A program made the position numbers and the translations under genes. Source: Cryobacterium tepidiphilum (GTDB taxonomy: Bacteria > Actinomycetota > Actinomycetes > Actinomycetales > Microbacteriaceae). Taken from it: a stretch of 64,000 nt of DNA. The notes beneath the pieces are model-generated. The model was not told the origin of the DNA, ran no database searches, and worked only from the letters and a program-made list of their open reading frames with translations. Where the stretch lies: positions 1 through 64,000 of the forward strand of contig NZ_RDSR01000011.1 in assembly GCF_003716325.1 (NCBI RefSeq), given 5' to 3'. Positions 1-64,000 of this stretch are shown here, piece after piece; position 1 is the stretch's first letter, and each line of letters begins with the position of its first letter.

Positions 1-261
1 CTGCTCATGCAGTTCCAGGCCGACATCCTCGGCGTCCCCGTGATCCGCCCCGTCGTGGCCGAGACCACCGCCCTCGGCGCCGCATACGCCGCGGGCCTGG
101 CCGTGGGCTTCTGGAGCGGACTGGACGACCTCCGCCAGAACTGGCAGGAAGACCAGCGCTGGGAACCCCAGATGGACGACGCCGAACGCGACCGGCTCCT
201 GCGCAACTGGAAAAAAGCCGTCACCAAAACCCTCGACTGGGTCGACGACGACGTCGTGTGA
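1..261 (+). CDS. glpK: Glycerol kinase, C-terminal end (partial)
   Basis: Open reading frame entering from the left edge and ending in TGA at 259-261; only the last 86 residues are present. The stretch [20 protein letters not shown] is the conserved C-terminal part of the FGGY kinase fold of glycerol kinases (ATP-dependent phosphorylation of glycerol to glycerol-3-phosphate in the cytoplasm), and the closing segment rich in W, D and K is typical for GlpK. The gene converges on trpD with a 16-bp gap. A short GC hairpin (281-296, inside the trpD end) may help to end it. Identity is from family recognition of a fragment, so other FGGY kinases are less likely but possible. Confidence 0.88.
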
Positions 262-277
262 GCCGCAGAACGCGCCG

Positions 278-1342
278 CTAGGCCCCCAGCGGGGCCTTCG
301 CCGCCTCCACCCACGCAGCGAGCTTGGCCGTGGCCGCGCCCGAGTCGATCGCTTCCGCGGCAACGGCCATCTTGCTGCGGAACCGGTCGAGGATGGCGAC
401 CTGCACCTGGCTGGGGTCGTTGGCCAGGTCGTATGCGACGAGTCCGGCCGCGGCGTTCAGCAGCACGATGTCACGGACCGGCCCCGTCTCTCCGCCGAGG
501 ACGGCGCGCGCGACGGCGGCATTGTGACCCGCGTCGCCACCGATGAGGTCGGTGATCCGAGCCCGCTTGATGCCCAGGTCGCGCGGGTCGATGTCGTGCT
601 CGGTGACGAGCCCCCGCGAGACCTCCCACACGTGGCTGTGGCCCGTGGTGGTGAGCTCATCGAGTCCGTCGTCACCGCGGAAGACCAGTGCGGTGGCCCC
701 CCGGGTCTGGAACACCCCGACGAAGAGCGGCACCCGTTCCAGACTGGCCACCCCCACAGCGGATGCTTCGGGACGTGCCGGATTGCACAGCGGCCCGAGG
801 TAGTTGAAGACGGTCGGAACGCCGAGCTCGGCGCGAGTGGCGCCCGCGTGGCGGAATCCCGGGTGGAAGGCTGCGGCGTACGCGAAGGTGATTCCCGCAC
901 GCTCGAGCACCGCGGCGACCGCATCGGGGGTCAGCGTGAGATCGATGCCGAGTGCCGCCAGCACGTCAGACGACCCGGACGCCGAGCTGGCCGCACGGTT
1001 CCCGTGCTTGATCACCGGCACGCCGGCCGCGGCGCAGACGATCGACGCCATGGTCGATACGTTGACCGTGCCCTGCCGGTCGCCTCCGGTTCCGACGATG
1101 TCGAGCGCCATCGGATCAACCGGCAGCGGAAGCGCGTGCTCGAGGATCGCGTCGCGGAAGCCGACGATCTCATCGACCGTCTCCCCCTTGGCCGCCAGCG
1201 CCACGAGGAACGCACCCAGCTGCGACGGGGTCACGTCTCCCAGCATGACCTGCTCCATGCTCCACGCCGCATCCGCAACGCTCAGGTCCTCCCCCTTGAG
1301 CAGCGCAGTGAGGACATTGGGCCAGGACTGGGATTCAAGCAT
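278..1342 (-). CDS. trpD: Anthranilate phosphoribosyltransferase
   Basis: Encodes 354 residues, the usual TrpD length. It transfers the phosphoribosyl group of PRPP to anthranilate, the second step of tryptophan synthesis. Visible family motifs are the PRPP-binding DIVGTGGDRQGTVNVST, the KHGNRAASSASGSSD loop and the HPGFRHAGATRAELGV segment. An ATG at 1340-1342 is chosen although the frame stays open to 1501: a TAAGAT hexamer sits 7 nt upstream, the same spacing seen at many starts here, and the extra upstream residues look non-coding. It stands alone, away from other trp genes, divergent from ctaE. Confidence 0.95.
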   Translation of the reverse strand: MLESQSWPNVLTALLKGEDLSVADAAWSMEQVMLGDVTPSQLGAFLVALAAKGETVDEIVGFRDAILEHALPLPVDPMALDIVGTGGDRQGTVNVSTMASIVCAAAGVPVIKHGNRAASSASGSSDVLAALGIDLTLTPDAVAAVLERAGITFAYAAAFHPGFRHAGATRAELGVPTVFNYLGPLCNPARPEASAVGVASLERVPLFVGVFQTRGATALVFRGDDGLDELTTTGHSHVWEVSRGLVTEHDIDPRDLGIKRARITDLIGGDAGHNAAVARAVLGGETGPVRDIVLLNAAAGLVAYDLANDPSQVQVAILDRFRSKMAVAAEAIDSGAATAKLAAWVEAAKAPLGA

Positions 1343-1349
1343 GACCACA

Positions 1350-1355
1350 ATCTTA
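1350..1355 (-). promoter_or_regulatory. -10 box of trpD (leaderless)
   Basis: TAAGAT on the minus strand, 7 nt before the trpD ATG, so transcription should begin at or next to the start codon. No Shine-Dalgarno sequence can fit. Confidence 0.5.
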
Positions 1356-1473
1356 ATCTCACCGGCCGACACGCCCGCCCCAGACCCTTCTTCCTCCCCA
1401 CCGGCACCCTCCCTTCCGTGGTATCGGCGGGGACTGGCACGGCCGAATGGGAAAAACCTGTGCGGAGTTCGGC

Positions 1474-1479
1474 CATAAT
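1474..1479 (+). promoter_or_regulatory. -10 box of ctaE (leaderless)
   Basis: CATAAT ends 6 nt before the GTG at 1486. The GGAGGA in that gap touches the start codon and is too close to act as a ribosome binding site, so a leaderless transcript is the simpler reading. No good -35 hexamer is visible. Confidence 0.45.
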
Positions 1480-1485
1480 GGAGGA

Positions 1486-2115
1486 GTGACGAGCACCTCA
1501 TTTACTCCTACGGCGAGTGCGCCCGTAGTGAACAGGCCCAACAGCGTGGCGGTGGGCACCATTGTCTGGCTGGGCAGCGAAGTCATGTTCTTCGCGGGTC
1601 TCTTCGCCATCTACTTCACCCTCCGGTCGACCTCCCCCGACCTGTGGCAGTTCGAGACGGCGAAGCACAACTTCCCGTACGCGCTCACCAACACGCTCAT
1701 CCTGGTGGCCTCGTCGTTCACCTGCCAGTTCGGCGTGTTCGCCGCCGAGCGCCTGCAGGCCCGCTCCACCGGTCCGCGCCCCAGCCAGTGGGGCATGGTC
1801 GAGTGGTTCTTCCTCACCTACGCCCTCGGCGCAGTGTTCGTCTCCGGCCAGATCATGGAGTACGCCACCCTGGTCTCCGAGCACGTCTCGCTCTCATCGA
1901 ACGCCTATGGCTCGGCCTTCTACCTGACCACGGGCTTCCACGGCATCCACGTCACCGCCGGACTCATCGCGTTCCTGCTGGTGATCGGGCGCGCGTTCGC
2001 GGTGAAGAACTTCGGACACAAGGAGGCGACGAGCGCCATCGTCGTCTCGTACTACTGGCACTTCGTCGACGTCGTGTGGATCGGGCTCTTCCTGGTCATC
2101 TACGTTCTCAAATAG
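1486..2115 (+). CDS. ctaE: Cytochrome c oxidase subunit III
   Basis: Encodes about 209 residues of a five-helix membrane protein matching aa3-oxidase subunit III; actinobacterial CtaE is of this short type. Conserved landmarks are [19 protein letters not shown] in helix 1, the [13 protein letters not shown] segment, and [14 protein letters not shown] in the last helix. The start is placed at the GTG at 1486, where homologues begin with a TSTSF-like N-terminus, rather than at the in-frame ATG at 1447. It leads the ctaE-qcrCAB operon: qcrC starts 24 bp after its stop, so the oxidase subunit and the cytochrome bc1 genes are probably one transcript. Confidence 0.95.
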
Positions 2116-2139
2116 GAATCAGGAGCGGAAACCTTCAGC

Positions 2140-2967
2140 ATGCCAGAGAACAGAACCCCAACGCCCCCCAAGGCACGGAGCCGCAAGCCCCGCAAGACCG
2201 GCCGTCGTCATCCGCTGGCCAGCGTCGCACTGATCGCCATCGGCCTCTTGTTCACCGGCGGCGCCTACGCCGCCTTCAGCACCAGCACGGCCAGTGCGGC
2301 AACGGATGCCACGTCGCAGCAGACCATCGACGAGGGCCGCAAGCTCTTCATCGCCAACTGCGCCACCTGCCACGGAATGCAGGCCCAGGGCGCGGATGCC
2401 GGGCCGAGCCTCATCGGCGTCGGTGCGGCATCCGTCGACTTCCAGGTGGGCACCGGCCGCATGCCGATGGCCGCCCAGGGCCCGCAGGCCCTGCAGAAGC
2501 CGGTGCAGTTCAGCGATGAGGATGTCGCGGCGTTGGCCGCGTACATCGGCTCGCTCGCCCCGGGCCCGGCGATCCCCGAAGCACACGAGATCGACGGCGA
2601 AGGCGACGCCTCCGCCGGTGCGGAACTGTTCCGCATCAACTGCGCGATGTGCCACAACGTCGCGGGCGCCGGCGGCGCCCTCACCGAGGGCAAATTCGCG
2701 CCCTCGCTCGCGGAGACCAGCAGCAAGCACATCTACGAGGCCATGGTGACCGGCCCGCAGAACATGCCGGTGTTCAACAACCTGAACATCACGCCAGAAG
2801 GCAAGCGCGACATCATCACCTACCTGAAGTACCTGCAGACCCACCCGTCCCCCGGCGGCTACGAGTTGGGGAACTTCGGTCCGGTCTCGGAGGGCTTGTT
2901 CCTCTGGATCTTCGGCATCGGCAGCATTGTGGCGTTGACCGTGTGGATCACGGCCAAGTCCAACTGA
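2140..2967 (+). CDS. qcrC: Menaquinol-cytochrome c reductase, dihaem cytochrome c subunit
   Basis: 275 residues. A single N-terminal helix (about residues 27-48) is followed by two class I cytochrome c domains, each with a haem-binding CxxCH motif (CATCH near residue 78, CAMCH near residue 168), and by a C-terminal anchor helix (LFLWIFGIGSIVALTVWI). This dihaem QcrC replaces cytochrome c1 and soluble cytochrome c in actinobacteria and carries electrons directly from the bc1 complex to CtaC in a supercomplex. An AGGAG lies 14 nt before the ATG. Second gene of the ctaE-qcrCAB operon. Confidence 0.96.
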   Translation: MPENRTPTPPKARSRKPRKTGRRHPLASVALIAIGLLFTGGAYAAFSTSTASAATDATSQQTIDEGRKLFIANCATCHGMQAQGADAGPSLIGVGAASVDFQVGTGRMPMAAQGPQALQKPVQFSDEDVAALAAYIGSLAPGPAIPEAHEIDGEGDASAGAELFRINCAMCHNVAGAGGALTEGKFAPSLAETSSKHIYEAMVTGPQNMPVFNNLNITPEGKRDIITYLKYLQTHPSPGGYELGNFGPVSEGLFLWIFGIGSIVALTVWITAKSN

Positions 2968-3004
2968 CGGTCATCCGGTTTGAAACAGCGCAAGAAGGAG
3001 AACA

Positions 3005-4078
3005 ATGGCTAACGACGACACCAGCGGGAAGGACCTCACGGGAGTGACCCCGTCCGGTACCGCTCACGGGGAGGCCCCAGCCGGCACTGCCGTCGTCGCC
3101 CGTGACGCCTTTGAGAACCCCGGCTTCCCGCCCCACCGTCCCCGTGTCACCGACATCGACCCCAAGGCAGAACGGCGTGCGGAGCGGTGGGTCTACACCC
3201 TGTTCTACCTGTCGATCGTGGGCAGCATCTTCGCGATCGTCGCGTACATGGTCTTCCCGATCGACGCGGAGAACATCGCGTCGGTTCGCCGCAACAACCT
3301 CTTCATCGGCCTCGGCCTGGCCCTCGCCCTGCTGGCGATCGGCATCGGCGCCGTGCACTGGGGCAAAGCCCTCATGTCCGACCACGAGGGCATCGACGAG
3401 CGCCACCCCGTCCCCGGCACGCCGGAGACCCGGGCGCGCGCCGTGGAGATCTTCGAGCAGGCCAACACCGAGTCCGGCTTCGGTCGCCGCGCGCTCATTC
3501 GCAACAGCCTCATCGGCGCACTGATCGCGTTCCCGCTGCCGGCGGTCGTATTATTCCGCGGCCTCGGCCCGCAGGACGTCGACCCCGTGACGGAGCTCTC
3601 CCACACCATGTGGAAGAAGGGCACCCGCCTGGCGATCGACCCCACCGGCAACCCGATCAAGGCTGCCGATGTGACGCTCGGATCCGCGTTCCACGTGATC
3701 CCGGAGGGCCTGCAGGACCTGGAGCACGGCCTGCTCGAGGCCAAGGCCAAGGCGGTCGTCCTGCTGATGCGCCTGAAGCCCGAGGATCTCAACGAGCTCC
3801 CCGAGCGCAAGGGCTGGTCGTACGACGGCATCGTCGCGTACTCCAAGATCTGCACGCACGTCGGCTGCCCGGTGGCGCTGTACGAGCAGCAGACCCACCA
3901 CCTGCTGTGCCCCTGCCACCAGTCGCAGTTCGATGTTGCCAACCACTGCGAGGTCATCTTCGGCCCGGCCGCGCGGCCGCTGCCGCAGCTGCCCATCACC
4001 GTCGACGCTGAGGGCTACCTGGTAGCCCAGAGCGACTTCCACGAACCTGTCGGCCCGAGCTTCTGGGAGCGTCATTGA
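3005..4078 (+). CDS. qcrA: Menaquinol-cytochrome c reductase, Rieske iron-sulfur subunit
   Basis: 357 residues with the long actinobacterial N-terminal region that contributes three membrane helices (near residues 65, 100 and 170), followed by the Rieske fold. The [2Fe-2S] ligands are visible as CTHVGCP (near residue 284) and CPCHQSQFD (near residue 305). It accepts electrons from menaquinol at the P side of the bc1 complex and passes them to the QcrC haems. A GAAGGAG motif precedes the ATG. Its TGA overlaps the TTG start of qcrB (TTGA), indicating translational coupling. Confidence 0.96.
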   Translation: MANDDTSGKDLTGVTPSGTAHGEAPAGTAVVARDAFENPGFPPHRPRVTDIDPKAERRAERWVYTLFYLSIVGSIFAIVAYMVFPIDAENIASVRRNNLFIGLGLALALLAIGIGAVHWGKALMSDHEGIDERHPVPGTPETRARAVEIFEQANTESGFGRRALIRNSLIGALIAFPLPAVVLFRGLGPQDVDPVTELSHTMWKKGTRLAIDPTGNPIKAADVTLGSAFHVIPEGLQDLEHGLLEAKAKAVVLLMRLKPEDLNELPERKGWSYDGIVAYSKICTHVGCPVALYEQQTHHLLCPCHQSQFDVANHCEVIFGPAARPLPQLPITVDAEGYLVAQSDFHEPVGPSFWERH

Positions 4079-5694
4079 GTACGACAACAACCGCGGCGCA
4101 GCCCGCGGTGAACACGAAATCCGGTGGCTTCACTGCGGCGGCCGCCAACTACCTCGACGAGCGCACGAGCGTCTCGACCGTCGTCAAGGAGCTCGGGCGC
4201 AAGATCTTCCCCGACCACTGGTCGTTCCTGCTCGGTGAGGTCGCCCTCTACAGCTTCGTGGTGATCCTGCTCTCGGGCTCGTTCCTCACGTTCTTCTTCC
4301 AGGCCTCCATGGCCGAGGTCGTGTACGACGGGTCGTACGTTCCGCTCAAGGGCATCGACATGTCCGCGGCCATGTCGTCGACCCTCGACATCTCGTTCGA
4401 CGTGCGCGGCGGCCTCCTCATGCGGCAGGTCCACCACTGGGCGGCGCTCATGTTCGTGGCCTCCATCGGCCTGCACATGCTGCGCATCTTCTTCACGGGT
4501 GCGTTCCGCAAGCCGCGCGAGCTGAACTGGGTGATCGGCTTCGTGCTGTTCATCCTGGCCATGGCGGAGGGCTTCACCGGCTACTCGCTGCCGGACGACC
4601 TTCTCTCCGGCAACGGCCTCCGCATCATCGACGGCATGGTCAAGGGCATCCCCCTGGTCGGCACCTGGATCTCCTTCCTGCTCTTCGGCGGGGAGTTCCC
4701 GGGCAACGACATCGTGGGTCGCCTGTACACGCTGCACATCCTGTTGCTCCCGGCGATCGTCGTCGCCCTGATCGCGATGCACCTGCTGTTCGTGGTAGTG
4801 CACAAACACACCCAGTACCCGGCCGCCGGTCACACCAACCAGAACGTCGTCGGATATCCGGTCATGCCGGTCTACGCCGCCAAGGCCGGTGGATTCTTCT
4901 TCATCGTGTTCGGCGTGATCATGCTGATCGCGTCGCTGGTGACGATCAACCCGATCTGGAACTACGGCCCGTACGACCCCTCACCGGTCTCCGCGGGTAC
5001 GCAGCCGGACTGGTACATCGGCTTCGCCGACGGCGCCCTGCGCCTGATCCCACCGCACCTCGAGTTCGTGTGGCTGAACCACACCTGGTCGTTCAACATT
5101 CTGATCCCGCTCGGCGTCATCGGCGTGTTCATCCTGCTCGTGATGGTTTACCCCTTCATCGAGGCCTGGATCACCGGCGACAAGCGTGAGCATCACCTGC
5201 TGGACCGCCCGCGGAACGCGGCCACGCGCACCGCGATCGGCGCCGCCGGCGTCTGGTTCTACGCCTCGTTGTGGGCGTCGGCCGCCTCGGACCTCATCGC
5301 CACGCACTTCCACCTGTCGATGGAGGGTGTCATCCACGCCCTGCAGATCTCGGCGGTCCTCGGACCGTTCGCGGCGTACTTCATCGCCAAGCGTGTCTGC
5401 CTCGCCCTGCAGAAGAAGGACCGCGAGATCGTGCTCCACGGCTTCGAGTCCGGCCGTATCGTGCGTCTGCCGGGCGGCGAGTACATCGAGGTGCACCAGC
5501 CGGTGAGCGAGTACGAGCGTTGGAAGCTCGTGAGCTACCCCGACTTCAAGCCGCTCATGATCCGGCCTGACGCCCGCGGGCGCATCAGCACCGGGCAGAA
5601 GGTGCGGGCCGGTCTGTCCCGCTGGTTCTTCGAGGACCGGATCGCTCCGGTCACCCGCACCGAGATCGAACGCGCCCACGGAGGCCACCACTAG
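4075..5694 (+). CDS. qcrB: Menaquinol-cytochrome c reductase, cytochrome b subunit
   Basis: 539 residues, with the C-terminal extension typical for actinobacterial cytochrome b. Haem-ligand histidine pairs are visible in helices B and D (RQVHHWAALMFVASIGLHML and LYTLHILLLPAIVVALIAMH). The quinol-oxidation region contains PPHLEF in place of the classical PEWY, as in other QcrB proteins, the target of imidazopyridine-type inhibitors. The start is TTG at 4075, overlapping the qcrA stop; this is unusual but gives the N-terminus MSTTTT shared with homologues. It oxidises menaquinol in the membrane as the core of the bcc-aa3 supercomplex. Confidence 0.96.
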   Translation: MSTTTTAAQPAVNTKSGGFTAAAANYLDERTSVSTVVKELGRKIFPDHWSFLLGEVALYSFVVILLSGSFLTFFFQASMAEVVYDGSYVPLKGIDMSAAMSSTLDISFDVRGGLLMRQVHHWAALMFVASIGLHMLRIFFTGAFRKPRELNWVIGFVLFILAMAEGFTGYSLPDDLLSGNGLRIIDGMVKGIPLVGTWISFLLFGGEFPGNDIVGRLYTLHILLLPAIVVALIAMHLLFVVVHKHTQYPAAGHTNQNVVGYPVMPVYAAKAGGFFFIVFGVIMLIASLVTINPIWNYGPYDPSPVSAGTQPDWYIGFADGALRLIPPHLEFVWLNHTWSFNILIPLGVIGVFILLVMVYPFIEAWITGDKREHHLLDRPRNAATRTAIGAAGVWFYASLWASAASDLIATHFHLSMEGVIHALQISAVLGPFAAYFIAKRVCLALQKKDREIVLHGFESGRIVRLPGGEYIEVHQPVSEYERWKLVSYPDFKPLMIRPDARGRISTGQKVRAGLSRWFFEDRIAPVTRTEIERAHGGHH

Positions 5695-5726
5695 AAGGCC
5701 GTGCCTTCCGGAGCGATCGGGCACCG

Positions 5727-6551
5727 ATGTCCCTGCTGACCCTGTCAGAGTGGCTTCGGTGCCCGATCTGTTTTCAGGACCTCTCGCCCCGTCCCCCGCT
5801 CGCCCTGGCGTGCCCGTCCGGCCACGCGTTCGACGTCAACAAGCGGGGGTACGTGTCGCTGGCCGCGTCCGTCGGCAAGCTGCGCTACGACACGGCGGCG
5901 ATGCTCGATGCCCGCGACGCGTTCCTGGCCACCGGGGCGTATGCGGCACTCCGCGAGGCACTGGCCTCCGCCCTCGCCGAGCGGTCACCACGGCGGATCG
6001 TCGACGTCGGGTGCGGCACCGGGTACTACCTGGACGGAGTGCTCTCCCGGCTCCCGTCGGCTGCCGCACTGGCGATGGACCTCTCCCCCGTCGCCGTGAC
6101 CCGCGCCGTACGGAGATCGGAACGAATCGACGGACTCGTCGCGAACGTGTGGTCGCCGCTGCCCATTCGCGACGGCGCCGCGGATGCCGTTCTCAACGTC
6201 TTCGCGCCTAGGAACCCTTCTGAATTCCACCGGCTGCTGTCGGACGACGGCGTTCTCGCCGTCGTGATCCCCGGCGACGACCACCTGCAGGAGCTCCGTG
6301 ACCGGGACCTGCTCATCGACGTCCAGCCCGGCAAGGGGCAGCAACTGGTCGAGTCACTCGGCACCGGCTTCGTCGTGGACGACGTGCGCGACATCCGTTC
6401 GACGCTCAGCCTCACCGGCACGGCCATCGAGTCGCTCGTTGGCATGGGCCCGTCGGCGCACCATCGGCCGGCTGGGCAGCCGGAGATACCCGACAGCTGT
6501 GACGTCACGGCGTCGTTCCGACTGTTCCTGCTCCGCCGCCAGGGTGTGTAG
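5727..6551 (+). CDS. RlmA/TlrB-type 23S rRNA (guanine-N1)-methyltransferase
   Basis: 274 residues. The N-terminus has the zinc-binding pattern of the RlmA family (RCPICFQDLSP, then CPSGHAFDVNKRGYVSL). The SAM-binding Rossmann motif IVDVGCGTGYYLD lies near residue 92, followed by AMDLSPVAV. RlmA-type enzymes methylate G745 or G748 in 23S helix 35, and the RlmAII branch gives tylosin tolerance. Which guanine is used here cannot be read from the sequence. It starts 32 bp after qcrB on the same strand and may be read through from that operon, though its function is unrelated. Confidence 0.85.
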   Translation: MSLLTLSEWLRCPICFQDLSPRPPLALACPSGHAFDVNKRGYVSLAASVGKLRYDTAAMLDARDAFLATGAYAALREALASALAERSPRRIVDVGCGTGYYLDGVLSRLPSAAALAMDLSPVAVTRAVRRSERIDGLVANVWSPLPIRDGAADAVLNVFAPRNPSEFHRLLSDDGVLAVVIPGDDHLQELRDRDLLIDVQPGKGQQLVESLGTGFVVDDVRDIRSTLSLTGTAIESLVGMGPSAHHRPAGQPEIPDSCDVTASFRLFLLRRQGV

Positions 6552-6567
6552 AGCCGCCCTAGGTCCA

Positions 6568-6663
6568 CCCGTGAGATGCGGAGAATGCACACGAAGGCCA
6601 AGACCGTAACTCATCCCGCCGCCCGCCACTCCCCCGTGAGATCCGGAGAGGGGAACACGAAAG
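6568..6663. repeat. Imperfect tandem-like direct repeat, two copies
   Basis: Two related blocks of about 30 bp, 6568-6597 and 6633-6663. Both start CCCGTGAGAT and end in ACACGAA followed by a purine-rich GC, and they agree at most positions between. They lie between the convergent genes rlmA-like and ctaF. Role unknown; they could be copies of a small intergenic repeat. Confidence 0.5.
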
Positions 6664-6693
6664 CGCCGGCGCCCGCGATGCGGGTGCCGGCGC
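6663..6693 (-). terminator. Terminator after ctaF
   Basis: A 14-bp GC stem with one G-T pair (6663-6676 with 6680-6693) and a 3-nt loop, lying 19 bp beyond the ctaF stop on the minus strand and followed there by TTTCGTG. The strong stem and weak U-tract fit actinobacterial intrinsic terminators. It may also stop transcripts coming from the convergent methyltransferase gene. Confidence 0.75.
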
Positions 6694-6711
6694 CGAGGCG
6701 TCACACTGGGA

Positions 6712-7128
6712 TCAGCGGGCGAACAGGCCCCGGTAATACTCGTAGACCCAGCCGACGAGGCTGACGATACCGACGGCCACCGCGATGAAGCAGATCCAGA
6801 ACCCGGCTCCGAGGCCGAGGAACATCAGCGCCGCACTGCCGGCGAGGAGAATCGGCCACCAGCTCCACGGGCTGTAGAAGCCCACCTCGGGGTCGCCGTC
6901 GTCGATGTTGGCGTCGAGACGGTCCTCCGGCAGCTCCCCACCCTGGGCGCGGTGCACCTTGGCGAGGTAGAAGGCGATGAGTGCGCCCATGACACCGACG
7001 AGCACCAGGCCGAAGGTTCCGGCCCACTCCAGCACGCCGGTGTCGTAGTACGTCCACAGTCCGTAGCCGGCACCGACGACCACGAAGAAGACGAAGATGA
7101 TCCAGAAGATATTGGCGTTGGCCTTCAT
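6712..7128 (-). CDS. ctaF: Cytochrome c oxidase subunit IV, actinobacterial type
   Basis: 138 residues with four predicted membrane helices, including IFWIIFVFFVVVGAGYGLW at the N-terminus and WSWWPILLAGSAALMFLGLG in the second half, separated by a loop with ANIDDGDPEVGFYSPWSWWP. This matches CtaF, the small fourth subunit found only in actinobacterial aa3 oxidases and needed for assembly of the complex. Its start codon directly follows the ctaD stop with no gap, so it is the last gene of the ctaC-ctaD-ctaF operon. Confidence 0.94.
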   Translation of the reverse strand: MKANANIFWIIFVFFVVVGAGYGLWTYYDTGVLEWAGTFGLVLVGVMGALIAFYLAKVHRAQGGELPEDRLDANIDDGDPEVGFYSPWSWWPILLAGSAALMFLGLGAGFWICFIAVAVGIVSLVGWVYEYYRGLFAR

Positions 7129-8868
7129 TTACTTGACCTTCTCCGAGCTCGTGTCATACGTGGGCGAATCCGAAGCGTCCTTCGCGGGACCGACTCCGAG
7201 AGGGATGCCGACCTCGGGGTGGTTCAGGTCGAACGCGGGGCGCTCCGAGCGGATGCGCGGGATCGACGTGAAGTTGTGCCGCGGCGGCGGGCAGGAGGTC
7301 GCCCACTCGAGTGACGCCCCGTAGCCCCACGGGTCGTTCACGGTCACCTTGGGCGCGTGGCGGGCGGTGATGTACACGTTCAGGAAGAACGGGATCAGCG
7401 ACACACCGAGGATCATCGCGCCGATCGTCGACAGCTGGTTCATCCAGGTGAACCCGTCGTCAGGCGAGTAGGTGGCGTAGCGACGGGGCATGCCCATGAC
7501 GCCGAGCCAGTGCTGGATGAGGAACGTGGTGTGGAAGCCGATGAAGAGCAGCCAGAAGTGCCACTTGCCCAGTCTTTCGTTGAGCATGCTGCCGGTCCAC
7601 TTCGGCCACCAGAAGTAGAAGCCGCTGAACATCGCGAAGACGACGGTTCCGAACACCACGTAGTGGAAGTGCGCGACGACGAAGTAGGTGTCGCTCACGT
7701 GGAAGTCGAGCGGGGGCGACGCCAGGATGACGCCGGTGAGCCCGCCGAACGTGAACGTGATCAGGAAGCCGAGCGCCCACAACATGGGCGTCTCGAACGT
7801 GAGCGAACCGCGCCACATGGTGCCGAGCCAGTTGAAGATCTTGAGCCCGGTGGGCACCGCGATCAGCATCGTCATCAGCGAGAAGAACGGCAGCAGCACG
7901 GAGCCGGTGACGTACATGTGGTGTGCCCACACGGTCACCGACAGGGCGGCGATCGAGATCGTGGCGTAGACCAGCGTCTTGTACCCGAAGATCGGCTTGC
8001 GGCTGAACGCGGGGAAGACCTCGGACACGATGCCGAAGAACGGCAGGGCGATGATGTACACCTCGGGGTGGCCGAAGAACCAGAACAGGTGCTGCCAGAG
8101 GATGGCGCCGCCGTTCGCCGCGTCGTAGATGTGCATATCGAAGATGCGGTCGCCGGCGGCGGCGAGGAGTGCGGCGGCCAGCACCGGGAAGGCCATCAGC
8201 ACGAGGATCGAGGTGACCAGCGCGTTCCAGGTGAAGATCGGCATCCGGAACATGGTCATGCCGGGCGCGCGCATGGTGATGATCGTCGTGATGAAGTTCA
8301 CACCACCGAGGATCGTGCCGAAACCGGAGAGGCCGAGGCCCACCATCCAGAGGTTTCCCCCGAGTCCGGGCGAGAAGGTGCTGTTGGCGAGCGGCTGATA
8401 GGCGAACCAGCCGAAGTCTGCGGCACCGTACGGGGTGAGGAAGCCGCCAACGGCGATCAGGCTGCCGAAGAAGAACAGCCAGAACGAGAACGCGTTCAGG
8501 CGCGGGAACGCCACGTCAGGGGCGCCGATCTGCAGTGGCATGAGCGCGTTGGCGAACCCGAAGAACAGCGGCGTCGCGAACATCAGCAGCATGATCGTGC
8601 CGTGCATGGTGAACAGCTGGTTGTACTGCTCCTTGGTCTGCACGACGCTCATGCCCGGCTCGAACAGCTGGCTGCGGATGATCAGGGCCATCACGCCGCC
8701 GAAGCAGAAGTACACGAACGACGTGAGCAGGTACATGTACCCGATGACCTTGTGGTCGGTCGACGTGATCCACCGAACGAGGATGTTGCCCTTCCGGCGC
8801 GCGGTCGGGGTGATTCCCACGGGGGGCCGGGTCTCCGCCGGTGCGGCGGTTGTGGTGGTGGTACTCAT
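7129..8868 (-). CDS. ctaD: Cytochrome c oxidase subunit I
   Basis: 579 residues, the catalytic subunit of the aa3 oxidase that reduces O2 to water and pumps protons. Visible are the haem a ligand region ([15 protein letters not shown]), the CuB/Tyr crosslink motif [18 protein letters not shown], the HHMYVTG pair and the haem a3/a ligands in [13 protein letters not shown]. Twelve helices are expected. The C-terminal tail carries the extra [19 protein letters not shown] segment usual in actinobacteria. It starts 3 bp after the ctaC stop. Confidence 0.97.
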
Positions 8869-8871
8869 GGC

Positions 8872-9762
8872 TTACTTGCCCTCCTCGCTCGCGGGGCGCT
8901 GAATGCCTGGCAGGTTCTGGTTGCGGTCGTAGTTCTTGTCAAGCTGACCGACGTTGCCTTGCGCACGAAGCGTGTCGATGTAGGCGGCGTAGTCCTCGGG
9001 CGAGACCACCTTGACGTTGAAGAGCATCAGGGAGTGGTACTCGCCGCAGAACTCGGTGCACTTTCCGGCGTAGGTGCCGATGCGCTCCGGGATGACCGAC
9101 ATGTAGTTGGTCTTGCCCGGGATCACGTCTTTCTTGTACAGGAAGTCGATGATCCAGAAGGAGTGGACGACGTCGCGGGAGTCGAGTGCGAACTCGATCT
9201 TCTTGCCCACGGGCAGCACGAGCGTCGGGAGGTCTTCCTCGACGCGGGACCCGGGCTCGCCGCCGGTCTTCGGCTGCACCTGGATGCTTGAGGAGTACAC
9301 GTTCTCGTTGACGTAGTTGAAGTCCCACGCCCACTGCTTCGCCATCACCTGGATCTTGACGTCCGGGTCGTCGAAGCGCGCCTCGATGGCCGCCTGGTCG
9401 CGCGCGGTGAACGAGAAGAAGCCGAGGACAAGGATGAGCGGCACGACCGTGTAGAAGATCTCGATCGGCATGTGGTAGCGCAGCTGCACGGGGAGCCCGG
9501 TCTGGCCCTTGCGACGGCGGTAGACCACCACAGCCCAGAGGATCAGCCCCCACGTGATGATCCCGACGACGAGGAGCACGATCCACGACGTCGTCCACAG
9601 GCCGGCGACGCGGTCGGTGTGGTTCGTCACGGCCGGCGCGCCAGCGTCTTCGAAGCCGGGGAGGAAGCCGTGGAGCTCGGTGGAGGTACACCCAGCCAGG
9701 ACTATTGCTAACGTCGCTGCGATCGGAATTGCAGCCCATCGGAGACGGCGATTAGTGCGCAC
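8872..9762 (-). CDS. ctaC: Cytochrome c oxidase subunit II, CuA lipoprotein
   Basis: 296 residues. The N-terminus is a lipoprotein signal peptide with lipobox LAGC (Cys near residue 25), followed by two membrane helices (WIVLLVVGIITWGLILWAVVVY and IFYTVVPLILVLGFFSF). The external cupredoxin domain holds the dinuclear CuA site: CTEFCGEYHSLM plus the upstream His in HSFWI. It receives electrons from QcrC. The GTG start at 9762 is preceded by GAAAGG. It is the first gene of ctaCDF, transcribed away from erpA. Confidence 0.96.
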   Translation of the reverse strand: MRTNRRLRWAAIPIAATLAIVLAGCTSTELHGFLPGFEDAGAPAVTNHTDRVAGLWTTSWIVLLVVGIITWGLILWAVVVYRRRKGQTGLPVQLRYHMPIEIFYTVVPLILVLGFFSFTARDQAAIEARFDDPDVKIQVMAKQWAWDFNYVNENVYSSSIQVQPKTGGEPGSRVEEDLPTLVLPVGKKIEFALDSRDVVHSFWIIDFLYKKDVIPGKTNYMSVIPERIGTYAGKCTEFCGEYHSLMLFNVKVVSPEDYAAYIDTLRAQGNVGQLDKNYDRNQNLPGIQRPASEEGK

Positions 9763-9942
9763 CGGTGACCTTTCGGAAGACTCGAGGGCACTTCTCAGGA
9801 AGTGCTGTGATCGGTTATCAGCCTACTCCGAGAGACGGGCGCTGTTGTGCACCTGCGGCGCCGTGCCGCGAGATCACCGGGGTCCGGGGCGCCGAAACGG
9901 CCGTGCGGCCCCGGTTCAGCGGATGCCTGCGGCGGTTTAACA

Positions 9943-9980
9943 ACACTGGGAGACCGCCTGCTCCGGCGATCTCCCAGTGT
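9943..9980 (-). terminator. Terminator after the IscA-like gene
   Basis: Perfect 11-bp stem (9943-9953 with 9970-9980) around a 16-nt loop, 15 bp beyond the stop of the Fe-S carrier gene and followed on the minus strand by TGTTAAAC. A further small GC pairing within the loop is possible. Confidence 0.65.
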
Positions 9981-9995
9981 CTCGTGCGAGTCGGG

Positions 9996-10361
9996 TCAGT
10001 GGAACGAGTCCCCGCACGCGCAGCTGCCGCCCGCATTCGGGTTGTCGATCGTGAAGCCCTGCTTCTGGATCGTGTCCTCGAAGTCGATCGTCGCGCCGTC
10101 CAGGTACGGCACGCTCATCTTGTCGACGATCACCTCGACGCCGTCGAAGTCCACGACCGCGTCACCGTCGAGCATCCGCTCATCGAAGTAGAGCTGGTAG
10201 ATGAGCCCCGAGCATCCGCCGGGCTGAACGGCCACGCGCAGCCGCAGGTCGTCGCGGCCCTCCTGGTTCAGGAGACTGCGCACCTTCTCCGCCGCGGTGT
10301 CGGTCAGGCCGACCCGGTGGGCCGTGCTGGGCGCGCTGTTCTCGGTGATGGTGTCGGTCAT
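9996..10361 (-). CDS. erpA: HesB/IscA-family iron-sulfur carrier (ErpA-like)
   Basis: 121 residues. A-type carrier signature: Cys in RVAVQPGGCSGLIYQLYFDE and the C-terminal pair in GGSCACGDSFH, the three cysteines that hold the [Fe-S] cluster during transfer to target proteins. The start is ATG at 10361 because it is preceded by AGGAGC at good spacing; the frame runs 17 codons further upstream without support. Its position beside the respiratory genes fits a role in supplying clusters to enzymes such as the Rieske protein, but this is inference. Confidence 0.9.
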   Translation of the reverse strand: MTDTITENSAPSTAHRVGLTDTAAEKVRSLLNQEGRDDLRLRVAVQPGGCSGLIYQLYFDERMLDGDAVVDFDGVEVIVDKMSVPYLDGATIDFEDTIQKQGFTIDNPNAGGSCACGDSFH

Positions 10362-10421
10362 GGTGCTCCTTGCCTGATTGCACGAGGGTTGCGTGAATTC
10401 TATCCCCTGCAACGCCGGGAA

Positions 10422-11855
10422 TCAGCTGGGCATTCCCGAGTCGAGCCGGCCCAGGAACAGGGCCTCGGTGAGCACGGCGCGCTTGAACACGCCGAGGTGC
10501 AGCGACTCGTTGGGGCTGTGGGCGCGCGTGTCCGGGTCCTCCACGCCGGTGACCAGGATCTGCGCCTCGGGGAACACCTGCACGAGGTCGGCGATGAAGG
10601 GGATGGACCCGCCGATCCCGGTGTCGACGGGATCGCGGCCCCACGCATCCGCCATGGCGCGCCGCACCTCTGTCACCGCCCAGCCACTGGTGTCGACGAG
10701 GAACGGGTCGCCGAGGTCGACGTCCTCGATCTGCACCTGGGCACCGAACGGGGCGTGCCGGCGCAGGTGCGTCTCGATGGCGGCGAACGCGTCGGCCGCG
10801 GACTGGCCCGGTGCCACGCGGGCGCTGATGCGCACGCTGATCTCGGGGGCGAGCGTGTTGGAGGCGTTGGCGACGCTGGGGGCGTCGATGCCGGTCACGG
10901 TGAGGGAGGGCTGGGCCCAGATGCGGCTGAGGATCGCTCCCCGGCCGATGGGCGTCACGCCCTCGATGAGGGCGGCCTCCTCGGCGAGTCGGTCCTCGGT
11001 GTACTCGGGCGTCTCCTGCTCGTGCCGGGTGAGGCCGTCGACGGCCACCGAGCCGTCGGCGTCGTGCAGGGACGCGAGCAGCCGCACGGTCGCGAGCATG
11101 GCGTCGGGCACCGCTCCCCCGAACATGCCCGAGTGCGACGCGTGCTGCAGGGTGCGGACCGTGAGCTTGAACGTGACGTTCCCGCGCAGGCCGACCGTGA
11201 GCGCCGGCGTCTCGGTGTCCCAGTTGTCGGAGTCGGCGACGACGATCACGTCGGCGGCGAGGGCGTCGCGGTTCTCCTGGAGGAACGTGGCGAACGAGCG
11301 GCTGCCGAACTCCTCCTCCCCCTCGATGAACAGGGCGAGTCCCAGGTCGATCTCGCCGGCGACCTCGGCCAGCGCACGAAGCGACGCGATGTGCGCCATC
11401 ACGCCCGCCTTGTCGTCGGCCGCGCCCCGGCCGTAGAGCCGGTCTCCGCGCACAGTCGGCTCGAACGGCTTGGACTCCCACAGCTCGTCGGCGCCGGGCG
11501 GCTGCACGTCGTGGTGCGCGTAGAGCAGCACCGTCGGCCGGCCGTTCCGCGCCGCGCGCGTGGCCAGCACAGCAGGCTGACCGAGCTCATCGCTTCCGGG
11601 GATGCCCGCCTGCCGGACCTCCACGGTGTCGAAGATCCCGAGCCCGCGGGCCAGGTCTGCAACCGCCGCCGCGCTGGCGGCCACCGCGGACCGGTCGAAG
11701 GCCGCCCACGACACGGAGGGGATGCGCACGAGGTTGCAGAGATCGGCGATCGTGCCGGGCAGTCCCAGCTCCACCGCGCTCCTCAGCTCGTCGTCCCGGC
11801 CCGTGCCCTCGGTTCCGTTCCCGGCTCTGTCGTCTGTCCGTTGCTGCTGCGTCAT
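10422..11855 (-). CDS. M20-family dipeptidase/metallopeptidase
   Basis: 477 residues. Family M20/ArgE/DapE: first metal motif LLYAHHDVQPPG (near residue 98), RGAADDKAG with the bridging Asp, FIEGEEEFGS with the catalytic Glu pair, and a C-terminal VFPEAQILVTGVEDPDTRAHSPNE metal ligand region. Such enzymes cleave dipeptides or N-acyl amino acids with two zinc ions in the cytoplasm; the actual substrate is unknown. The start at ATG 11855 is supported by a TAAGAT 7 nt upstream. The upstream frame to 11942 is rejected because it runs into the divergent DUF3043 gene. Confidence 0.9.
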   Translation of the reverse strand: MTQQQRTDDRAGNGTEGTGRDDELRSAVELGLPGTIADLCNLVRIPSVSWAAFDRSAVAASAAAVADLARGLGIFDTVEVRQAGIPGSDELGQPAVLATRAARNGRPTVLLYAHHDVQPPGADELWESKPFEPTVRGDRLYGRGAADDKAGVMAHIASLRALAEVAGEIDLGLALFIEGEEEFGSRSFATFLQENRDALAADVIVVADSDNWDTETPALTVGLRGNVTFKLTVRTLQHASHSGMFGGAVPDAMLATVRLLASLHDADGSVAVDGLTRHEQETPEYTEDRLAEEAALIEGVTPIGRGAILSRIWAQPSLTVTGIDAPSVANASNTLAPEISVRISARVAPGQSAADAFAAIETHLRRHAPFGAQVQIEDVDLGDPFLVDTSGWAVTEVRRAMADAWGRDPVDTGIGGSIPFIADLVQVFPEAQILVTGVEDPDTRAHSPNESLHLGVFKRAVLTEALFLGRLDSGMPS

Positions 11856-11860
11856 GCGGC

Positions 11861-11868
11861 TAATCTTA
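11861..11868. promoter_or_regulatory. Overlapping divergent -10 boxes
   Basis: The octamer TAATCTTA contains TAATCT reading right (11861-11866, toward the DUF3043 gene) and TAAGAT reading left (11863-11868, 7 nt before the dipeptidase ATG). Only one polymerase could occupy the site at a time if both are used. Confidence 0.5.
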
Positions 11869-11893
11869 AAGGAACCGATTCCAAGGACATGAT

Positions 11894-12493
11894 GTGGCAA
11901 AGCAACCTGTGAAGCCCGACACGAGCGCGCTGACCGAGACACCAGAGCAGACGGCCGCCCGGCTCGCCGCCGCGACGACCGCCGGCAAGGGCGCCCCGAC
12001 GCCCACCCGCAAGCAGCAGGAAGCTGCCCGCAAGCGACCGCTGGTTCCGGACGACCGCAAGCTCGCCGCCAAGCAGGCGCGCGCCAAGGCCGCCGAGGCC
12101 CGGGAGAAGGCCCGCCTCGGCATGGCCTCCGGCGATGAACGGTACCTGCCGATGCGTGATCGCGGTCCGCAGAAGCGTTTCGTGCGGGACTACGTCGACG
12201 CCCGCTTCAATGTGGGCGAGTTCATGATCCCCGTCATGTTCGTGATCATCGTCCTCACCATGTTCCCCGACCCGCGCGTGCAGGTCTACGGCATCCTCTT
12301 CCTCTGGACGTACTTCATCGTCTCGGTGATCGACTGCGTCCTCCTGGGCTTCCGGCTCACCCGCAAGGTGGAGCAGCGCTTCGGTTCCGGCAAGGCCGAA
12401 CGCATCCGCTGGTATGCGGCCATGCGTGCGCTGCAGCTTCGCCTCATGCGGATGCCGCGGCCGCAGGTCAAGCGCGGACAGTTCCCGGCGTAG
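11894..12493 (+). CDS. DUF3043 membrane protein
   Basis: 199 residues. A long charged N-terminal half rich in Ala, Lys and Arg (residues 1-85, likely disordered or helical) precedes two membrane helices (EFMIPVMFVIIVLTMFP and VYGILFLWTYFIVSVIDCVL) and a basic tail. This is the DUF3043 family of actinobacteria, function unknown. Start GTG at 11894 with AAGGA upstream, so unlike its divergent neighbour it has a short leader. Confidence 0.85.
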   Translation: MAKQPVKPDTSALTETPEQTAARLAAATTAGKGAPTPTRKQQEAARKRPLVPDDRKLAAKQARAKAAEAREKARLGMASGDERYLPMRDRGPQKRFVRDYVDARFNVGEFMIPVMFVIIVLTMFPDPRVQVYGILFLWTYFIVSVIDCVLLGFRLTRKVEQRFGSGKAERIRWYAAMRALQLRLMRMPRPQVKRGQFPA

Positions 12494-12513
12494 CGGCTCC
12501 GCGCCGGTCCGCA

Positions 12514-13653
12514 TCAGGTGCGGGCGAAGGCTCCTGCCCGCACGAGCGGCACCCGTAGTTCCTCGTCGGTGAGCGCGCCGTGCTGGCCCACCATGCGCTG
12601 GGCTGACGTGTTGGCGTCCCGCGAGTCGTAGTAGGCCACGCGCTTGCGGGCGGACACAATGACGTCGCCGATGCGCGGGCGCACGGCGTCGTCGACCTCG
12701 CCGAACAGTCCGGCGCCGATGGCCTCGTCGCGCGTCATCACCCAGGCGCGCTCTCCCTCGACCGCGCGCCACGCGGTGGCCACGGCCTCGCCGCTCACGC
12801 CGGGCTCGAGGTAGAGCTGCAGGCAACGCGGGTCACCCCCGACATGCCGCACCCCGGCGACGAGTTCGGGAACCGTGTCGAAGAGGACGTGCTTCTCGGC
12901 CGGCACATCGAGCACCCCGTGATCGGCGGTGACCAGGAGCCCCTCGTCGGCGGCGAGGCCCGCCGCGAACCGGGACAGCTCGCCGTCGACGGCCTCCAGC
13001 TCCGCGAGCCAGCGATCGGACTCCCAGCCCCGAGCATGCGCGGCGACGTCGAGTTCCGCCACGTAGAGGTAGACCAGAACCCGGTCGTGGGTGCGGAGGA
13101 TCCGCCGCGCGGCGTCGAAGCGGTCCGCAAGCGATTCGGCGGGGACGTACTCGCTGCCGCGCAGGACGGCCCGCGTGAAGCCGGAGCCCGCGAACCGGGG
13201 GGCGCCGACGGAGAAGCTCGCAATCGCTTCCTGCCGGGCCTGCTCGAACACTGTGGGCATCCGTTGCCACACGCCCGGGTCCATCCCGTCGTCCCAGCCG
13301 GTGAGCTGGTTGACCGTGCGGTCGCCGGCGGCGTCGAGCACGCGGTAGCCGACGAGCCCGTGCCGGCCCGGCTCGACGCCCGTCGTGAGCGTCGCGATGC
13401 CGGCGGCGGTGGTGGCCGGGAAAACGCTCTCGATCACGCTGCGCCGATCCATCCTGGAGGACAGGAACCGGGCATGGCCGGCCCGCGCCCTGATGGCGCT
13501 CGCACCCAGTCCGTCCACCAGGACGACCACCGCCTTGGCGACCGCGGGAAGGCCCAGCGGGTTCGCGCGTCCGGACATCGCGGCGAGGCAACTGGGCAGG
13601 ACATCCGCAAGGCGCAGGGCGCTGAATGCGCGGGCCGGTAGCATGGGTGGCAT
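12514..13653 (-). CDS. Alkaline phosphatase-superfamily (nucleotide pyrophosphatase/PDE-like) protein
   Basis: 379 residues. The start of the fold is [35 protein letters not shown] supplies the catalytic Thr and [13 protein letters not shown] the second metal site, matching type I phosphodiesterase/nucleotide pyrophosphatase members of the superfamily. Substrate is unknown; no signal peptide is evident. ATG at 13653 is used; a second ATG three codons in (13644) is equally possible. Divergent from the topoisomerase A gene. Confidence 0.85.
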
Positions 13654-13730
13654 CGACTACCAGTGTTCCACAGTCGTTCAGGCCTCCGATCGACCGCGCG
13701 CGAGACTGCGCGCTCCAGCAGAATTCACGA

Positions 13731-16232
13731 ATGAGCCGCTCAGACACCACGAAACCAGCCTCCGCGGGCGCCGTCGTCCCTGCCGCCGAACGCATCGAAG
13801 ACGTCGACGTCTCGTCGGAGATGCAGGGATCGTTCCTGGAGTACGCGTACTCGGTCATCTACTCCCGGGCGCTGCCCGACGCGCGCGACGGCCTGAAGCC
13901 GGTGCAGCGCCGCATCCTGTACCAGATGAGCGAGATGGGACTTCGGCCCGACCGCGGTCACGTCAAGTCGGCCCGCGTCGTCGGCGAGGTCATGGGAAAG
14001 CTGCACCCGCACGGCGACACGGCGATCTATGACGCCCTGGTGCGCCTCGCGCAGGCGTTCACGTTGCGCGTGCCGCTCATCGACGGCCACGGGAACTTCG
14101 GCTCGCTCGACGACGGCCCGGCCGCCCCGCGGTACACGGAGGCCCGGCTCGCCGCGGCGGCCCTGGCCATGACCGAGAACCTCGACGAGGACGTCGTCGA
14201 CTTCGTGCCGAACTACGACAACCAGCTCACCCAGCCCGACGTGCTTCCCGCGGCGTTCCCGAACCTGCTCGTGAACGGCGCCAGCGGCATCGCCGTGGGC
14301 ATGGCGACCAACATGGCGCCGCACAACCTCGTCGAAGTGATCGGTGCGGCCCGCCACATTCTCGCCCACCCCGATGCGACGCTCGATGAGCTCATGGAGT
14401 ACGTGCCCGGCCCCGACCTTCCCACCGGTGGCACGATCGTCGGCCTCGCGGGCATCAAGGATGCCTATGCCACCGGGCGCGGCAGCTTCAAGACCCGCGC
14501 GCGCGTCTCCGTCGAGGCGATCACGGCCCGCAAGACCGGCCTCGTCGTGACCGAGCTGCCCTACCTCGTCGGCCCCGAGAAGGTGATCGAGAAGATCAAG
14601 GACGGCGTGAACTCCAAGAAGCTCAGCGGCATCTCGGACGTCACCGACCTCACCGACCGCACCAAGGGCCTCCGCCTGGTCATCGGCATCAAGACCGGGT
14701 TCAGCCCGGTGGCCGTGCTCGAGCAGCTCTACAAGGTCACCCCCCTCGAGGACTCGTTCAACATCAACGCCGTCGCGCTCGTGGACGGCGGCCCGCAGAC
14801 CCTGGGCCTCCGGGAACTGCTGCTGGTGTACGTCGACCACCGCATCCAGGTGGTGACGCGCCGCTCTGCCTGGCGCCTCGCCCGCAGGAAGGAACGGCTG
14901 CACCTGGTCGAGGGACTGCTCATCGCGATCCTCGACATCGACGAGGTGATCCAGGTCATTCGCGGCAGCGACGACACCGCGCAGGCCAGGGCGCGCCTGA
15001 TCGAGGTGTTCGACCTCAGCCAGGTGCAGGCCGAGTACATCCTCGAGCTGCAGCTGCGCAGGCTCACGCGGTTCTCCCGCATCGAGCTGGAGGCCGAACG
15101 CGACAAGCTGCGCGCCGAGATCGAAGAGCTCGAAGCCCTGCTCGGCAGCCCCCAGGCGATCCGCACGCTCGTCTCCGACGAACTCGCGGCCGTCGCCGAC
15201 CGGTTCGGCACCCCGCGGCGGACCGTGCTCACCGAGGCGAAGCCGAGCATCGCCGGCGCCGGGGCGAAGAAGGCCGCGGCGCTCGAGGTGCAGGACACCG
15301 CGACCCGCGTGTTCCTGAGCGCCACCGGCCGGATCGCGCGCGTCGACCTCACCGCCGGCGAAGTGGAGGTCGGCGAGTCCGGCGCCCCGCGCATGAGCCC
15401 GGTGGTGAGGCGAAGCAAGCACGACGCCATCCGTTCGGTCATCGACACCACTAGCCGCACCGAGATCGGCGCGGTGACCAGCCTCGGCCGGCTCATCCGC
15501 TTCTCCCCCGTCGACCTGCCCGTCATGCCGCCCGCATCCATCCAGCTGGCCGCGGGCGTGCGGGTGGCCGACTACCTCGCGCTGCCCAACCGCCAGGAGC
15601 ACGTGCTCGCGCTGGTCTCGCTGCAGTCCGACCGGGCCATCGCCCTCGGCACCCGCGACGGCGTCGTCAAGCGCGTCACGCCCGGCGACTGGGCCAACAA
15701 GCCCGACTTCGAGATCATCGGGCTGAAGCCCAAGGACGAAGTCGTGGGCGCCGTACAGGGCGGCGACGACGACGAGCTGGTGTTCGTGACGACGGATGCG
15801 CAGCTGCTGCGCTTCGCGGCCGACTCCGTGCGGCCGCAGGGACGCGGTGCCGGCGGCATGGCCGGCATCCGCCTGGCACCCGGCGCCGCGGCGATCTTCT
15901 TCTCCAGTATCCCGAGGGACCCGGCCGGCGAGGTCGTCGTCGTCACCGTCGCGTCGTCGAGCGGCGTGCTGCCCGGCACCGACCCGGGCAGCGCCAAGGT
16001 GTCCGACTTCGCGGAGTTCCCGGCGAAGGGCCGCGGCACGGCGGGCGTGCGGTCGCACCGCTTCCTGAAGGGCGAGGACGCGCTCGCCCTGGCCTGGGTG
16101 GGACAGGCGCCGGCGCGACCGGTGAGTCCCGAGGGCGCCCCGCGCACCCTGCCGGAGGCCGGGGCCAGGCGCGACGCGTCCGGCACTCCCCTCGACGCCG
16201 TCATCGGCGCGCTCGGCGCCTCGATCGCGTAG
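13731..16232 (+). CDS. parC: DNA topoisomerase IV / gyrase, subunit A type
   Basis: 833 residues. N-terminal breakage-reunion domain with [13 protein letters not shown], the quinolone-region [19 protein letters not shown] and the catalytic tyrosine in APRYTEARL; a coiled-coil tower and a C-terminal beta-propeller follow. It cuts and rejoins DNA strands with its B partner encoded convergently next door. Actinobacteria usually keep gyrBA near oriC, so this second pair is called topoisomerase IV-like. No clear GyrA-box (QRRGGKG) is seen; [16 protein letters not shown] is the nearest. ATG at 13731 is chosen over the upstream in-frame start at 13626, which would overlap the divergent neighbour. 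Confidence 0.9.
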
Positions 16233-16261
16233 CGCCGCAGCCGTTTAAACTCTCCCCCGCT

Positions 16262-16325
16262 GCGCGAGTGCGCGCATCGTGTCGCCTCCGCATGGGAAGG
16301 GGCGGCAGAAACCACGCACTCGCGG
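16262..16325. repeat. Nested palindromic element between the convergent topoisomerase genes
   Basis: Outer arms share nine perfect pairs (GCGAGTGCG at 16264-16272 with CGCACTCGC at 16315-16323), and inner arms TGTCGCCTCC and GGGGCGGCA pair imperfectly. The outer tip GCGCGAGTGC is the same as in the larger palindrome at 61249-61311. It may serve as a shared terminator. Confidence 0.55.
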
Positions 16326-16334
16326 AGGAAGCCG

Positions 16335-18416
16335 CTACACGTCGATGCGGTCCCGGCCGAGCTTGTCGGAGCTTTCGATGAGGAATTCCTTGCGCGGCGC
16401 CACGTCGTTGCCCATCAGGAGTTCGAAGACCTTGCCGGCCATCTCGGCGTCCGGTACCTGCACCCGGCGGAGCGTCCGATGCGACCGGTCCATGGTCGTG
16501 AGCGCCAACTGGTCGGCGTCCATCTCCCCGAGTCCCTTGTAGCGCTGGATCGGGTCCTGGTAGCGCTTGCCGGTTCGCTTCAGCCCGGCGAGGACGCCCT
16601 GCAGTTCGGCCTCCGAGTAGGTGTAGATGGTCTCGTTCGGCTTGCTGCCGGGATTCATCACGACCACCCGGTGCAGCGGGGGCACGGCCGCGAACACCCG
16701 GCCCTCCTCGATCATGGGCCGCATGTACCGGAAGAACAGCGTCAGCAGCAGGGTGCGGATGTGCGCGCCGTCGACGTCGGCGTCGCTCATGATGATCACC
16801 TTGCCGTAGCGGGCCGCCGACAGGTCGAAGCTGCGGCCGGAGCCGGCTCCGATGACCTGGATGATCGACGCGCACTCCGCGTTCGAGAGCATGTCCGAGA
16901 CGGATGCCTTCTGCACGTTGAGGATCTTGCCGCGGATGGGCAGCAGCGCCTGGTGCTCGCTGTCGCGGGCGAGCTTGGCCGTTCCGAGCGCCGAGTCGCC
17001 CTCAACGATGAAGAGTTCACTCAGTGCCACGTCGCTGCTGCGGCAGTCGACGAGCTTCGCCGGGAGTGAGGAGCTCTCCAGTGCGTTCTTGCGCCGCTGG
17101 GTCTCCTTGTGCGCCCGCGCCGAGATGCGGGACTTCATCTCCGCGACGACCTTGTCGAGAAGGAGCGCGGTCTGCGCCTTGTCGTCGCGCTTCGTCGACG
17201 CGAACCGCTCCTTGAGCGCCTTCGAGACGACCGAGGTGACGATGGCGCGCACGGCCGGCGTGCCCAGGATCTCCTTCGTCTGCCCCTCGAACTGCGGCTC
17301 AGGAAGGCGCACGGTGATCACGGCGGTGAGACCGGCGAAGATGTCGTCCTTCTCGAGTTTGTCGCTGCCGGCCTTCAGGCGCCGTGCGTTCTGCTCCACC
17401 TGCGACCGCAGCACCTTCACCAGTCCCTGGTCGAAACCGGCCTGGTGCGTGCCGCCCTTCGGCGTGGCGATGATGTTGACGAAGCTGCGGGTCACGGTCT
17501 CGTACCCGGTGCCCCAGCGGAGGGCGACGTCCACCTGGCACTCACGCTCGAGTTCGGTGGCGACCATGGCGCCCGTCGGCGAGAGCACCGGCACGGTCTC
17601 GCTGAATGTCCCCGTGCCGGTGAGGCGCCAGGTGTCGGTGATCGCCGCGTCTCCCGCGAGATGGTCCACGAATTCCGAGATGCCGCCCTCGAACGAGAAC
17701 GTCTCCTGCAGCGGCTCCTCCCCGCGCTCGTCGTCGATGCTGATCGACAGGCCAGGCACCAGGAACGCGGTCTGGCGGGCGCGGGAGAGCAGGTCGTCCA
17801 CCTGGAAGGCTGTGCCGCGGGTGAAGATCTGCCGGTCGGCCCAGTAACGGATGCGGGTGCCGGTGACGCCCTTGGCGACCTTGCCCACCACGCGCAGTTC
17901 GCTCTGGTTCTCGAACGGAGTGAACGGGGAGTCGGGGCTCTTCCGCCCGTCCGCGTCGGCGAAGATGCCCGGCTCGCCGCGGTGGAAGGACATGGCCCAG
18001 GTCTTGCCGCCCCGGTCCACCTCGACATCGAGGCGCTCCGAGAGGGCGTTAACGACGGACGCGCCCACGCCGTGCAGGCCGCCGGAGGCAGCGTACGATC
18101 CCCCGCCGAACTTCCCGCCGGCGTGCAGCTTGGTGAAGACGACCTCCACACCGGAGAGGCCGGTCTTGGGTTCGATGTCGACAGGGATGCCACGGGCCGA
18201 GTCGCGCACCTCCACGCTGTCGTCGGGGTGCAGCACGATGTCGATCCGCTCGCCATGGCCGCCGAGCGCCTCGTCGACGGAGTTGTCGATGATCTCCCAG
18301 AGGCAGTGCATGAGGCCCCGGGAGTCGGTCGAGCCGATGTACATTCCCGGTCGCTTGCGGACGGCCTCGAGGCCCTCCAGGACCGACAGGTGGCGCGCGG
18401 AATAGTCAGAACTCAC
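16335..18416 (-). CDS. parE: DNA topoisomerase IV / gyrase, subunit B type
   Basis: 693 residues. GHKL ATPase domain (KRPGMYIGSTDSRGLMHCLW, EIIDNSVDEAL, GGLHGVGASVVNALS), transducer, then the TOPRIM domain with the EGDSALGTAKLARD motif and IIMSDADVDGAHIRTLLLT carrying the acidic metal ligands, and the C-terminal IQRYKGLGEMDADQL. It drives strand passage by ATP hydrolysis with the subunit A protein. The GTG at 18416 gives the N-terminus SSDYSARHLSVLEG typical of homologues; a TAACCT lies 8 nt upstream. Confidence 0.92.
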   Translation of the reverse strand: MSSDYSARHLSVLEGLEAVRKRPGMYIGSTDSRGLMHCLWEIIDNSVDEALGGHGERIDIVLHPDDSVEVRDSARGIPVDIEPKTGLSGVEVVFTKLHAGGKFGGGSYAASGGLHGVGASVVNALSERLDVEVDRGGKTWAMSFHRGEPGIFADADGRKSPDSPFTPFENQSELRVVGKVAKGVTGTRIRYWADRQIFTRGTAFQVDDLLSRARQTAFLVPGLSISIDDERGEEPLQETFSFEGGISEFVDHLAGDAAITDTWRLTGTGTFSETVPVLSPTGAMVATELERECQVDVALRWGTGYETVTRSFVNIIATPKGGTHQAGFDQGLVKVLRSQVEQNARRLKAGSDKLEKDDIFAGLTAVITVRLPEPQFEGQTKEILGTPAVRAIVTSVVSKALKERFASTKRDDKAQTALLLDKVVAEMKSRISARAHKETQRRKNALESSSLPAKLVDCRSSDVALSELFIVEGDSALGTAKLARDSEHQALLPIRGKILNVQKASVSDMLSNAECASIIQVIGAGSGRSFDLSAARYGKVIIMSDADVDGAHIRTLLLTLFFRYMRPMIEEGRVFAAVPPLHRVVVMNPGSKPNETIYTYSEAELQGVLAGLKRTGKRYQDPIQRYKGLGEMDADQLALTTMDRSHRTLRRVQVPDAEMAGKVFELLMGNDVAPRKEFLIESSDKLGRDRIDV

Positions 18417-18424
18417 AACAGCCA

Positions 18425-18430
18425 AGGTTA
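18425..18430 (-). promoter_or_regulatory. -10 box of parE (leaderless)
   Basis: TAACCT on the minus strand, 8 nt before the GTG start and without any ribosome binding site between. Confidence 0.4.
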
Positions 18431-18575
18431 CTAAGCCGTTGGGCTCCGCCCTGACCGACACCCGGCGGCGCCCTACGCGTACAGCGAAATACCGGGCCCA
18501 GCGGTCGCTATGTCACCGGAAGCGTGTTTACATTGTGGAGCAAGCAGTACAGGAAGAATTCTGGAGGAGGAGCAC

Positions 18576-18824
18576 ATGTCCCAGCTCAATGCCCATCAGG
18601 GTGCTGTCGACGCACTCGGCACCGCCGAAATCGACTCCCCCCAGCTCACCGCCGCCGACCGCTGTGACGCCTGCGGCGCGCAGGCGTACATCCGTGTCGT
18701 CGTGAACAACAGCGAATTGCTCTTCTGCGCCCACCACGGTCGCAAGCACCAGGAGAAATTGGCCGCCATCGCACAGAGCTGGCATGACGAATCCGCTCGC
18801 CTGTTCGAGGAACAGCGGGCCTGA
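18576..18824 (+). CDS. DUF7455-type small zinc-finger-like protein
   Basis: 82 residues. Core motif DRCDACGAQAYIRVVV followed by LLFCAHHGRKHQEKL: a CxxC plus CxHH arrangement that could bind one zinc ion. This small family is found next to or near primary sigma factor genes in many actinobacteria; its function is not established. A strong GGAGGAGG precedes ATG 18576, ruling out the upstream in-frame ATG at 18510. It converges on gatD. Confidence 0.85.
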   Translation: MSQLNAHQGAVDALGTAEIDSPQLTAADRCDACGAQAYIRVVVNNSELLFCAHHGRKHQEKLAAIAQSWHDESARLFEEQRA

Positions 18825-18851
18825 CCCCACGTGACTGCCCGGTAGCGTCTG

Positions 18852-19580
18852 TTACTCGGCAGGGAGCTTGAGCCGCACGGCAACCTGGTTGCGTGCGGCT
18901 CTCGCTGTTTCATCGACCGCGTCGGATCGTGCGCCGGGAACGTAGTCGGAGCCGCGGCGGGCCAGCGCGAGCCGGAGCAGGTGATCTGCCAGGCCGGGGT
19001 TCCGTGCCAGCACCGGTCCGTGCAGATGCGTTCCGAACACGTCGCCCATGACGAGGCCCTCCTGGCCGTTCCCGTTGCCGGTGCCGGCGAGCACCCGGCC
19101 CAGGGGTGAGCCTTCCGCCCCGACGTAGTGGCGGGAGTGGTTCTCGAACCCGATCAGTCGGCCGTACTTCGACTTCACGGCGAGGTCGTCGGCGATGCGC
19201 GCGGGGGCGGGAACGGCCCGGCCGGCGACCAGCCCGATCCCCTCGACGACACTCCCGTCGGCGAGGTCGATGCCGACGCCCAGGAGTTCCCAGCCGGTTC
19301 CGACGGCCAGCAGCGGGACGCCCGCCGTGACCAGTTCGCGCAGCCGGTCGGCCATGGGCAGCAGGGCCGCACGGGCGGCCGGGAGGGCCGCGTCGCTGCC
19401 CGAGCCGATCACGATGATGTCGGCCGACGCCGGGAGGGCGTCCCCCGGCGCGACGTCGAGGACGACCGCGTCGAACCCGGCCCACCGGGCGCGCTGGGCG
19501 AGGACCCTGGCGTTCGCGGCGTCGCCGTTGGTGTCCTGGAGGCCTGGCAGCAGGGAGACGATGGTCAGTGTGTCGGTCAC
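18852..19580 (-). CDS. gatD: GatD-like glutamine amidotransferase homologue lacking the catalytic cysteine
   Basis: 242 residues of the CobB/CobQ-type class I amidotransferase fold, matching GatD, partner of MurT in amidating the alpha-carboxyl of D-Glu in lipid II. The nucleophile elbow reads LLAVGTGWELLGVGID, where active GatD has a V-C-G-G-Y-Q-L-L-G-type sequence: residue 94, the catalytic Cys, is Gly (codon GGA), and the protein contains no cysteine at all. The substrate-side IGFENHSRHYVG and the His in GTHLHGPVL (near residue 187) are kept. The GTG start overlaps the murT stop (GTGA). A glutaminase activity is therefore not expected; a binding or scaffolding role is inferred. Confidence 0.88.
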   Translation of the reverse strand: MTDTLTIVSLLPGLQDTNGDAANARVLAQRARWAGFDAVVLDVAPGDALPASADIIVIGSGSDAALPAARAALLPMADRLRELVTAGVPLLAVGTGWELLGVGIDLADGSVVEGIGLVAGRAVPAPARIADDLAVKSKYGRLIGFENHSRHYVGAEGSPLGRVLAGTGNGNGQEGLVMGDVFGTHLHGPVLARNPGLADHLLRLALARRGSDYVPGARSDAVDETARAARNQVAVRLKLPAE

Positions 19581-20845
19581 GCCGGCTCCTCGATGTTGCT
19601 GGTCAGGCCCAGGTGCGCCCGCGTGCGGCGCATGGAGTCGGCCGAGAAGACGATGGTCTTGAGGCCCGTGGCCGGGTCGGGAAGTGCCAGGAAGTCGTCG
19701 AGTGCGCGGCCGAGGTCGGGCTCCACGCGCTCCACGTCGACGTCGTCGTAGGCGAGCTGCAGGGCGATGTCGTGGGCCTTGGATCCGGATGCGATGAGCA
19801 CCCGCCCCAGGCGTGACGTGTCGACCGGCCAGAAGTAGGAGGGATCCCGGACGTCGGAGCCGAGCGCCACGAGCAGCTGCTCGGTGTGCGCGTCGAGGCT
19901 GTCGAGGTTGAGCTGGAAGCTCGCCGGGTTCTGCACGAGCACGAATTCGACGGTGCGACCCCGCACGGTGACGATCTCGCCCCGGCCGAACACCGGGGGA
20001 ATGCGGGAGACGGCGTCGGCGGCGACGGATACGTCGAACTCCTCCCCCAGCACCGCCCGCGCGGTCGCCAGGGCCGCCACGGCGTCCACCGCGTAGTGCA
20101 CGCCACGAGCCGGCAGGGCCACCTCGTGCGCGGCTCCGTCGAGGCTCACGGTCGCCTCACGTCCGTCGACGCGGGTGAGCACGACGCCGTCGCCCGGCGT
20201 CAGCCGGGCGGGGGCGGTGCGGGAATACCCAAGGCCCCGCGGGGACCCGGCGAGGACGTCGGCGGACACACCGAAGCGCTCGACGCGCGCGTGCCCGGCA
20301 AGGCCTGCGGCGACCCCGTTCAGGTAGTCGTCATCCGCGTTGATCACCACGGCATCCGTCGCCCGGTTCGCGATCTTCGCGAGCATCGCCGCGACCATCT
20401 CCGAGTCGTGGAACCGGTCGATCTGGTCGACCATCACGTTCGTGAGGGTGACGACGCTGGGAGTGAGGCGCGCGGAGATCAGCGCCCCGTGCCCCTCGTC
20501 CATCTCGAGCACGGCGATGTCGCCGTGGATGCGCCCGGCCAGGCTCACCCGTTCCAGGAGCGCGGATGTGAGTCCCTGGCTGATATTGGCCGTCGACTCG
20601 TTCGTGAAGACCTGCTTGCCGCTCGCGCGCAGCGCGGCGACGAGCATCTTCGTCGTCGTCGACTTGCCGCTCGAGCCGCTCACGATCACGAGCCCGCCGG
20701 GGAACCCGTTGAGGGTGTGCGCGAGGAAGCCCGGCGCAATCCGGTTGACGACGAGACCGGGAACGGCGGACCCGCCGCCGGGCTTCCGCCAGCGCGCAAG
20801 TCTCCTGACGATCCTGCCGATGAGGATCGCCGGCATGTAGCGCAC
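19577..20845 (-). CDS. murT: MurT-like Mur ligase homologue without the zinc ribbon
   Basis: 422 residues of a Mur-ligase-type ATP enzyme. P-loop GSSGKSTTTK (57-66), the acidic ALISARLTPSVVTLTNVMVDQ stretch split by DEGHG upstream, and the NPASFQLNL motif in the C-terminal domain place it with MurT, which activates the D-Glu alpha-carboxyl of lipid II. Differences from canonical MurT: no cysteine anywhere, so the Cys4 zinc ribbon of the central domain is absent, and the C-terminal WIWD sequence reads YFWPVD, putting Pro (residue 340) at the Asp that aligns with the GatD triad partner. It follows sigA by 9 bp and overlaps gatD. Confidence 0.88.
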   Translation of the reverse strand: MRYMPAILIGRIVRRLARWRKPGGGSAVPGLVVNRIAPGFLAHTLNGFPGGLVIVSGSSGKSTTTKMLVAALRASGKQVFTNESTANISQGLTSALLERVSLAGRIHGDIAVLEMDEGHGALISARLTPSVVTLTNVMVDQIDRFHDSEMVAAMLAKIANRATDAVVINADDDYLNGVAAGLAGHARVERFGVSADVLAGSPRGLGYSRTAPARLTPGDGVVLTRVDGREATVSLDGAAHEVALPARGVHYAVDAVAALATARAVLGEEFDVSVAADAVSRIPPVFGRGEIVTVRGRTVEFVLVQNPASFQLNLDSLDAHTEQLLVALGSDVRDPSYFWPVDTSRLGRVLIASGSKAHDIALQLAYDDVDVERVEPDLGRALDDFLALPDPATGLKTIVFSADSMRRTRAHLGLTSNIEEPA

Positions 20846-20854
20846 GCGCGCCCC

Positions 20855-22153
20855 TTACTCGAGGTAGTCGCGCAGCGACTGGGACCGCGACGGATGCCGC
20901 AGCTTGGCCATCGTCTTCGACTCGATCTGGCGGATGCGTTCGCGGGTCACCCCGAACGTGTCACCGATCTGGTCGAGGGTCTTCGGCATGCCGTCCCCGA
21001 GCCCGAACCGCATCCGGATCACGCCCGCCTCCCGCTCGGAGAGCGAGTCGAGCAGGCTCTCCAGCTGCTTCTGCAGCATGGTGAAGCCCACGGCATCGGC
21101 GGGGACGACGGCTTCGGTGTCCTCGATGAGGTCGCCGAATTCGCTGTCGCCGTCTTCACCGAGCGGGGTGTGCAGGGAGATCGGCTCGCGGCCGTACTTC
21201 TGCACCTCGACGACCTTCTCTGGCGTCATGTCGAGTTCGCGCGAGAGCTCCTCGGGCGTGGGCTCGCGCCCCAGGTCCTGCAGCATCTGCCGCTGCACGC
21301 GGGCGAGCTTGTTGATGACCTCCACCATGTGCACGGGGATGCGGATGGTGCGGGCCTGGTCAGCCATGGCGCGGGTGATGGCCTGGCGGATCCACCAGGT
21401 GGCGTACGTCGAGAACTTGAAGCCCTTGGTGTAGTCGAACTTCTCGACGGCACGGATGAGCCCCAGGTTGCCTTCCTGGATCAGGTCGAGGAACTGCATG
21501 CCGCGACCGGTGTAGCGCTTGGCGAGGGAGACGACGAGACGGAGGTTCGCGCCCAGCAGGTGGCTCTTCGCCCGGGCGCCGTCCTTGGCGACCCACTGCA
21601 GTTCACGCCCGAGGGCGCTGCGCTTCTCGGCATCCGTCATGTGCGACAGCTTGTCTTCGGCGAACAGGCCCGCCTCGATGCGCATCGCCAGCTCGACCTC
21701 TTCGGCCGCGTTGAGGAGCGCGACCTTTCCGATCTGCTTCAGGTAGTCCTTCACCGGGTCGGCGGTGGCGCCCGTGATGGCCGTGGAGTAGACGGGGACC
21801 TCGTCGTCGTCGTCGACGAGCGACAGGACGAGTGCACCGGTGGGCAACGGCTCCACCGTCTCGGTGCTCTTGCCGTTCTCCTCCTCGGTCTCCTCCTCGT
21901 CGGTGGACTGGTCGTGCTTGTCCAGGTCGGCGGCGACCTCTTCGGTCTCGTCGACCGTTTCGTCGTCGTGCTCGTCGTCGGCCTTCGATTTCGACGCGGC
22001 GCGCTTGCGGGTCGCCGGCTTCTCAGCGGCAGCCTTCTTCTTCGCGGGCGTCTTCTTCGCCGCGGTCTTCGCCGGAGTCTTCTTCGCCGCCGGCTTGCTC
22101 TCGGTCACGTCGTCGGTGGTCTGCTCGGTCGCCTCTGATTTTGCGGTTGCCAT
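20855..22153 (-). CDS. sigA: Primary RNA polymerase sigma factor (SigA/HrdB/RpoD)
   Basis: 432 residues. The first 110 are a low-complexity Ala/Lys/Pro then Asp/Glu-rich region, as in other actinobacterial primary sigma factors. Region 1.2 ([16 protein letters not shown]), region 2 ([20 protein letters not shown] and [16 protein letters not shown]), region 3 and region 4 ([19 protein letters not shown]) are complete. ATG at 22153 has AGAGGTG upstream; the ATGs further up are not supported. It directs housekeeping transcription, including the TAnnnT promoters seen in this window. It appears to head an operon with murT and gatD. Confidence 0.97.
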
Positions 22154-22370
22154 TCGAACACCTCTCATGCAATCGTTGTGCGCGGGCAGCGCTCCCAAAC
22201 GCTCGGGACTTTCCCGCGGTCACAGAGGGCTGGAACGGTCATTTGGGCAGTACTAAGACCCATGTCAAGTCCTGGATCCGCCAGGGGCGGAACCACGACC
22301 AGAACGGGTCTTGGAGTCAATTATTGCACGGTTTGCCCTGTGGGCGAGCCAGTGCGGGCACAGCGCCGGG

Positions 22371-23705
22371 TCAGCGCCGCCGCGACCGACGCTGCCATGC
22401 CCTGGAGAGTGCAACCCAGAGCGGGGCCACGGTTATTCCCTGATCGAGCGACAATTGCCGTCGTGTCTTCCGCCGTGCGCGCAGCAGGAACACCACGCCG
22501 AGGCCGATGACGAGGTACTGCACCGCGAAGGCGACGCGGAAGGCGTCGAGGGCATACAGGTCGCCGGCCGATCCCTGCGCGACGCGGGCGTTGTTCACCA
22601 CGTCGAGGATCAGCCCGATGAGATACATCATGACGAAGCTCGCGGTGAAGCCGCCGACGTTCACGACGCCGTTGGCCGACCCGAGGGAGCGCTGGGGGTT
22701 GAACGTCCGCGCGAAGTCGAAGCCGATCAACGACCCCGGACCGCCCACGCCGATGACGACGAGCAGCAGCACGATGAGCCACACCGGCGGTTCCGTCGGC
22801 CAGAGGAGCACGACGGCCCAGGCGATGCCGATGGCCGTGACGATGCCGAGCACGATGTTGCTGCGGTGCAGCGGATGCCGGGCGGTCAGCACGCCGAGCA
22901 CCGGGCCGAACACCATGCCGGCGCCGACGATCACGGTCAGCATCGCGGCGGCGAACGACGGCGGGTAGCCGAGGCCGTACACCATGAACGGGAAACCCCA
23001 CAGCAGGCTGAACACGGTGCCCGAGGACTGCGTCACGTAGTGCGACCAGAAGCCCAGCTGCGTACCGGGCCGCTTGAAGGCCTGCCGGAGCTGCGCGAGC
23101 GCCGACGACAGCGTGGCTTCGCCGGCGGGCTCGGTGCTCTCCCCCGGCCGGTCGCGGATGGCGATGACGATCACGACCAGCGCGACGGCGGCGACGGATG
23201 CGGCGGAGCAGAACGCCGCCGTCCACCCCGAGATGTGCAGCACCCAGGCGAGGGGAACGGCGGAGAGCACCTGCCCGAGCTGGCCGATGTTTCCCATCCA
23301 CTGCGAGAGCGGTGGAACCAGCCGGCCGGTGAACCACGAGTTGATGAGGCGGATCACCGAGATGAAGATGGTCGCGTCTCCCGCGCCGACGAGGATCCGC
23401 CCGATCACGGCGACGGTGATGGTCGGCGCGAAGGCGAGGGTGAGCTGCCCCACGACCATGAGGGCGGTGCCGCAGAGCATGAGGCGCCGCGGCCCGAACC
23501 GGTCGATAAGCACGCCGACCGGGATCTGCGCCGCGGCGTAGACGATGAGCTGGACGACCGCGAGGCTGGACAGCACGGCGGCGGATCCGCCGTAGCGTTC
23601 GGTGGCGGCGACGCCGGCGATGCCGAGCGACGTTCGCTGCAGGATCGCGGAGAGGTACGCGAACGACCCGAAGGAGAAGATCAGCCAGGATCGACGGGAG
23701 TTCAC
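22371..23705 (-). CDS. MFS transporter
   Basis: 444 residues with about twelve membrane helices. The N-terminal half has the motif-A-like loop DRFGPRRLMLCG between helices 2 and 3, usual for the major facilitator superfamily. A charged loop lies near the middle (GESTEPAGEATLSSALAQLR), and the C-terminus is a basic tail of about 40 residues. The closest family feel is an nitrate/hexuronate-like or unspecified drug-type MFS, but no substrate motif is decisive. GTG start at 23705 with TAGGTT 7 nt upstream. It stands alone between sigA and the PAC2 gene on the same strand. Confidence 0.85.
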   Translation of the reverse strand: MNSRRSWLIFSFGSFAYLSAILQRTSLGIAGVAATERYGGSAAVLSSLAVVQLIVYAAAQIPVGVLIDRFGPRRLMLCGTALMVVGQLTLAFAPTITVAVIGRILVGAGDATIFISVIRLINSWFTGRLVPPLSQWMGNIGQLGQVLSAVPLAWVLHISGWTAAFCSAASVAAVALVVIVIAIRDRPGESTEPAGEATLSSALAQLRQAFKRPGTQLGFWSHYVTQSSGTVFSLLWGFPFMVYGLGYPPSFAAAMLTVIVGAGMVFGPVLGVLTARHPLHRSNIVLGIVTAIGIAWAVVLLWPTEPPVWLIVLLLVVIGVGGPGSLIGFDFARTFNPQRSLGSANGVVNVGGFTASFVMMYLIGLILDVVNNARVAQGSAGDLYALDAFRVAFAVQYLVIGLGVVFLLRARRKTRRQLSLDQGITVAPLWVALSRAWQRRSRRR

Positions 23706-23712
23706 TCCGTCT

Positions 23713-23718
23713 AACCTA
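23713..23718 (-). promoter_or_regulatory. -10 box of the MFS gene (leaderless)
   Basis: TAGGTT on the minus strand, 7 nt before the GTG start. Confidence 0.5.
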
Positions 23719-23744
23719 GCCGAACGGGTACGCCGGACCGGTCG

Positions 23745-24668
23745 TCAGCTGGGCGGGCCGTCGTCGCGGTTGCGCCGGATCATGAGGAACTTCTCCAGTT
23801 CCGCCGCGATCTCGTCGGCGCTCGGGAGCTCGCCGTCCTCGTCGGTGAGCGGGGACCGCAGCGCGCTGCCCTCCATGTAGGCGTCGTAGCGCGCCTCGAG
23901 GGTCCCGACGAGCCGCGCGAGCTCCGGGTTCTCTTGCACCTGCTCATCGATGCGGGCGGTGAAGTCGCGGTTCTGCTCGCGCAGCCGGTCGGTGGGAAAG
24001 ATCAGACCCGTCGCCGCACTGGTGCTCTCCAACGCCGAGAGCGCGGCCGAGGGGTACTCCGTGTCGGCCAGGTAGTGCGGGATGAGCAGCACGAAGCCCG
24101 CGGTCGACAGGCTGCCGCCCTGCAACCGGTACTCAAGCAGGTGCAGGGCGTTCGCCGGCACCTGCGTCTGCGGTCGCCACACCGACATCGTCTCGACGAG
24201 GTCGGACCGGCTTCCACTCACCGTGACCCCGATGGGGCGCGTGTGCGGCACCGGCATGGGGATGGAGTTCACCCAGCTGATGGAGGAAACGCGGAAACGC
24301 TCCACCAGTTCCATCACGGCGGCCGTGAACTGCTCCCACCGGAAGTCCGGCTCGAAGCCGACCAGGAACAGGAACTGCTGGCCCACCTCGTCGCTGGCCA
24401 GGTGCAGTTCGAGCGTCGACGCCTGGTAGCTGCCCAGGTGGTCCTGGTCGAAGTAGACGACGGGGCGCCGGGCCCGGAAGTCCAGCAGGACATCGGCGTC
24501 GAAGGTCGCGATCAGCGTGTGGTCGAGGGAGTCGAGGAGGTACTCGTTGAACTGGGAGACCGCCCCACCGGCATCGGCGAAACCGGTGAGTCCCGCGACG
24601 AGGTGCAGGCCCTCGGGGACGCGCGCGGCATCCGAGGTCAGCTCGTACAGGTCAGCGGGATTTCGCAT
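23745..24668 (-). CDS. PAC2-family protein
   Basis: 307 residues matching the PAC2 (proteasome assembly chaperone 2-like) family of actinobacteria: LHLVAGLTGFADAGGAVSQF near the N-terminus, VLLDFRARRPVVYFDQDHL, and FLLGFEPDF-like and PIGVTVSGSR segments. In archaea and eukaryotes relatives help to assemble the 20S proteasome; bacterial members are uncharacterised and many hosts, as in most Microbacteriaceae, may lack a proteasome. The C-terminal 60 residues are acidic and predicted helical. ATG 24668 lies 6 nt after a TAGAGT box. Confidence 0.85.
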   Translation of the reverse strand: MRNPADLYELTSDAARVPEGLHLVAGLTGFADAGGAVSQFNEYLLDSLDHTLIATFDADVLLDFRARRPVVYFDQDHLGSYQASTLELHLASDEVGQQFLFLVGFEPDFRWEQFTAAVMELVERFRVSSISWVNSIPMPVPHTRPIGVTVSGSRSDLVETMSVWRPQTQVPANALHLLEYRLQGGSLSTAGFVLLIPHYLADTEYPSAALSALESTSAATGLIFPTDRLREQNRDFTARIDEQVQENPELARLVGTLEARYDAYMEGSALRSPLTDEDGELPSADEIAAELEKFLMIRRNRDDGPPS

Positions 24669-24674
24669 AGTCCA

Positions 24675-24680
24675 ACTCTA
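24675..24680 (-). promoter_or_regulatory. -10 box of the PAC2 gene (leaderless)
   Basis: TAGAGT on the minus strand, 6 nt before the ATG. Confidence 0.5.
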
Positions 24681-24748
24681 GGCTCCAGGCCCCGCCCGAC
24701 CGCCAGCCCGGGTCAAGCCGATAGCGAACACCCGCATCGACGTCCCGT

Positions 24749-24754
24749 TAGCAT
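24749..24754 (+). promoter_or_regulatory. -10 box of pepA (leaderless)
   Basis: TAGCAT, 6 nt (CGAGGC) before the pepA ATG. Confidence 0.5.
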
Positions 24755-24760
24755 CGAGGC

Positions 24761-26239
24761 ATGACTTCTCCAGAGCTGTCCCTGTCCTCCGAGCCGCCCG
24801 TCGAGACCACCACCGACGTCGTCGTCGTCGCCGCCATCGCAACGGATGAGGGTCCCCGGCTGTTCGCGGACGCCGCGTTCGAACCGCTCGCCGCACGCCT
24901 GGCCGGCCTGGGTGTCACGGGCGGGCGCGACGAGGTCGTCCGCATTCCCGCGGTCGTCGGCTCGGCAGGGAGCATCGCCATCACCGGTCTCGGCTCAGAG
25001 CCCACGACCGACGCGCTCCGGCTCGCCGCCGGCAGCGCGGTGCGGCAGCTGACCGGCGTGGATTCGGTGGCCTTCGCCCTCCCCCTCACCACTGCCGGTG
25101 AAGTCGAGGCCGTGCTGGAGGGCGCCGCACTCGGCGCATACAGCTACACGGCATACCGTTCGAAGAGCCTGAAGGGCGCGCGTTTCCCCGCCGGTCACAT
25201 CACCGTGCACACCCACCTCGACGCCGCGGCGGAGCTGGATCGCGCGCGCGTCGTCGCCGACGCCGTGAAGCTCGTGAAGGATCTCGTCAACATGCCCCCG
25301 CGTGACCTGTTCCCGGCGTCCCTCGCGGACCACGCCGTTGCGGCGTCGGAGGGGCTCCCCGTCGACGTGCAGGTGTGGGACGAGGAACAGCTGGCCGCCG
25401 ACGGTTTCGGCGGCATCCTCGGGGTGGGCCAGGGCTCGACCCGGCCGCCGCGACTCGTGAAGGTCAGCTACAGCCCCGACAACGCGGGCAAGCACCTCGC
25501 CCTCGTCGGAAAGGGCATCACGTTCGACTCCGGCGGACTCTCGCTGAAGCCTGCGGCCTCGATGGTGGGCATGAAGTCGGACATGACCGGCGCCGCCACC
25601 GTGCTCGCGGTGACACTGGCGGCCGCGCGCCTGGCCCTGCCGGTGCGCCTCACCGCGTGGCTGTGCATCGCCGAGAACCTCCCGTCGGGCTCGGCGATCC
25701 GCCCCGAGGACGTGCTGACGATCCGCGGCGGTCGCACGGTCGAGGTGCTCAACACCGACGCCGAGGGACGCCTGGTGCTGGCCGACGGCCTGGTCGCGGC
25801 CGGCGAGGAGCAGCCCGACGCGATCATCGACGTGGCCACCCTCACCGGTGCAGCGACCGTGGCGCTCGGCACGCGCTACTTCGCGGTGATGGGCGACCAG
25901 ACGGTGACCGACCAGGTCGTGGCCGCCAGCGCCGAGACCGGCGAACTGGCCTGGCCGATGCCCTTGCCGGGTGAGCTGCGGGCCAGCCTGGCCTCCGAGG
26001 TCGCCGACATCGCCAACGCCAAGATCGGTAACCGCGCCGCCGGCATGCTGCTCGCCGGCGTCTTCCTGAAGGAGTTCATCGGGTCGACCGGCGACAGCGG
26101 AACGATCCCGTGGGGCCATCTCGACATCGCGGGCTCGGCGCTCAATGAGGGGGGCGCCTGGGGCTTCACCAAGGCCGGGCCCACCGGGGTCTCCGTGCGC
26201 ACGCTGGTTCGGCTGGCCGAGCTGTTTTCGCGCGCGTAG
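24761..26239 (+). CDS. pepA: Leucyl aminopeptidase (M17)
   Basis: 492 residues. C-terminal catalytic domain of the M17 family with the di-metal site in VGKGITFDSGGLSLKP (Lys and Asp ligands) and the signature NTDAEGRLVLADGL, followed by DVATLTGAATVALG. N-terminal macro-like domain more variable. It removes N-terminal residues from peptides as a hexamer in the cytoplasm. The ATG at 24761 is fixed by the adjacent -10 box. lpd follows after 104 bp on the same strand. Confidence 0.95.
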   Translation: MTSPELSLSSEPPVETTTDVVVVAAIATDEGPRLFADAAFEPLAARLAGLGVTGGRDEVVRIPAVVGSAGSIAITGLGSEPTTDALRLAAGSAVRQLTGVDSVAFALPLTTAGEVEAVLEGAALGAYSYTAYRSKSLKGARFPAGHITVHTHLDAAAELDRARVVADAVKLVKDLVNMPPRDLFPASLADHAVAASEGLPVDVQVWDEEQLAADGFGGILGVGQGSTRPPRLVKVSYSPDNAGKHLALVGKGITFDSGGLSLKPAASMVGMKSDMTGAATVLAVTLAAARLALPVRLTAWLCIAENLPSGSAIRPEDVLTIRGGRTVEVLNTDAEGRLVLADGLVAAGEEQPDAIIDVATLTGAATVALGTRYFAVMGDQTVTDQVVAASAETGELAWPMPLPGELRASLASEVADIANAKIGNRAAGMLLAGVFLKEFIGSTGDSGTIPWGHLDIAGSALNEGGAWGFTKAGPTGVSVRTLVRLAELFSRA

Positions 26240-26343
26240 TACAGTCGGTACGGCAGGAAAAACTTGCCGGTTGAACGCCTGCCCGGGCAAGAGCTGCGGG
26301 CAGACCGTGCCACACGTCGTGACGCACACAAGGGAGTAGCTGG

Positions 26344-27717
26344 GTGTCGGAGCAGAATTTTGACATTGTCGTTCTCGGTGGAGGAAGCGGTGGATACGCG
26401 GCAGCACTGCGCGCAGTCCAGCTCGGGTTCTCCGTCGGACTGATCGAGAAGGGAAAGCTCGGCGGCACCTGCCTTCACCGCGGCTGCATCCCGACCAAGG
26501 CGTTGCTGCACTCGGCGGAGATCGCCGACGTCAGCCGGGAGTCGTCCAAGTACGGTGTGACGACGACCCTGGACGGCATCGACATCGCGGGCGTCACCAA
26601 GTACCGCGAGGGGATCGTCGCCAGCAAGTTCAAGGGCCTGCAGGGGCTCATCAAGGCGCGCGGCATCACCGTCATCGAGGGCGAGGGCCGCCTCACCTCC
26701 CCGACGACCGTGCAGGTCGGCGACGACACCATCACCGGCAAGAACGTCATCCTCGCCACCGGCTCCTACTCCCGTTCGCTCCCCGGCCTCGAGATCGGCG
26801 GCCGCGTCATCACGAGCGAGGACGCCCTGGCGCTCGACTTCGTGCCGAAGAAGGTCGCGATCCTCGGCGGCGGCGTCATCGGCGTCGAGTTCGCGAGCGT
26901 CTGGAAGTCGTTCGGCGCCGACGTGACCATCATCGAAGCGCTCCCCCACCTCGTCCCGAACGAGGAGGAGTCCATCTCCAAGCAGCTCGAGCGCGCGTTC
27001 CGCAAGCGCGGCATCGAGTACTCGCTGGGCGTTCGTTTCCAGAGCGTCACCCAGAACGACTCCGGCGTCGTCGTCACCCTGGAGGACGGCAAGACCATCG
27101 AGGCGGAGCTGCTGCTCGTCGCCGTTGGCCGTGGCCCCGCCACGCAGGGCCTGGGTTTCGAGGAGGTCGGGGTCGAGATGGACCGCGGCTTCGTGCTCAC
27201 GAACGAGCGCCTCGCCACGAACGTCCCGGGCGTCTTCGCCGTCGGCGACATCGTCCCGGGCCTGCAGCTGGCCCACCGTGGTTTCCAGCAGGGCATCTTC
27301 GTGGCCGAGGAACTCGCCGGGTTGAACCCGATCGTCGTGGAAGACGTCAACATCCCGAAGGTCACCTACTGCGACCCCGAGGTCGCCTCGGTCGGGTACA
27401 CGGAGGCGAAGGCCGCCGAGAAGTTCGGCGCCGACAAGGTGTCGAGCTATGAGTACAGCCTGAGCGGCAACGGCAAGAGCGCCATCATCGGCACCACCGG
27501 CTCGATCAAGGTCGTGCGCGTCAACGACGGCCCCGTCGTCGGCGTGCACATGATCGGCGGCCGTGTGGGCGAGCTCATCGGCGAAGGCCAGCTCATCGTC
27601 AACTGGGAGGCGTACCCCGAGGACATCACCCCGTTCATCCACGCGCACCCCACGCAGAACGAGGCCCTCGGCGAGGCGTTCCTGGCGCTGGCCGGCAAGC
27701 CGCTGCACGCCATGTAG
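26344..27717 (+). CDS. lpdA: Dihydrolipoyl dehydrogenase (E3)
   Basis: 457 residues of a class I pyridine nucleotide-disulphide oxidoreductase. FAD-binding IVVLGGGSGGYAAALRAVQ, the redox-active disulphide in GGTCLHRGCIPTKALL, NAD-binding VAILGGGVIGVEFASVW, and the C-terminal His-Glu in HAHPTQNEALGEAFLAL. It reoxidises lipoyl groups of 2-oxoacid dehydrogenases. GTG start with GGGAG upstream. The E2 gene follows 63 bp downstream, so the two are probably co-transcribed. Confidence 0.96.
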   Translation: MSEQNFDIVVLGGGSGGYAAALRAVQLGFSVGLIEKGKLGGTCLHRGCIPTKALLHSAEIADVSRESSKYGVTTTLDGIDIAGVTKYREGIVASKFKGLQGLIKARGITVIEGEGRLTSPTTVQVGDDTITGKNVILATGSYSRSLPGLEIGGRVITSEDALALDFVPKKVAILGGGVIGVEFASVWKSFGADVTIIEALPHLVPNEEESISKQLERAFRKRGIEYSLGVRFQSVTQNDSGVVVTLEDGKTIEAELLLVAVGRGPATQGLGFEEVGVEMDRGFVLTNERLATNVPGVFAVGDIVPGLQLAHRGFQQGIFVAEELAGLNPIVVEDVNIPKVTYCDPEVASVGYTEAKAAEKFGADKVSSYEYSLSGNGKSAIIGTTGSIKVVRVNDGPVVGVHMIGGRVGELIGEGQLIVNWEAYPEDITPFIHAHPTQNEALGEAFLALAGKPLHAM

Positions 27718-27780
27718 TCGCGGGCGGCCGGGCCGGCCGTCGGTAAGGTACTACTGAGACATCTTTTGAAGGAGAAGAGC

Positions 27781-29211
27781 ATGAGCGAATCCGTCAGCCT
27801 CCCGGCACTCGGTGAGAGTGTCACCGAGGGTACGGTCACCCGCTGGCTGAAGAACGTCGGTGACCGGGTCGAGGTTGACGAGCCCCTGCTCGAAGTGTCG
27901 ACCGACAAGGTGGACACCGAAATCCCATCGCCGGTCTCGGGAGTGATCGAGGCGATCCTGGTGCAGGAGGACGAGACCGTCGACGTGGGAACCGTGCTGG
28001 TGACCATCGGCGACGGCTCCGGCGCAGCAGCGCCGGAGGCGCCCGCCCAGGAGGAACCGGCCGAGCAGGTGCCGGCCCAGGACGAACCGGCCGAGCAGGC
28101 GCCGGCCCCCGAGGCGGCGGCCCCCGCCGCACCCGCCGAGCCGGCACCGCAGGAGAAGCCGGCCGAGGAGACGCCGTCGGCGCCCGCCGAGTCGCCGGCG
28201 AAGGCCGCAGCCGACGCCGGCCCGTCCTACGCGGCACCGGCCCCGTCGGAGGAAGCCCCGAAGGCGGCTGCACCGGCGGCCTCCTCACAGCCGACTCCCC
28301 CGGCCGCCCCCGAGGCCGCGGCGGGAACCAGCGGGTACGTCACGCCGATCGTTCGCAAGCTGGCCAACGAAGCGGGCGTCGACCTCTCCACGGTCACCGG
28401 AACCGGCGTCGGCGGCCGCATCCGCAAGCAGGACATCGAGGCGGCCAAGGGCCGGCCCGGCGCCGCGTCGGCCGCCCCGACCGTCGCCGTGTCGCCGCTC
28501 CGCGGCACGAGCCAGCCGATGTCCCGCCTGCGCAAGGTTGTCGCCGAGAGCGCAGCCACGTCGATGCAGACCTCAGCGCAGTCGACGACGGTCATCGAGG
28601 TCGACGTGACGCGGGTGGCCCAGCTTCGCGACGCCGTGCAGCAGAAGTTCCAAGCGAGCACCGGGACGAAGCTGTCATTCCTGCCGTTCTTCGCCCTCGC
28701 GGCCGCCGAGGCCCTCCAGGCGTACCCCATCATCAACGCCACGATCGAGGGCGACGCGATCGTCTACCCCGCCCACGAGAACATCAGCATCGCGGTCGAC
28801 ACCGAGCGCGGGCTGCTCACCCCCGTGGTGCGGGACGCGTCCGCGCTCGACCTCGCCGGCCTCGCGAAGCACATCGCGGACCTCGCCGACCGGACCCGGC
28901 AGAACAAGCTCACGCCCGACGAGTTGACCGGGGGCACGTTCACGGTCACGAACACTGGCTCCCGGGGTGCCCTCTTCGACACGCCGGTGGTCTTCCTGCC
29001 GCAGAGTGCCGTCCTCGGCACCGGCATCGTCTGCAAGAAGCCCGTCGTCGTCACCCACGACGACGTCGACGCCATCGCGATCCGCTCCACGGTGTACCTG
29101 GCGTTGTCGTACGACCAGCGCATCATCGACGGCGCGGACGCCGCCCGGTTCCTCACCGCCGTCAAGGAGCGCCTTGAGAGCGGGGCGTTCGAAGGCAACC
29201 TCGGTATCTGA
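27781..29211 (+). CDS. sucB: 2-oxoacid dehydrogenase E2 (dihydrolipoyl acyltransferase), with DQR in place of DHR
   Basis: 476 residues. One lipoyl domain (about 1-80, lipoylated Lys in [14 protein letters not shown]), a long Ala/Pro/Glu linker (85-180), a peripheral-subunit-binding domain ([17 protein letters not shown]), then the catalytic acyltransferase domain. The active-site motif that is normally D-H-R-x-x-D-G reads [14 protein letters not shown] (codon CAG), so the catalytic His appears as Gln. It is called SucB by family; it could serve pyruvate or 2-oxoglutarate dehydrogenase. GAAGGAGAAG precedes the ATG at 27781. Confidence 0.9.
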
Positions 29212-29222
29212 CCCCTCGCGCG

Positions 29223-30725
29223 TCAGTCGAACACCTGCCGCAGCCGCCAACCGGCCTCGCCCTTCACCAGGAGGAGCGAGGCCGGTTCGCTGTCACCTCC
29301 CTTCGATGCGGTGCGCTGCAACGCCACGATCGCGAGGTCACCGCTGTGTTCCCGCAGCTCGCCGACATCCCCGGCGGTGAATGACGCGTCAGGTTGCGAT
29401 GACCCGGTGTCGATCGCGTGCGTGTCGGCCTCGAGGATCGCCGACCCCGCCTGGTCGAAGGCGTCCAGGCAGGTCACGGACGCGGCCGCCAGGCACCCGA
29501 TTCGCCCGGCCAGGAGCGCCCGGGCCGCCCGCACCGGGTCGTCGCCGGCGATCGCGCCGGTCGATGCGGGCGCGTCCGCTTCCCCCGACGAGACCACGCG
29601 CTGCGGGCCCGGCTCCGACGGAACCGGGGCGGCCTCGTCGGATCGCCCGGATGGCACCTGCGCCGCCGGGGCAGGCGGCGATGGCGGCATGAGCGTCAGC
29701 GCGAGCACCGTCGCTGCTGTGGCCACACACGCCAGCACGATGAGGGGCCCCCGCCTGGCCGCCGCCAGCACACGCACCCGGTCGGCGGCCAGCCGGAGAG
29801 GACTCCGCTCGAGCGCGGAACCCAGCCGCAGCACGAGGGACGACCGCCCGGCCGCTGCACCTGCGACGGTGGCGGGCGCGCCCATGGGCGGTCCGCCCGG
29901 TCGCTGGGGTGCGGAGCCGGCGGCCACCGCGTCGACGCGTGCGGGAACCGGAGGGGCCGGCGTCGCCGATTCGGTGAGGCTCACGGCCGCTGCCGGCGAC
30001 CAGGCGAAGAGCCGGCGTTCCAGCTCGTCGAGACTCGGCTGGAACGGCACCGCCGTCGCGGTCATCTCGAACCACGCGACCAGCGCTTCCGCGCGCCGCG
30101 CCGCGGCATCCGTTTGGTGCAGCGTGTCGAAGACGCCGCGCATGAGCAGCGCAAGCCGTGCATAGTCGGCCCGGATCAGGTCGAACCGGCTGGCCCCGTC
30201 GCCCGGCTCAGCGGCGTCCTGGCCGTGCCGGCCACCGAATCCCGGGAGGCGGCGCAGCCCTCCCAGCCCGGTGACGTACGGACGCCCGTCGGCCTGGAAG
30301 CGCACGGTCGCCCGGCTGAGGGTGGTGTGCGCGAAGCCGAGCGCGTGCAGGGACGCCAGGGCGACGACGACGGGCGCGAGCACCGTCACCGCCTCCCCCG
30401 GCGCGATGCGTGTGCGGCCCTCGAGCACGGCCGGGAGCGCCGGACCCGTGAGCCGTTCGACCACGAGGACCACGACCCCGCCGGGCTGCGTGGCGAGGTC
30501 GACCAGCCGCGCGAAGCTTCCCGGCGCCGCCCGGGTGAGGACCGAGACCTGATCGCCGATGAGATCCTGGTCGGTGGAGGGGTGGAAGACCTTGACGATC
30601 ACGGCGGCCCCGCCGTTCGCATCCGCTTCGTCAGCGTGGCCGAGGTAGAGCTCCGAGTGCGATCCGGCACCAAGCCGTCGGATGATCCGGTAGCCCGCGA
30701 TGCGCTCCTGCCCTGGGATTTCCAT
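29223..30725 (-). CDS. Membrane pseudokinase (serine/threonine kinase-like, catalytically degenerate)
   Basis: 500 residues. The first ~270 follow a Hanks-type kinase: glycine loop RRLGAGSHSELYLG and VIVKVF with the ATP-binding Lys. The catalytic loop reads GFAHTTLSRATVRF (no HRD Asp, no Asn) and the DFG position reads VTGLGGLRRL, so both catalytic acids are missing. A proline-rich linker leads to one membrane helix (GPLIVLACVATAATVLALTL, residues ~355-375), and the outer part of ~120 residues has a pair of cysteines (GRIGCLAAASVTCLD). ATG 30725 is chosen as MEIPGQERIAGYRI directly precedes the kinase fold. It converges on sucB with an 11-bp gap. Confidence 0.82.
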   Translation of the reverse strand: MEIPGQERIAGYRIIRRLGAGSHSELYLGHADEADANGGAAVIVKVFHPSTDQDLIGDQVSVLTRAAPGSFARLVDLATQPGGVVVLVVERLTGPALPAVLEGRTRIAPGEAVTVLAPVVVALASLHALGFAHTTLSRATVRFQADGRPYVTGLGGLRRLPGFGGRHGQDAAEPGDGASRFDLIRADYARLALLMRGVFDTLHQTDAAARRAEALVAWFEMTATAVPFQPSLDELERRLFAWSPAAAVSLTESATPAPPVPARVDAVAAGSAPQRPGGPPMGAPATVAGAAAGRSSLVLRLGSALERSPLRLAADRVRVLAAARRGPLIVLACVATAATVLALTLMPPSPPAPAAQVPSGRSDEAAPVPSEPGPQRVVSSGEADAPASTGAIAGDDPVRAARALLAGRIGCLAAASVTCLDAFDQAGSAILEADTHAIDTGSSQPDASFTAGDVGELREHSGDLAIVALQRTASKGGDSEPASLLLVKGEAGWRLRQVFD

Positions 30726-30839
30726 GCACGCATCGTGCCTCGGGGACGGCCTCCGCGCGGCGCCGGTTCCGGTCGTGGTGGACGGCACCGTCACCGTCGG
30801 GTGCTGGGGAGGACGTCACGGAAGCACGGGCCGACTCGG

Positions 30840-30845
30840 TAGTCT
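30840..30845 (+). promoter_or_regulatory. -10 box of the DUF4191 gene (leaderless)
   Basis: TAGTCT, 6 nt before the ATG at 30852. Confidence 0.5.
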
Positions 30846-30851
30846 TATGGC

Positions 30852-31559
30852 ATGGCACGAAGCAAGGACCAGAGCCCGCGCACCCCGAAACAACCCGGCC
30901 GTCTCAAGCAGATGTGGCAGGTGTTCCAGATGACCCGGCGGTACGACTCGAAGGTCGTGCCGTTCCTGCTCCTGGCCTTTTTCGTTCCCGTGATCCTCGG
31001 GGTCGTCATCGCGCTGCTCTTCTCGTCCAACGGTTTCACGGTCGCGCTCTGGATCATCGCCGGCGTCCTTGCCGGGATCCTCGCCGTGTTGCTCGTTCTC
31101 GGCCGGCGTGCCGAGAAGGCGGCCTACTCGCAGATCGAGGGACAGCCCGGCGCCGTCGGCGCGGTGCTCAACAGCTCGCTGAAGCGCGGCTGGATCGGCA
31201 GCGAACGTCCGGTCGCCGTCAACGGCAAGACCCAGGACGCCGTCTACCGTGCCGTCGGCCGCGGGGGCGTCGTGCTGATCAGCGAGGGCCCGAAGACCCG
31301 CACGGCTCGCATGGTCGACGAGGAACGGCGGAAGGTCGCGCGCATCGGCGGCAACGTGCCGGTGACCGTGCTCGCCGTCGGCCCCGACCCCGACGCCGTT
31401 CCCCTGCACAAGCTCGCCCGGCGACTCACGCGCATCAAGCCCGCGCTGACCAAGCAGGAAGTCGTGGCCGTGAACAACCGGCTGGGTTCCATGGGAACGA
31501 AATTGCCGATCCCCAAGGGCGTCGACCCGATGCGCGCCCGCCCCCAGCGCGGCAAGTAG
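30852..31559 (+). CDS. DUF4191 membrane protein
   Basis: 235 residues. Two membrane helices near residues 37-60 (VVPFLLLAFFVPVILGVVIALLF) and 66-85 follow a short basic N-terminus. The soluble part contains GQPGAVGAVLNSSLKRGW and VGRGGVVLISEGPKTR, hallmarks of the DUF4191 family found in actinobacteria near lipA and glnA. Function unknown. It converges with the RDD gene with 4 bp between stops. Confidence 0.87.
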   Translation: MARSKDQSPRTPKQPGRLKQMWQVFQMTRRYDSKVVPFLLLAFFVPVILGVVIALLFSSNGFTVALWIIAGVLAGILAVLLVLGRRAEKAAYSQIEGQPGAVGAVLNSSLKRGWIGSERPVAVNGKTQDAVYRAVGRGGVVLISEGPKTRTARMVDEERRKVARIGGNVPVTVLAVGPDPDAVPLHKLARRLTRIKPALTKQEVVAVNNRLGSMGTKLPIPKGVDPMRARPQRGK

Positions 31560-31563
31560 GGCG

Positions 31564-31986
31564 TCAGGCGCGAATCAGCACCGTTCCCGCGAGCTTGTCG
31601 TGGAACCCGCGCTGGTCCGAGTCCCACACGGCTGCGGGGATCACGAGCGCGAGCAGGAGCGAGCGCACGACGGGACGCCAGAGCCCGACCCAGCCGCCGC
31701 GCATGGGCACGACACGGAGACCCAGGAGGCGGTGGCCGAGGCTGCCGCCGAGCGTGGGGATGAAGACGACCTGAAGCACCACGAACATGACGCTGATCGA
31801 GAAGCCCGTCGTGTTCGTCAGGAGGGACGCAGCCGCGTAGGCGAGCGCCCAGTCGACGACAAGGGCGAGGATGCGGCGTCCGGGCCGGCCGATCGAGCCG
31901 GGACCGCTGTACGGGAGCCCGAGCCGCTCCCCCGGCCAAACGCTCGGCGCACGCGCGGGGACAGGCTGGACGGCGGGGCTGGACAC
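31564..31986 (-). CDS. RDD-family membrane protein
   Basis: 140 residues with the RDD signature: GRRILALVVDWALAYAA (Arg and Asp in helix 1), a second helix, LGGSLGHRLLGLRVV, and the closing RGFHDKLAGTVLI. Function of this small family is largely unknown (some are ion antiporters). GTG start at 31986, with TAGACT 6 nt upstream. It is divergent from glnA. Confidence 0.87.
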   Translation of the reverse strand: MSSPAVQPVPARAPSVWPGERLGLPYSGPGSIGRPGRRILALVVDWALAYAAASLLTNTTGFSISVMFVVLQVVFIPTLGGSLGHRLLGLRVVPMRGGWVGLWRPVVRSLLLALVIPAAVWDSDQRGFHDKLAGTVLIRA

Positions 31987-31992
31987 ACGCCC

Positions 31993-31998
31993 AGTCTA
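31993..31998 (-). promoter_or_regulatory. -10 box of the RDD gene (leaderless)
   Basis: TAGACT on the minus strand, 6 nt before the GTG. Confidence 0.5.
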
Positions 31999-32014
31999 CG
32001 GTCCGGGCCGTGGC

Positions 32015-32052
32015 GTAACATGTTCGAAACATCTGCGTCACCCTCGGGTAAT
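32015..32052 (+). promoter_or_regulatory. GlnR-type operator upstream of glnA
   Basis: Four pentamers with exact 6-nt spacing: GTAAC, GAAAC, GTCAC, GTAAT at 32015, 32026, 32037 and 32048. This is the gTnAc-n6-GaAAc double-box described for GlnR in other actinobacteria; only the last half-box is degenerate. A -10-like TAGCGT follows at 32063-32068, putting the operator at about -60 to -20, fitting activation or repression by GlnR according to nitrogen supply. Confidence 0.72.
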
Positions 32053-32124
32053 CCGGTGCGACTAGCGTCGCCTGTGGCCGCATGGGCGACCGTCCTGATT
32101 CACACCGTTTGGAGTTAATCCCGC

Positions 32125-33549
32125 ATGTTCAGCGATCCGTCAGAAGTGCTCGCGTATATCAAAGACACGGACGTCAAGTTCCTCGACATCCGTTTCACCG
32201 ACCTGCCCGGTGTTCAGCAGCACTTCAACATCCCGGCGTCCACCGTTGACGAGGAGTTCTTCACGGTCGGCCAGCTGTTCGACGGCTCCTCGATCCGAGG
32301 GTTCGCGTCGATCCACGAGTCGGACATGCAGCTCATCCCCGATGTGACGACGGCGTACATCGACCCGTTCCGTGCCGAGCGCACGCTCATCATGGTCTTC
32401 GACATCTACAACCCCCGCAACGGCGAGATCTACTCGAAGGACCCGCGCCAGGTCGCGAAGAAGGCCGAGAAGTTCCTCTCCTCCACCGGCATCGCCGACA
32501 CCGCGTTCTTCGCGCCGGAGGCGGAGTTCTACATCTTCGACGACGTGCGGTACGAGATCAACCAGCACTCCAGCTTCTACTCCGTCGACTCCAGCGAGGG
32601 CGCCTGGAACTCCGGCCGCGTCGAAGAGGGCGGCAACCTCGGCAACAAGACGCCGTTCAAGGGCGGCTACTTCCCCGTCAGCCCGGTCGACCAGCACGCC
32701 GACCTGCGCGACGACATCTGCCTCAAGCTCATCGACGCGGGCCTCATCCTCGAGCGCAGCCACCACGAGGTGGGCACCGGCGGCCAGGGCGAGATCAACT
32801 ACCGCTTCGACACGATGGTCGCCGCGGCCGACGACATCCTCAAGTTCAAGTACATCGTCAAGAACACGGCCAACGAATGGGGCAAGACGGCGACGTTCAT
32901 GCCGAAGCCGCTCTTCGGCGACAACGGCTCGGGCATGCACACCCACCAGTCGCTATGGGCAGACGGCAAGCCGCTGTTCTATGACGAGGCCGGCTACGGC
33001 GGCCTCTCCGACGTGGCCCGCTGGTACATCGGCGGTCTGCTGAAGCACGCGCCGTCGGTGCTCGCGTTCACGAACCCGAGCGTCAACTCCTTCCGCCGCC
33101 TGGTGCCGGGCTTCGAAGCGCCGGTCAACCTGGTCTACTCGGCCGGCAACCGTTCCGCGTGCATCCGCATCCCCATCACGGGCACCAACCCGAAGGCCAA
33201 GCGCATCGAGTTCCGCGTGCCGGACGGCGCGAGCAACCCGTACCTCGCCTTCGCCGCGCAGCTCATGGCCGGCCTCGACGGCATCAAGAACCGCATCGAG
33301 CCGCACGAGCCGGTCGACAAGGACCTCTACGAGCTTCCCCCGGAGGAGGCCAAGAGCATCCCGCAGTTGCCTGCGTCGCTCGACGCCGCTCTCGACGCGC
33401 TGGAGGCGGACCACGACTTCCTGCTCGCCGGCAACGTGTTCACCCCGGAGCTCATCGAGACCTGGATCGCGTACAAGCGCGAGGTGGAGATCAAGCCGCT
33501 GCAGCAGCGTCCGCACCCGTTCGAGTACGAGCTGTACTTCGGCGTCTGA
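32125..33549 (+). CDS. glnA: Glutamine synthetase type I (GSI-beta)
   Basis: 474 residues, full length. N-terminal [14 protein letters not shown] and [13 protein letters not shown], metal site [17 protein letters not shown]-binding [12 protein letters not shown], and C-terminal RFPVPD-type [18 protein letters not shown]. The Tyr in [18 protein letters not shown] is the conserved adenylylation site, consistent with glnE in this window. It makes glutamine from glutamate and ammonia. The last six codons (ELYFGV and stop) are the left attachment core of the accessory element, so the C-terminus was in part rebuilt by insertion. Confidence 0.96.
33528..33547 (+). other. Left attachment core (attL) in the 3' end of glnA
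   Basis: The 20-mer cgagctgtacttcggcgtct, covering the final glnA codons, recurs with one mismatch at 46312-46331 beside the integrase genes. The single difference changes Phe to Tyr in the same codon, so both copies encode a good GlnA end. Confidence 0.8.
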
Positions 33550-33600
33550 TTCCGAGGGGTCTTGGGGACCGCACTCCCGGTTTCCGAGGCCAGCAATTTA

Positions 33601-33636
33601 CTGAGCCCCAGGCGGCAGGTGCCGTCTGGGGCTCAG
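33601..33636 (+). terminator. Terminator after glnA, supplied by the element
   Basis: A 16-bp stem with one mismatch (33601-33616 with 33621-33636) and loop AGGT, followed by TCTATCTCT. It lies just inside the element, 52 bp past the glnA stop, so it replaces the chromosomal terminator now found at 46351-46378. Confidence 0.88.
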
Positions 33637-33672
33637 TCTATCTCTGGTCGTTTACGGACGGCTACGGGGAAT

Positions 33673-33692
33673 AGACGGACAGGTTCTCGGAC
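33673..33692. repeat. Element-end direct repeat, left copy (possible integrase arm site)
   Basis: agacggacaggttctcggac, identical to 46191-46210. It is 126 bp inside the left core, the other copy 102 bp inside the right core, in the same orientation: the layout of arm-type binding sites for a tyrosine recombinase. Confidence 0.7.
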
Positions 33693-33800
33693 GGTGCGGA
33701 TGACCGCTTCCGCTCACGCGCAACGACGGCGAGAGGAGCCTGACCCGCTTTTCAGGACACCAACTTTGAGGCGATGATCGTCTCGGAAGGAGTCCGTGAG

Positions 33801-33932
33801 ATGCCTGCTGCCCACCCGCCGGAGTTCCGGCGTCGAGCCCTGGATCTTCTCGCCCAGGGAAACCCTGTGGAGATCGAGATCCTCAAGCGCGCGAGCGCGT
33901 ATTTCGCCAGAGAGAACGTGCTCCGAAAATAG
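33801..33932 (+). pseudogene. IS3 OrfA with internal deletion
   Basis: 43 codons. The N-terminus PAAHPPEFRRRALDLL and the C-terminus EIEILKRASAYFARENVLRK are the two ends of a typical IS3 OrfA of about 90-100 residues; the middle, including most of the helix-turn-helix, is missing in frame. It ends in CGAAAATAG, the region where -1 frameshifting into orfB would normally occur; orfB continues in the -1 frame. Confidence 0.78.
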
Positions 33933-34805
33933 GGTTCCGGCTGGTCCGGGAGCTCGCCGCGGACGGGATCCCCGTCGCGGTGGCCTGCCGGTCCCTGAAC
34001 GTCTCGAAGTCTGACTATTACGAATGGGCCGGACGGGCGCTCTCGGTGCGTGCGGTCGCGGATGCTGAGCTGACGACCACGATTCGTCGGATCCACGCCG
34101 ACTCACGCCAGACCTATGGTGCCCCGCGGGTGCTCGCCGAGCTGCGGCTCGGACTTGGCATTCGAGTCGGCCGGAAACGCGTCGCCCGGTTGATGCGGCT
34201 GGGCGGGCTGGTGGGCGTTTCGCACCGTCGGAAGCGGCGCGGCTGGAAGCCAGACACTGCCACCCATGAGGACCTCGTGAAGCGGCAGTTCCGCGCTGAT
34301 GCCCCGAACCGGCTCTGGTTCTGCGACATCACACAGCATCGCGCGAACGACGGGTGGGTCTACTGCGCCGCCGTGATCGACGCGTACTCGCGGCGGATCG
34401 TTGGGTGGTCGATCTCCGACCGGATAACCGCGGAGATCGTCGTCGATGCGCTCGAGATGGCCCGCTGGCGACGACGACCCGAACCGGGAACCGTGGTCCA
34501 CGCGGACCGAGGAGCGCAATACACCAGCTGGCTCTTCGGGCACCGGCTCCGCCAAGCGGGGCTCCTCGGATCGATGGGCCGAGTCGCGTCATCCGTCGAC
34601 AACGCGCTCATCGAAAGCTTCTGGTCAACGATGCAACGCGAGCTCCTCGACCGGTCGACCTGGACCTCGAAAACGCAACTGGCATCGGCGATGTTCGAGT
34701 GGATCGAAGCGTTCTACACCCCCCCCCCGCCGGCACACCGCGCTCGGCAACCTCAGCCCCGTGGAGTTCGAACGACTTCACAACCCCGCCGCAACCCCGG
34801 CATGA
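33929..34805 (+). pseudogene. IS3 OrfB transposase, frameshifted near its end
   Basis: DDE integrase: RLWFCDITQHRANDGWVYCA (first Asp), VVHADRGAQYTS (second Asp), and the Glu in DNALIESFWSTMQREL. After the codons for EWIEAFY a run of ten C residues (about 34720-34729) shifts the frame. The proper end, RRRHTALGNLSPVEFERLHN, is encoded in another frame to 34805, while the shifted frame runs on to 34849. No ATG exists upstream of the conserved region, as expected for an orfB made by frameshifting. Inactive unless the C-run slips. Confidence 0.85.
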
Positions 34806-34865
34806 TCAACAAAGAGAAACCGTCCGGGAAACCGGGTCAGGCTCCATGACACCACACCACGGGAC

Positions 34866-34965
34866 TTGACCCTCAACCAGCAGCGGTGGACGACCCGACA
34901 GGAGCTGCGACTCGCGATTATCGTGTGGATCGAGCGGAAGTCCCACCGGCAACGTGCGCAGGACC
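34866..34965 (+). pseudogene. IS3-type transposase fragment, C-terminal block
   Basis: The frame reads TLNQQRWTTRQELRLAIIVW then IERKSHRQRAQ, matching the last part of IS3-like transposases (the W-T-R-x-E-L-R-L-A-I segment and the HRRRRQ-type end), then diverges. It is the third of three pieces that together would make one transposase (others at 39590-40040 and 38507-38575). Confidence 0.75.
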
Positions 34966-35158
34966 CCCCCAAAGTGCGCGCCGAAAACGCAGATCAGCGG
35001 CTGGTTTCAGTGAGCGTTCGCGGCTCGCTCGTCAGATCGTCTTCTTGGGGAAGCCCCTTGACATGTGGTTCGTGGGAGCGTTCGCTGTCTCGCGGAGGGC
35101 CAGCGTTGTCGAGGCCCTGTCAAAGAAGCATCGAGTAACACATCGGATCGGAGTGGAC
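34966..35158 (+). other. Intergenic stretch upstream of the dehydrogenase operon
   Basis: No gene is seen. It includes a TTGACA at 35058-35063 that could be a -35 box, but no matching -10 at 17 bp (TTCGCT). The open frame upstream of the dehydrogenase ATG shows no family similarity and is treated as non-coding. Confidence 0.4.
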
Positions 35159-36325
35159 ATGAAGGCAGTGGTGTACGAAGGACCCCGTCAGGTCAGCACG
35201 AAGGACGTCCCGGACGCGAAGATCGAGCGCCCTACCGATGTCCTGGTCAGGGTGACGACGACGAACATCTGCGGCTCGGATCTGCACATGTACGAGGGGC
35301 GGACGTCCTTCGAGGTGGGCCGGACGTTCGGTCACGAGAACATGGGGGAGGTCATCGAGGTCGGTAGTGGTGTGGAGAAGGTCAGGGTCGGAGACCGGGT
35401 TGTGCTCCCGTTCAACATCTCGTGCGGATTCTGTAAGAACTGCGAACGCGGCCTGACCAACTACTGCCTCACCACCCAGCCCGAACCATCATTCGCCGGT
35501 GCGGCCTACGGGTTCGCCGACATGGGTCCCTACGGCGGTGGCCAAGCGGAACTGCTCCGTGTGCCTTTCGGTGACCACAACGCGCTGCGCTTGGGCGAGG
35601 ATGCGGAGGAGAAGGAGAACGATTACGTCATGCTCTCCGACATCTTCCCCACCGGTTACCACGCCACCGAGATGGCCGGCGTGGTCCCGGGCGACAGCGT
35701 TGTCATCGCCGGGGCGGGTCCGGTCGGGCTGATGGCCGCCCTGTCCGCGATGATCAAGGGCGCCGCGAAGGTGATGGTGGTCGATCGTCACCCTGACCGG
35801 CTCGCGTTGGCCGAGCAGATCGGCGCGATCGCCATCGATGACTCCAAGGTCGATCCCGTGCAAGCCGTGCTCGACGAGACGATGGGGCTGGGAGCTGACC
35901 GGGGCTGCGAATGCGTGGGTTACCAGGCCCACGATCCTCAAGGCAACGAGGACATCGCCGCTACTATGAACATGCTTATCAACGCGGTGCGTTTCACCGG
36001 AGGAATCGGCACCGTCGGCGTGTTCGTCCCCCAGGACCCCGGAGCCAAGGACGACCTCGCCAAGCAGGGAAAGGCGGCCATCGACTTCGGAACGCATTGG
36101 TTCAAGGGTCAGACCATGGGGAGCGGTCAGGCCCCGGTCAAGCGGTACAACCGCCAGCTGCGGGACTTGATCGCCGCCGGCAAGGCGACCCCTTCTTGGA
36201 TCGTCTCCCACGAGATCTCGCTGGACCAGGCTGCCGATGCCTATAAGAACTTCGACGCCCGGTCCAAGGGTTGGACCAAGGTTCTCATCAAGCCCGGGAT
36301 GTCGACCGAGAAGAAGGAGAACTGA
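35159..36325 (+). CDS. Zinc-dependent, glutathione-independent formaldehyde dehydrogenase-like enzyme
   Basis: 388 residues of the medium-chain zinc alcohol dehydrogenase family, in the branch of FdhA. Catalytic zinc ligands in TTNICGSDLHMYEG and TFGHENMGEV; structural zinc Cys4 in CGFCKNCERGLTNYC; NAD-binding VIAGAGPVGLMAALSA; and the family-typical GCECVGYQAHDPQG insertion. It would oxidise formaldehyde (or a related aldehyde) with NAD, in the cytoplasm. The ATG at 35159 starts the homology (KAVVYEGPRQVSTKDV). The PfpI-like gene starts 1 bp after its stop. Confidence 0.88.
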   Translation: MKAVVYEGPRQVSTKDVPDAKIERPTDVLVRVTTTNICGSDLHMYEGRTSFEVGRTFGHENMGEVIEVGSGVEKVRVGDRVVLPFNISCGFCKNCERGLTNYCLTTQPEPSFAGAAYGFADMGPYGGGQAELLRVPFGDHNALRLGEDAEEKENDYVMLSDIFPTGYHATEMAGVVPGDSVVIAGAGPVGLMAALSAMIKGAAKVMVVDRHPDRLALAEQIGAIAIDDSKVDPVQAVLDETMGLGADRGCECVGYQAHDPQGNEDIAATMNMLINAVRFTGGIGTVGVFVPQDPGAKDDLAKQGKAAIDFGTHWFKGQTMGSGQAPVKRYNRQLRDLIAAGKATPSWIVSHEISLDQAADAYKNFDARSKGWTKVLIKPGMSTEKKEN

Positions 36326-36326
36326 T

Positions 36327-36896
36327 ATGGCCGAGACGCTGCAGGGCAAGAGAGTCGCCATCCTCGCCGCCGACGGGGTCGAGCGAGTCGAGCTCGAGAA
36401 GCCCCGCGAGGCGCTGGAGCAGGCTGGTGCACAGACCGAGGTTCTGTCGATCCATGACGGTGAGATTCAGGCCCGTGAGAACGATCTGGATGCAGCAGGC
36501 ACGTTCACCGTCGACGGGTTGGTCGCGGACGCCTCTGTCGCCCACTATGACGCCCTGCTTCTCCCGGGCGGCACGGTGAACCCCGACCAACTCCGGGTTG
36601 ATCCCGACGCGGTCTCCTTCGTCCGCGAGTTCGTCGAAAGCGGCAAACCCGTTGCGGCGATCTGTCACGGGCCGTGGACGCTGATCGAGGCGGGTGTGGT
36701 CGAAGGTCGCACCTTGACGTCCTTCCCGAGCATCCGCACCGACCTGCGCAACGCCGGTGCGGACGTCGTCGACCAGGACGTCGTGGTGGACGGGAATCTG
36801 ATCACCAGCCGCTCGCCCGATGACCTGCCTGCGTTCTGCGATACGATCGCGGTGAAATTTGCGAGCAATTCGACCCAGGAAGAGGTGACGTCATGA
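36327..36896 (+). CDS. DJ-1/PfpI-family protein
   Basis: 189 residues. The class I amidotransferase-like fold with nucleophile elbow PVAAICHGPWTLIEAG (Cys near residue 112) and LLLPGGTVNPDQLR, the pattern of PfpI/YhbO-type proteins. Relatives have peptidase, chaperone or glyoxalase/deglycase activity on reactive carbonyls; which applies is unknown, though the neighbouring aldehyde dehydrogenase suggests carbonyl detoxification. ATG at 36327 lies inside AAGGAG-spaced distance of the previous gene. Its TGA overlaps the next ATG. Confidence 0.88.
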   Translation: MAETLQGKRVAILAADGVERVELEKPREALEQAGAQTEVLSIHDGEIQARENDLDAAGTFTVDGLVADASVAHYDALLLPGGTVNPDQLRVDPDAVSFVREFVESGKPVAAICHGPWTLIEAGVVEGRTLTSFPSIRTDLRNAGADVVDQDVVVDGNLITSRSPDDLPAFCDTIAVKFASNSTQEEVTS

Positions 36897-37195
36897 GCGT
36901 GACGAAGGGACTGCTTGTCAGGCTGGAGGCCCTGCCCGGCAAGGAAGACGAGGTCCAGGAATTCCTCGGCATCGGGCGAGGACTCGTCGAGGAGGAACCG
37001 GCCACCATCGCGTGGTTCGCGATCCGTCTCGGCCCGTCCTCCTTCGGGATCTTCGACGTGTTCCCCGATGACGCCGGCCGCGACGCGCACCTGTCAGGCG
37101 CGGTTGCGACCGCTCTCGGCGAGCAGACCGGCAAACTGTTCAGCGAGCCGACGATCGAGAAGCTGGACGTCGTAGGCTCCAAACTCCCCGCCTGA
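36893..37195 (+). CDS. Antibiotic biosynthesis monooxygenase (ABM) domain protein
   Basis: 100 residues with the ferredoxin-like ABM fold: GLLVRLEALPGKEDEVQEFL, EEPATIAWFAIRLGPSSFGI, and DVFPDDAGRDAHLSG. Members act as cofactor-free oxygenases or as small stress proteins. It overlaps the PfpI-like gene by ATGA, making a three-gene operon with the dehydrogenase. Exact role unknown. Confidence 0.85.
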   Translation: MSVTKGLLVRLEALPGKEDEVQEFLGIGRGLVEEEPATIAWFAIRLGPSSFGIFDVFPDDAGRDAHLSGAVATALGEQTGKLFSEPTIEKLDVVGSKLPA

Positions 37196-37336
37196 CACCA
37201 CAGACCGGGAGTACTGGCCCAGAAAGGAGGGGTCGCTGCGCGCGGTGACTTCGGGCTTACACAACCCGCTCACGTCGTGGCAGCGGCCCCTTCTCTTGCG
37301 GCCTATCGCTAATCACCATCAGATCGGGGAACCGCG

Positions 37337-38467
37337 ATGACAGGAACTGGCGACGGCGTCGCCACGACGCATGCACCCGAGGTAGCAGTGATCGGGGGCG
37401 GGATCGTCGGTCTGTCGACGGCGTACGCGCTGCGGGAGCAGGGCGTGCCGGTGCGCTTATATGAGGCTGGTCTGCCCGGGACGGGTCAGTCCGCAGGCGA
37501 GTCGCGGATCTTCCGGCATGCCCACGACGACCCGCGACTCGTCGCTTTCGTGCGCGAAAGCCGTGGGGTATGGGATGAGTGGGCCGAACACTTCGACGTC
37601 GAGCTGGTCTCATCAGACGGTGTCCTGGCGATCGGAGACAGCGCCCTGGCGCGGCTGCGGGTGCTCGACCAGGTCGGCGGCGTGGAAGCGCACGAGATCG
37701 ACGCGGCCGAGGTCGCCCAGCGGATGCCGCTGCTCGCTGGGTATTCGGGGCCAGCGGTGCTCGACGAGTCGGGCGGAGCGATCCGCACCCGCGCCGCAAT
37801 CACGGCACTCACGGGTACCTTGGCAGATGCGGTCACCACCGGTGAGGTCATCTCCATCGATCCCCGCGCCGACGGGACGGTCGAGGTGCGCAGCGTCACC
37901 GACCGGGCTGTCTACTCCAAGGTGGTCGTGTGCGCCGGCCGCGAAACCGCCCGCCTGGCACGCAGCGTCGGCCTGTCGCTGCCGGTTCGCCTTGCCGCAC
38001 ACGTCAGGCTGACCTTCGACGTGAAAGCTGCCGCCCCGGCACGAGTCGCGTGCCTGCAGGACAGCAGCGGCGTCTTCGGCGAAGTCGGCGTTTACGCGAC
38101 GCCGCTACCGGGCAACAGCAACTACTCGGTCGGACTCAGCGACACCGTCGGCGTCCGCGACGACGGAACTTTCATCGACCCGGCGGCGATTCGATCGCTG
38201 GACGAACGCGCACGCGAATACGTGACACGGGCGCTGCCCGGTCTCCACCCAGAGCCGCGCGACTTCCTTCACTGCTGGGTGACCGACCTCCCGTGGAGTG
38301 AGGACGGCGTGGCCGTGTGGGAGGCAGGCTCTGTCCTTTTTGTGGCCGGTCACAATTTGTTCAAGCAGGCACCTGCGCTGGGTCGCGCTCTTGCCCGGGC
38401 TGCGACCGGCGGCGGTCTCCGCGCCGAGCTCACGCCCGAAGCGCGCCTCGGCGAGGCCCAGAGCTAG
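37337..38467 (+). CDS. FAD-dependent amine oxidase of the sarcosine oxidase (MSOX/MTOX) type
   Basis: 376 residues of the D-amino-acid oxidase-like superfamily. Dinucleotide-binding VAVIGGGIVGLSTAYALREQ at the N-terminus; C-terminal FLHCWVTDLPWSEDGVAV, where the Cys aligns with the flavin-linking Cys of monomeric sarcosine oxidase (C-M-Y-T-N-T-P region), then VLFVAGHNLFKQAPALG as in that family. Such enzymes demethylate sarcosine or N-methyl amino acids, releasing formaldehyde and H2O2, which would link it to the dehydrogenase upstream. Substrate unproven. A partly paired inverted repeat at 37224-37298 separates it from the ABM gene. Confidence 0.82.
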   Translation: MTGTGDGVATTHAPEVAVIGGGIVGLSTAYALREQGVPVRLYEAGLPGTGQSAGESRIFRHAHDDPRLVAFVRESRGVWDEWAEHFDVELVSSDGVLAIGDSALARLRVLDQVGGVEAHEIDAAEVAQRMPLLAGYSGPAVLDESGGAIRTRAAITALTGTLADAVTTGEVISIDPRADGTVEVRSVTDRAVYSKVVVCAGRETARLARSVGLSLPVRLAAHVRLTFDVKAAAPARVACLQDSSGVFGEVGVYATPLPGNSNYSVGLSDTVGVRDDGTFIDPAAIRSLDERAREYVTRALPGLHPEPRDFLHCWVTDLPWSEDGVAVWEAGSVLFVAGHNLFKQAPALGRALARAATGGGLRAELTPEARLGEAQS

Positions 38468-38506
38468 GGCATGTCTCCCAATCGCGGGGGGGGTGACCCG
38501 CGATTC

Positions 38507-38575
38507 GTTCTTCTGCAGCAGGCTGAAGAACGATTCCATCGCCGCGTTGTCGCCCCATGACGCGACTCTGCCCAT
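38507..38575 (-). pseudogene. IS3-type transposase fragment, middle block
   Basis: Minus-strand frame MGRVASWGDNAAMESFFSLL then QKN: the segment with the catalytic Glu of IS3-like DDE transposases. It breaks off after QKN, where the block at 34866 would continue, and begins where the block at 40040 ends. Confidence 0.8.
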
Positions 38576-38827
38576 CTAGCCGACGAGATCATCCAAGGTC
38601 TCCTCGAGGATCGTGAGATCGTTCCCTCGAAACCGACTGGGATGGGGCGAGGGCTCCACTACCGCCTGCCAGAAACCTCGGCCGGATGACGGTGGGGACG
38701 CAGCGGTCGGCGACCTCGTCCATCTTCTGCTGGAGGCGCACACTCTCGCCGACAAGAGCAAATTCTCAGGTGTCGGCCGGGCTCCTGGCCGAGCCGCGCA
38801 CGGCACCGTGCACGGTGACCCGGCGAC
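38576..38827. other. Uninterpreted stretch in the element
   Basis: No convincing gene. The plus strand can be read as LADEIIQGLLEDREIVPSKP followed by TGMGRGLHYRLPE, and the minus strand as NDLTILEETLDDLVG; both look like protein remnants but neither has a start or a recognisable family. Confidence 0.3.
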
Positions 38828-38858
38828 GGGGCGCCGGCCGACGAAGGGTCGGCGCCCC
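38828..38858 (-). terminator. Possible terminator after the 66-residue gene
   Basis: A perfect 9-bp GC stem (38828-38836 with 38850-38858) eight bases beyond the stop of the small gene on the minus strand; no U-tract follows. Confidence 0.4.
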
Positions 38859-38866
38859 GCCTCCTG

Positions 38867-39067
38867 TCAGGCGAGATGAATGCCGTCGGCGGCGCCGATC
38901 ATGAGGTCGATCGGGTACTGCGTGATCGGGCGCAGCTGCCGATAGTTGTCGAGCCAGATCGGCGTCTCGTCGTCGAAGTGGTCGAGGAACCCAATCAGAT
39001 CAGTCTTGGTGAACGGGTCGTGCCCCGCGGGCAGCGCGCTGCGCAGGGGCCATGAGTGTTCGGCCAT
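38867..39067 (-). CDS. Small hypothetical protein
   Basis: 66 residues, MAEHSWPLRSALPAGHDPFT and DLIGFLDHFDDETPIWLDNY among its sequence. The pattern D-D-x-x-P-I-W resembles small acidic proteins in which a charged helix precedes a short beta strand, but no family is recognised. An AAGGAGG stands at good distance before the ATG at 39067, the best evidence that it is real. It lies among IS fragments. Confidence 0.55.
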   Translation of the reverse strand: MAEHSWPLRSALPAGHDPFTKTDLIGFLDHFDDETPIWLDNYRQLRPITQYPIDLMIGAADGIHLA

Positions 39068-39589
39068 GACGGCCTCCTTCCGGTACAACGCTCGCATGGT
39101 GGCGGCGTTGGCAGCGGAAGAGGTTCACGCGACGACTCTGTCGGGCAGCGCACTCCTGCCAGAGGCGTCGACCAGGACGCGCAAGCCGCTCGTCGAGTGG
39201 TTCGGCACGCTGCTCGATCGTGTGCGGGCGGATGCGTCAGGTCGCGGCGCGCAGGACGTGACGGCCGCGCTGGCGCGCACCAGGAGCGCCGCGGCTGCGC
39301 CGACTCGCATGGCTAGCACCCGCGCTACGGGCGAGTGCGGTGCACCGCTGCCTGTCGCCTGAGGTATGCCGAGAATCGTCCAGTCGTTGGTTGCACGACA
39401 GCGAATCGAACGCTTGACGTGTTGGTGCTGCCGGGGAGTTTGTGAAGTACAGCGGACCGGATCCCGGTACGTTGCCGGTTGAGGGCCCAGCACGCGGGGC
39501 CTTCGTTCTCTGCGGCAACCAGATCCGCGGCCTGGATGCCTGGCACTGGCCCCTCGAAGGCGAGTCGAGAGTTCCACAGCCTCCGCCAC
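39068..39589. other. Stretch without a supported gene
   Basis: An open frame from ATG 39096 to 39362 on the plus strand (88 codons) has no ribosome binding site and unusual composition (many Ala, Thr, Arg), and 39442-39590 is open in the frame of the transposase fragment without similarity to it. This looks like scrambled IS-associated DNA. Confidence 0.35.
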
Positions 39590-40040
39590 TTGTCGGAGAT
39601 CTGCGAGTCTGGCAGCGTGACGATTGCGCTCGGGCCCTGGCCATGGCGGACCGGACGGCGTGGCGGATCTGCCGTGACAACGCTTGGTGGTCTGTGTTCG
39701 GGAAGTGTCGTCGCGGGAAGGGCAAGCGTCCTGGCCCGCCCGTCCACGATGATCTCGTGCGTCGGGAGTTCACCGCCGTCGCCCCGAATCGGCTCTGGCT
39801 CAGCGACATCACGGAGCACAAGACCGGTGAAGGCAAGCTCTACCTCTGCGCGATCAAGGACGTGTTCTCGGGCCGGATCGTGGGGTACTCGATCAGCGAC
39901 CGAATGAAGGCGCGTCTGGCCCTCGACGCGGTCAACAGTGCCGCCGCCCGGCTTGGGAACGTTGCCGGCTGCGTGGTCCACACCGACAGAGGATCCCAGT
40001 TGCGCGCGAGGAAGATGGTCCGGACCCTGCACGCGGCAGG
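39590..40040 (+). pseudogene. IS3-type transposase fragment, N-terminal and core block
   Basis: RTAWRICRDNAWWSVFGK, then PGPPVHDDLVRREFTAVAPN, RLWLSDITEHKTGEGKLYLC (first Asp) and GCVVHTDRGSQLRARKM (second Asp). The sequence stops after RTLHAAG, just before the block with the catalytic Glu, and joins the DUF488 gene tail-to-tail. The frame is open from 39442 but the first 50 codons show no similarity. Confidence 0.82.
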
Positions 40041-40295
40041 CCCCCTCGACACAGCCCCGTGCTGGTAGTCACGTAGCGCTAGCTCTGTCGGGGTGAGGAG
40101 CAACTGCTGCCGATAATGCATGTCGCGAATCTCACTGAGGAAGAACTCGACGTCGTCTCGCTCCGCGAATCCTGCGAGCTGCGAACGGTTCCGCAGCCGT
40201 ATGTCAACAAGAGCCGTCGCGCCGCTGTCGGGGAGCAGACCGAAGAACTCGCGCGCCTTCTTCTTCGTGAACCCGATGGTGAACAGCCGCATCAT
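39840..40295 (-). pseudogene. DUF488-family protein, C-terminus replaced
   Basis: Begins as a good DUF488 protein: MMRLFTIGFTKKKAREFF, DIRLRNRSQLAGFAERDD and TELALRDYQHGAVS, with GGGAGG before the ATG at 40295. From about 40043 the frame runs into antisense transposase sequence, so the last third with the conserved E-x-x-P-H-x-C-H-R region of the family is missing. Intact relatives are of unknown function. Divergent from the UvrA-like gene. Confidence 0.8.
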
Positions 40296-40354
40296 CGTGC
40301 CTCCCACGGTCGATGAACCTGCTTACCACGAGCCCCGCTTGGTACAGTTCCGAA

Positions 40355-43021
40355 ATGGATCACCTTTCCTCAGTGTCTACCCACGTCCAGCCCGATGTCC
40401 GGGTGCGTGGTGCCCGCGAACACAACCTCAAGGACGTCGATCTCACGGTTCCGCGTGACGCGATGGTTGTGTTCACGGGCGTGTCCGGATCCGGGAAGTC
40501 CTCCTTAGCTTTCGGCACGTTGTACGCGGAGTCGCAGCGGCGCTACTTGGAATCAGTTGCCCCGTACGCGCGGCGACTGATCGACCAGGCGGGTGTCCCC
40601 GACGTCGACTCCATCACCGGGATGCCGCCCGCAGTCGCCTTGCAGCAGCAGCGCGGAGGGCGCAGCGCGCGCTCCTCTGTAGGCAGCATCACCACGCTGT
40701 CGAGTGTGGTTCGGATGCTCTATTCGCGAGCCGGTGAATACCCAGATGGTCAGCCGATGCTCTACGCCGAGGACTTCTCCGCGAACACCGTGCAGGGCGC
40801 GTGCCCCGAGTGCCACGGCATCGGCAAAGTGTACGCGGTGACCGAGGAGCGGATGGTGCCCGATCCCTCACTCACCATCCGGGAGCGCGCCATCGCATCG
40901 TGGCCGACCGCCTGGCACGGCCACCAGTTGCGGGACGTGCTCGTCGCGCTCGGCTACGACGTCGACGTACCGTGGAAGGATCTGCCGAAGAAGGATCGGG
41001 ACTGGATCCTCTATACCGACGAGACCCCCTTCGTTCCCGTCCACTCTCGACTCACGCTCGCTGAGGCGCGCCGGGCAATCCGAGCAGGAATCGAACCGAG
41101 CTACTCGGGCACCTTCGTCGGCGCGCGGCGGTACGTGCTCGACACTTTCGCGAACACGAAGAGCGCGTCTATGAAGCGCCGCGTAGCCCAGTTCATGAGC
41201 GCGGCGGTCTGCCCGGTGTGCCATGGGAAGCGGCTCAAACCCGAAGCACTGACGGTGACGTTCGAAGGACTCGATATCGCGGACTTTTCAGCCTTGCCAC
41301 TGCGTGAATTGGCTGCGCTCCTCGAGTCCGTCGTCGCCGAGTCTGACCGCGAGGGCGAGACCTCCGGCGCCGTGGTAGACGTCGCGACTGGACGTGAAGC
41401 CGTCGAGCAGCGCGTTGCTGCTGGCGGCTCCGCGCACTCCGCTGCGCCGGATGTCCGTCGCACACCGAATCAGTCTGTCGAGAAGCGCGCCGCGGCAGCC
41501 CGCCTGGGCGCAGAATTGCTGGACCGCCTGCGCCCCATCATCGATCTCGGACTCGGTTACCTCTCGCTAGGTCGCACTACGCCGACACTGTCCGGAGGGG
41601 AGCTACAACGACTTCGACTCGCCACGCAGCTCACGTCGGAACTGTTCGGTGTTGTCTACGTCCTCGACGAACCGTCAGCCGGTCTCCATCCGCACGACGT
41701 CACCGCGCTGCTGGGTATCCTCGACGGGCTGAAGCAGCGCGGCAACAGCCTCTTCGTCGTGGAGCATTCCGTCGACGTCATGCGGCACGCCGACTGGCTG
41801 GTCGACATCGGCCCCGGAGCCGGAGAACGCGGCGGGCGCGTGATCTACAGCGGACCCACGGACGGGCTCGCGGAGGTCGACGAGTCGGTGACGCGCGGAT
41901 ACGTCTTCGGGGGCAGCGGCCTTCCACCGCACCAGCCCCGCGCCGCCCACGACTGGTTGCAGCTGGAGCACGTCACCCGCAACAACCTGCGGGACGTATC
42001 TGTGGCGCTACCGCTCGGAACGCTCACGGCTGTCACTGGCGTGTCAGGGTCGGGGAAGTCCAGCCTTGTCAGTCAAGTCCTGCCCGCCCTCATCGGCGCC
42101 AGGCAAGGAGACGCCCCTCGCGTCGAGGAGGAAAGCGCTGAGGCCGACGCCCTGCTCCTCACTGACGAGTCCGACGAACTCGGAGGGTCGGTCGAGGGCG
42201 ATCTCACGACCGTCCGGCGTGTGGTGAGCATCGACCAGAAACCCATCGGCCGCACGCCCCGCTCCAACGTCGCGACCTACACAGGACTCTTCGATCATGT
42301 GCGGCGCCGGTTCGCCGAGACGCCGGAAGCTCGGACACGCGGATACAAGCCCGGTCGGTTCTCCTTCAATGTCGCAGGCGGCCGTTGCCCGACCTGTGAG
42401 GGTGAAGGCTCCGTGATGGTCGAGCTGCTCTTCCTGCCCTCGGTCTACACCGTGTGTCCCGACTGCCATGGCACCCGCTATCAATCGAGCACCCTTGAGA
42501 TCACCTGGCGAGGGCGCAACATCGCGGAAATCCTCGCGATGAGCGTCGAAGAGGCTCACGAGTTCTTCGCCGGCGAGTACGACGTGATGCGCTCCCTCAC
42601 CTCGCTGGTCGATGTCGGGCTCGGTTATCTGCGCTTGGGACAGCCGGCCACAGAGCTCTCCGGTGGGGAGGCGCAGCGTGTAAAGCTGGCCACCGAACTG
42701 CAACGAGCGCAGCGCGGCGACACTCTGTACGTGCTCGATGAGCCGACCTCCGGATTGCACTGTGCCGACGCAGACCGTCTAGTCACTCACCTTCAGACTC
42801 TCGTCGATGCGGGCAACACGGTCGTGATGGTGGAACTCGACATGCGAGTGGTCGGCGCAGCCGACTACGTCATCGATCTCGGGCCGGGAGCCGGTGACAA
42901 CGGCGGCACAGTGGTCGCGTCCGGAACGCCAGAAGAGGTCGCCGCGTCGAGAAACAGCGCTTCAGCACCGTATCTCGCCGCCGCCCTCGCCGAGGCCGCG
43001 ACGGTGACGTCAGGGGCATAA
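40355..43021 (+). CDS. UvrA-like ABC ATPase (UvrA2 / drug-tolerance type)
   Basis: 888 residues with two ABC modules. Walker A VFTGVSGSGKSSLAFGTL and AVTGVSGSGKSSLVSQVL; signatures TLSGGELQRLRLATQL and ELSGGEAQRVKLATEL; zinc modules CPECHGIGKV, CPVCHGKRLKPE, and CPTCEGEGSVMVELLF with CPDCHGTRY. It is shorter than classical UvrA (about 950 residues). Short UvrA paralogues occur with DNA-intercalating antibiotic gene clusters and as accessory repair proteins. ATG at 40355 starts the homology. Codon choice is a little less GC-strict than in core genes, fitting horizontal gain. Confidence 0.88.
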   Translation: MDHLSSVSTHVQPDVRVRGAREHNLKDVDLTVPRDAMVVFTGVSGSGKSSLAFGTLYAESQRRYLESVAPYARRLIDQAGVPDVDSITGMPPAVALQQQRGGRSARSSVGSITTLSSVVRMLYSRAGEYPDGQPMLYAEDFSANTVQGACPECHGIGKVYAVTEERMVPDPSLTIRERAIASWPTAWHGHQLRDVLVALGYDVDVPWKDLPKKDRDWILYTDETPFVPVHSRLTLAEARRAIRAGIEPSYSGTFVGARRYVLDTFANTKSASMKRRVAQFMSAAVCPVCHGKRLKPEALTVTFEGLDIADFSALPLRELAALLESVVAESDREGETSGAVVDVATGREAVEQRVAAGGSAHSAAPDVRRTPNQSVEKRAAAARLGAELLDRLRPIIDLGLGYLSLGRTTPTLSGGELQRLRLATQLTSELFGVVYVLDEPSAGLHPHDVTALLGILDGLKQRGNSLFVVEHSVDVMRHADWLVDIGPGAGERGGRVIYSGPTDGLAEVDESVTRGYVFGGSGLPPHQPRAAHDWLQLEHVTRNNLRDVSVALPLGTLTAVTGVSGSGKSSLVSQVLPALIGARQGDAPRVEEESAEADALLLTDESDELGGSVEGDLTTVRRVVSIDQKPIGRTPRSNVATYTGLFDHVRRRFAETPEARTRGYKPGRFSFNVAGGRCPTCEGEGSVMVELLFLPSVYTVCPDCHGTRYQSSTLEITWRGRNIAEILAMSVEEAHEFFAGEYDVMRSLTSLVDVGLGYLRLGQPATELSGGEAQRVKLATELQRAQRGDTLYVLDEPTSGLHCADADRLVTHLQTLVDAGNTVVMVELDMRVVGAADYVIDLGPGAGDNGGTVVASGTPEEVAASRNSASAPYLAAALAEAATVTSGA

Positions 43022-43146
43022 CCGGCGCTTCGCCGTTGAATGTGGGTATCGGGTGACGGACCGGTAGCCGGGGCTGCTCGGGAGATGGGTCGAGATCCCC
43101 GAGGATCAGAGGACTTCTACCTCATCTGATCGAGAGGACCTCGACG

Positions 43147-43433
43147 ATGACCGAGCCTACGACCTGCTGCCGTGCCGATGGCAACTACTGCGACCGCTGC
43201 GACCTGCTGGTCGGCCTAGACGGGCTGCGGGTGATCGCGGTCGAGCGCCGCGGCCGCAATGCGCTGACCGTGACGGTCGAGTCCCCGCCTGGACCAGTCG
43301 GCTGCCCCGGCTGCGGCGTCCTCGCCATCGGTCACGGCCGCGCACCGGTGCCGCTGGTGAATGCACCCGCGATGGGCCGGCCGGTCCGGCTGCTCTGGCG
43401 CAAGCGCCGACGGCGCTGCAACATCCAAACTCC
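43147..43433 (+). pseudogene. ISL3-family transposase, N-terminal fragment
   Basis: The first ~90 residues of an ISL3-type transposase, with the zinc-finger pattern GPVGCPGCGVLAIGHGR and VRLLWRKRRRRCN. It stops within a few codons at a perfect 16-bp palindrome (43430-43445), where foreign sequence begins. The catalytic domain is gone. Confidence 0.8.
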
Positions 43434-43445
43434 CTGATCAGGGAG
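43430..43445. repeat. Perfect 16-bp palindrome at a junction
   Basis: CTCCCTGATCAGGGAG, just where the ISL3 fragment ends and tRNA-flanking sequence begins. It could be the remains of a tRNA-gene terminator or a recombination scar. Confidence 0.5.
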
Positions 43446-43473
43446 TGAAGTTTCGGTGCTTTACCGGGAGTTT

Positions 43474-43512
43474 TGGTGGACCTGAGGGGACTCGAACCCC
43501 TGACCCCCTGAT
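43474..43512 (-). other. tRNA 3'-end fragment (old attachment site)
   Basis: On the minus strand the sequence contains a T arm (AGGGG TTCGAGT CCCCT), acceptor strand CAGGTCC, discriminator A and encoded CCA. Upstream, the anticodon loop cannot be formed (no U33), so only the last ~38 nt of a tRNA are present. Such 3' pieces mark integration sites of elements that target tRNA genes, and an integrase remnant lies beside it. The amino-acid identity cannot be set. Confidence 0.72.
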
Positions 43513-43615
43513 GCCGGTTCAATCTCGTGCTGCGCTAAAGGAGCGGCTGGCGCTTCATTGCCGAGGTCGGCGCGCGCCCGTGTCGAGGAAGCCGCGCCCT
43601 CCGCGACGAGCTCCG

Positions 43616-44254
43616 TCAGCGGTCATGTCCCACATCGCGCCGACGCTCGTCGCGGCGCAGCTCTATGCGTCCACGAACAAGCTCCCTGTAGACGCTCAGA
43701 TCGCCGAGACGCCCAGGCACTCCATCTGCCGCCGCAACCTCCATCGGGTTCGAGCGGATCACGCCCTCGCCGACCGCAAAGTCGAGAAGCAACTGGATCG
43801 CGTCCCGCGAGGAGGCGGCGGCCTCCTCTGATGCGGCCCGCTGAGCAGCCAAGTGATGTTCGATCCGGTCCGCGGTGATCTCGCCGATCGTCAAATCGCC
43901 GAACGCCGGCGTGAGCTGCGTTCGAACCAGCCGTTCACACCGCGCGTATGTAGCCTCGCTCACATCGGAGAGCCACGCGAGGTCGCCGAGCCACATGTAG
44001 GCGAGTTCGTCTAAGGGGTCGTCGGGAGTGAGATAACGCCAGGCATCGAGCTCCGACAGCCGGAGTCGCTCCGCGATTCGGAGTTCCAGCCGTGCGCGGG
44101 CGTCCGTCGCGTTGTCTGCGGTGGCTGTGACTCGGTGGAGTTCTCCATCCCACAGCCGTAGTCGCGCGATGGCGCATGTGCGCCCAGTGCCGACGGAGCG
44201 GGTGGTGATCGTGCCGTGTGTGCCGAATTCGAGCGGCGGTCGCCCTGTTCGCAT
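43616..44254 (-). pseudogene. Integrase N-terminal fragment
   Basis: Starts RTGRPPLEFGTHGTITTR, with an AP2-like arm-binding segment, then a SAM-like core-binding domain (DPLDELAYMWLGDLAWL to TQLTPAFGDLTIGEITADRI). Similarity is lost after VIRSNPMEVA, about where the catalytic domain of a tyrosine recombinase would begin. It lies next to the tRNA 3' fragment, so it may be the integrase of an older tRNA-targeting element. Confidence 0.72.
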
Positions 44255-44273
44255 GTTGCACCTTCCCTGCCTG

Positions 44274-44546
44274 TCAGGATCCGAGAACTTCGTCGAGGAT
44301 GTCGATCGTGATCGGGTCGACTTCGACGGCGCCGACGACGTAGCTCGCGCGCGTGATCTGCTCGTTCGCGTGGCCGAGCAGCCGCGAAGCGAGTCTGATT
44401 CCGGCGGGCCGCTCGACGAATGTCGTCGTCGTGCGTCGATACAGGTGTGTCGTGAAGTCGTCCACATCGACACCCCGGGTGGTGAGAGCCGCAGCGTTGT
44501 CGTCGACGAACGTGCGCAGCAGCGGCTCGTAGTTGCTCACAATCAT
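44274..44546 (-). pseudogene. Tyrosine recombinase C-terminal fragment
   Basis: About 90 residues with the second half of a catalytic domain: DDFTTHLYRRTTTTFVE (HxxR), SRLLGHANEQITRASYV (GH box and nucleophile Tyr). The first Arg box is missing, so it cannot work alone. It lies between int and the N-terminal fragment and is related to neither in sequence junction, so it is probably a third integrase remnant. Confidence 0.72.
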
Positions 44547-44576
44547 GCGTTGTCAGTTCTCCCTCTTCGCGGCCTT

Positions 44577-45899
44577 TCATGCGTCAATGCCCGCGAACAC
44601 CTCATCGAGCGCGTCGGCCGCGATTTCGACAATGAGGTCGGGGCGCTTCGCGTAGTGGCCTTCGGTGATCGCCGCGTCACTGTGCCCGAGCAGATCGCGT
44701 GCGACCTCGACGCCGGCCGTGTTCGATACCGCTGCGGCGACGGCCTTGCGGAGGCTGCGGAAGGTGAGGTGCTCGGCGTCGACCCCGATAGCCAAGAGTT
44801 CCGGCTTGAACTCGCGGCGGAACATCCGTAGCAGCTCGCCGACTGCGCTGGGGTCGCGCGGACGGCCGCGCTCGGTGATGAACAGCACGTCGTCGGGATT
44901 CCGTTCGGGATTGGGAACGTGGCTGGCGACGAGCTCGCTCAGCACCTTGGCGGCGAACTTCGGAACGCGATCCCAACGCTTCTGCCGCTCCGCCTTGGGC
45001 GAGTCCTGGCGGAACAGGCCGCGGGACTTCGTGCGAACCATCGTCCCCCCGACCCAGACGAGCGCCTCCATCGTGAGGCTTCCATCCGGCTGCTCCACCG
45101 CCTCGAACCGCACGTCCTGGAACCGGATCGCAATCGGCTCCGCTGTTCTCTCGGAAGTGCCGAGCGTGATGAGGATGTAGTCGGCGAGCAGCTTGTAGTT
45201 GGGCCGGCGGCCCACCGGATACCGCGCCCGGTGTCGCTCCGGCCACACGTCGCGGATGAGGTGGAGGATGTACTTGACCTGCACCGCGTCAAGTTCGAAG
45301 TACACCGTGTTCGGCTCATCCGCTCGCCGGGTCGCACGGATGGGGTTCGCCACGACGACCGCTCCGTACCGTGTCTGCTGGATCGACCCGGCAGCCGAGA
45401 AATGTCCCTGCTGGATCGCCCAATCGAACATGAGCGACATCACGTTACGAACCTTGTTCGCGGTCGTCACCGACTTCTCCCGTGCGATGTCCATGAGCAG
45501 CCCGTCGGCGCGATCAGCGGTGATGTCGGCGATACGGATGGCTCCGGCGCGCGGGGTGACATGCGCTCGGACCACCGATGCGTAGCCATCGACGGTCTGC
45601 TCGCGGCGTTGGCGCAGCACTCGCGGGTCGTCGTCGTGATACGCCGTCTTCAGCCACGCCGTCGCCAACTCCGCGACGGTCATGAGTTGCGTGCGTCGTG
45701 CCAGGACTCGACCGACGGCAACATCGGCCGCTTCCTGCAATGCGGCCAGCGCCTCGGCTTCGGTCGCTCCGCTGCCGCTCGGACGACGCTCGCGCCCGTT
45801 GCCGTCGTGGACGCGTCCTCGTGCGACGACCAGACCGCTCCCTTCAACGGTGTAGGTCACCTTGCCGAGTTCGCCGAGCGCGCGCTTCGGCCGCGCCAT
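44577..45899 (-). CDS. int: Tyrosine recombinase (integrase) of the glnA-targeting element
   Basis: 440 residues. N-terminal SAM-like domain, then catalytic boxes: first Arg in SERTAEPIAIRFQDVRF; second box LTFRSLRKAVAAAV, where the usual His (position ~381) is Arg while the following Arg is kept; LLGHSDAAITEGHYAKR with the GH and the nucleophile Tyr (~416). It is intact and overlaps xis by ATGA. Its nearness to the right core (413 bp) and to the 20-bp arm-like repeat supports it as the element's integrase. Confidence 0.88.
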   Translation of the reverse strand: MARPKRALGELGKVTYTVEGSGLVVARGRVHDGNGRERRPSGSGATEAEALAALQEAADVAVGRVLARRTQLMTVAELATAWLKTAYHDDDPRVLRQRREQTVDGYASVVRAHVTPRAGAIRIADITADRADGLLMDIAREKSVTTANKVRNVMSLMFDWAIQQGHFSAAGSIQQTRYGAVVVANPIRATRRADEPNTVYFELDAVQVKYILHLIRDVWPERHRARYPVGRRPNYKLLADYILITLGTSERTAEPIAIRFQDVRFEAVEQPDGSLTMEALVWVGGTMVRTKSRGLFRQDSPKAERQKRWDRVPKFAAKVLSELVASHVPNPERNPDDVLFITERGRPRDPSAVGELLRMFRREFKPELLAIGVDAEHLTFRSLRKAVAAAVSNTAGVEVARDLLGHSDAAITEGHYAKRPDLIVEIAADALDEVFAGIDA

Positions 45900-46123
45900 C
45901 AGTCGGCCGCCCTATCCATCGGAGCCACGATCCGCCCTGCGATGAACGCCTCGATATCCTCATCGCGGTAGCGGACGTTGTGCGCCGAGAGTGCGACGAA
46001 CGGCAATCCGAGACCTCGGCTGCGCGCGCGCTCCGTCCGCCAGTCAGCGAGCGTCCTGATGGGGATGCCCGTATAGTCGGCAAGCTTCTGGGCAGTCCAG
46101 AGGCGGGGGCGGTCGGCGCTCAT
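45899..46123 (-). CDS. xis: Excisionase-like helix-turn-helix protein
   Basis: 74 residues. WTAQKLADYTGIPIRTLADW is a MerR/AlpA-type winged helix-turn-helix found in excisionases, followed by GLPFVALSAHNVRYRDEDIE with the typical H-x-V-R-Y-R wing. ATG at 46123 gives this compact size; the frame is open upstream but without similarity. It overlaps int, so the two are translated together; it would favour excision over integration. Confidence 0.8.
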   Translation of the reverse strand: MSADRPRLWTAQKLADYTGIPIRTLADWRTERARSRGLGLPFVALSAHNVRYRDEDIEAFIAGRIVAPMDRAAD

Positions 46124-46190
46124 ATCAAACAGGTAGGCGGCACCTCCCGTGGACCCCCAGGAAGACCCGTAGGACGGCCAAGAATCGGCA

Positions 46191-46210
46191 AGACGGACAG
46201 GTTCTCGGAC
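46191..46210. repeat. Element-end direct repeat, right copy (possible integrase arm site)
   Basis: agacggacaggttctcggac, identical to 33673-33692, in the xis upstream region 102 bp from the right core. It may also overlap the promoter of xis-int and so couple occupancy to expression. Confidence 0.7.
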
Positions 46211-46311
46211 AGCCGCAGCAGCGACCCACCCCATGCTCAGCATCGCACTTCCCTGAGTTTGCAAGGGAGTTCGATCCTGTGGAACACCCTCCGAATCTCA
46301 GATCCTAAAGC

Positions 46312-46331
46312 CGAGCTGTACTACGGCGTCT
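46312..46331 (+). other. Right attachment core (attR), displaced glnA tail
   Basis: cgagctgtactacggcgtct followed by AG gives the codons E-L-Y-Y-G-V and stop, i.e. an orphan glnA C-terminus, one base different from 33528-33547. Behind it stands a strong terminator, as expected of the original chromosomal glnA end. Confidence 0.8.
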
Positions 46332-46350
46332 AGAACCTACGGTTCCCCGC

Positions 46351-46378
46351 GAGGCCGCACCCTTCGGGGTGCGGCCTC
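46351..46378. terminator. Probable original glnA terminator
   Basis: Perfect 12-bp stem (46351-46362 with 46367-46378) closed by a UUCG tetraloop, 18 bp beyond the displaced glnA stop. It also stands beyond the end of the RND operon on the minus strand, where it can serve that side too. Confidence 0.85.
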
Positions 46379-46418
46379 GTCGCATTCCGGTCGACCGGCA
46401 CGACGGATGCCGCCATGA

Positions 46419-49400
46419 TCACGTTGACGAGGACCTCGCTGTGACCGCGCCCTCGGCCGCGCGATCCAGGGCGGCCGTCACCTCCGGCTTGCCGAACCGC
46501 AGGTAGAGGGCCGGCACGATGAACAGGTTCATCAGCGTCGACGTGACGAGCCCGCCGAGAATGACCACGGCCATCGGGTGCTCGATCTCGTGGCCCGGGA
46601 TATTGCCGAGAACCGCAAGCGGCACTAGGGCCAGCCCCGTGGCCAGGGTCGTCATCAGGATCGGTGCCAACCGTTCTCCCGCGCCGCGCAGCACCATCTG
46701 CGCGCTGAACGGCTCTCCTTCGAACATCTGGAGATGCTGGCAGTGCGAGATCAGGAGGATCCCGTTTCTGGCAGCGATTCCCATCACGGTCAAGAACCCC
46801 ACCAGGGAGCCGAGCGACAGCACACCGCCGGTCAACCAAGCCGCGAAAACCCCGCCCACGAGGGCGACCGGCAGGGTCAGCATGATCAGGGTCGCGAGCC
46901 GCCAACTTCGGAATACCGCCTGCAACAGCAGGAAGATCATGATGAGGGCCGCAACGGCCAGGAGGACCAGCCGTTGCGCCGCGTCCTGCCGCTCCGCATA
47001 CTCACCCAGCACCTCCGCGTGGTAGCCGGACGGGAAGTCGATCGTCGCGAGCCCCTGGTTGAGCTTCTGCACGAGCGCACCCAAGTCGCTATCGGTCACC
47101 GCATTGGCGCTCACGTCGATGCGTCGCGAGGAGTTGTCGCGCTCGATGTCGCTCGGTGTGGCGTTGACGCTCACCGTCGCGACGTCCGCGAGCCGAACGT
47201 GGCCGCCGTTCGGCACGTCGATCGTCATGTTCCCGATATTCGTGACGCTCGAGCGCACCTCGGGCGGGCTCCAGACCCGGACGTCGTAGACCTTGCCGTC
47301 ACGCCACAGGTCACCCACTTCCTCGCTGGCCACCATCGCCGCCGCCGCGCGGCGCACATCGCCGGGTTTCAGGCCGTACGCCTGGGCCTTGGCCAGGTCG
47401 ACCTTCACGTCGATCTGGGGCACGTCGACATCCAGTGACACATGTTCGTCGGCGGACTCGGGGATTCCGGAGAGCACGTCGTCGACCTGGTCGGCGAGGT
47501 CACGGAGCACGTCGAGGTCGTCGCCGAAGAGCCGCACGACGACGGCATCGCCCGTGCCGGTCAACACCTCCTCGATCCGCTCCTTCAAATAGGTCTGCAC
47601 ATTCCGGAACAGCCCGGGGTAGCTGTCGACCACCTTTTCGATCTCCGCCCGGGTCTTGTCGTAGTCCACTGCCGGGTCGATGCTGATCCAGTGTTCGCCG
47701 AAGTTCACGCCGGCAATCTCGTCGGCGGAGAGCGCCTGCCCGATGTGCGTGCCGCAATTGCGCACGCCGGTCACTGCCATCAGGTCCCTGCAGCCCTTCT
47801 GGGTGATGCGCACCTCCTCCGTGACGGAGGTCCCCGGCTGGCTGATCCAGTGGATCAGGAAATCCCGCTCCTTGAAGTTGGGCATCAACGATTGCCCGAG
47901 GAACGGCAGCGCCACGACACCGGCGAGCGTCGCCGCGGCGAAGACCAGGTATCCGGGCCTGGGCCGCCTGAGCATCCGCGTCATCGCGGCGTGGTAGCCG
48001 CGCTTCAGCACGCGCACCAGCGGCGGCTCCCGCGGGTCAAGGGGGGCTTTGCGCAGGAGGATCAGCGCCAGCGCCGGCGTGACCGTGAGCGCCACGAGCA
48101 TCGACGCGAACACCGCCAACGTGTACGACACCGCGAGAGGTCGGAAGAACGCTCCGGTGAGGCCCTCGAGGAAGAAGATGGGCACGGCCGCCGCCACGAT
48201 GATGAGTGTCGCGTACACGATCGGCCCGCGCACCTCGAGGGACGCCTCCAGCACGACGGATGCGGTTGAACGGGTGCCGCCCATCGCACGGTGGTGACGC
48301 AATCGCCTGATGATGTTCTCAATGTCGATGATGGCGTCATCGACCACGACCCCCACCGCGATCACCAGGCCAGCCAGGACCATGGTGTTGACACTGCTGC
48401 CGGTGAGCACGATGACCAAGCCTGCCGTGACCAGGGACAGCGGGATGGCGATCAGGCTGATGAGCGCCGTGCGCCACTGGAACAGGAATGCCCCGAGCAC
48501 CATGATCACCAGGAGAATGCCCAGCAGCATCGACAGGCTCAGATTGTTGATCGAGTCCTGGATGAACGTCGCTGGTCGAAAGATCGTCGTGTCGAAATGC
48601 ACGCCGGGCATGGCCGGGGCGATCTCCTGCATGGCCTGCTCGACGCCGCGCGTGACCTGCAGGGTGTTGCCCCACGGCAGCTTCTCCACCACCAGCATCA
48701 AGCCCTCACCGCCGTCGATCACGGCGTCACCGATCAGGGCGTTGTGGTCGGACACCACCTGGGCGACGTCACCCAGACGCAGCGGCCCGTCGGGGCGATT
48801 CTCAATGACGACTTGGGCCAGGTCGTCGGCGGATGCGATCGGGAGCACGTGCTGCACTCCCAACCGCTGGGAGGGGGTGTCGACGAAACCGCCGGTGCCC
48901 ACGACCGTGCCGGGCGAGTAGGAGAGCAAGCCCGCGTTGAGGGCGTCATTCGTGATTCCCATCACTTGCTCGAGGGAGACGTCCGCGGCCTGCATCCGCT
49001 CGGGAAGGACCCTGACGTGCAGCGATTCCTTGCGCGCCCCCCAGATCGACACATTGGCAACACCCGGCACGGCGAGCAGCTGGGCGCGGATCTTGTAGTG
49101 CGCGAGCATGGACAGCTGGATGAGCGAGCGCGAGTCCGACGTCAGACCGATCTTCATGAATCGGCTGAGCGTGGACAATGGCTGCAGCATCAGCGGCGGC
49201 GCCGCCCAACTCGGAAGCGTCGGCGTGACGGCAGCGACACGTTCGGAGACCAATTGCCGGGCGGTCAGGAGATCCGTATTCGGCTCGAACACCATGACGA
49301 TGTCGGACAGCTGCGGCACCGACTTCGATCGCAGCTGCTGCAAGCCTTCGACGCCGTTCAGCGCCTGCTCCATGGGCACAGTGACCAGCTGTTCCACCTC

Positions 49401-49574
49401 GGTCGCGCTCAAGCCGAGACAGGAGACCTGCACCTCCACACGCGGAGGGGAGAACTCTGGGAAGACATCGACCGGGGCAGTGCTGAGCTGCGCCGCTCCG
49501 ATCAGCATGACGGCGCAGGCGAGCGCGACGATCATCGATCGGAACTTCAGGCTGAAACCGATGATCCTGCGCAT
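46419..49574 (-). CDS. HME-type RND efflux permease (CusA/CzcA-like), copy 1
   Basis: 1051 residues, standard RND length with twelve helices and two large external loops. N-terminal FPEFSPPRVEVQVSCLGLSA, porter-domain VPGVANVSIWGARKESLHV, and helix 4 with the proton-relay acids VVVDDAIIDIENIIRRL mark the heavy-metal-efflux clade. GGAGGA precedes the ATG. Third gene of a three-gene operon. In a single-membrane organism it would export its substrate from the outer membrane face or the cytoplasm without a TolC partner; substrate unknown. Confidence 0.9.
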   Translation of the reverse strand: MRRIIGFSLKFRSMIVALACAVMLIGAAQLSTAPVDVFPEFSPPRVEVQVSCLGLSATEVEQLVTVPMEQALNGVEGLQQLRSKSVPQLSDIVMVFEPNTDLLTARQLVSERVAAVTPTLPSWAAPPLMLQPLSTLSRFMKIGLTSDSRSLIQLSMLAHYKIRAQLLAVPGVANVSIWGARKESLHVRVLPERMQAADVSLEQVMGITNDALNAGLLSYSPGTVVGTGGFVDTPSQRLGVQHVLPIASADDLAQVVIENRPDGPLRLGDVAQVVSDHNALIGDAVIDGGEGLMLVVEKLPWGNTLQVTRGVEQAMQEIAPAMPGVHFDTTIFRPATFIQDSINNLSLSMLLGILLVIMVLGAFLFQWRTALISLIAIPLSLVTAGLVIVLTGSSVNTMVLAGLVIAVGVVVDDAIIDIENIIRRLRHHRAMGGTRSTASVVLEASLEVRGPIVYATLIIVAAAVPIFFLEGLTGAFFRPLAVSYTLAVFASMLVALTVTPALALILLRKAPLDPREPPLVRVLKRGYHAAMTRMLRRPRPGYLVFAAATLAGVVALPFLGQSLMPNFKERDFLIHWISQPGTSVTEEVRITQKGCRDLMAVTGVRNCGTHIGQALSADEIAGVNFGEHWISIDPAVDYDKTRAEIEKVVDSYPGLFRNVQTYLKERIEEVLTGTGDAVVVRLFGDDLDVLRDLADQVDDVLSGIPESADEHVSLDVDVPQIDVKVDLAKAQAYGLKPGDVRRAAAAMVASEEVGDLWRDGKVYDVRVWSPPEVRSSVTNIGNMTIDVPNGGHVRLADVATVSVNATPSDIERDNSSRRIDVSANAVTDSDLGALVQKLNQGLATIDFPSGYHAEVLGEYAERQDAAQRLVLLAVAALIMIFLLLQAVFRSWRLATLIMLTLPVALVGGVFAAWLTGGVLSLGSLVGFLTVMGIAARNGILLISHCQHLQMFEGEPFSAQMVLRGAGERLAPILMTTLATGLALVPLAVLGNIPGHEIEHPMAVVILGGLVTSTLMNLFIVPALYLRFGKPEVTAALDRAAEGAVTARSSST

Positions 49575-49575
49575 G

Positions 49576-50040
49576 TTATTCCTCCACGTCGAGTTCGGCG
49601 CCCAACAACTCCGAGGCGCCGACGATGACGACCGGCGTTCCGACAGCGGGCCCGCTGGTGAGCTTCACCGCCTCCCCGTCGACACGGTCGACCGTCACCG
49701 GCTGCCGTACGAAGACCAGCGGTTCGGGGGTCACGTAGACCCACGTCTTGCCAGTCGCGTCGTAGAGGAGAGCGGAGTACGGCACGGTGAGTCCGCCGCC
49801 GTCGGCCTTCTCCACGGGCGCCGTCGCCACCCCCAGTCGCTCGGCGCCCTGCGCGGACAGGGTGATCCGGCTCACGCCTCCACCGACGTCCTCCAACGTG
49901 GCGGGTTCGTTCACCCGCGTGGCCTCCGCAGTCTCGAGGCTGCAGCCGGCCAGTCCTCCCACCATCAGCGCGGTCAGCAGCGACCCCGCCATGCAACGAC
50001 GCGCGGTCGTCGCCTGCGTGCTCTTCATCGTTCCCATCAC
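49576..50040 (-). CDS. Miniature efflux adaptor lipoprotein
   Basis: About 153 residues. Signal peptide with lipobox GGLAGC (Cys ~33), then two short beta-rich segments: RITLSAQGAERLGVATAPVE and VPYSALLYDATGKTWVYVTP, which match the C-terminal beta-barrel and membrane-proximal domains of periplasmic adaptor proteins such as CusB. The lipoyl and hairpin domains are absent, fitting a partner that needs no outer-membrane channel. The start is GTG 50040 or ATG 50037, both just after a GAGGAG that overlaps the upstream gene. One bp precedes the next RND gene. Confidence 0.8.
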   Translation of the reverse strand: MMGTMKSTQATTARRCMAGSLLTALMVGGLAGCSLETAEATRVNEPATLEDVGGGVSRITLSAQGAERLGVATAPVEKADGGGLTVPYSALLYDATGKTWVYVTPEPLVFVRQPVTVDRVDGEAVKLTSGPAVGTPVVIVGASELLGAELDVEE

Positions 50041-50043
50041 TCC

Positions 50044-53000
50044 TCACGAACCAGCCATCGGGTGCAGAGTCGTACCCGGCTCCACAGCGTCGTCCCTGAC
50101 CTGAACCCCGACCGCGGCCAGGACCGGGGGCAGCACGAACAGCGTCAGCACCGCCGAACTCACCAGGCCGCCCCACACCACCATCGCCAGGGGCAGGAAC
50201 ACCTCACGGCCCATCACGCCGCCGAGGGCGACGAACGGCAGCAGCATCGCCGCCGTGATCACCGCGGTCGCCACGGTCGGCACAAGCCCGTCGCGACTGG
50301 CACGCAGAGCGGGCCGCTCCCCCGTTGACGCGTGGCTGGCGGTCGCCTTGCGCGTGCGTTTCACCGCGATGATGCTGTCCCGCACAGCGATGCCGAGGAC
50401 GGCGGCGAAGCCGAGAACGCTGACGAGCGAGTTGTAACCGCCGGTGAGGGCGGATGCGAGCACCCCGCCGCCCAGGGCGAAGGGAAGTCCGAGGAGAATG
50501 ATCCCGGCGACCCGCCAGCTTCCTGCCGCGATCTGCAGAAGCACCATCATGCCGATCAGTGCGGCGATCGCCACCGCCCAGATGAGCCGGGGGTCGCCCT
50601 GCTGGGCGACCAGTGGTGTGGGAATCTGGGCGTTGTACTCCTCGGGGAAGGAGATTCGCGCGATGCCCGCCCGCGCCTCCGCCTCGATGTCCGAAGGCGT
50701 CCGGCCTGAGTAGTCAGCAAGCACGTCAAGATAACGCTGCGTGTCAACATGCCTGACCTCGGTCTGGTTCGGCGCTATCTTGACCGTCGCGATGTCGCCC
50801 AGGCGGACCTGGCCGCCGTCGGGCGTGTCGATCAGCAAGTCGGTCACGCTTGTGAGGCTGTTTCCCGTCGACGGCACTCCCTTGACAACAACCTGGAACA
50901 CCTTCTGCCGCTCGAACAGGAAGCCGACCTCCACCCCCTGCACGAGGGCGGCGGCGGCACGGCGCACCTCGCCGGGCAGTATTCCCGCTTGCTGCGCGGC
51001 GTCCAGGTTCACCTCGATCTCGGCGATCGGTTGTTCGCTCGGTGCATCGATCCGGGCATGCGAGAGCCCGTCGATACCGGCGATCATGGACTTCACCTCC
51101 TCGGCCTTCGCCATGAGCGTGCCGGCATCGACGCCGAACACACGCACCACGAATCCGGTCCGGATCCGGTTGCGTTCCGCGCTCACGCGGTCCTGCGAGT
51201 AGGTGAGAACCGTGCTCTTCATCCCGGGGTAACCGTCAACGACGTCGCTGACCGCTTTCGCGGCGCTCTCATAGTCGGCATGGTCGTCGATCGTCACCCA
51301 CATCTCAGCCGAGTTGACCCCGACGACCTGGTCGCCGGTGGTGGCCCGGCCGACGTCGGCCCCCACGTTGGCGACGCCGGGCACGGTGCGGATCTCGCTG
51401 CTGGCCCGTGCCGTGATCCGGTCCATCTCCTGGACAGAGGTCCCGGCGATCCCGTCCCAGCGGATCAGGACCGTGCGGTTCTGCAACACGGGAATCATGG
51501 GATCCCCGACGGCGAGGAGGGGTGCTGCCACGAGCGCGACCAGCCCCAGGGCAGCGGTGGCGCCGATCACCGGCCTGGATCGCCTGGACACCCACCGGAA
51601 CGCGGTCAGGTGGCCGGCTCGCATCCGCTGGGCGAACGCCGTGGGCGCGCGGTCCGCCTCGGCTCGCAGGAGAGCAGCGGCCAGCGCCGGCGTCAGCGTC
51701 CAGGCAACGAGGGTGCCGACCGCGATGGACAGGAGGAAGGCGAGCACCAGCGGCACCATCAAGGCACGATCGACGGATTCGAGGAAGAAGGCCGGCGTGA
51801 CCGCCAGCGCCATCACGAGCGCGGCGATCCCGATCGAGTTCCTGGTCTTGCGCAGTGCGGCGCCGATGAACGTGACCCGCGTCTGCTCCTGGACACCACG
51901 ACTCCCCCCACGTTCCCAGCGGGCGTGCCGGAGTTCCTGCAGGTCCGCGACCACGTCGCCGACGACGACCGCGAGCGCGAGCACCAGTCCGGTGAACACG
52001 AGCGCGTTCAGCGTCACCCCGAGGGCGAACAACACCAGGGCCGACCCGACCACTGACACGGTGATCGCGATGAAGCCGACGAGACCGACTCGCCAGGAAC
52101 GGAAGAACAGTCCCAGGAACACCACGGCAAGCACGAGGCTCAGCATCGACGCGAGGGCAAGGCTGCCGACAGCAGCCTGGATCGCGGATGCCGGCCGGTA
52201 CACGGTGCTGTCGACCGACACCCCGCTCAGCCCGGGCTTCAGCTCGTCGAGGACCTTTTCCAGTTCTGCCGTGACCTGCAGCGTGTTGGCGCCTGGGAAC
52301 TTCTCGATCACCAGGAGCAGTCCCGGCTCCTTCTCGGAGACGGTGTCGCCGATGAGCGGCTGGTGGTCTTCGACGACGGTGGTCACGTCGCCCAAGACCT
52401 GAGGCGTCCCTGTGACTCCTTCGATACTGACCTGTCCGAGCTCCTTCGGCGTCGTGATCGGCAGGATGTGCTGGATTCCCAGCCGCTGGTTCCCGGTTTC
52501 GATGAAGCCGCCCGTGCCCGGTGTGGAAGCCTCGAGGAAGCTCAGCGGGGACACCCAGACCGCATTGCCGGTCGTTCTGATGATCTGGTTCAGGGTGAGC
52601 CCCTTGGCCTGCAGCACCTTCTGGTCGACCTGCACCTGCATCTGTTGCTCGCGTTGCCCCCAGATGGAGACGTTCGCGACACCCGGAACACCCATCAGGC
52701 GCGGCTTGATGTTCCACCGCGCCAGGACTGACATTTCGAGGAGCGGCACAGCGGTTGAGGACAACCGCACCATCATCACCCTGCTGGTGGATGAGAGGGG
52801 TTGCATCAGAACCGGCGCCGTCGACACCTTCGGCAGCGAACGCGCCCGGGTCAGTCGCTCGGCGACCAGCTGGCGCGCGCGGAGGAGGTCGGTTCCCGGC
52901 TGGAAGACGAGTTCGATCGACGACAGCCCGGGGACGGAGGTCGAGCGGATCTCGTCGAGATAGGCGACACCGTTGAGAATGTCCACTTCCATCGGCGAGG

Positions 53001-53196
53001 TGATCAGCTGTTCGACCTCGACAGCCGACAACCCGAGCGCCTCGGTCTGCACCTCCACGTGCGGCGCGGCGAATTCTGGGAGCGAGTCAAGCGAACTGTG
53101 CGGCAGGAAGGTGATGCCGAGAGCGATGATTCCTGCCGCCATCGCGAAGACCAGAAGCTTGAACTGGACGCTCCATCGCACGAACGAATTCGACAT
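50044..53196 (-). CDS. HME-type RND efflux permease, copy 2 (proton-relay residues altered)
   Basis: 1050 residues from ATG 53196; the frame extends further but homology begins at SNSFVRWSVQFKLLVFAMAA. Same clade as copy 1: LPEFAAPHVEVQTEALGLSA, VPGVANVSIWGQREQQMQV. In helix 4 the relay motif reads VVVGDVVADLQELRHAR, so compared with VVVDDAIIDIENIIRR one Asp is Gly and the Glu is Gln. This points to a partly or fully uncoupled subunit, perhaps a partner of copy 1 in a mixed trimer. First gene of the operon. Confidence 0.88.
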   Translation of the reverse strand: MSNSFVRWSVQFKLLVFAMAAGIIALGITFLPHSSLDSLPEFAAPHVEVQTEALGLSAVEVEQLITSPMEVDILNGVAYLDEIRSTSVPGLSSIELVFQPGTDLLRARQLVAERLTRARSLPKVSTAPVLMQPLSSTSRVMMVRLSSTAVPLLEMSVLARWNIKPRLMGVPGVANVSIWGQREQQMQVQVDQKVLQAKGLTLNQIIRTTGNAVWVSPLSFLEASTPGTGGFIETGNQRLGIQHILPITTPKELGQVSIEGVTGTPQVLGDVTTVVEDHQPLIGDTVSEKEPGLLLVIEKFPGANTLQVTAELEKVLDELKPGLSGVSVDSTVYRPASAIQAAVGSLALASMLSLVLAVVFLGLFFRSWRVGLVGFIAITVSVVGSALVLFALGVTLNALVFTGLVLALAVVVGDVVADLQELRHARWERGGSRGVQEQTRVTFIGAALRKTRNSIGIAALVMALAVTPAFFLESVDRALMVPLVLAFLLSIAVGTLVAWTLTPALAAALLRAEADRAPTAFAQRMRAGHLTAFRWVSRRSRPVIGATAALGLVALVAAPLLAVGDPMIPVLQNRTVLIRWDGIAGTSVQEMDRITARASSEIRTVPGVANVGADVGRATTGDQVVGVNSAEMWVTIDDHADYESAAKAVSDVVDGYPGMKSTVLTYSQDRVSAERNRIRTGFVVRVFGVDAGTLMAKAEEVKSMIAGIDGLSHARIDAPSEQPIAEIEVNLDAAQQAGILPGEVRRAAAALVQGVEVGFLFERQKVFQVVVKGVPSTGNSLTSVTDLLIDTPDGGQVRLGDIATVKIAPNQTEVRHVDTQRYLDVLADYSGRTPSDIEAEARAGIARISFPEEYNAQIPTPLVAQQGDPRLIWAVAIAALIGMMVLLQIAAGSWRVAGIILLGLPFALGGGVLASALTGGYNSLVSVLGFAAVLGIAVRDSIIAVKRTRKATASHASTGERPALRASRDGLVPTVATAVITAAMLLPFVALGGVMGREVFLPLAMVVWGGLVSSAVLTLFVLPPVLAAVGVQVRDDAVEPGTTLHPMAGS

Positions 53197-53492
53197 GTCA
53201 GCGGCCTTTCGTGATGGCGTGCCATCCGTCGGCACGCGCGACTGACCGCTGGGCGGCCCGCGCTCAAAAGGAGCCCTGATGTGCTGAACCGATGTCAGAC
53301 AACGGGCGCACGTACCACGAAGGCGCCCCGTGCCGACCGCCGTGCGTGCTCGATCTTCATCTGCTGATGTTTCCTCATGAAGAGGAATCGTGATCAGTTT
53401 CCCACCAACAGGCGCCCTACTACAAGTACCTATTTTTGTCCACACCTACGAGCAGCTACTCAGAGGATTAACCGCAGATAGCTAGGATTCCG
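53197..53492. other. Intergenic region before the RND operon
   Basis: 296 bp, more AT-rich than its surroundings toward 53400-53480. TTCCTCATGAAGAGGAA (53371-53387) is an imperfect inverted repeat that could be an operator for a metal sensor, but no regulator gene is adjacent and no promoter hexamers are clear. Confidence 0.35.
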
Positions 53493-53990
53493 TTACCTTT
53501 CGACGGCGAGCGTGAAGCCCACGTGCGACGCTGTGAATCCGAGCCGTTCGTAGAAGCGGTGCGCGTCGACCCGCGCCGCGTCGGAGGCGAGTTGGACCAG
53601 CTGCGCCCCGAGCTCCGGCGCCATTTCCACGGCCCAGCGGACCATGGCCCGGCCGATCCCCCGGTTCCGATGGTCGGCGCGCACGCGCACCGACGCGATC
53701 TGCAACCGGGACGCCCCGACGCGGGTCAGTCCTGGAATCAGGGTCAGCTGCATCGTGGCGATGACCTCTCGCGCCGTCGACGTGGCCACGAGCAGCCGCT
53801 GCTCGGGACTGGCGTCGATAGCCGCGAACGCGCGTTCATACGCGGGACGGGCGTCGGTGCGGGCCGTGTCGCCATGGGCGGCCCCGATGGGGTCATCGGC
53901 AAGGAGTTCCAGGATCGCCGGCAGGTCGTCGGCGGTTGCGCGCCGCAGCGCCGCCGTACCGACGGGAAGAGGCAGGATGATGTCGCTCAC
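53493..53990 (-). CDS. GNAT-family N-acetyltransferase
   Basis: 165 residues. Acetyl-CoA binding motif VRADHRNRGIGRAMVRWA (R-N-R-G-I-G), then LASDAARVDAHRFYERLGF with the typical motif B end. Substrate unknown. GTG 53990 is preferred to ATG 53999 because a TACGAT box (53998-54003) overlaps that ATG and lies 7 nt before the GTG, as in other leaderless genes here. Confidence 0.87.
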   Translation of the reverse strand: MSDIILPLPVGTAALRRATADDLPAILELLADDPIGAAHGDTARTDARPAYERAFAAIDASPEQRLLVATSTAREVIATMQLTLIPGLTRVGASRLQIASVRVRADHRNRGIGRAMVRWAVEMAPELGAQLVQLASDAARVDAHRFYERLGFTASHVGFTLAVER

Positions 53991-53997
53991 GCCTGAC

Positions 53998-54003
53998 ATC
54001 GTA
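53998..54003 (-). promoter_or_regulatory. -10 box of the GNAT gene (leaderless)
   Basis: TACGAT on the minus strand, 7 nt before GTG 53990. Confidence 0.45.
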
Positions 54004-54015
54004 GGCGCCCCGGGG

Positions 54016-57000
54016 TCACCCGGCAGAAGCGGTAGGCCGTTCCGGCGGTCCGTAGAAGCGGTTCTCGAAGACGACGCGGGCGCGACGCGTCAGCGCGAGG
54101 TATTCCTCATCGAGCCGGTTGGCGGATCCCGGCGGGAACGCGAGCACACGGGCGATGCCCTCCAGCTGCAGCCGGTCGACCGGGAGGACATCCGAGGTCT
54201 TGTTGGTCCACAGGGTGATGGCCGACCGCACGCGGGACGCGAAGATCCACGCCGCACGCAGCGTCGCGGCATCCGCTTCGCCCACCAGCCCGGCCTTCGT
54301 CGCCTCCGCCAGCGCGGTCAGGGTCGACGTGGTGCGCAGTTGCGGCAGCTCGGCGGCGTGCTGGAGCTGGAGCAGCTGCACGAACCACTCCACGTCGGAG
54401 AGCGAACCGCGGCCGAGTTTCAGGTGCCGGGTTCTGTCGGCCCCCTGCGGCAGGCGCTCGTTCTCCACGCGCGCCTTGATGCGCTTGACCTCGCGGATGT
54501 CGTGCTCGCTGATCGCAGCCGGGTAGCGCACGGCGTCGGCGAGGGCTTCGAAATCGCGCAGCAGCGCCGCGTCGCCGGCCACCCCGCGGGCGCGGAGCAG
54601 CGCCTGCGCCTCCCAGGTGAGCGACCAGCGCCGGTAGTAGGCGGCGTACGAGTCGAGCGAGCGGACCGTGACACCGTTCTTGCCCTCCGGTCGCAGGCCG
54701 ATGTCCAGGTCGAGCGGGAGCGCCGGGTCGTCGGTGAGCCGGTTCAGCTCCCGCACCACGGCCTGCGCGCGGGAGTGCGCGGCCTCTCCCTCCAGGGAAC
54801 CGTTGCGGAACACGTACATGACGTCGGCGTCTGAGCCGAGTCCGAGCTCCTCTCCCCCGAACCGGCCCATGCCGATCACGGCGAACTCGATGCCGTCCGG
54901 TGCCGGCTGGGCGTGCCCGGGCGAGTCGGTGGACTCGAGGGCGACGCCACGGATGGCGGCGAGGACCGCGGCGATGTACACGTTGGCGATGTCGCTGAGG
55001 CCTCGTCCCAGCTCCTCGATGGTGAGTTCGCCGAGGATGGCGGAGAAGGCGAGCCGCAGCACCTCGCGGCGGCGGAAGGTGCGGAGGATGCCCGCGACAG
55101 TGTCGGCGCTCTCGTGGCGGGCTACCACCGCCCGGGCCTCGTCGGCCAGTCCCGCCCGGCTGCGGGGGCGGAGATCCTTCGGGTCCTCCAGCCACGCGAC
55201 CGCCTCCGGGACCTTCTCCAGCAGCTCGCCGATGAAGCGGGAGCCGGACAGCACGCGGGTGAGCCGGGACGCCGCGCCGGAGGAGTCCCGCAGCATGCGG
55301 AGGAACCAGTGCGTCGACCCCAGCGCGTCGCTCAGCCGTCGGAACGCGAGCAGGCCGTAGTCGGGGTCGGCGCCTTCCGAGAACCACTGCAGCATCACCG
55401 GCAGCAGGTGCCGCTGGATGGACGCACGCCGCGAGACGCCGGCGGTGAGGGCGCGGATGTGGGACAGGGCGTTGGTGGTGTTCTGGAAGCCGATCGCCGC
55501 CAGGCGCGCCTCCGCCTGCGCGCTGGTGAGGTTCAGCTCCTCGGTCGGCAGCGCCGCGACCGCCGACAGCAGCGGCCGGTAGAAGAGGCGCTCGTGCAGG
55601 CCGCGCACCCGGAGCTTGAGGGCCGTCCAGAGCCGCAGCAGTTCCGCCGCGGTGGGGGCGAGCTGGGTGCCGCGGGCGAGCACCCGCAGCTCGTCCTCGT
55701 CTCGGGGCACGAGGTGGGTGCGCCGGAGCTTCTCGAGCTGCAGGCGGTGTTCCATGAGCCGGAGGATGCGGTAGTCCCGGGCGAAGTCGGCCGCCTCGGC
55801 GCGCCCGATGTATCCCCCGTCGGCCAGGGCGTCGAGCGCCGGGAGCGTGCCGCGCTGCCGCACCGACTCGTCGGCCTGGCCGTGCACCAGCTGCAGGAGC
55901 TGCACGGTGAACTCGACGTCGCGGAGGCCGCCCGGGCCGAGCTTCAGCTGCACCCCCACCTCGTGGGGCGGGATGTTCTCGGTGACGCGCTCGCGCATCC
56001 GCTGCACCGACTCGACGAAATTGGCCCGGCTGGCGCTGGACCACACCTTCGGAGCCACGGCGTCCACGTACCGGTCGCCGAGCTCGCGGTCCCCGGCGAG
56101 GGGGCGCGCCTTGAGCAGCGCCTGGAACTCCCAGCTCTTCGCCCAGCGCTCGTAGTACGCCAGGTGCGACTCGAGCGTGCGCACGAGGGCGCCGTCCTTG
56201 CCCTCCGGGCGCAGGTTCGGGTCGACCTCCCACAGCTCCGGCTCGGCGGCGGGCTGGTTGATGCCGCGCATCATGAGCATCGCCAGGCGGGTGCCGATGT
56301 CGACGGCGCGGCCGTTGCTGACACCGGATGCGTCGGCGCCGGTCTCGCCCGTGTCGTCACCGGTGCCTTCGGCGACGAAGATGACGTCGACGTCGCTCAC
56401 GTAGTTGAGCTCGCGGGCGCCGGCCTTCCCCATGCCGATCACGGCGAGCCGGGTCCCGCGCACGTCGGCGACGGGGAATACGCCGAAGGCGCCCTTCTGG
56501 CCGGAGCACATGCTCCTCGCGACGGCCAGGGCCGCCTCGAGCGCGGACGAGGCCAGGTCGGCGAGGGAGCTCGCGATCTGGTCGACGCCGGCGATCGGAT
56601 CGGCTTGTTCGAGGTCGAAGGCGGCGACCTGGGCGAGGCGCCGGCGATACCGCACGCGGAGGGCAACCCAGGCCTCCTCGCCCACCAGCGCGGCGAACCC
56701 GTCGCGGGCACCGACGGCGTCGAGGAGGTCGGCCGTGAGGGAGTCCGCGTCAGGCAGCGCGTCGACCGGCTCGGCGAGCACCGCGAGCTCGGCGGGGCGC
56801 CGCTGGAAGAACTCGGCGAGGCCCGTGGAGGCGCCGAGCACCCGCAGCAGCCGCAGGGCGCCGCCGGGATGCCCCAGGAGAGCCTGCGTCTCGACCGGCC
56901 ACTGCCGCAGCAATGACAGCAACGACGTGAGCGCGGCATCCGGGCTGGCCGTCTTCTCCAGGAGCGGCAGCATCTCGCCGGCGGCCGGCGCACCCAGCTC

Positions 57001-57090
57001 GTGGGCCTCGGCAAGGCGCTCGCGCACCACGCCCAGGTCGGCGAACCCGACCCGGGCGAGATGGGTGAGGGTCAGCTGATCTCGCACCAT
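54016..57090 (-). CDS. glnE: Bifunctional glutamine synthetase adenylyltransferase/adenylyl-removing enzyme
   Basis: 1024 residues, the expected size. Two nucleotidyltransferase halves, each with G-x-G/DxD-type active sites: VIGMGKAGARELNYVSDVDV (N-terminal, adenylyl-removing) and VIGMGRFGGEELGLGSDADV (C-terminal, adenylylating), with PNLRPEGKDG and GLRPEGKNG elements. It switches GlnA by adding or removing AMP on its tyrosine. It follows glnA2 by 10 bp, the usual actinobacterial order glnA2-glnE. Confidence 0.95.
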   Translation of the reverse strand: MVRDQLTLTHLARVGFADLGVVRERLAEAHELGAPAAGEMLPLLEKTASPDAALTSLLSLLRQWPVETQALLGHPGGALRLLRVLGASTGLAEFFQRRPAELAVLAEPVDALPDADSLTADLLDAVGARDGFAALVGEEAWVALRVRYRRRLAQVAAFDLEQADPIAGVDQIASSLADLASSALEAALAVARSMCSGQKGAFGVFPVADVRGTRLAVIGMGKAGARELNYVSDVDVIFVAEGTGDDTGETGADASGVSNGRAVDIGTRLAMLMMRGINQPAAEPELWEVDPNLRPEGKDGALVRTLESHLAYYERWAKSWEFQALLKARPLAGDRELGDRYVDAVAPKVWSSASRANFVESVQRMRERVTENIPPHEVGVQLKLGPGGLRDVEFTVQLLQLVHGQADESVRQRGTLPALDALADGGYIGRAEAADFARDYRILRLMEHRLQLEKLRRTHLVPRDEDELRVLARGTQLAPTAAELLRLWTALKLRVRGLHERLFYRPLLSAVAALPTEELNLTSAQAEARLAAIGFQNTTNALSHIRALTAGVSRRASIQRHLLPVMLQWFSEGADPDYGLLAFRRLSDALGSTHWFLRMLRDSSGAASRLTRVLSGSRFIGELLEKVPEAVAWLEDPKDLRPRSRAGLADEARAVVARHESADTVAGILRTFRRREVLRLAFSAILGELTIEELGRGLSDIANVYIAAVLAAIRGVALESTDSPGHAQPAPDGIEFAVIGMGRFGGEELGLGSDADVMYVFRNGSLEGEAAHSRAQAVVRELNRLTDDPALPLDLDIGLRPEGKNGVTVRSLDSYAAYYRRWSLTWEAQALLRARGVAGDAALLRDFEALADAVRYPAAISEHDIREVKRIKARVENERLPQGADRTRHLKLGRGSLSDVEWFVQLLQLQHAAELPQLRTTSTLTALAEATKAGLVGEADAATLRAAWIFASRVRSAITLWTNKTSDVLPVDRLQLEGIARVLAFPPGSANRLDEEYLALTRRARVVFENRFYGPPERPTASAG

Positions 57091-57100
57091 GCGCGGACCG

Positions 57101-58438
57101 CTACAGCATCTCCAGGTTCTTGTGCAGCTCGAAGGGGGTGACCTGCGAGCGGTACTCCGACCATTCCTGACGCTTGTTCAGCAGCACGAAGTTGAACACC
57201 TGCTCGCCGAGGGTCTCGGCGACGAGCTCCGAGCGTTCCATCTGCTCGATCGCCTGGTCGAGGCTGGCCGGCAGCGGGTTGAACCCCAGCGCGCGCCGCT
57301 CGGCGTCGCTGAGCGCCCAGACGTTGTCCTCGGCCTCGGGCGGCAGCTCATCGCCGTCTTCGATGCCCTTGAGGCCGGCCGCGAGCATCAACGAGTAGGC
57401 GAGGTAGGGGTTCGCGGCGGAGTCGATGGACCGGTATTCGACGCGGGAGCTCTGGCCCTTGTTGGGCTTGTAGAGCGGCACGCGCACCAGCGCCGAGCGG
57501 TTGTTGTGGCCCCAGCAGACGAAGCTCGGCGCCTCGCCGCCGCCCCAGAGCCGTTTGTAGGAGTTCACGAACTGGTTCGTGACGGCCGTGATCTCGGGCG
57601 CGTGCTTGAGGAGACCGGCGATGAATTGACGGCCGATCTTCGACAGCTGATACTGCGCGCCCGCCTCGTAGAACGCGTTGGTGTCGCCCTCGAACAACGA
57701 CATGTGCGTGTGCATGCCCGACCCGGGATGCTGCGACATGGGCTTCGGCATGAAGGTCGCGTAGACGCCCTGCTCGATGGCGACCTCCTTCACCACCGTG
57801 CGGAACGTCATGATGTTGTCGGCCGTCGTGAGGGCGTCGGCGTAGCGCAGGTCGATCTCGTTCTGGCCGGGGCCGGCCTCGTGGTGGCTGAACTCCACCG
57901 AGATGCCGAGGTCTTCGAGCATGCGCACCGACCGGCGCCGGAAGTCGTGGGCGGTGCCGCCGGGGACGTTGTCGAAGTAGCCGGCCGAGTCCACGGGGAC
58001 CGGGCCCTCGAGGCCGATCTTGGAGGACTTGAGCAGGTAGAACTCGATCTCCGGGTGCGTGTAGAAGGTGAAGCCGCGGTCGGCCGCCTTCTCCAGGGTG
58101 CGCTTCAGCACATTGCGGGGGTCGGCGACGGCGGGCTGGCCGTCGGGCGTCGTGATGTCGCAGAACATGCGCGCCGTGGGGTCCACCTCGCCGCGCCACG
58201 GCAGGATCTGGAAGGTCGTGGGGTCGGGGTGCGCGAGCACGTCGGCCTCGAACGACCGGGTGAGGCCCTCGATCGCGGAGCCGTCGAGTCCCAGGCCCTC
58301 CATGAAGGCGCCTTCCACCTCCGCGGGGGCGATGGCGACGGATTTGAGGGTTCCGACGACATCCGTGAACCAGAGTCGGATGAACTTGATCCCCCGCTCC
58401 TCGATGGTGCGAAGAACGAAGTCACGCTGCTTGTCCAT
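57101..58438 (-). CDS. glnA2: Glutamine synthetase type I, GlnA2 class (no adenylylation site)
   Basis: 445 residues, shorter than GlnA. FIRLWFTDVVGTLKSVAI, LGLDGSAIEGLTR, metal site YTHPEIEFYLLKSS, and ATP region GSGMHTHMSLFEGD. At the position of the adenylylation Tyr the sequence reads EDNVWALSDAERRALG, so it has no modifiable tyrosine. GlnA2 homologues in actinobacteria act on glutamate with slower kinetics or have other amine acceptors. ATG with AGGAAAGGG upstream. It heads the glnA2-glnE operon, divergent from panB. Confidence 0.93.
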   Translation of the reverse strand: MDKQRDFVLRTIEERGIKFIRLWFTDVVGTLKSVAIAPAEVEGAFMEGLGLDGSAIEGLTRSFEADVLAHPDPTTFQILPWRGEVDPTARMFCDITTPDGQPAVADPRNVLKRTLEKAADRGFTFYTHPEIEFYLLKSSKIGLEGPVPVDSAGYFDNVPGGTAHDFRRRSVRMLEDLGISVEFSHHEAGPGQNEIDLRYADALTTADNIMTFRTVVKEVAIEQGVYATFMPKPMSQHPGSGMHTHMSLFEGDTNAFYEAGAQYQLSKIGRQFIAGLLKHAPEITAVTNQFVNSYKRLWGGGEAPSFVCWGHNNRSALVRVPLYKPNKGQSSRVEYRSIDSAANPYLAYSLMLAAGLKGIEDGDELPPEAEDNVWALSDAERRALGFNPLPASLDQAIEQMERSELVAETLGEQVFNFVLLNKRQEWSEYRSQVTPFELHKNLEML

Positions 58439-58525
58439 GACGCCCTTTCCTGATCATGCCTAGGCTACCGGGTGCCCTGCGGTTTGGTCCGGGAACGGCC
58501 CGGTCACCCGGCGTGGCGGCCTCAC

Positions 58526-58531
58526 TAGACT
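58526..58531 (+). promoter_or_regulatory. -10 box of panB (leaderless)
   Basis: TAGACT, 6 nt before the panB ATG. Confidence 0.5.
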
Positions 58532-58537
58532 TGGGGC

Positions 58538-59383
58538 ATGCCAGAGCACGAGGAACAGCACCCGTACGCGCCGGCCGTCACCGGGCCCAAGCGGGTACGC
58601 ATCCGCCACTTCCTGAACGCGAAGCGCGAGGGCGTGCCGATCACGGGCCTCACCAGCTACGACATGCTCACCGCGCAGATCTTCGACGAGGCGGGCATGG
58701 ACTTCCTGCTCGTCGGGGACTCCGCCGGCAACAACGTCTTCGGCTACGACACGACGCTCCCGGTGACCGTCGACGACCTGATCCCGCTGACCCGTGCCGT
58801 CGCCGGCGCCGTCAAACGCGCCCTCGTCATCGCCGACATGCCCTTCGGGTCGTACGAGGGCGGCGCGGAGGAGGCCCTGCACACCGCGGTGCGCTTCATG
58901 AAGGAGGCGCGGGCACACGCGGTGAAGCTCGAAGGCGGGGAACGCAGCCGTCAGCAGATCCGTCGCATCGTCTCCGCCGGCATCCCGGTGATGGGCCATG
59001 TCGGGTTCACGCCGCAGAGCGAGCACGGCCTGGGCGGACACATCATCCAGGGGCGCGGTGACGCAGCGGAGACGCTGATCAAGGACGCACTCGCGGTGCA
59101 GGACGCCGGGGCGTTCGCCATCGTGCTGGAGATGGTGCCGGCGACGGTCGCCGCCGAGGTCACCAAGCGGCTGGAGATTCCGACCATCGGCGTCGGCGCG
59201 GGCCCGCACGTCGACGGCCAGCTGCTGGTGTGGACCGATTTCGCGGGCATGGGCGCCGGCCGGGTGCCGAAGTTCGTGCGGCAGTACGCCGACGTGCGCG
59301 GCATTCTGACGGATGCCGTCCGCCGGTACAAGGACGACGTCGCGTCGGGCGCCTACCCGGCCCCCGAGCACAGCTACGAGTAG
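58538..59383 (+). CDS. panB: 3-Methyl-2-oxobutanoate hydroxymethyltransferase
   Basis: 281 residues. TIM-barrel with ITGLTSYDMLTAQIFDEAG, LLVGDSAGNNVFGYDTTLPV (metal-binding Asp), DMPFGSYEGGAEEAL and GGERSRQQI-VKLEGG-type region, PVMGHVGFTPQSEHGLGG and the ending YADVRGILTDAVRRY. First committed step of pantothenate synthesis, using 5,10-methylene-THF. The start at 58538 is fixed by the -10 box. Confidence 0.95.
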   Translation: MPEHEEQHPYAPAVTGPKRVRIRHFLNAKREGVPITGLTSYDMLTAQIFDEAGMDFLLVGDSAGNNVFGYDTTLPVTVDDLIPLTRAVAGAVKRALVIADMPFGSYEGGAEEALHTAVRFMKEARAHAVKLEGGERSRQQIRRIVSAGIPVMGHVGFTPQSEHGLGGHIIQGRGDAAETLIKDALAVQDAGAFAIVLEMVPATVAAEVTKRLEIPTIGVGAGPHVDGQLLVWTDFAGMGAGRVPKFVRQYADVRGILTDAVRRYKDDVASGAYPAPEHSYE

Positions 59384-59386
59384 CGC

Positions 59387-59575
59387 CTAACGGTTCTCTT
59401 CGGCGTCCTCAGCCGCCCAACGGGCGCTGTTGGCGCGCAGCTTCTCCAGTGCGTGGGCCGCCTCGTCACGCGTCGCGAAGGGACCGGCGCGGTCGATGGA
59501 CGGCGACTTCAGGCCCTGCTCGACCTCGCCGGTGCGCATGTTGTACCAGAACTGGTGTTCACTATCCTCGGCCAT
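59387..59575 (-). CDS. Short SPOR-like protein
   Basis: 62 residues: [20 protein letters not shown], then [20 protein letters not shown]. The pattern W-Y-N-x-x-T-G-E-V-E-x-G and G-P-F-x-T-x-x-E-A is that of small SPOR-domain-like proteins present next to map or panB in related actinobacteria. Function unknown. TAGGAT lies 7 nt before the ATG. It ends 3 bp after panB in convergent orientation. Confidence 0.82.
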
Positions 59576-59588
59576 AAGCTTGATCCTA
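59575..59588. promoter_or_regulatory. Symmetric divergent -10 boxes inside overlapping start codons
   Basis: TAAGCTTGATCCTA: TAAGCT (59575-59580) drives map rightward, 7 nt before its ATG at 59588; TAGGAT on the minus strand (59583-59588) drives the SPOR gene, 7 nt before its ATG at 59575. Each -10 box includes the first base of the opposite gene's start codon. Confidence 0.55.
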
Positions 59589-60454
59589 TGCCTTTCGATT
59601 CTTCGGGACACCTGGTTCCCGGCACCCTCACGGCGTCACGTCCGGTTCCTCCGCGCATCCCGCGCCCGGAGTACGTCGGAAAGGCGGGACCCGCCCCGTA
59701 CACCGGGAACAACGTGTACTCCGCCGAGACGATCGAGCTGATCCGGAACGCCGGCCGCATCGCGGCGCAGGCCATCCAGGCGGTCGGGGAGGCCATCCGC
59801 CCCGGCGTCACGACCGACGAGCTCGACGCGGTGGGCCACCAGTTCTTGCTCGACCACGACGCGTACCCGTCGACCCTCGGCTACCGCGGCTACCCGAAGT
59901 CGCTCTGCAGCTCGATCAACGAGGTCATCTGCCACGGTATCCCCGACAACACGGTGCTGCGCGACGGGGACATCATCAACATCGACATCACGGCCTTCAC
60001 GCACGGCGTGCACGGCGACAGCAACGTCACCTTCCTGGTCGGGAACGTCGCCGACGACGCCCGGCTCCTCGTCGAACGCACGAAGGAGGCGCTGGGCCGC
60101 GGCATCAAGGCGGTGGCCCCCGGCCGGCAGGTGAACGTGATCGGGCGCGCCATCGAGTCGTACGCGAAGCGGTTCGGCTACGGCGTGGTGCGCGACTTCA
60201 CCGGCCACGGCGTCGGGGAGGCCTTCCACTCCGGCCTCATCATCCCGCATTACGACTCCGCGCCCCGCTACGACGACGTGATGGAGGTGGGCATGGTCTT
60301 CACGATCGAGCCGATGCTGACCCTCGGCACCGCCGCGTGGGACATGTGGGCCGACGACTGGACCGTGACCACCCGCGACAAGAGCCTCACCGCGCAGTTC
60401 GAGCACACCCTCGTCGTCACCGAACGCGGCGCCGACATCCTGACGCTGCCCTGA
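59588..60454 (+). CDS. map: Methionine aminopeptidase type I
   Basis: 288 residues. After a ~40-residue N-terminal extension with the SH3-binding-like [17 protein letters not shown], the pita-bread fold: [34 protein letters not shown] (two Asp ligands), [19 protein letters not shown] (His), and [12 protein letters not shown] and [12 protein letters not shown] (Glu ligands). It removes initiator Met. ATG 59588 is fixed by the overlapping divergent promoter; the earlier frame start at 59453 lies inside the SPOR gene. Confidence 0.95.
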
Positions 60455-60473
60455 CGCATCCGCCGGCGGGCAG

Positions 60474-60479
60474 TAGGTT
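60474..60479 (+). promoter_or_regulatory. -10 box of ppgK (leaderless)
   Basis: TAGGTT, 7 nt before the ATG at 60487. Confidence 0.5.
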
Positions 60480-60486
60480 GGTCGGT

Positions 60487-61236
60487 ATGAGTGCTGCGAC
60501 GGCCATCGGAATCGACATCGGCGGTACGGGGATCAAGGGGGCGACGGTCGACCTGTCGACCGGGGAACTCACCTCGGATCGCATTAAGCTCCCCACCCCC
60601 AAGGGCGGCCGGCCCGACGACATCGTGGAGACGACGAAGGAGCTGCTCGCCCTGCTGTCGCCAGACGCTGGGGCCTCGGTCGGCGTCTGCTTCCCCGCGG
60701 TCGTGCGGCACGGTCGCACCATGTCGGCGGCGAACGTCTCAGAGGACTGGATCGGCTTCGAGGCGGAGGCCCTGTTCGAGACGGCGCTCGGCCGCGACAT
60801 CCACTTCGTCAACGATGCGGATGCCGCGGGGTACGCCGAGGCGCAATTCGGTGCCGCGCGCGATGTGGCCGGGGTGGTCATCCTGACCACCCTCGGAACC
60901 GGCATCGGCTCCGCCGTGCTGAACGACGGCATCCTGGTGCCCAACACCGAGCTCGGCCACCTCGAGATCGGCGGCCACGACTACGAGACCCGCGCCGCGT
61001 ACTCCGTGAAGGAGCGTGAGGACCTCAGCTGGGAGAAGTGGGCGCACCGGCTGCAGAAGTACTACCGCACCCTCGAGAAGCTCTTCTCCCCCGACCTGTT
61101 CATCGTCGGCGGCGGCGTGTCGAAGCACCACGACGACTTCCTGCCGCTGCTCGACCTGTCGACGCCCATCGTCCCGGCCGTGCACCGCAACAACGCGGGC
61201 ATCCTCGGCGCAGCGGCCCTCGCCACCCTCCGGTAG
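60487..61236 (+). CDS. ppgK: Polyphosphate/ATP glucokinase
   Basis: 249 residues. ROK-family phosphate-1 motif AIGIDIGGTGIKGATVD, the glucose-binding VNDADAAGYAEAQFG, LTTLGTGIGSAVLNDG and the ELGHLEIGG segment. The short length and the GIDIGGTGIKG start are those of actinobacterial polyphosphate glucokinases, which phosphorylate glucose with polyphosphate or ATP. It stands alone after map. A large palindrome follows 12 bp after its stop. Confidence 0.93.
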   Translation: MSAATAIGIDIGGTGIKGATVDLSTGELTSDRIKLPTPKGGRPDDIVETTKELLALLSPDAGASVGVCFPAVVRHGRTMSAANVSEDWIGFEAEALFETALGRDIHFVNDADAAGYAEAQFGAARDVAGVVILTTLGTGIGSAVLNDGILVPNTELGHLEIGGHDYETRAAYSVKEREDLSWEKWAHRLQKYYRTLEKLFSPDLFIVGGGVSKHHDDFLPLLDLSTPIVPAVHRNNAGILGAAALATLR

Positions 61237-61248
61237 CCCCTTCTCGCA

Positions 61249-61311
61249 GCGCGAGTGCTCACTTTTTGCGGGAATAGCTCGGTCATTCCCACAAAAAGTG
61301 AGCATTCGCGC
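61249..61311. repeat. Large hairpin element between ppgK and rnpB
   Basis: Arms of 27 nt (61249-61275 and 61285-61311) pair at 25 positions, the two exceptions being G-T, around loop AGCTCGGTC. The tip GCGCGAGTGC equals that of the palindrome at 16262. It lies between the end of ppgK and the 3' end of the RNase P RNA and could terminate both. Confidence 0.8.
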
Positions 61312-61331
61312 ACCGGGACCAAGAGAGGGAA

Positions 61332-61735
61332 GGGAATGGGCCGGCTGGTACGCCGGGTTCTGTCCGGGTGCCGTGCGAGGCACGGACACCGTGGGCGGCC
61401 ATCTATCTCGGGACTACGTTGCCGCAGCCCTCCAGCGGTCTACCCGGGAACTGGGCGAGCAGCCTTGTCGTTCCCTGTCTGACCTTGCTCCGGACGAGGT
61501 TTACCGAGCCGACCAGGTCACCCTGGCCTCTGGTGGTCTCTTACACCACCGTTTCACCCTTACCCCCTGCCTGGCCCGAAGGCCGGCAGGCGGCGGTCTA
61601 CTTTCTGTGGCACTGTCTCGCGGGTTGCCCCGGGTGGGTGTTACCCACCGTCCTGCTCTATGGAGCCCGGACGTTCCTCGGCATCCGCTGTTCTCGCGAA
61701 CAACGGATGACGCGACCGCCTTGCCGACCCATTCC
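61332..61735 (-). ncRNA. rnpB: RNase P RNA, bacterial type A
   Basis: Minus strand. The 3' end has GGACAGAACCCGGCGTACCA, a universal element, and further 5' GGGTGAAACGGTGGTGTAAG and CCACAGAAAGTAGACCGCC (P4-region and J-elements) are present. Helix P1 is formed by GGAATGGGTCGGC at the 5' end with GCCGGCCCATTCC at the 3' end. Ends are therefore set from P1, accurate to a few nt. It is the catalytic RNA that matures the 5' ends of tRNAs. Confidence 0.95.
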
Positions 61736-61742
61736 GAGCCCC

Positions 61743-61748
61743 AGCCTA
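61743..61748 (-). promoter_or_regulatory. -10 box of rnpB
   Basis: TAGGCT on the minus strand, 7 nt before the predicted 5' end of the RNA, the same spacing as the leaderless genes. Confidence 0.5.
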
Positions 61749-61821
61749 CAGGCCCATCGCGGGCGGCTCCCCACCGCAGCGGATGTGCGTCATGTGTCGC
61801 CGCCGTGGCAGGACAACGTAT

Positions 61822-61859
61822 CGGCGGATCGCTACCGCTCCGGCGATAGCGAACCGCCG
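61822..61859 (-). terminator. Hairpin downstream of the zinc-ribbon gene
   Basis: Arms of 16 nt (61822-61837 with 61844-61859) with 14 pairs and a 6-nt loop. It lies 63 bp past the stop of the coiled-coil protein gene and before the rnpB promoter, a fitting place for a terminator; only a weak U-tract follows. Confidence 0.6.
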
Positions 61860-61922
61860 CTCGGGGCGCGGTTCGCCGAAACGTGGTCAGACACGGGGCG
61901 TGGACCGCAGACCACGACGGGC

Positions 61923-62660
61923 CTAGATCCCGGACTCCTCCGTGCGCACGAGAATGGCGCCGCAGTCGGGGCAGAATACGACCTCGTCCTCGGGCGCCTG
62001 GCGTACCTCGGCTAGGTCGCTTCCGGTGAGCGTCATCGTGCATGCCCCACAGGTGCGGGCACGCAGCAGCGCAGCGCCGGTGCCGTGACCGGCCGCGCGG
62101 CGTTTCTCGTAAAGGGCGCCGAGGGCTTCGGGCAGGGCGGATGCGACGGCGTCGCGGTCACGCGCCAGGTCGCCGCGCTGCCGGGCCAGGTCGGCCAGCT
62201 GCTCGTCGCGCTTCTGCTCGAGAACGCCCACGCGACTGAGCAGCTCGTCGCGCTCGGCCTCGGCCTCCGCGACCGACGCCTCCTGCTCTTCGAGCCGTTC
62301 CATGACCACCAGCTCGATCTCCTCGAGGTCACCCCGGCGCTTCCGCAGCGCCTCGAGCTCCTGCTCCAGCGCCTGGATGTCCTTCACCGACGACGAAGCC
62401 TGCGCCCGGTCGCTGTCGCGCACGATGCGCTTCTCGACCACCTCGACGTCCGACTCGATGCGGCCGAGCTCGGTGCGCACGTCGTCGAGGGCGCCGCTGC
62501 GGCTGGCGAGCGTCTTGCGCGCGGCGTCGGCCTCGGTGGTGAGGGCGGCGATCTCGGCGTGCTGCGCGAGCGTCGCCGCCTGGTGCTGCACCTGCTGCAG
62601 CTTGGTGTCGATGGCCTGGAGCCGGAGAAGCTCCTTCTGCTCTGCGGGGGATGCCTTCAC
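61923..62660 (-). CDS. C4 zinc-ribbon coiled-coil protein
   Basis: 245 residues. A long coiled coil (about 10-190) rich in Glu, Ala, Arg and Leu precedes a zinc ribbon: RARTCGACTMTLTGSDLAEV and VVFCPDCGAILVRTE, with four Cys in two CxxC pairs. This is a widespread family of coiled-coil/zinc-ribbon proteins of largely unknown function, in some bacteria linked to RNA or nucleotide binding. GTG 62660 has AGGA before it and starts the homology (KASPAEQKELLRLQ). Downstream neighbour of a Nif3-like gene, a common pairing. Confidence 0.88.
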   Translation of the reverse strand: MKASPAEQKELLRLQAIDTKLQQVQHQAATLAQHAEIAALTTEADAARKTLASRSGALDDVRTELGRIESDVEVVEKRIVRDSDRAQASSSVKDIQALEQELEALRKRRGDLEEIELVVMERLEEQEASVAEAEAERDELLSRVGVLEQKRDEQLADLARQRGDLARDRDAVASALPEALGALYEKRRAAGHGTGAALLRARTCGACTMTLTGSDLAEVRQAPEDEVVFCPDCGAILVRTEESGI

Positions 62661-62729
62661 GTTGTCCTGACTTTCACGATGTTGAGTTCGGAGTGGGAAC
62701 GCATGGTCCCCCACTATTGCATGCCGTCG

Positions 62730-63548
62730 CTACTGCACGACGACGAAGTCCCACGGGTCGGTGCGCAGTTCGCTCACCGTCACCCGCACCCCGGGGAGCG
62801 CCTGGCGCAGCTGCCCAGCCGCCGTCTCCAGCCACAACCATTCGCTGGCCCAGTGCGACACGTCCATGAGCGCGGGGCCGCCGCCCACCCGGGCCTGTTC
62901 GCGCGCCTCCGAGGCGGGATGGTGCCGCAGATCGGAGGTAATGTACACGTCGGCGCCCAGCACAGCGGGGTTCGACAACAGCGAGTCGCCCGCGCCGCCG
63001 CAGAGCGCCACGGTGTTCACCGGCGCCGCATAGTCGCCGGCGACGCGCACACCGGATGCCGTGGCCGGCAGCAGGTCGGCCACCGTCCGCGCCAGCCGGC
63101 CCACGGTCGTCGCCTCGGGCAACCGGCCCACGCGGCCGATCCCGGTCGCGGGGTCGGCGCCCGGGGTGAGCGGGCGGGCGTCGACGAGGCCGAGCCGGGT
63201 GGCGAGGATGTCGGACACCCCGTCGGTCACGACGTCGGCGTTGGTGTGCGCGGCCAGCAGCGCGCAGTCGGCGCGGATGAGGCGGGCCAGCAGGGCGCCC
63301 TTGTAGCGGTCCTCGGCGACGGATGTGACACCGCGAAGCAGCAGCGGGTGGTGCACCAGGAGCAGGTCCGCGTGGTCGTCCACGGCCTCCTCGACCGTGT
63401 CGAAGACGGCGTCCACGGCCAGCCGGATGGAGCCGACCTCCCGCGACGGAACGCCCGTGACGAGTCCCGGCGCGTCCCACGGCTCCGCCCCGGCCAGCGG
63501 CCACAGGTCGTGGACCACGCGGGTGACGTCGGCGAGCGAGTAGGGCAC
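62730..63548 (-). CDS. Nif3-like dinuclear metal-centre protein
   Basis: 272 residues, the short form without the central insert. Conserved metal-binding HHPLLLRGVTSVAEDRYKG, AHTNADVVTDGVSDILA, VALCGGAGDSLLSNPAVLGA, and ADVYITSDLRHHPASEA close the NIF3 fold. Proposed to be a GTP cyclohydrolase-like or phosphodiesterase; role open. GTG start with TAGGCT 6 nt upstream. It precedes the zinc-ribbon gene by 69 bp. Confidence 0.9.
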   Translation of the reverse strand: MPYSLADVTRVVHDLWPLAGAEPWDAPGLVTGVPSREVGSIRLAVDAVFDTVEEAVDDHADLLLVHHPLLLRGVTSVAEDRYKGALLARLIRADCALLAAHTNADVVTDGVSDILATRLGLVDARPLTPGADPATGIGRVGRLPEATTVGRLARTVADLLPATASGVRVAGDYAAPVNTVALCGGAGDSLLSNPAVLGADVYITSDLRHHPASEAREQARVGGGPALMDVSHWASEWLWLETAAGQLRQALPGVRVTVSELRTDPWDFVVVQ

Positions 63549-63554
63549 GCTGCC

Positions 63555-63560
63555 AGCCTA
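63555..63560 (-). promoter_or_regulatory. -10 box of the Nif3-like gene (leaderless)
   Basis: TAGGCT on the minus strand, 6 nt before the GTG at 63548. Confidence 0.5.
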
Positions 63561-63583
63561 CCGGCGGCGCGCCCGCGCTCCGC

Positions 63584-64000
63584 TCAGCGCTCGCCGGCCC
63601 GGGCGCGTGCAACGAGCCGTTCGACGGCCCCGACCGGGATCGGCAGCCACGCCGGCCGGTTGCGCGCCTCGTACACGGCCTCGTAGAGCGCCTTGTCGAG
63701 TTCGAACGCGTCGAGGAGTTCCCGGTAGCCGCGCACATCCGTTGTGGAGGTGTCGGCGTAGCCGTCGAGGAAGGCTCCCCTGGCCGCGAGCGCCCAGCCC
63801 GTCGCCGCGTCGGTGTTGCCCTGGCTCCCGGCGACGTAGTCGAAACTGCGGAGCATGCCGGCGATGTCGCGGGTGGCGAAGTCCGGTTCGGACCGCTCAT
63901 CCATCGGACGCAGCGGTTCGCCCTCGAAGTCGAGGGCCACCCAGCGTCCGTCGCGGCCGACCAGCACCTGGCCGAGGTGGTAGTCCCCGTGGATCCGCTG
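63584..64000 (-). CDS. Maltokinase-like phosphotransferase, C-terminal part (partial)
   Basis: 139 codons, open at the right edge of the window. QRIHGDYHLGQVLVGRDGRW holds the catalytic HGD of aminoglycoside-kinase-like enzymes, and VALDFEGEPLRPMDERSEPD the metal-binding Asp, both in the version of maltokinase (Mak/Pep2), which makes maltose-1-phosphate for the GlgE glucan pathway. The C-terminus AWLPIPVGAVERLVA fits. The N-terminal cap lies outside the window. Confidence 0.82.
   Translation of the reverse strand, partial: QRIHGDYHLGQVLVGRDGRWVALDFEGEPLRPMDERSEPDFATRDIAGMLRSFDYVAGSQGNTDAATGWALAARGAFLDGYADTSTTDVRGYRELLDAFELDKALYEAVYEARNRPAWLPIPVGAVERLVARARAGER

Follow-up and report, generated by a model that had tools for sequence, protein, structure and literature searches.

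A cysteine-less MurT/GatD pair behind sigA in Microbacteriaceae as the probable ligase of the D-Glu bridge in group-B murein

The known target of MurT is the α-carboxyl of D-Glu, the residue that carries glycine in murein of the Micrococcus type; murein of group B has long been in taxonomic use. The locus described here raises the question of what a MurT/GatD pair does when the catalytic cysteine of GatD has gone. Microbacteriaceae are described as group B (PMC10978784), and in C. michiganensis the group-B bridges leave from D-Glu (PMC9603630). Searches of open-licence papers found no enzyme described for this hallmark D-Glu bridge bond. The murTgatD genes have been called universal in Actinobacteria, with a Cys tetrad in some (PMC6085368); the part of that paper available to us says nothing of GatD having lost its Cys. 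The pair is probably a glutaminase-less derivative of MurT/GatD that ligates the first bridge amino acid onto the D-Glu α-carboxyl.

The window, by which we mean the whole 64,000-nucleotide stretch of Cryobacterium tepidiphilum DNA that was analyzed, encodes the pair on the minus strand. The MurT-like Mur ligase (19577..20845, minus strand; 422 amino acids, GTG start) matched the Pfam families Mur_ligase_M (E 1.6e-15) and MurT_C (31.8 bits, cut-off 25) and a PDB MurT chain (E 7e-20). The GatD-like protein, of the class-I amidotransferase fold (18852..19580, minus strand; 242 amino acids), matched GATase_3 (E 5.7e-16) and PDB GatD (E 3.7e-24). The two genes overlap by 4 bases, and murT lies 9 bases behind sigA. 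In the PDB alignment GatD codon 94 (GGA, Gly; 19299..19301, minus strand), within PLLAVGTGWELLG, occupies the position of the glutaminase nucleophile, which is Cys in GatD of S. aureus and S. pneumoniae, as the initial annotation had claimed. Its further claims, that neither protein contains a cysteine, that MurT has no zinc ribbon and that the P-loop, the NPASF motif and the GatD His are kept in overlapping genes, were also borne out: each protein has 0 Cys and no CxxC, the P-loop reads GSSGKSTT (MurT residues 57–64; 20654..20677, minus strand), NPASF lies at MurT position 306, and the counterpart of S. aureus H189 is present in GatD. Both members scored far under the cut-offs of the NCBIfam isoglutaminyl synthase equivalogs (83 of 800 and 76.4 of 400), and profile searches of the window's genome found no second canonical murT-gatD pair.

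For the family, 149 genomes were drawn from group f1, which we read as GTDB Microbacteriaceae. The MurT profile matched 121 of them and G005 carried a further type, so that 122 had a pair and 27 did not; for these 27, absence comes from searches that scored a portion of the candidates from the first look, and an additional search backed it in 19. The GatD profile missed G011 and G087, yet MurT was found in them. The f1 loci at which murT and gatD were both read numbered 109; L105 and L106, which have no MurT, were set aside. The Cys at the GatD site was kept in 17/109 pairs and missing in 92/109, the latter being 81 vertical, 8 His-type, 2 Gly-type with a ribbon and 1 Asn-type. The vertical set comprises 82 loci, namely the 81 of the f1 reading and L159 from a draw on the order; among the 97 vertical-type genomes, 79 were read and 18 were typed by profile only. 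At the Cys site the vertical loci have Gly (58), Ala (16), Ser (4), Thr (2) or Asn (2), and Cys in 0/82. A Cys-bearing pair was present additionally in G050, G060 and G113. All 49 loci from the order draw that lie outside f1 had Cys, His and Asp. Cys-less pairs were found in at least four Clostridia MAGs among the matches listed, and plasmid searches found a Gly-type pair in Vescimonas. Erysipelotrichaceae were considered as an independent group-B test and rejected, because only Merdibacter was among the matches listed and Merdibacter bears the Cys. On a plasmid of Leifsonia shinshuensis, a member of a Microbacteriaceae genus, a Cys-bearing murT-gatD is followed by a gene for an M15 (VanY-like) peptidase (L227; NZ_CP043642.1, 2736-5685).

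The triad Asp had been called lost in the initial annotation, on the strength of FWPVD in MurT, and this was wrong. In S. aureus MurT the triad Asp is D349 (PMC6113224). Counted along the PDB alignment, D349 in RD-TSW aligns with window D334 in RD-PSY (19844..19846, minus strand), and this Asp was kept at 82/82 vertical loci. The Pro of FWPVD (codon 340; 19826..19828, minus strand) sits by hand count at S. pneumoniae D361, which belongs to the gate on the side of GatD. A gate residue that had been missed, the conserved Arg135 of S. pneumoniae, is Val in the window (codon 139; 20429..20431, minus strand); the Arg was absent from 82/82 vertical pairs and present in 66/66 Cys-bearing ones. Nor were Cys, ribbon and Asp lost together, as had been claimed. 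Outside f1, both Cys knuckles of the ribbon were found in 9/49 Cys-bearing pairs and were missing or incomplete in 40/49; within f1, CxxC was absent from 14/17 Cys-bearing pairs. Because the ribbon is lacking in Cys-bearing relatives too and the Asp is kept, we rejected joint loss as an argument for a bridge ligase.

The ligase subunit was strongly conserved. Lys61 of the P-loop, Glu114, Asn136, Arg288 and Asn87 were all kept in 82/82 vertical MurT proteins; their S. pneumoniae counterparts are the P-loop Lys, Mg Glu110, Asn132, Arg304 and substrate Asn85 (PMC6085368). The P-loop Lys, Mg Glu, acceptor Asn and hinge Arg of a Mur-type ligase were thus present in every vertical MurT, and Asn87 corresponds to the acceptor-contacting N85. 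The exception was the pair Asn270 and Asn273, proposed adenine contacts of S. pneumoniae MurT (PMC6085368): the first was Tyr in 71/82 and the second Asp in 78/82 vertical proteins, and the window MurT has Tyr251 and Asp254. In vertical GatD the His was found in 54/82 and the middle Gly of the oxyanion site in 4/82. Across 13 vertical comparisons, in some of which dS exceeded 1, dN/dS was 0.04–0.21 for MurT and 0.06–0.28 for GatD; two Cys-bearing comparisons gave 0.03–0.18 and 0.05–0.34. Because Cys was found at none of the vertical loci and dN/dS was low, we conclude that loss of the Cys is not due to chance or error.

On a tree of 70 rows (Cys column left out, quick search, SH-aLRT support only) the Cys was lost twice. 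The vertical clade had a support of 100; a second Cys-less clade, with a support of 99, held the Clostridia pairs and the His-, Asn- and Gly-ribbon types. The same two clades were obtained with a 159-row FastTree. Cys-bearing pairs of the family fall among those of other families, as though they had been acquired. In pairs of the His type the gate Arg is retained (8/8), but neither the D349 counterpart nor the His of GatD is present, and the two Cys-less lineages therefore share no single signature.

The position of the pair was examined next to its anchors. Upstream lies a gene (20855..22198, minus strand) that we take, from its sequence, to be sigA. Downstream lie a small protein with Cys pairs (18510..18824, plus strand), which many relatives also carry next to the slot, and presumably a parE/gyrB-like type II topoisomerase B subunit (16335..18461, minus strand), an anchor shared with relatives. 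In the window the slot between these anchors holds the pair alone. At 29/30 vertical and His-type loci examined (3/3 and 18/19 vertical, 8/8 His-type) sigA was directly upstream of murT; it was so at 0/17 Cys-bearing loci, although L014, with just 209 bases of upstream sequence, is too short to judge. The 3/3 Asn- or Gly-ribbon loci and a second pair, L267, were not behind sigA. Two loci with Gly-type, ribbon-bearing MurT/GatD, L027 and L029, have a CofE-like gene directly upstream and are not behind sigA. The downstream anchors follow sigA immediately in the Cys-bearing genomes G012 and G014 and in G017 and G047, and the slot of G045 holds, by eye, transporter-like genes.

Other slot genes in relatives encode alanine-racemase-like and ATPgrasp_ST proteins. 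The slot of G053 contains a diaminobutyrate (Dab) transaminase that scored above its cut-offs (626 over 438; 603 over 552.2), and a transaminase 48% identical to it adjoins the Cys-less pair at 1/5 Clostridia loci. A diaminobutyrate-transaminase-like gene stands directly before a Cys-less murT-gatD in an Oscillospiraceae MAG (L163, 2407-5769). No Dab transaminase above cut-off was found in the window's genome, and a Dab bridge for the window's organism was accordingly not supported.

CofE proper attaches an amino acid through an amide bond. CofE-like matches with E below 1e-100, counted as strong, were found in 21/149 f1 genomes: 21/27 of those without the pair and 0/122 of those with it (Fisher p 1.5e-20, kinship ignored). 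Genera g7, g9, g54, g55, g71 and g77 hold both kinds. Weaker hits in G049 and G112, in both beside the Gly-ribbon pair, and in G134 were not counted as strong. A second draw gave 17 f1 genomes, of which 11 were new and 6 had been drawn before; 7 had CofE, 10 had the pair and 0 had both, a weak partial GatD-profile match in the CofE genome G238 being left uncounted. In 13/16 pair-less genomes whose slot was fetched, the CofE-like gene lay directly behind sigA; at 14 further CofE loci sigA was directly upstream in 13, and the remaining locus was cut by a contig end. The CofE-like protein of L231 matched Pfam F420_ligase (E 3.1e-13), and the slot CofE-like protein scored 34.9 bits against a cofE cut-off of 180.65. 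Plasmid searches found no CofE-like gene. Six f1 genomes (G017, G045, G047, G057, G108 and G110) had neither the pair nor a strong CofE-like hit. This exchange of genes in one slot suggests that the pair now attaches an amino acid of the cross-bridge.

Outside f1, CofE-like matches (E 1e-45 to 1e-59) occurred in 18 genomes, in frames of 809–1016 amino acids. The CofE-like part was C-terminal in the seven long frames read (L280–L286, from neighboring families), and AsnB-type domains were found in 3/4 long frames scanned. By motif, the amidotransferase Cys and the ATP motifs of these AsnB-CofE fusions were kept in 3/7 and gone from 4/7. The GatD profile matched 0/18 fusion genomes among its 83 non-f1 matches. 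Because some of these fusions from outside the family have kept their amidotransferase motifs intact, a CofE-like protein need not imply an amino acid as nucleophile.

FemABX proteins are likewise bridge builders, but they depend on tRNA and attach to the position-3 side chain. FemAB hits were found in 24/149 f1 genomes: 11/14 with a Cys-bearing pair only, 4/6 with neither system and 9/129 with a Cys-less pair or CofE. FemAB was thus inversely associated with the Cys-less pair or CofE (15/20 without them vs 9/129 with them; p 1.0e-10), and a hand count by genus gave 11/13 vs 8/67. No FemAB match was found in the window's genome.

Published murein types bear on these genomes at a few points. 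Rhodoluna lacicola has murein B2-β with the peptide D-Ala-D-Dab (PMC4156110). We read G009 as this species, and its GatD has Ala at the Cys site (L102); it is the one recognized group-B species with a Cys-less pair. Direct cross-links lacking a bridge were inferred from genes alone for Pontimonas salivibrio (PMC6106888), and G027, which we read as that species, has a Cys-less pair (L097). Amidated D-Glu is reported from the muropeptides of C. michiganensis (PMC9603630), an indication of some amidation there. The amidated D-Glu and the bridge-free proposal for Pontimonas count against a bridge ligase, as do the changed adenine-contacting Asn pair, the lack of one signature common to both Cys-less lineages, the Asn- and Gly-ribbon loci and L267 away from sigA, FemAB in 9 of the 129 genomes above, the six genomes with neither system and the AsnB-CofE fusions with intact motifs.

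In the scheme that we favor, MurT would bind the lipid-linked stem peptide and, in the manner of Mur ligases, use ATP to activate the α-carboxyl of D-Glu-2. It would then couple to that carboxyl the amino group of the first interpeptide-bridge residue in place of ammonia. GatD, its ammonia supply gone, would be retained as a structural subunit on which MurT depends, and the product would be the substrate of group-B cross-linking. An enzyme that amidates D-Glu would thus have become a D-Glu bridge ligase through loss of its ammonia supply. In relatives the same step may be carried out by the second, independently glutaminase-dead MurT/GatD lineage common to Clostridia or, alternatively, by a stand-alone CofE-like ligase, with the replacements usually in place behind sigA. 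The initial annotation had proposed a MurT bridge ligase with a non-catalytic GatD. CofE exclusivity, the two Cys losses, the location of the vertical and His types behind sigA, the Dab and racemase genes in the slot, the FemAB contrast and the one group-B species speak for that idea; its arguments from the triad Asp and from joint ribbon loss fell away. Because a published murein type is at hand for one recognized genome with the pair and the support comes from sequences, the idea is upheld in part.

In S. aureus the C94G change in GatD abolished the use of glutamine and left ammonia-dependent activity at pH 8.5 unaffected, with GatD still required (PMC3266927), and this counts in favor of the scheme. 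A pair that goes on amidating D-Glu with free ammonia, or with ammonia from another glutaminase, would also fit the activity at pH 8.5, the invariant D349 counterpart and the amidated D-Glu of C. michiganensis. We consider this quite unlikely: at pH 7.5 ammonia was used by neither the wild type nor C94G (PMC3266927), the gate Arg is absent throughout the vertical set, and in group-B walls the D-Glu carboxyl is occupied by the bridge. Nor would amidation alone account for the FemAB contrast or for the presence of Dab and racemase genes in the slot.

The ATP-grasp proteins and racemases in some relatives' slots indicate that more than one ligation may be encoded there, and the pair might then add a later bridge residue or act on another carboxyl or wall polymer. 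This is unlikely, given the known target of MurT and the invariant acceptor contact at Asn87, and the pair stands alone in the window slot. It is very improbable that the pair is a pseudoenzyme, or a remnant in decay, whose role is regulatory or absent. The patchy GatD His, the nearly vanished middle Gly and the two genomes missed by the GatD profile would agree with decay; against it, the catalytic residues of MurT are invariant, dN/dS is low, and a CofE-like substitute is found in most genomes where the pair is absent. The pair is also retained in G013, which we read as T. whipplei Twist, a reduced genome (PMC9523146).

A wider proposal extends the bridge-ligase reading to the slot itself, and we put it forward tentatively, as slightly less probable than its negation. 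The sigA slot of Microbacteriaceae would house the missing D-Glu-α bridge ligases of group-B murein, derived from three isoglutamine-forming systems that turned into ligases by losing a glutaminase: vertical MurT/GatD; Clostridia-type MurT/GatD, which would have displaced the vertical pair in place; and CofE-like proteins with AsnB-fused relatives. On this view the AsnB-CofE fusions would represent another, hitherto unrecognized D-Glu amidating system.

With the lipid II isoglutaminyl synthase MurT/GatD of S. aureus and S. pneumoniae the window pair shares fold families, gene order, overlap, P-loop, Mg Glu, substrate Asn and the MurT Asp that completes the triad; it differs in having no glutaminase Cys, no gate Arg and no ribbon, although the ribbon is not universal. 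With Mur ligases C–F it would share a reaction in which ATP drives the coupling of an amino acid to a wall-precursor carboxyl. Unlike them, it has no N-terminal UDP-binding domain and has a GatD-like partner, and its target would be the D-Glu α-carboxyl, probably at the lipid stage. Relatives of CofE (F420-0:L-glutamate ligase) occupy the same locus in related genomes and are proposed to catalyze the same reaction, but belong to a different protein family.

If the proposal is correct, the pair would put a name to the enzyme of the hallmark bond of group-B murein and would show how an amidotransferase can become a peptide ligase through loss of the chemistry of one subunit. It would also allow murein group A or B to be predicted from genes, and the annotation of the pair as glutamine-dependent in Microbacteriaceae would be corrected.
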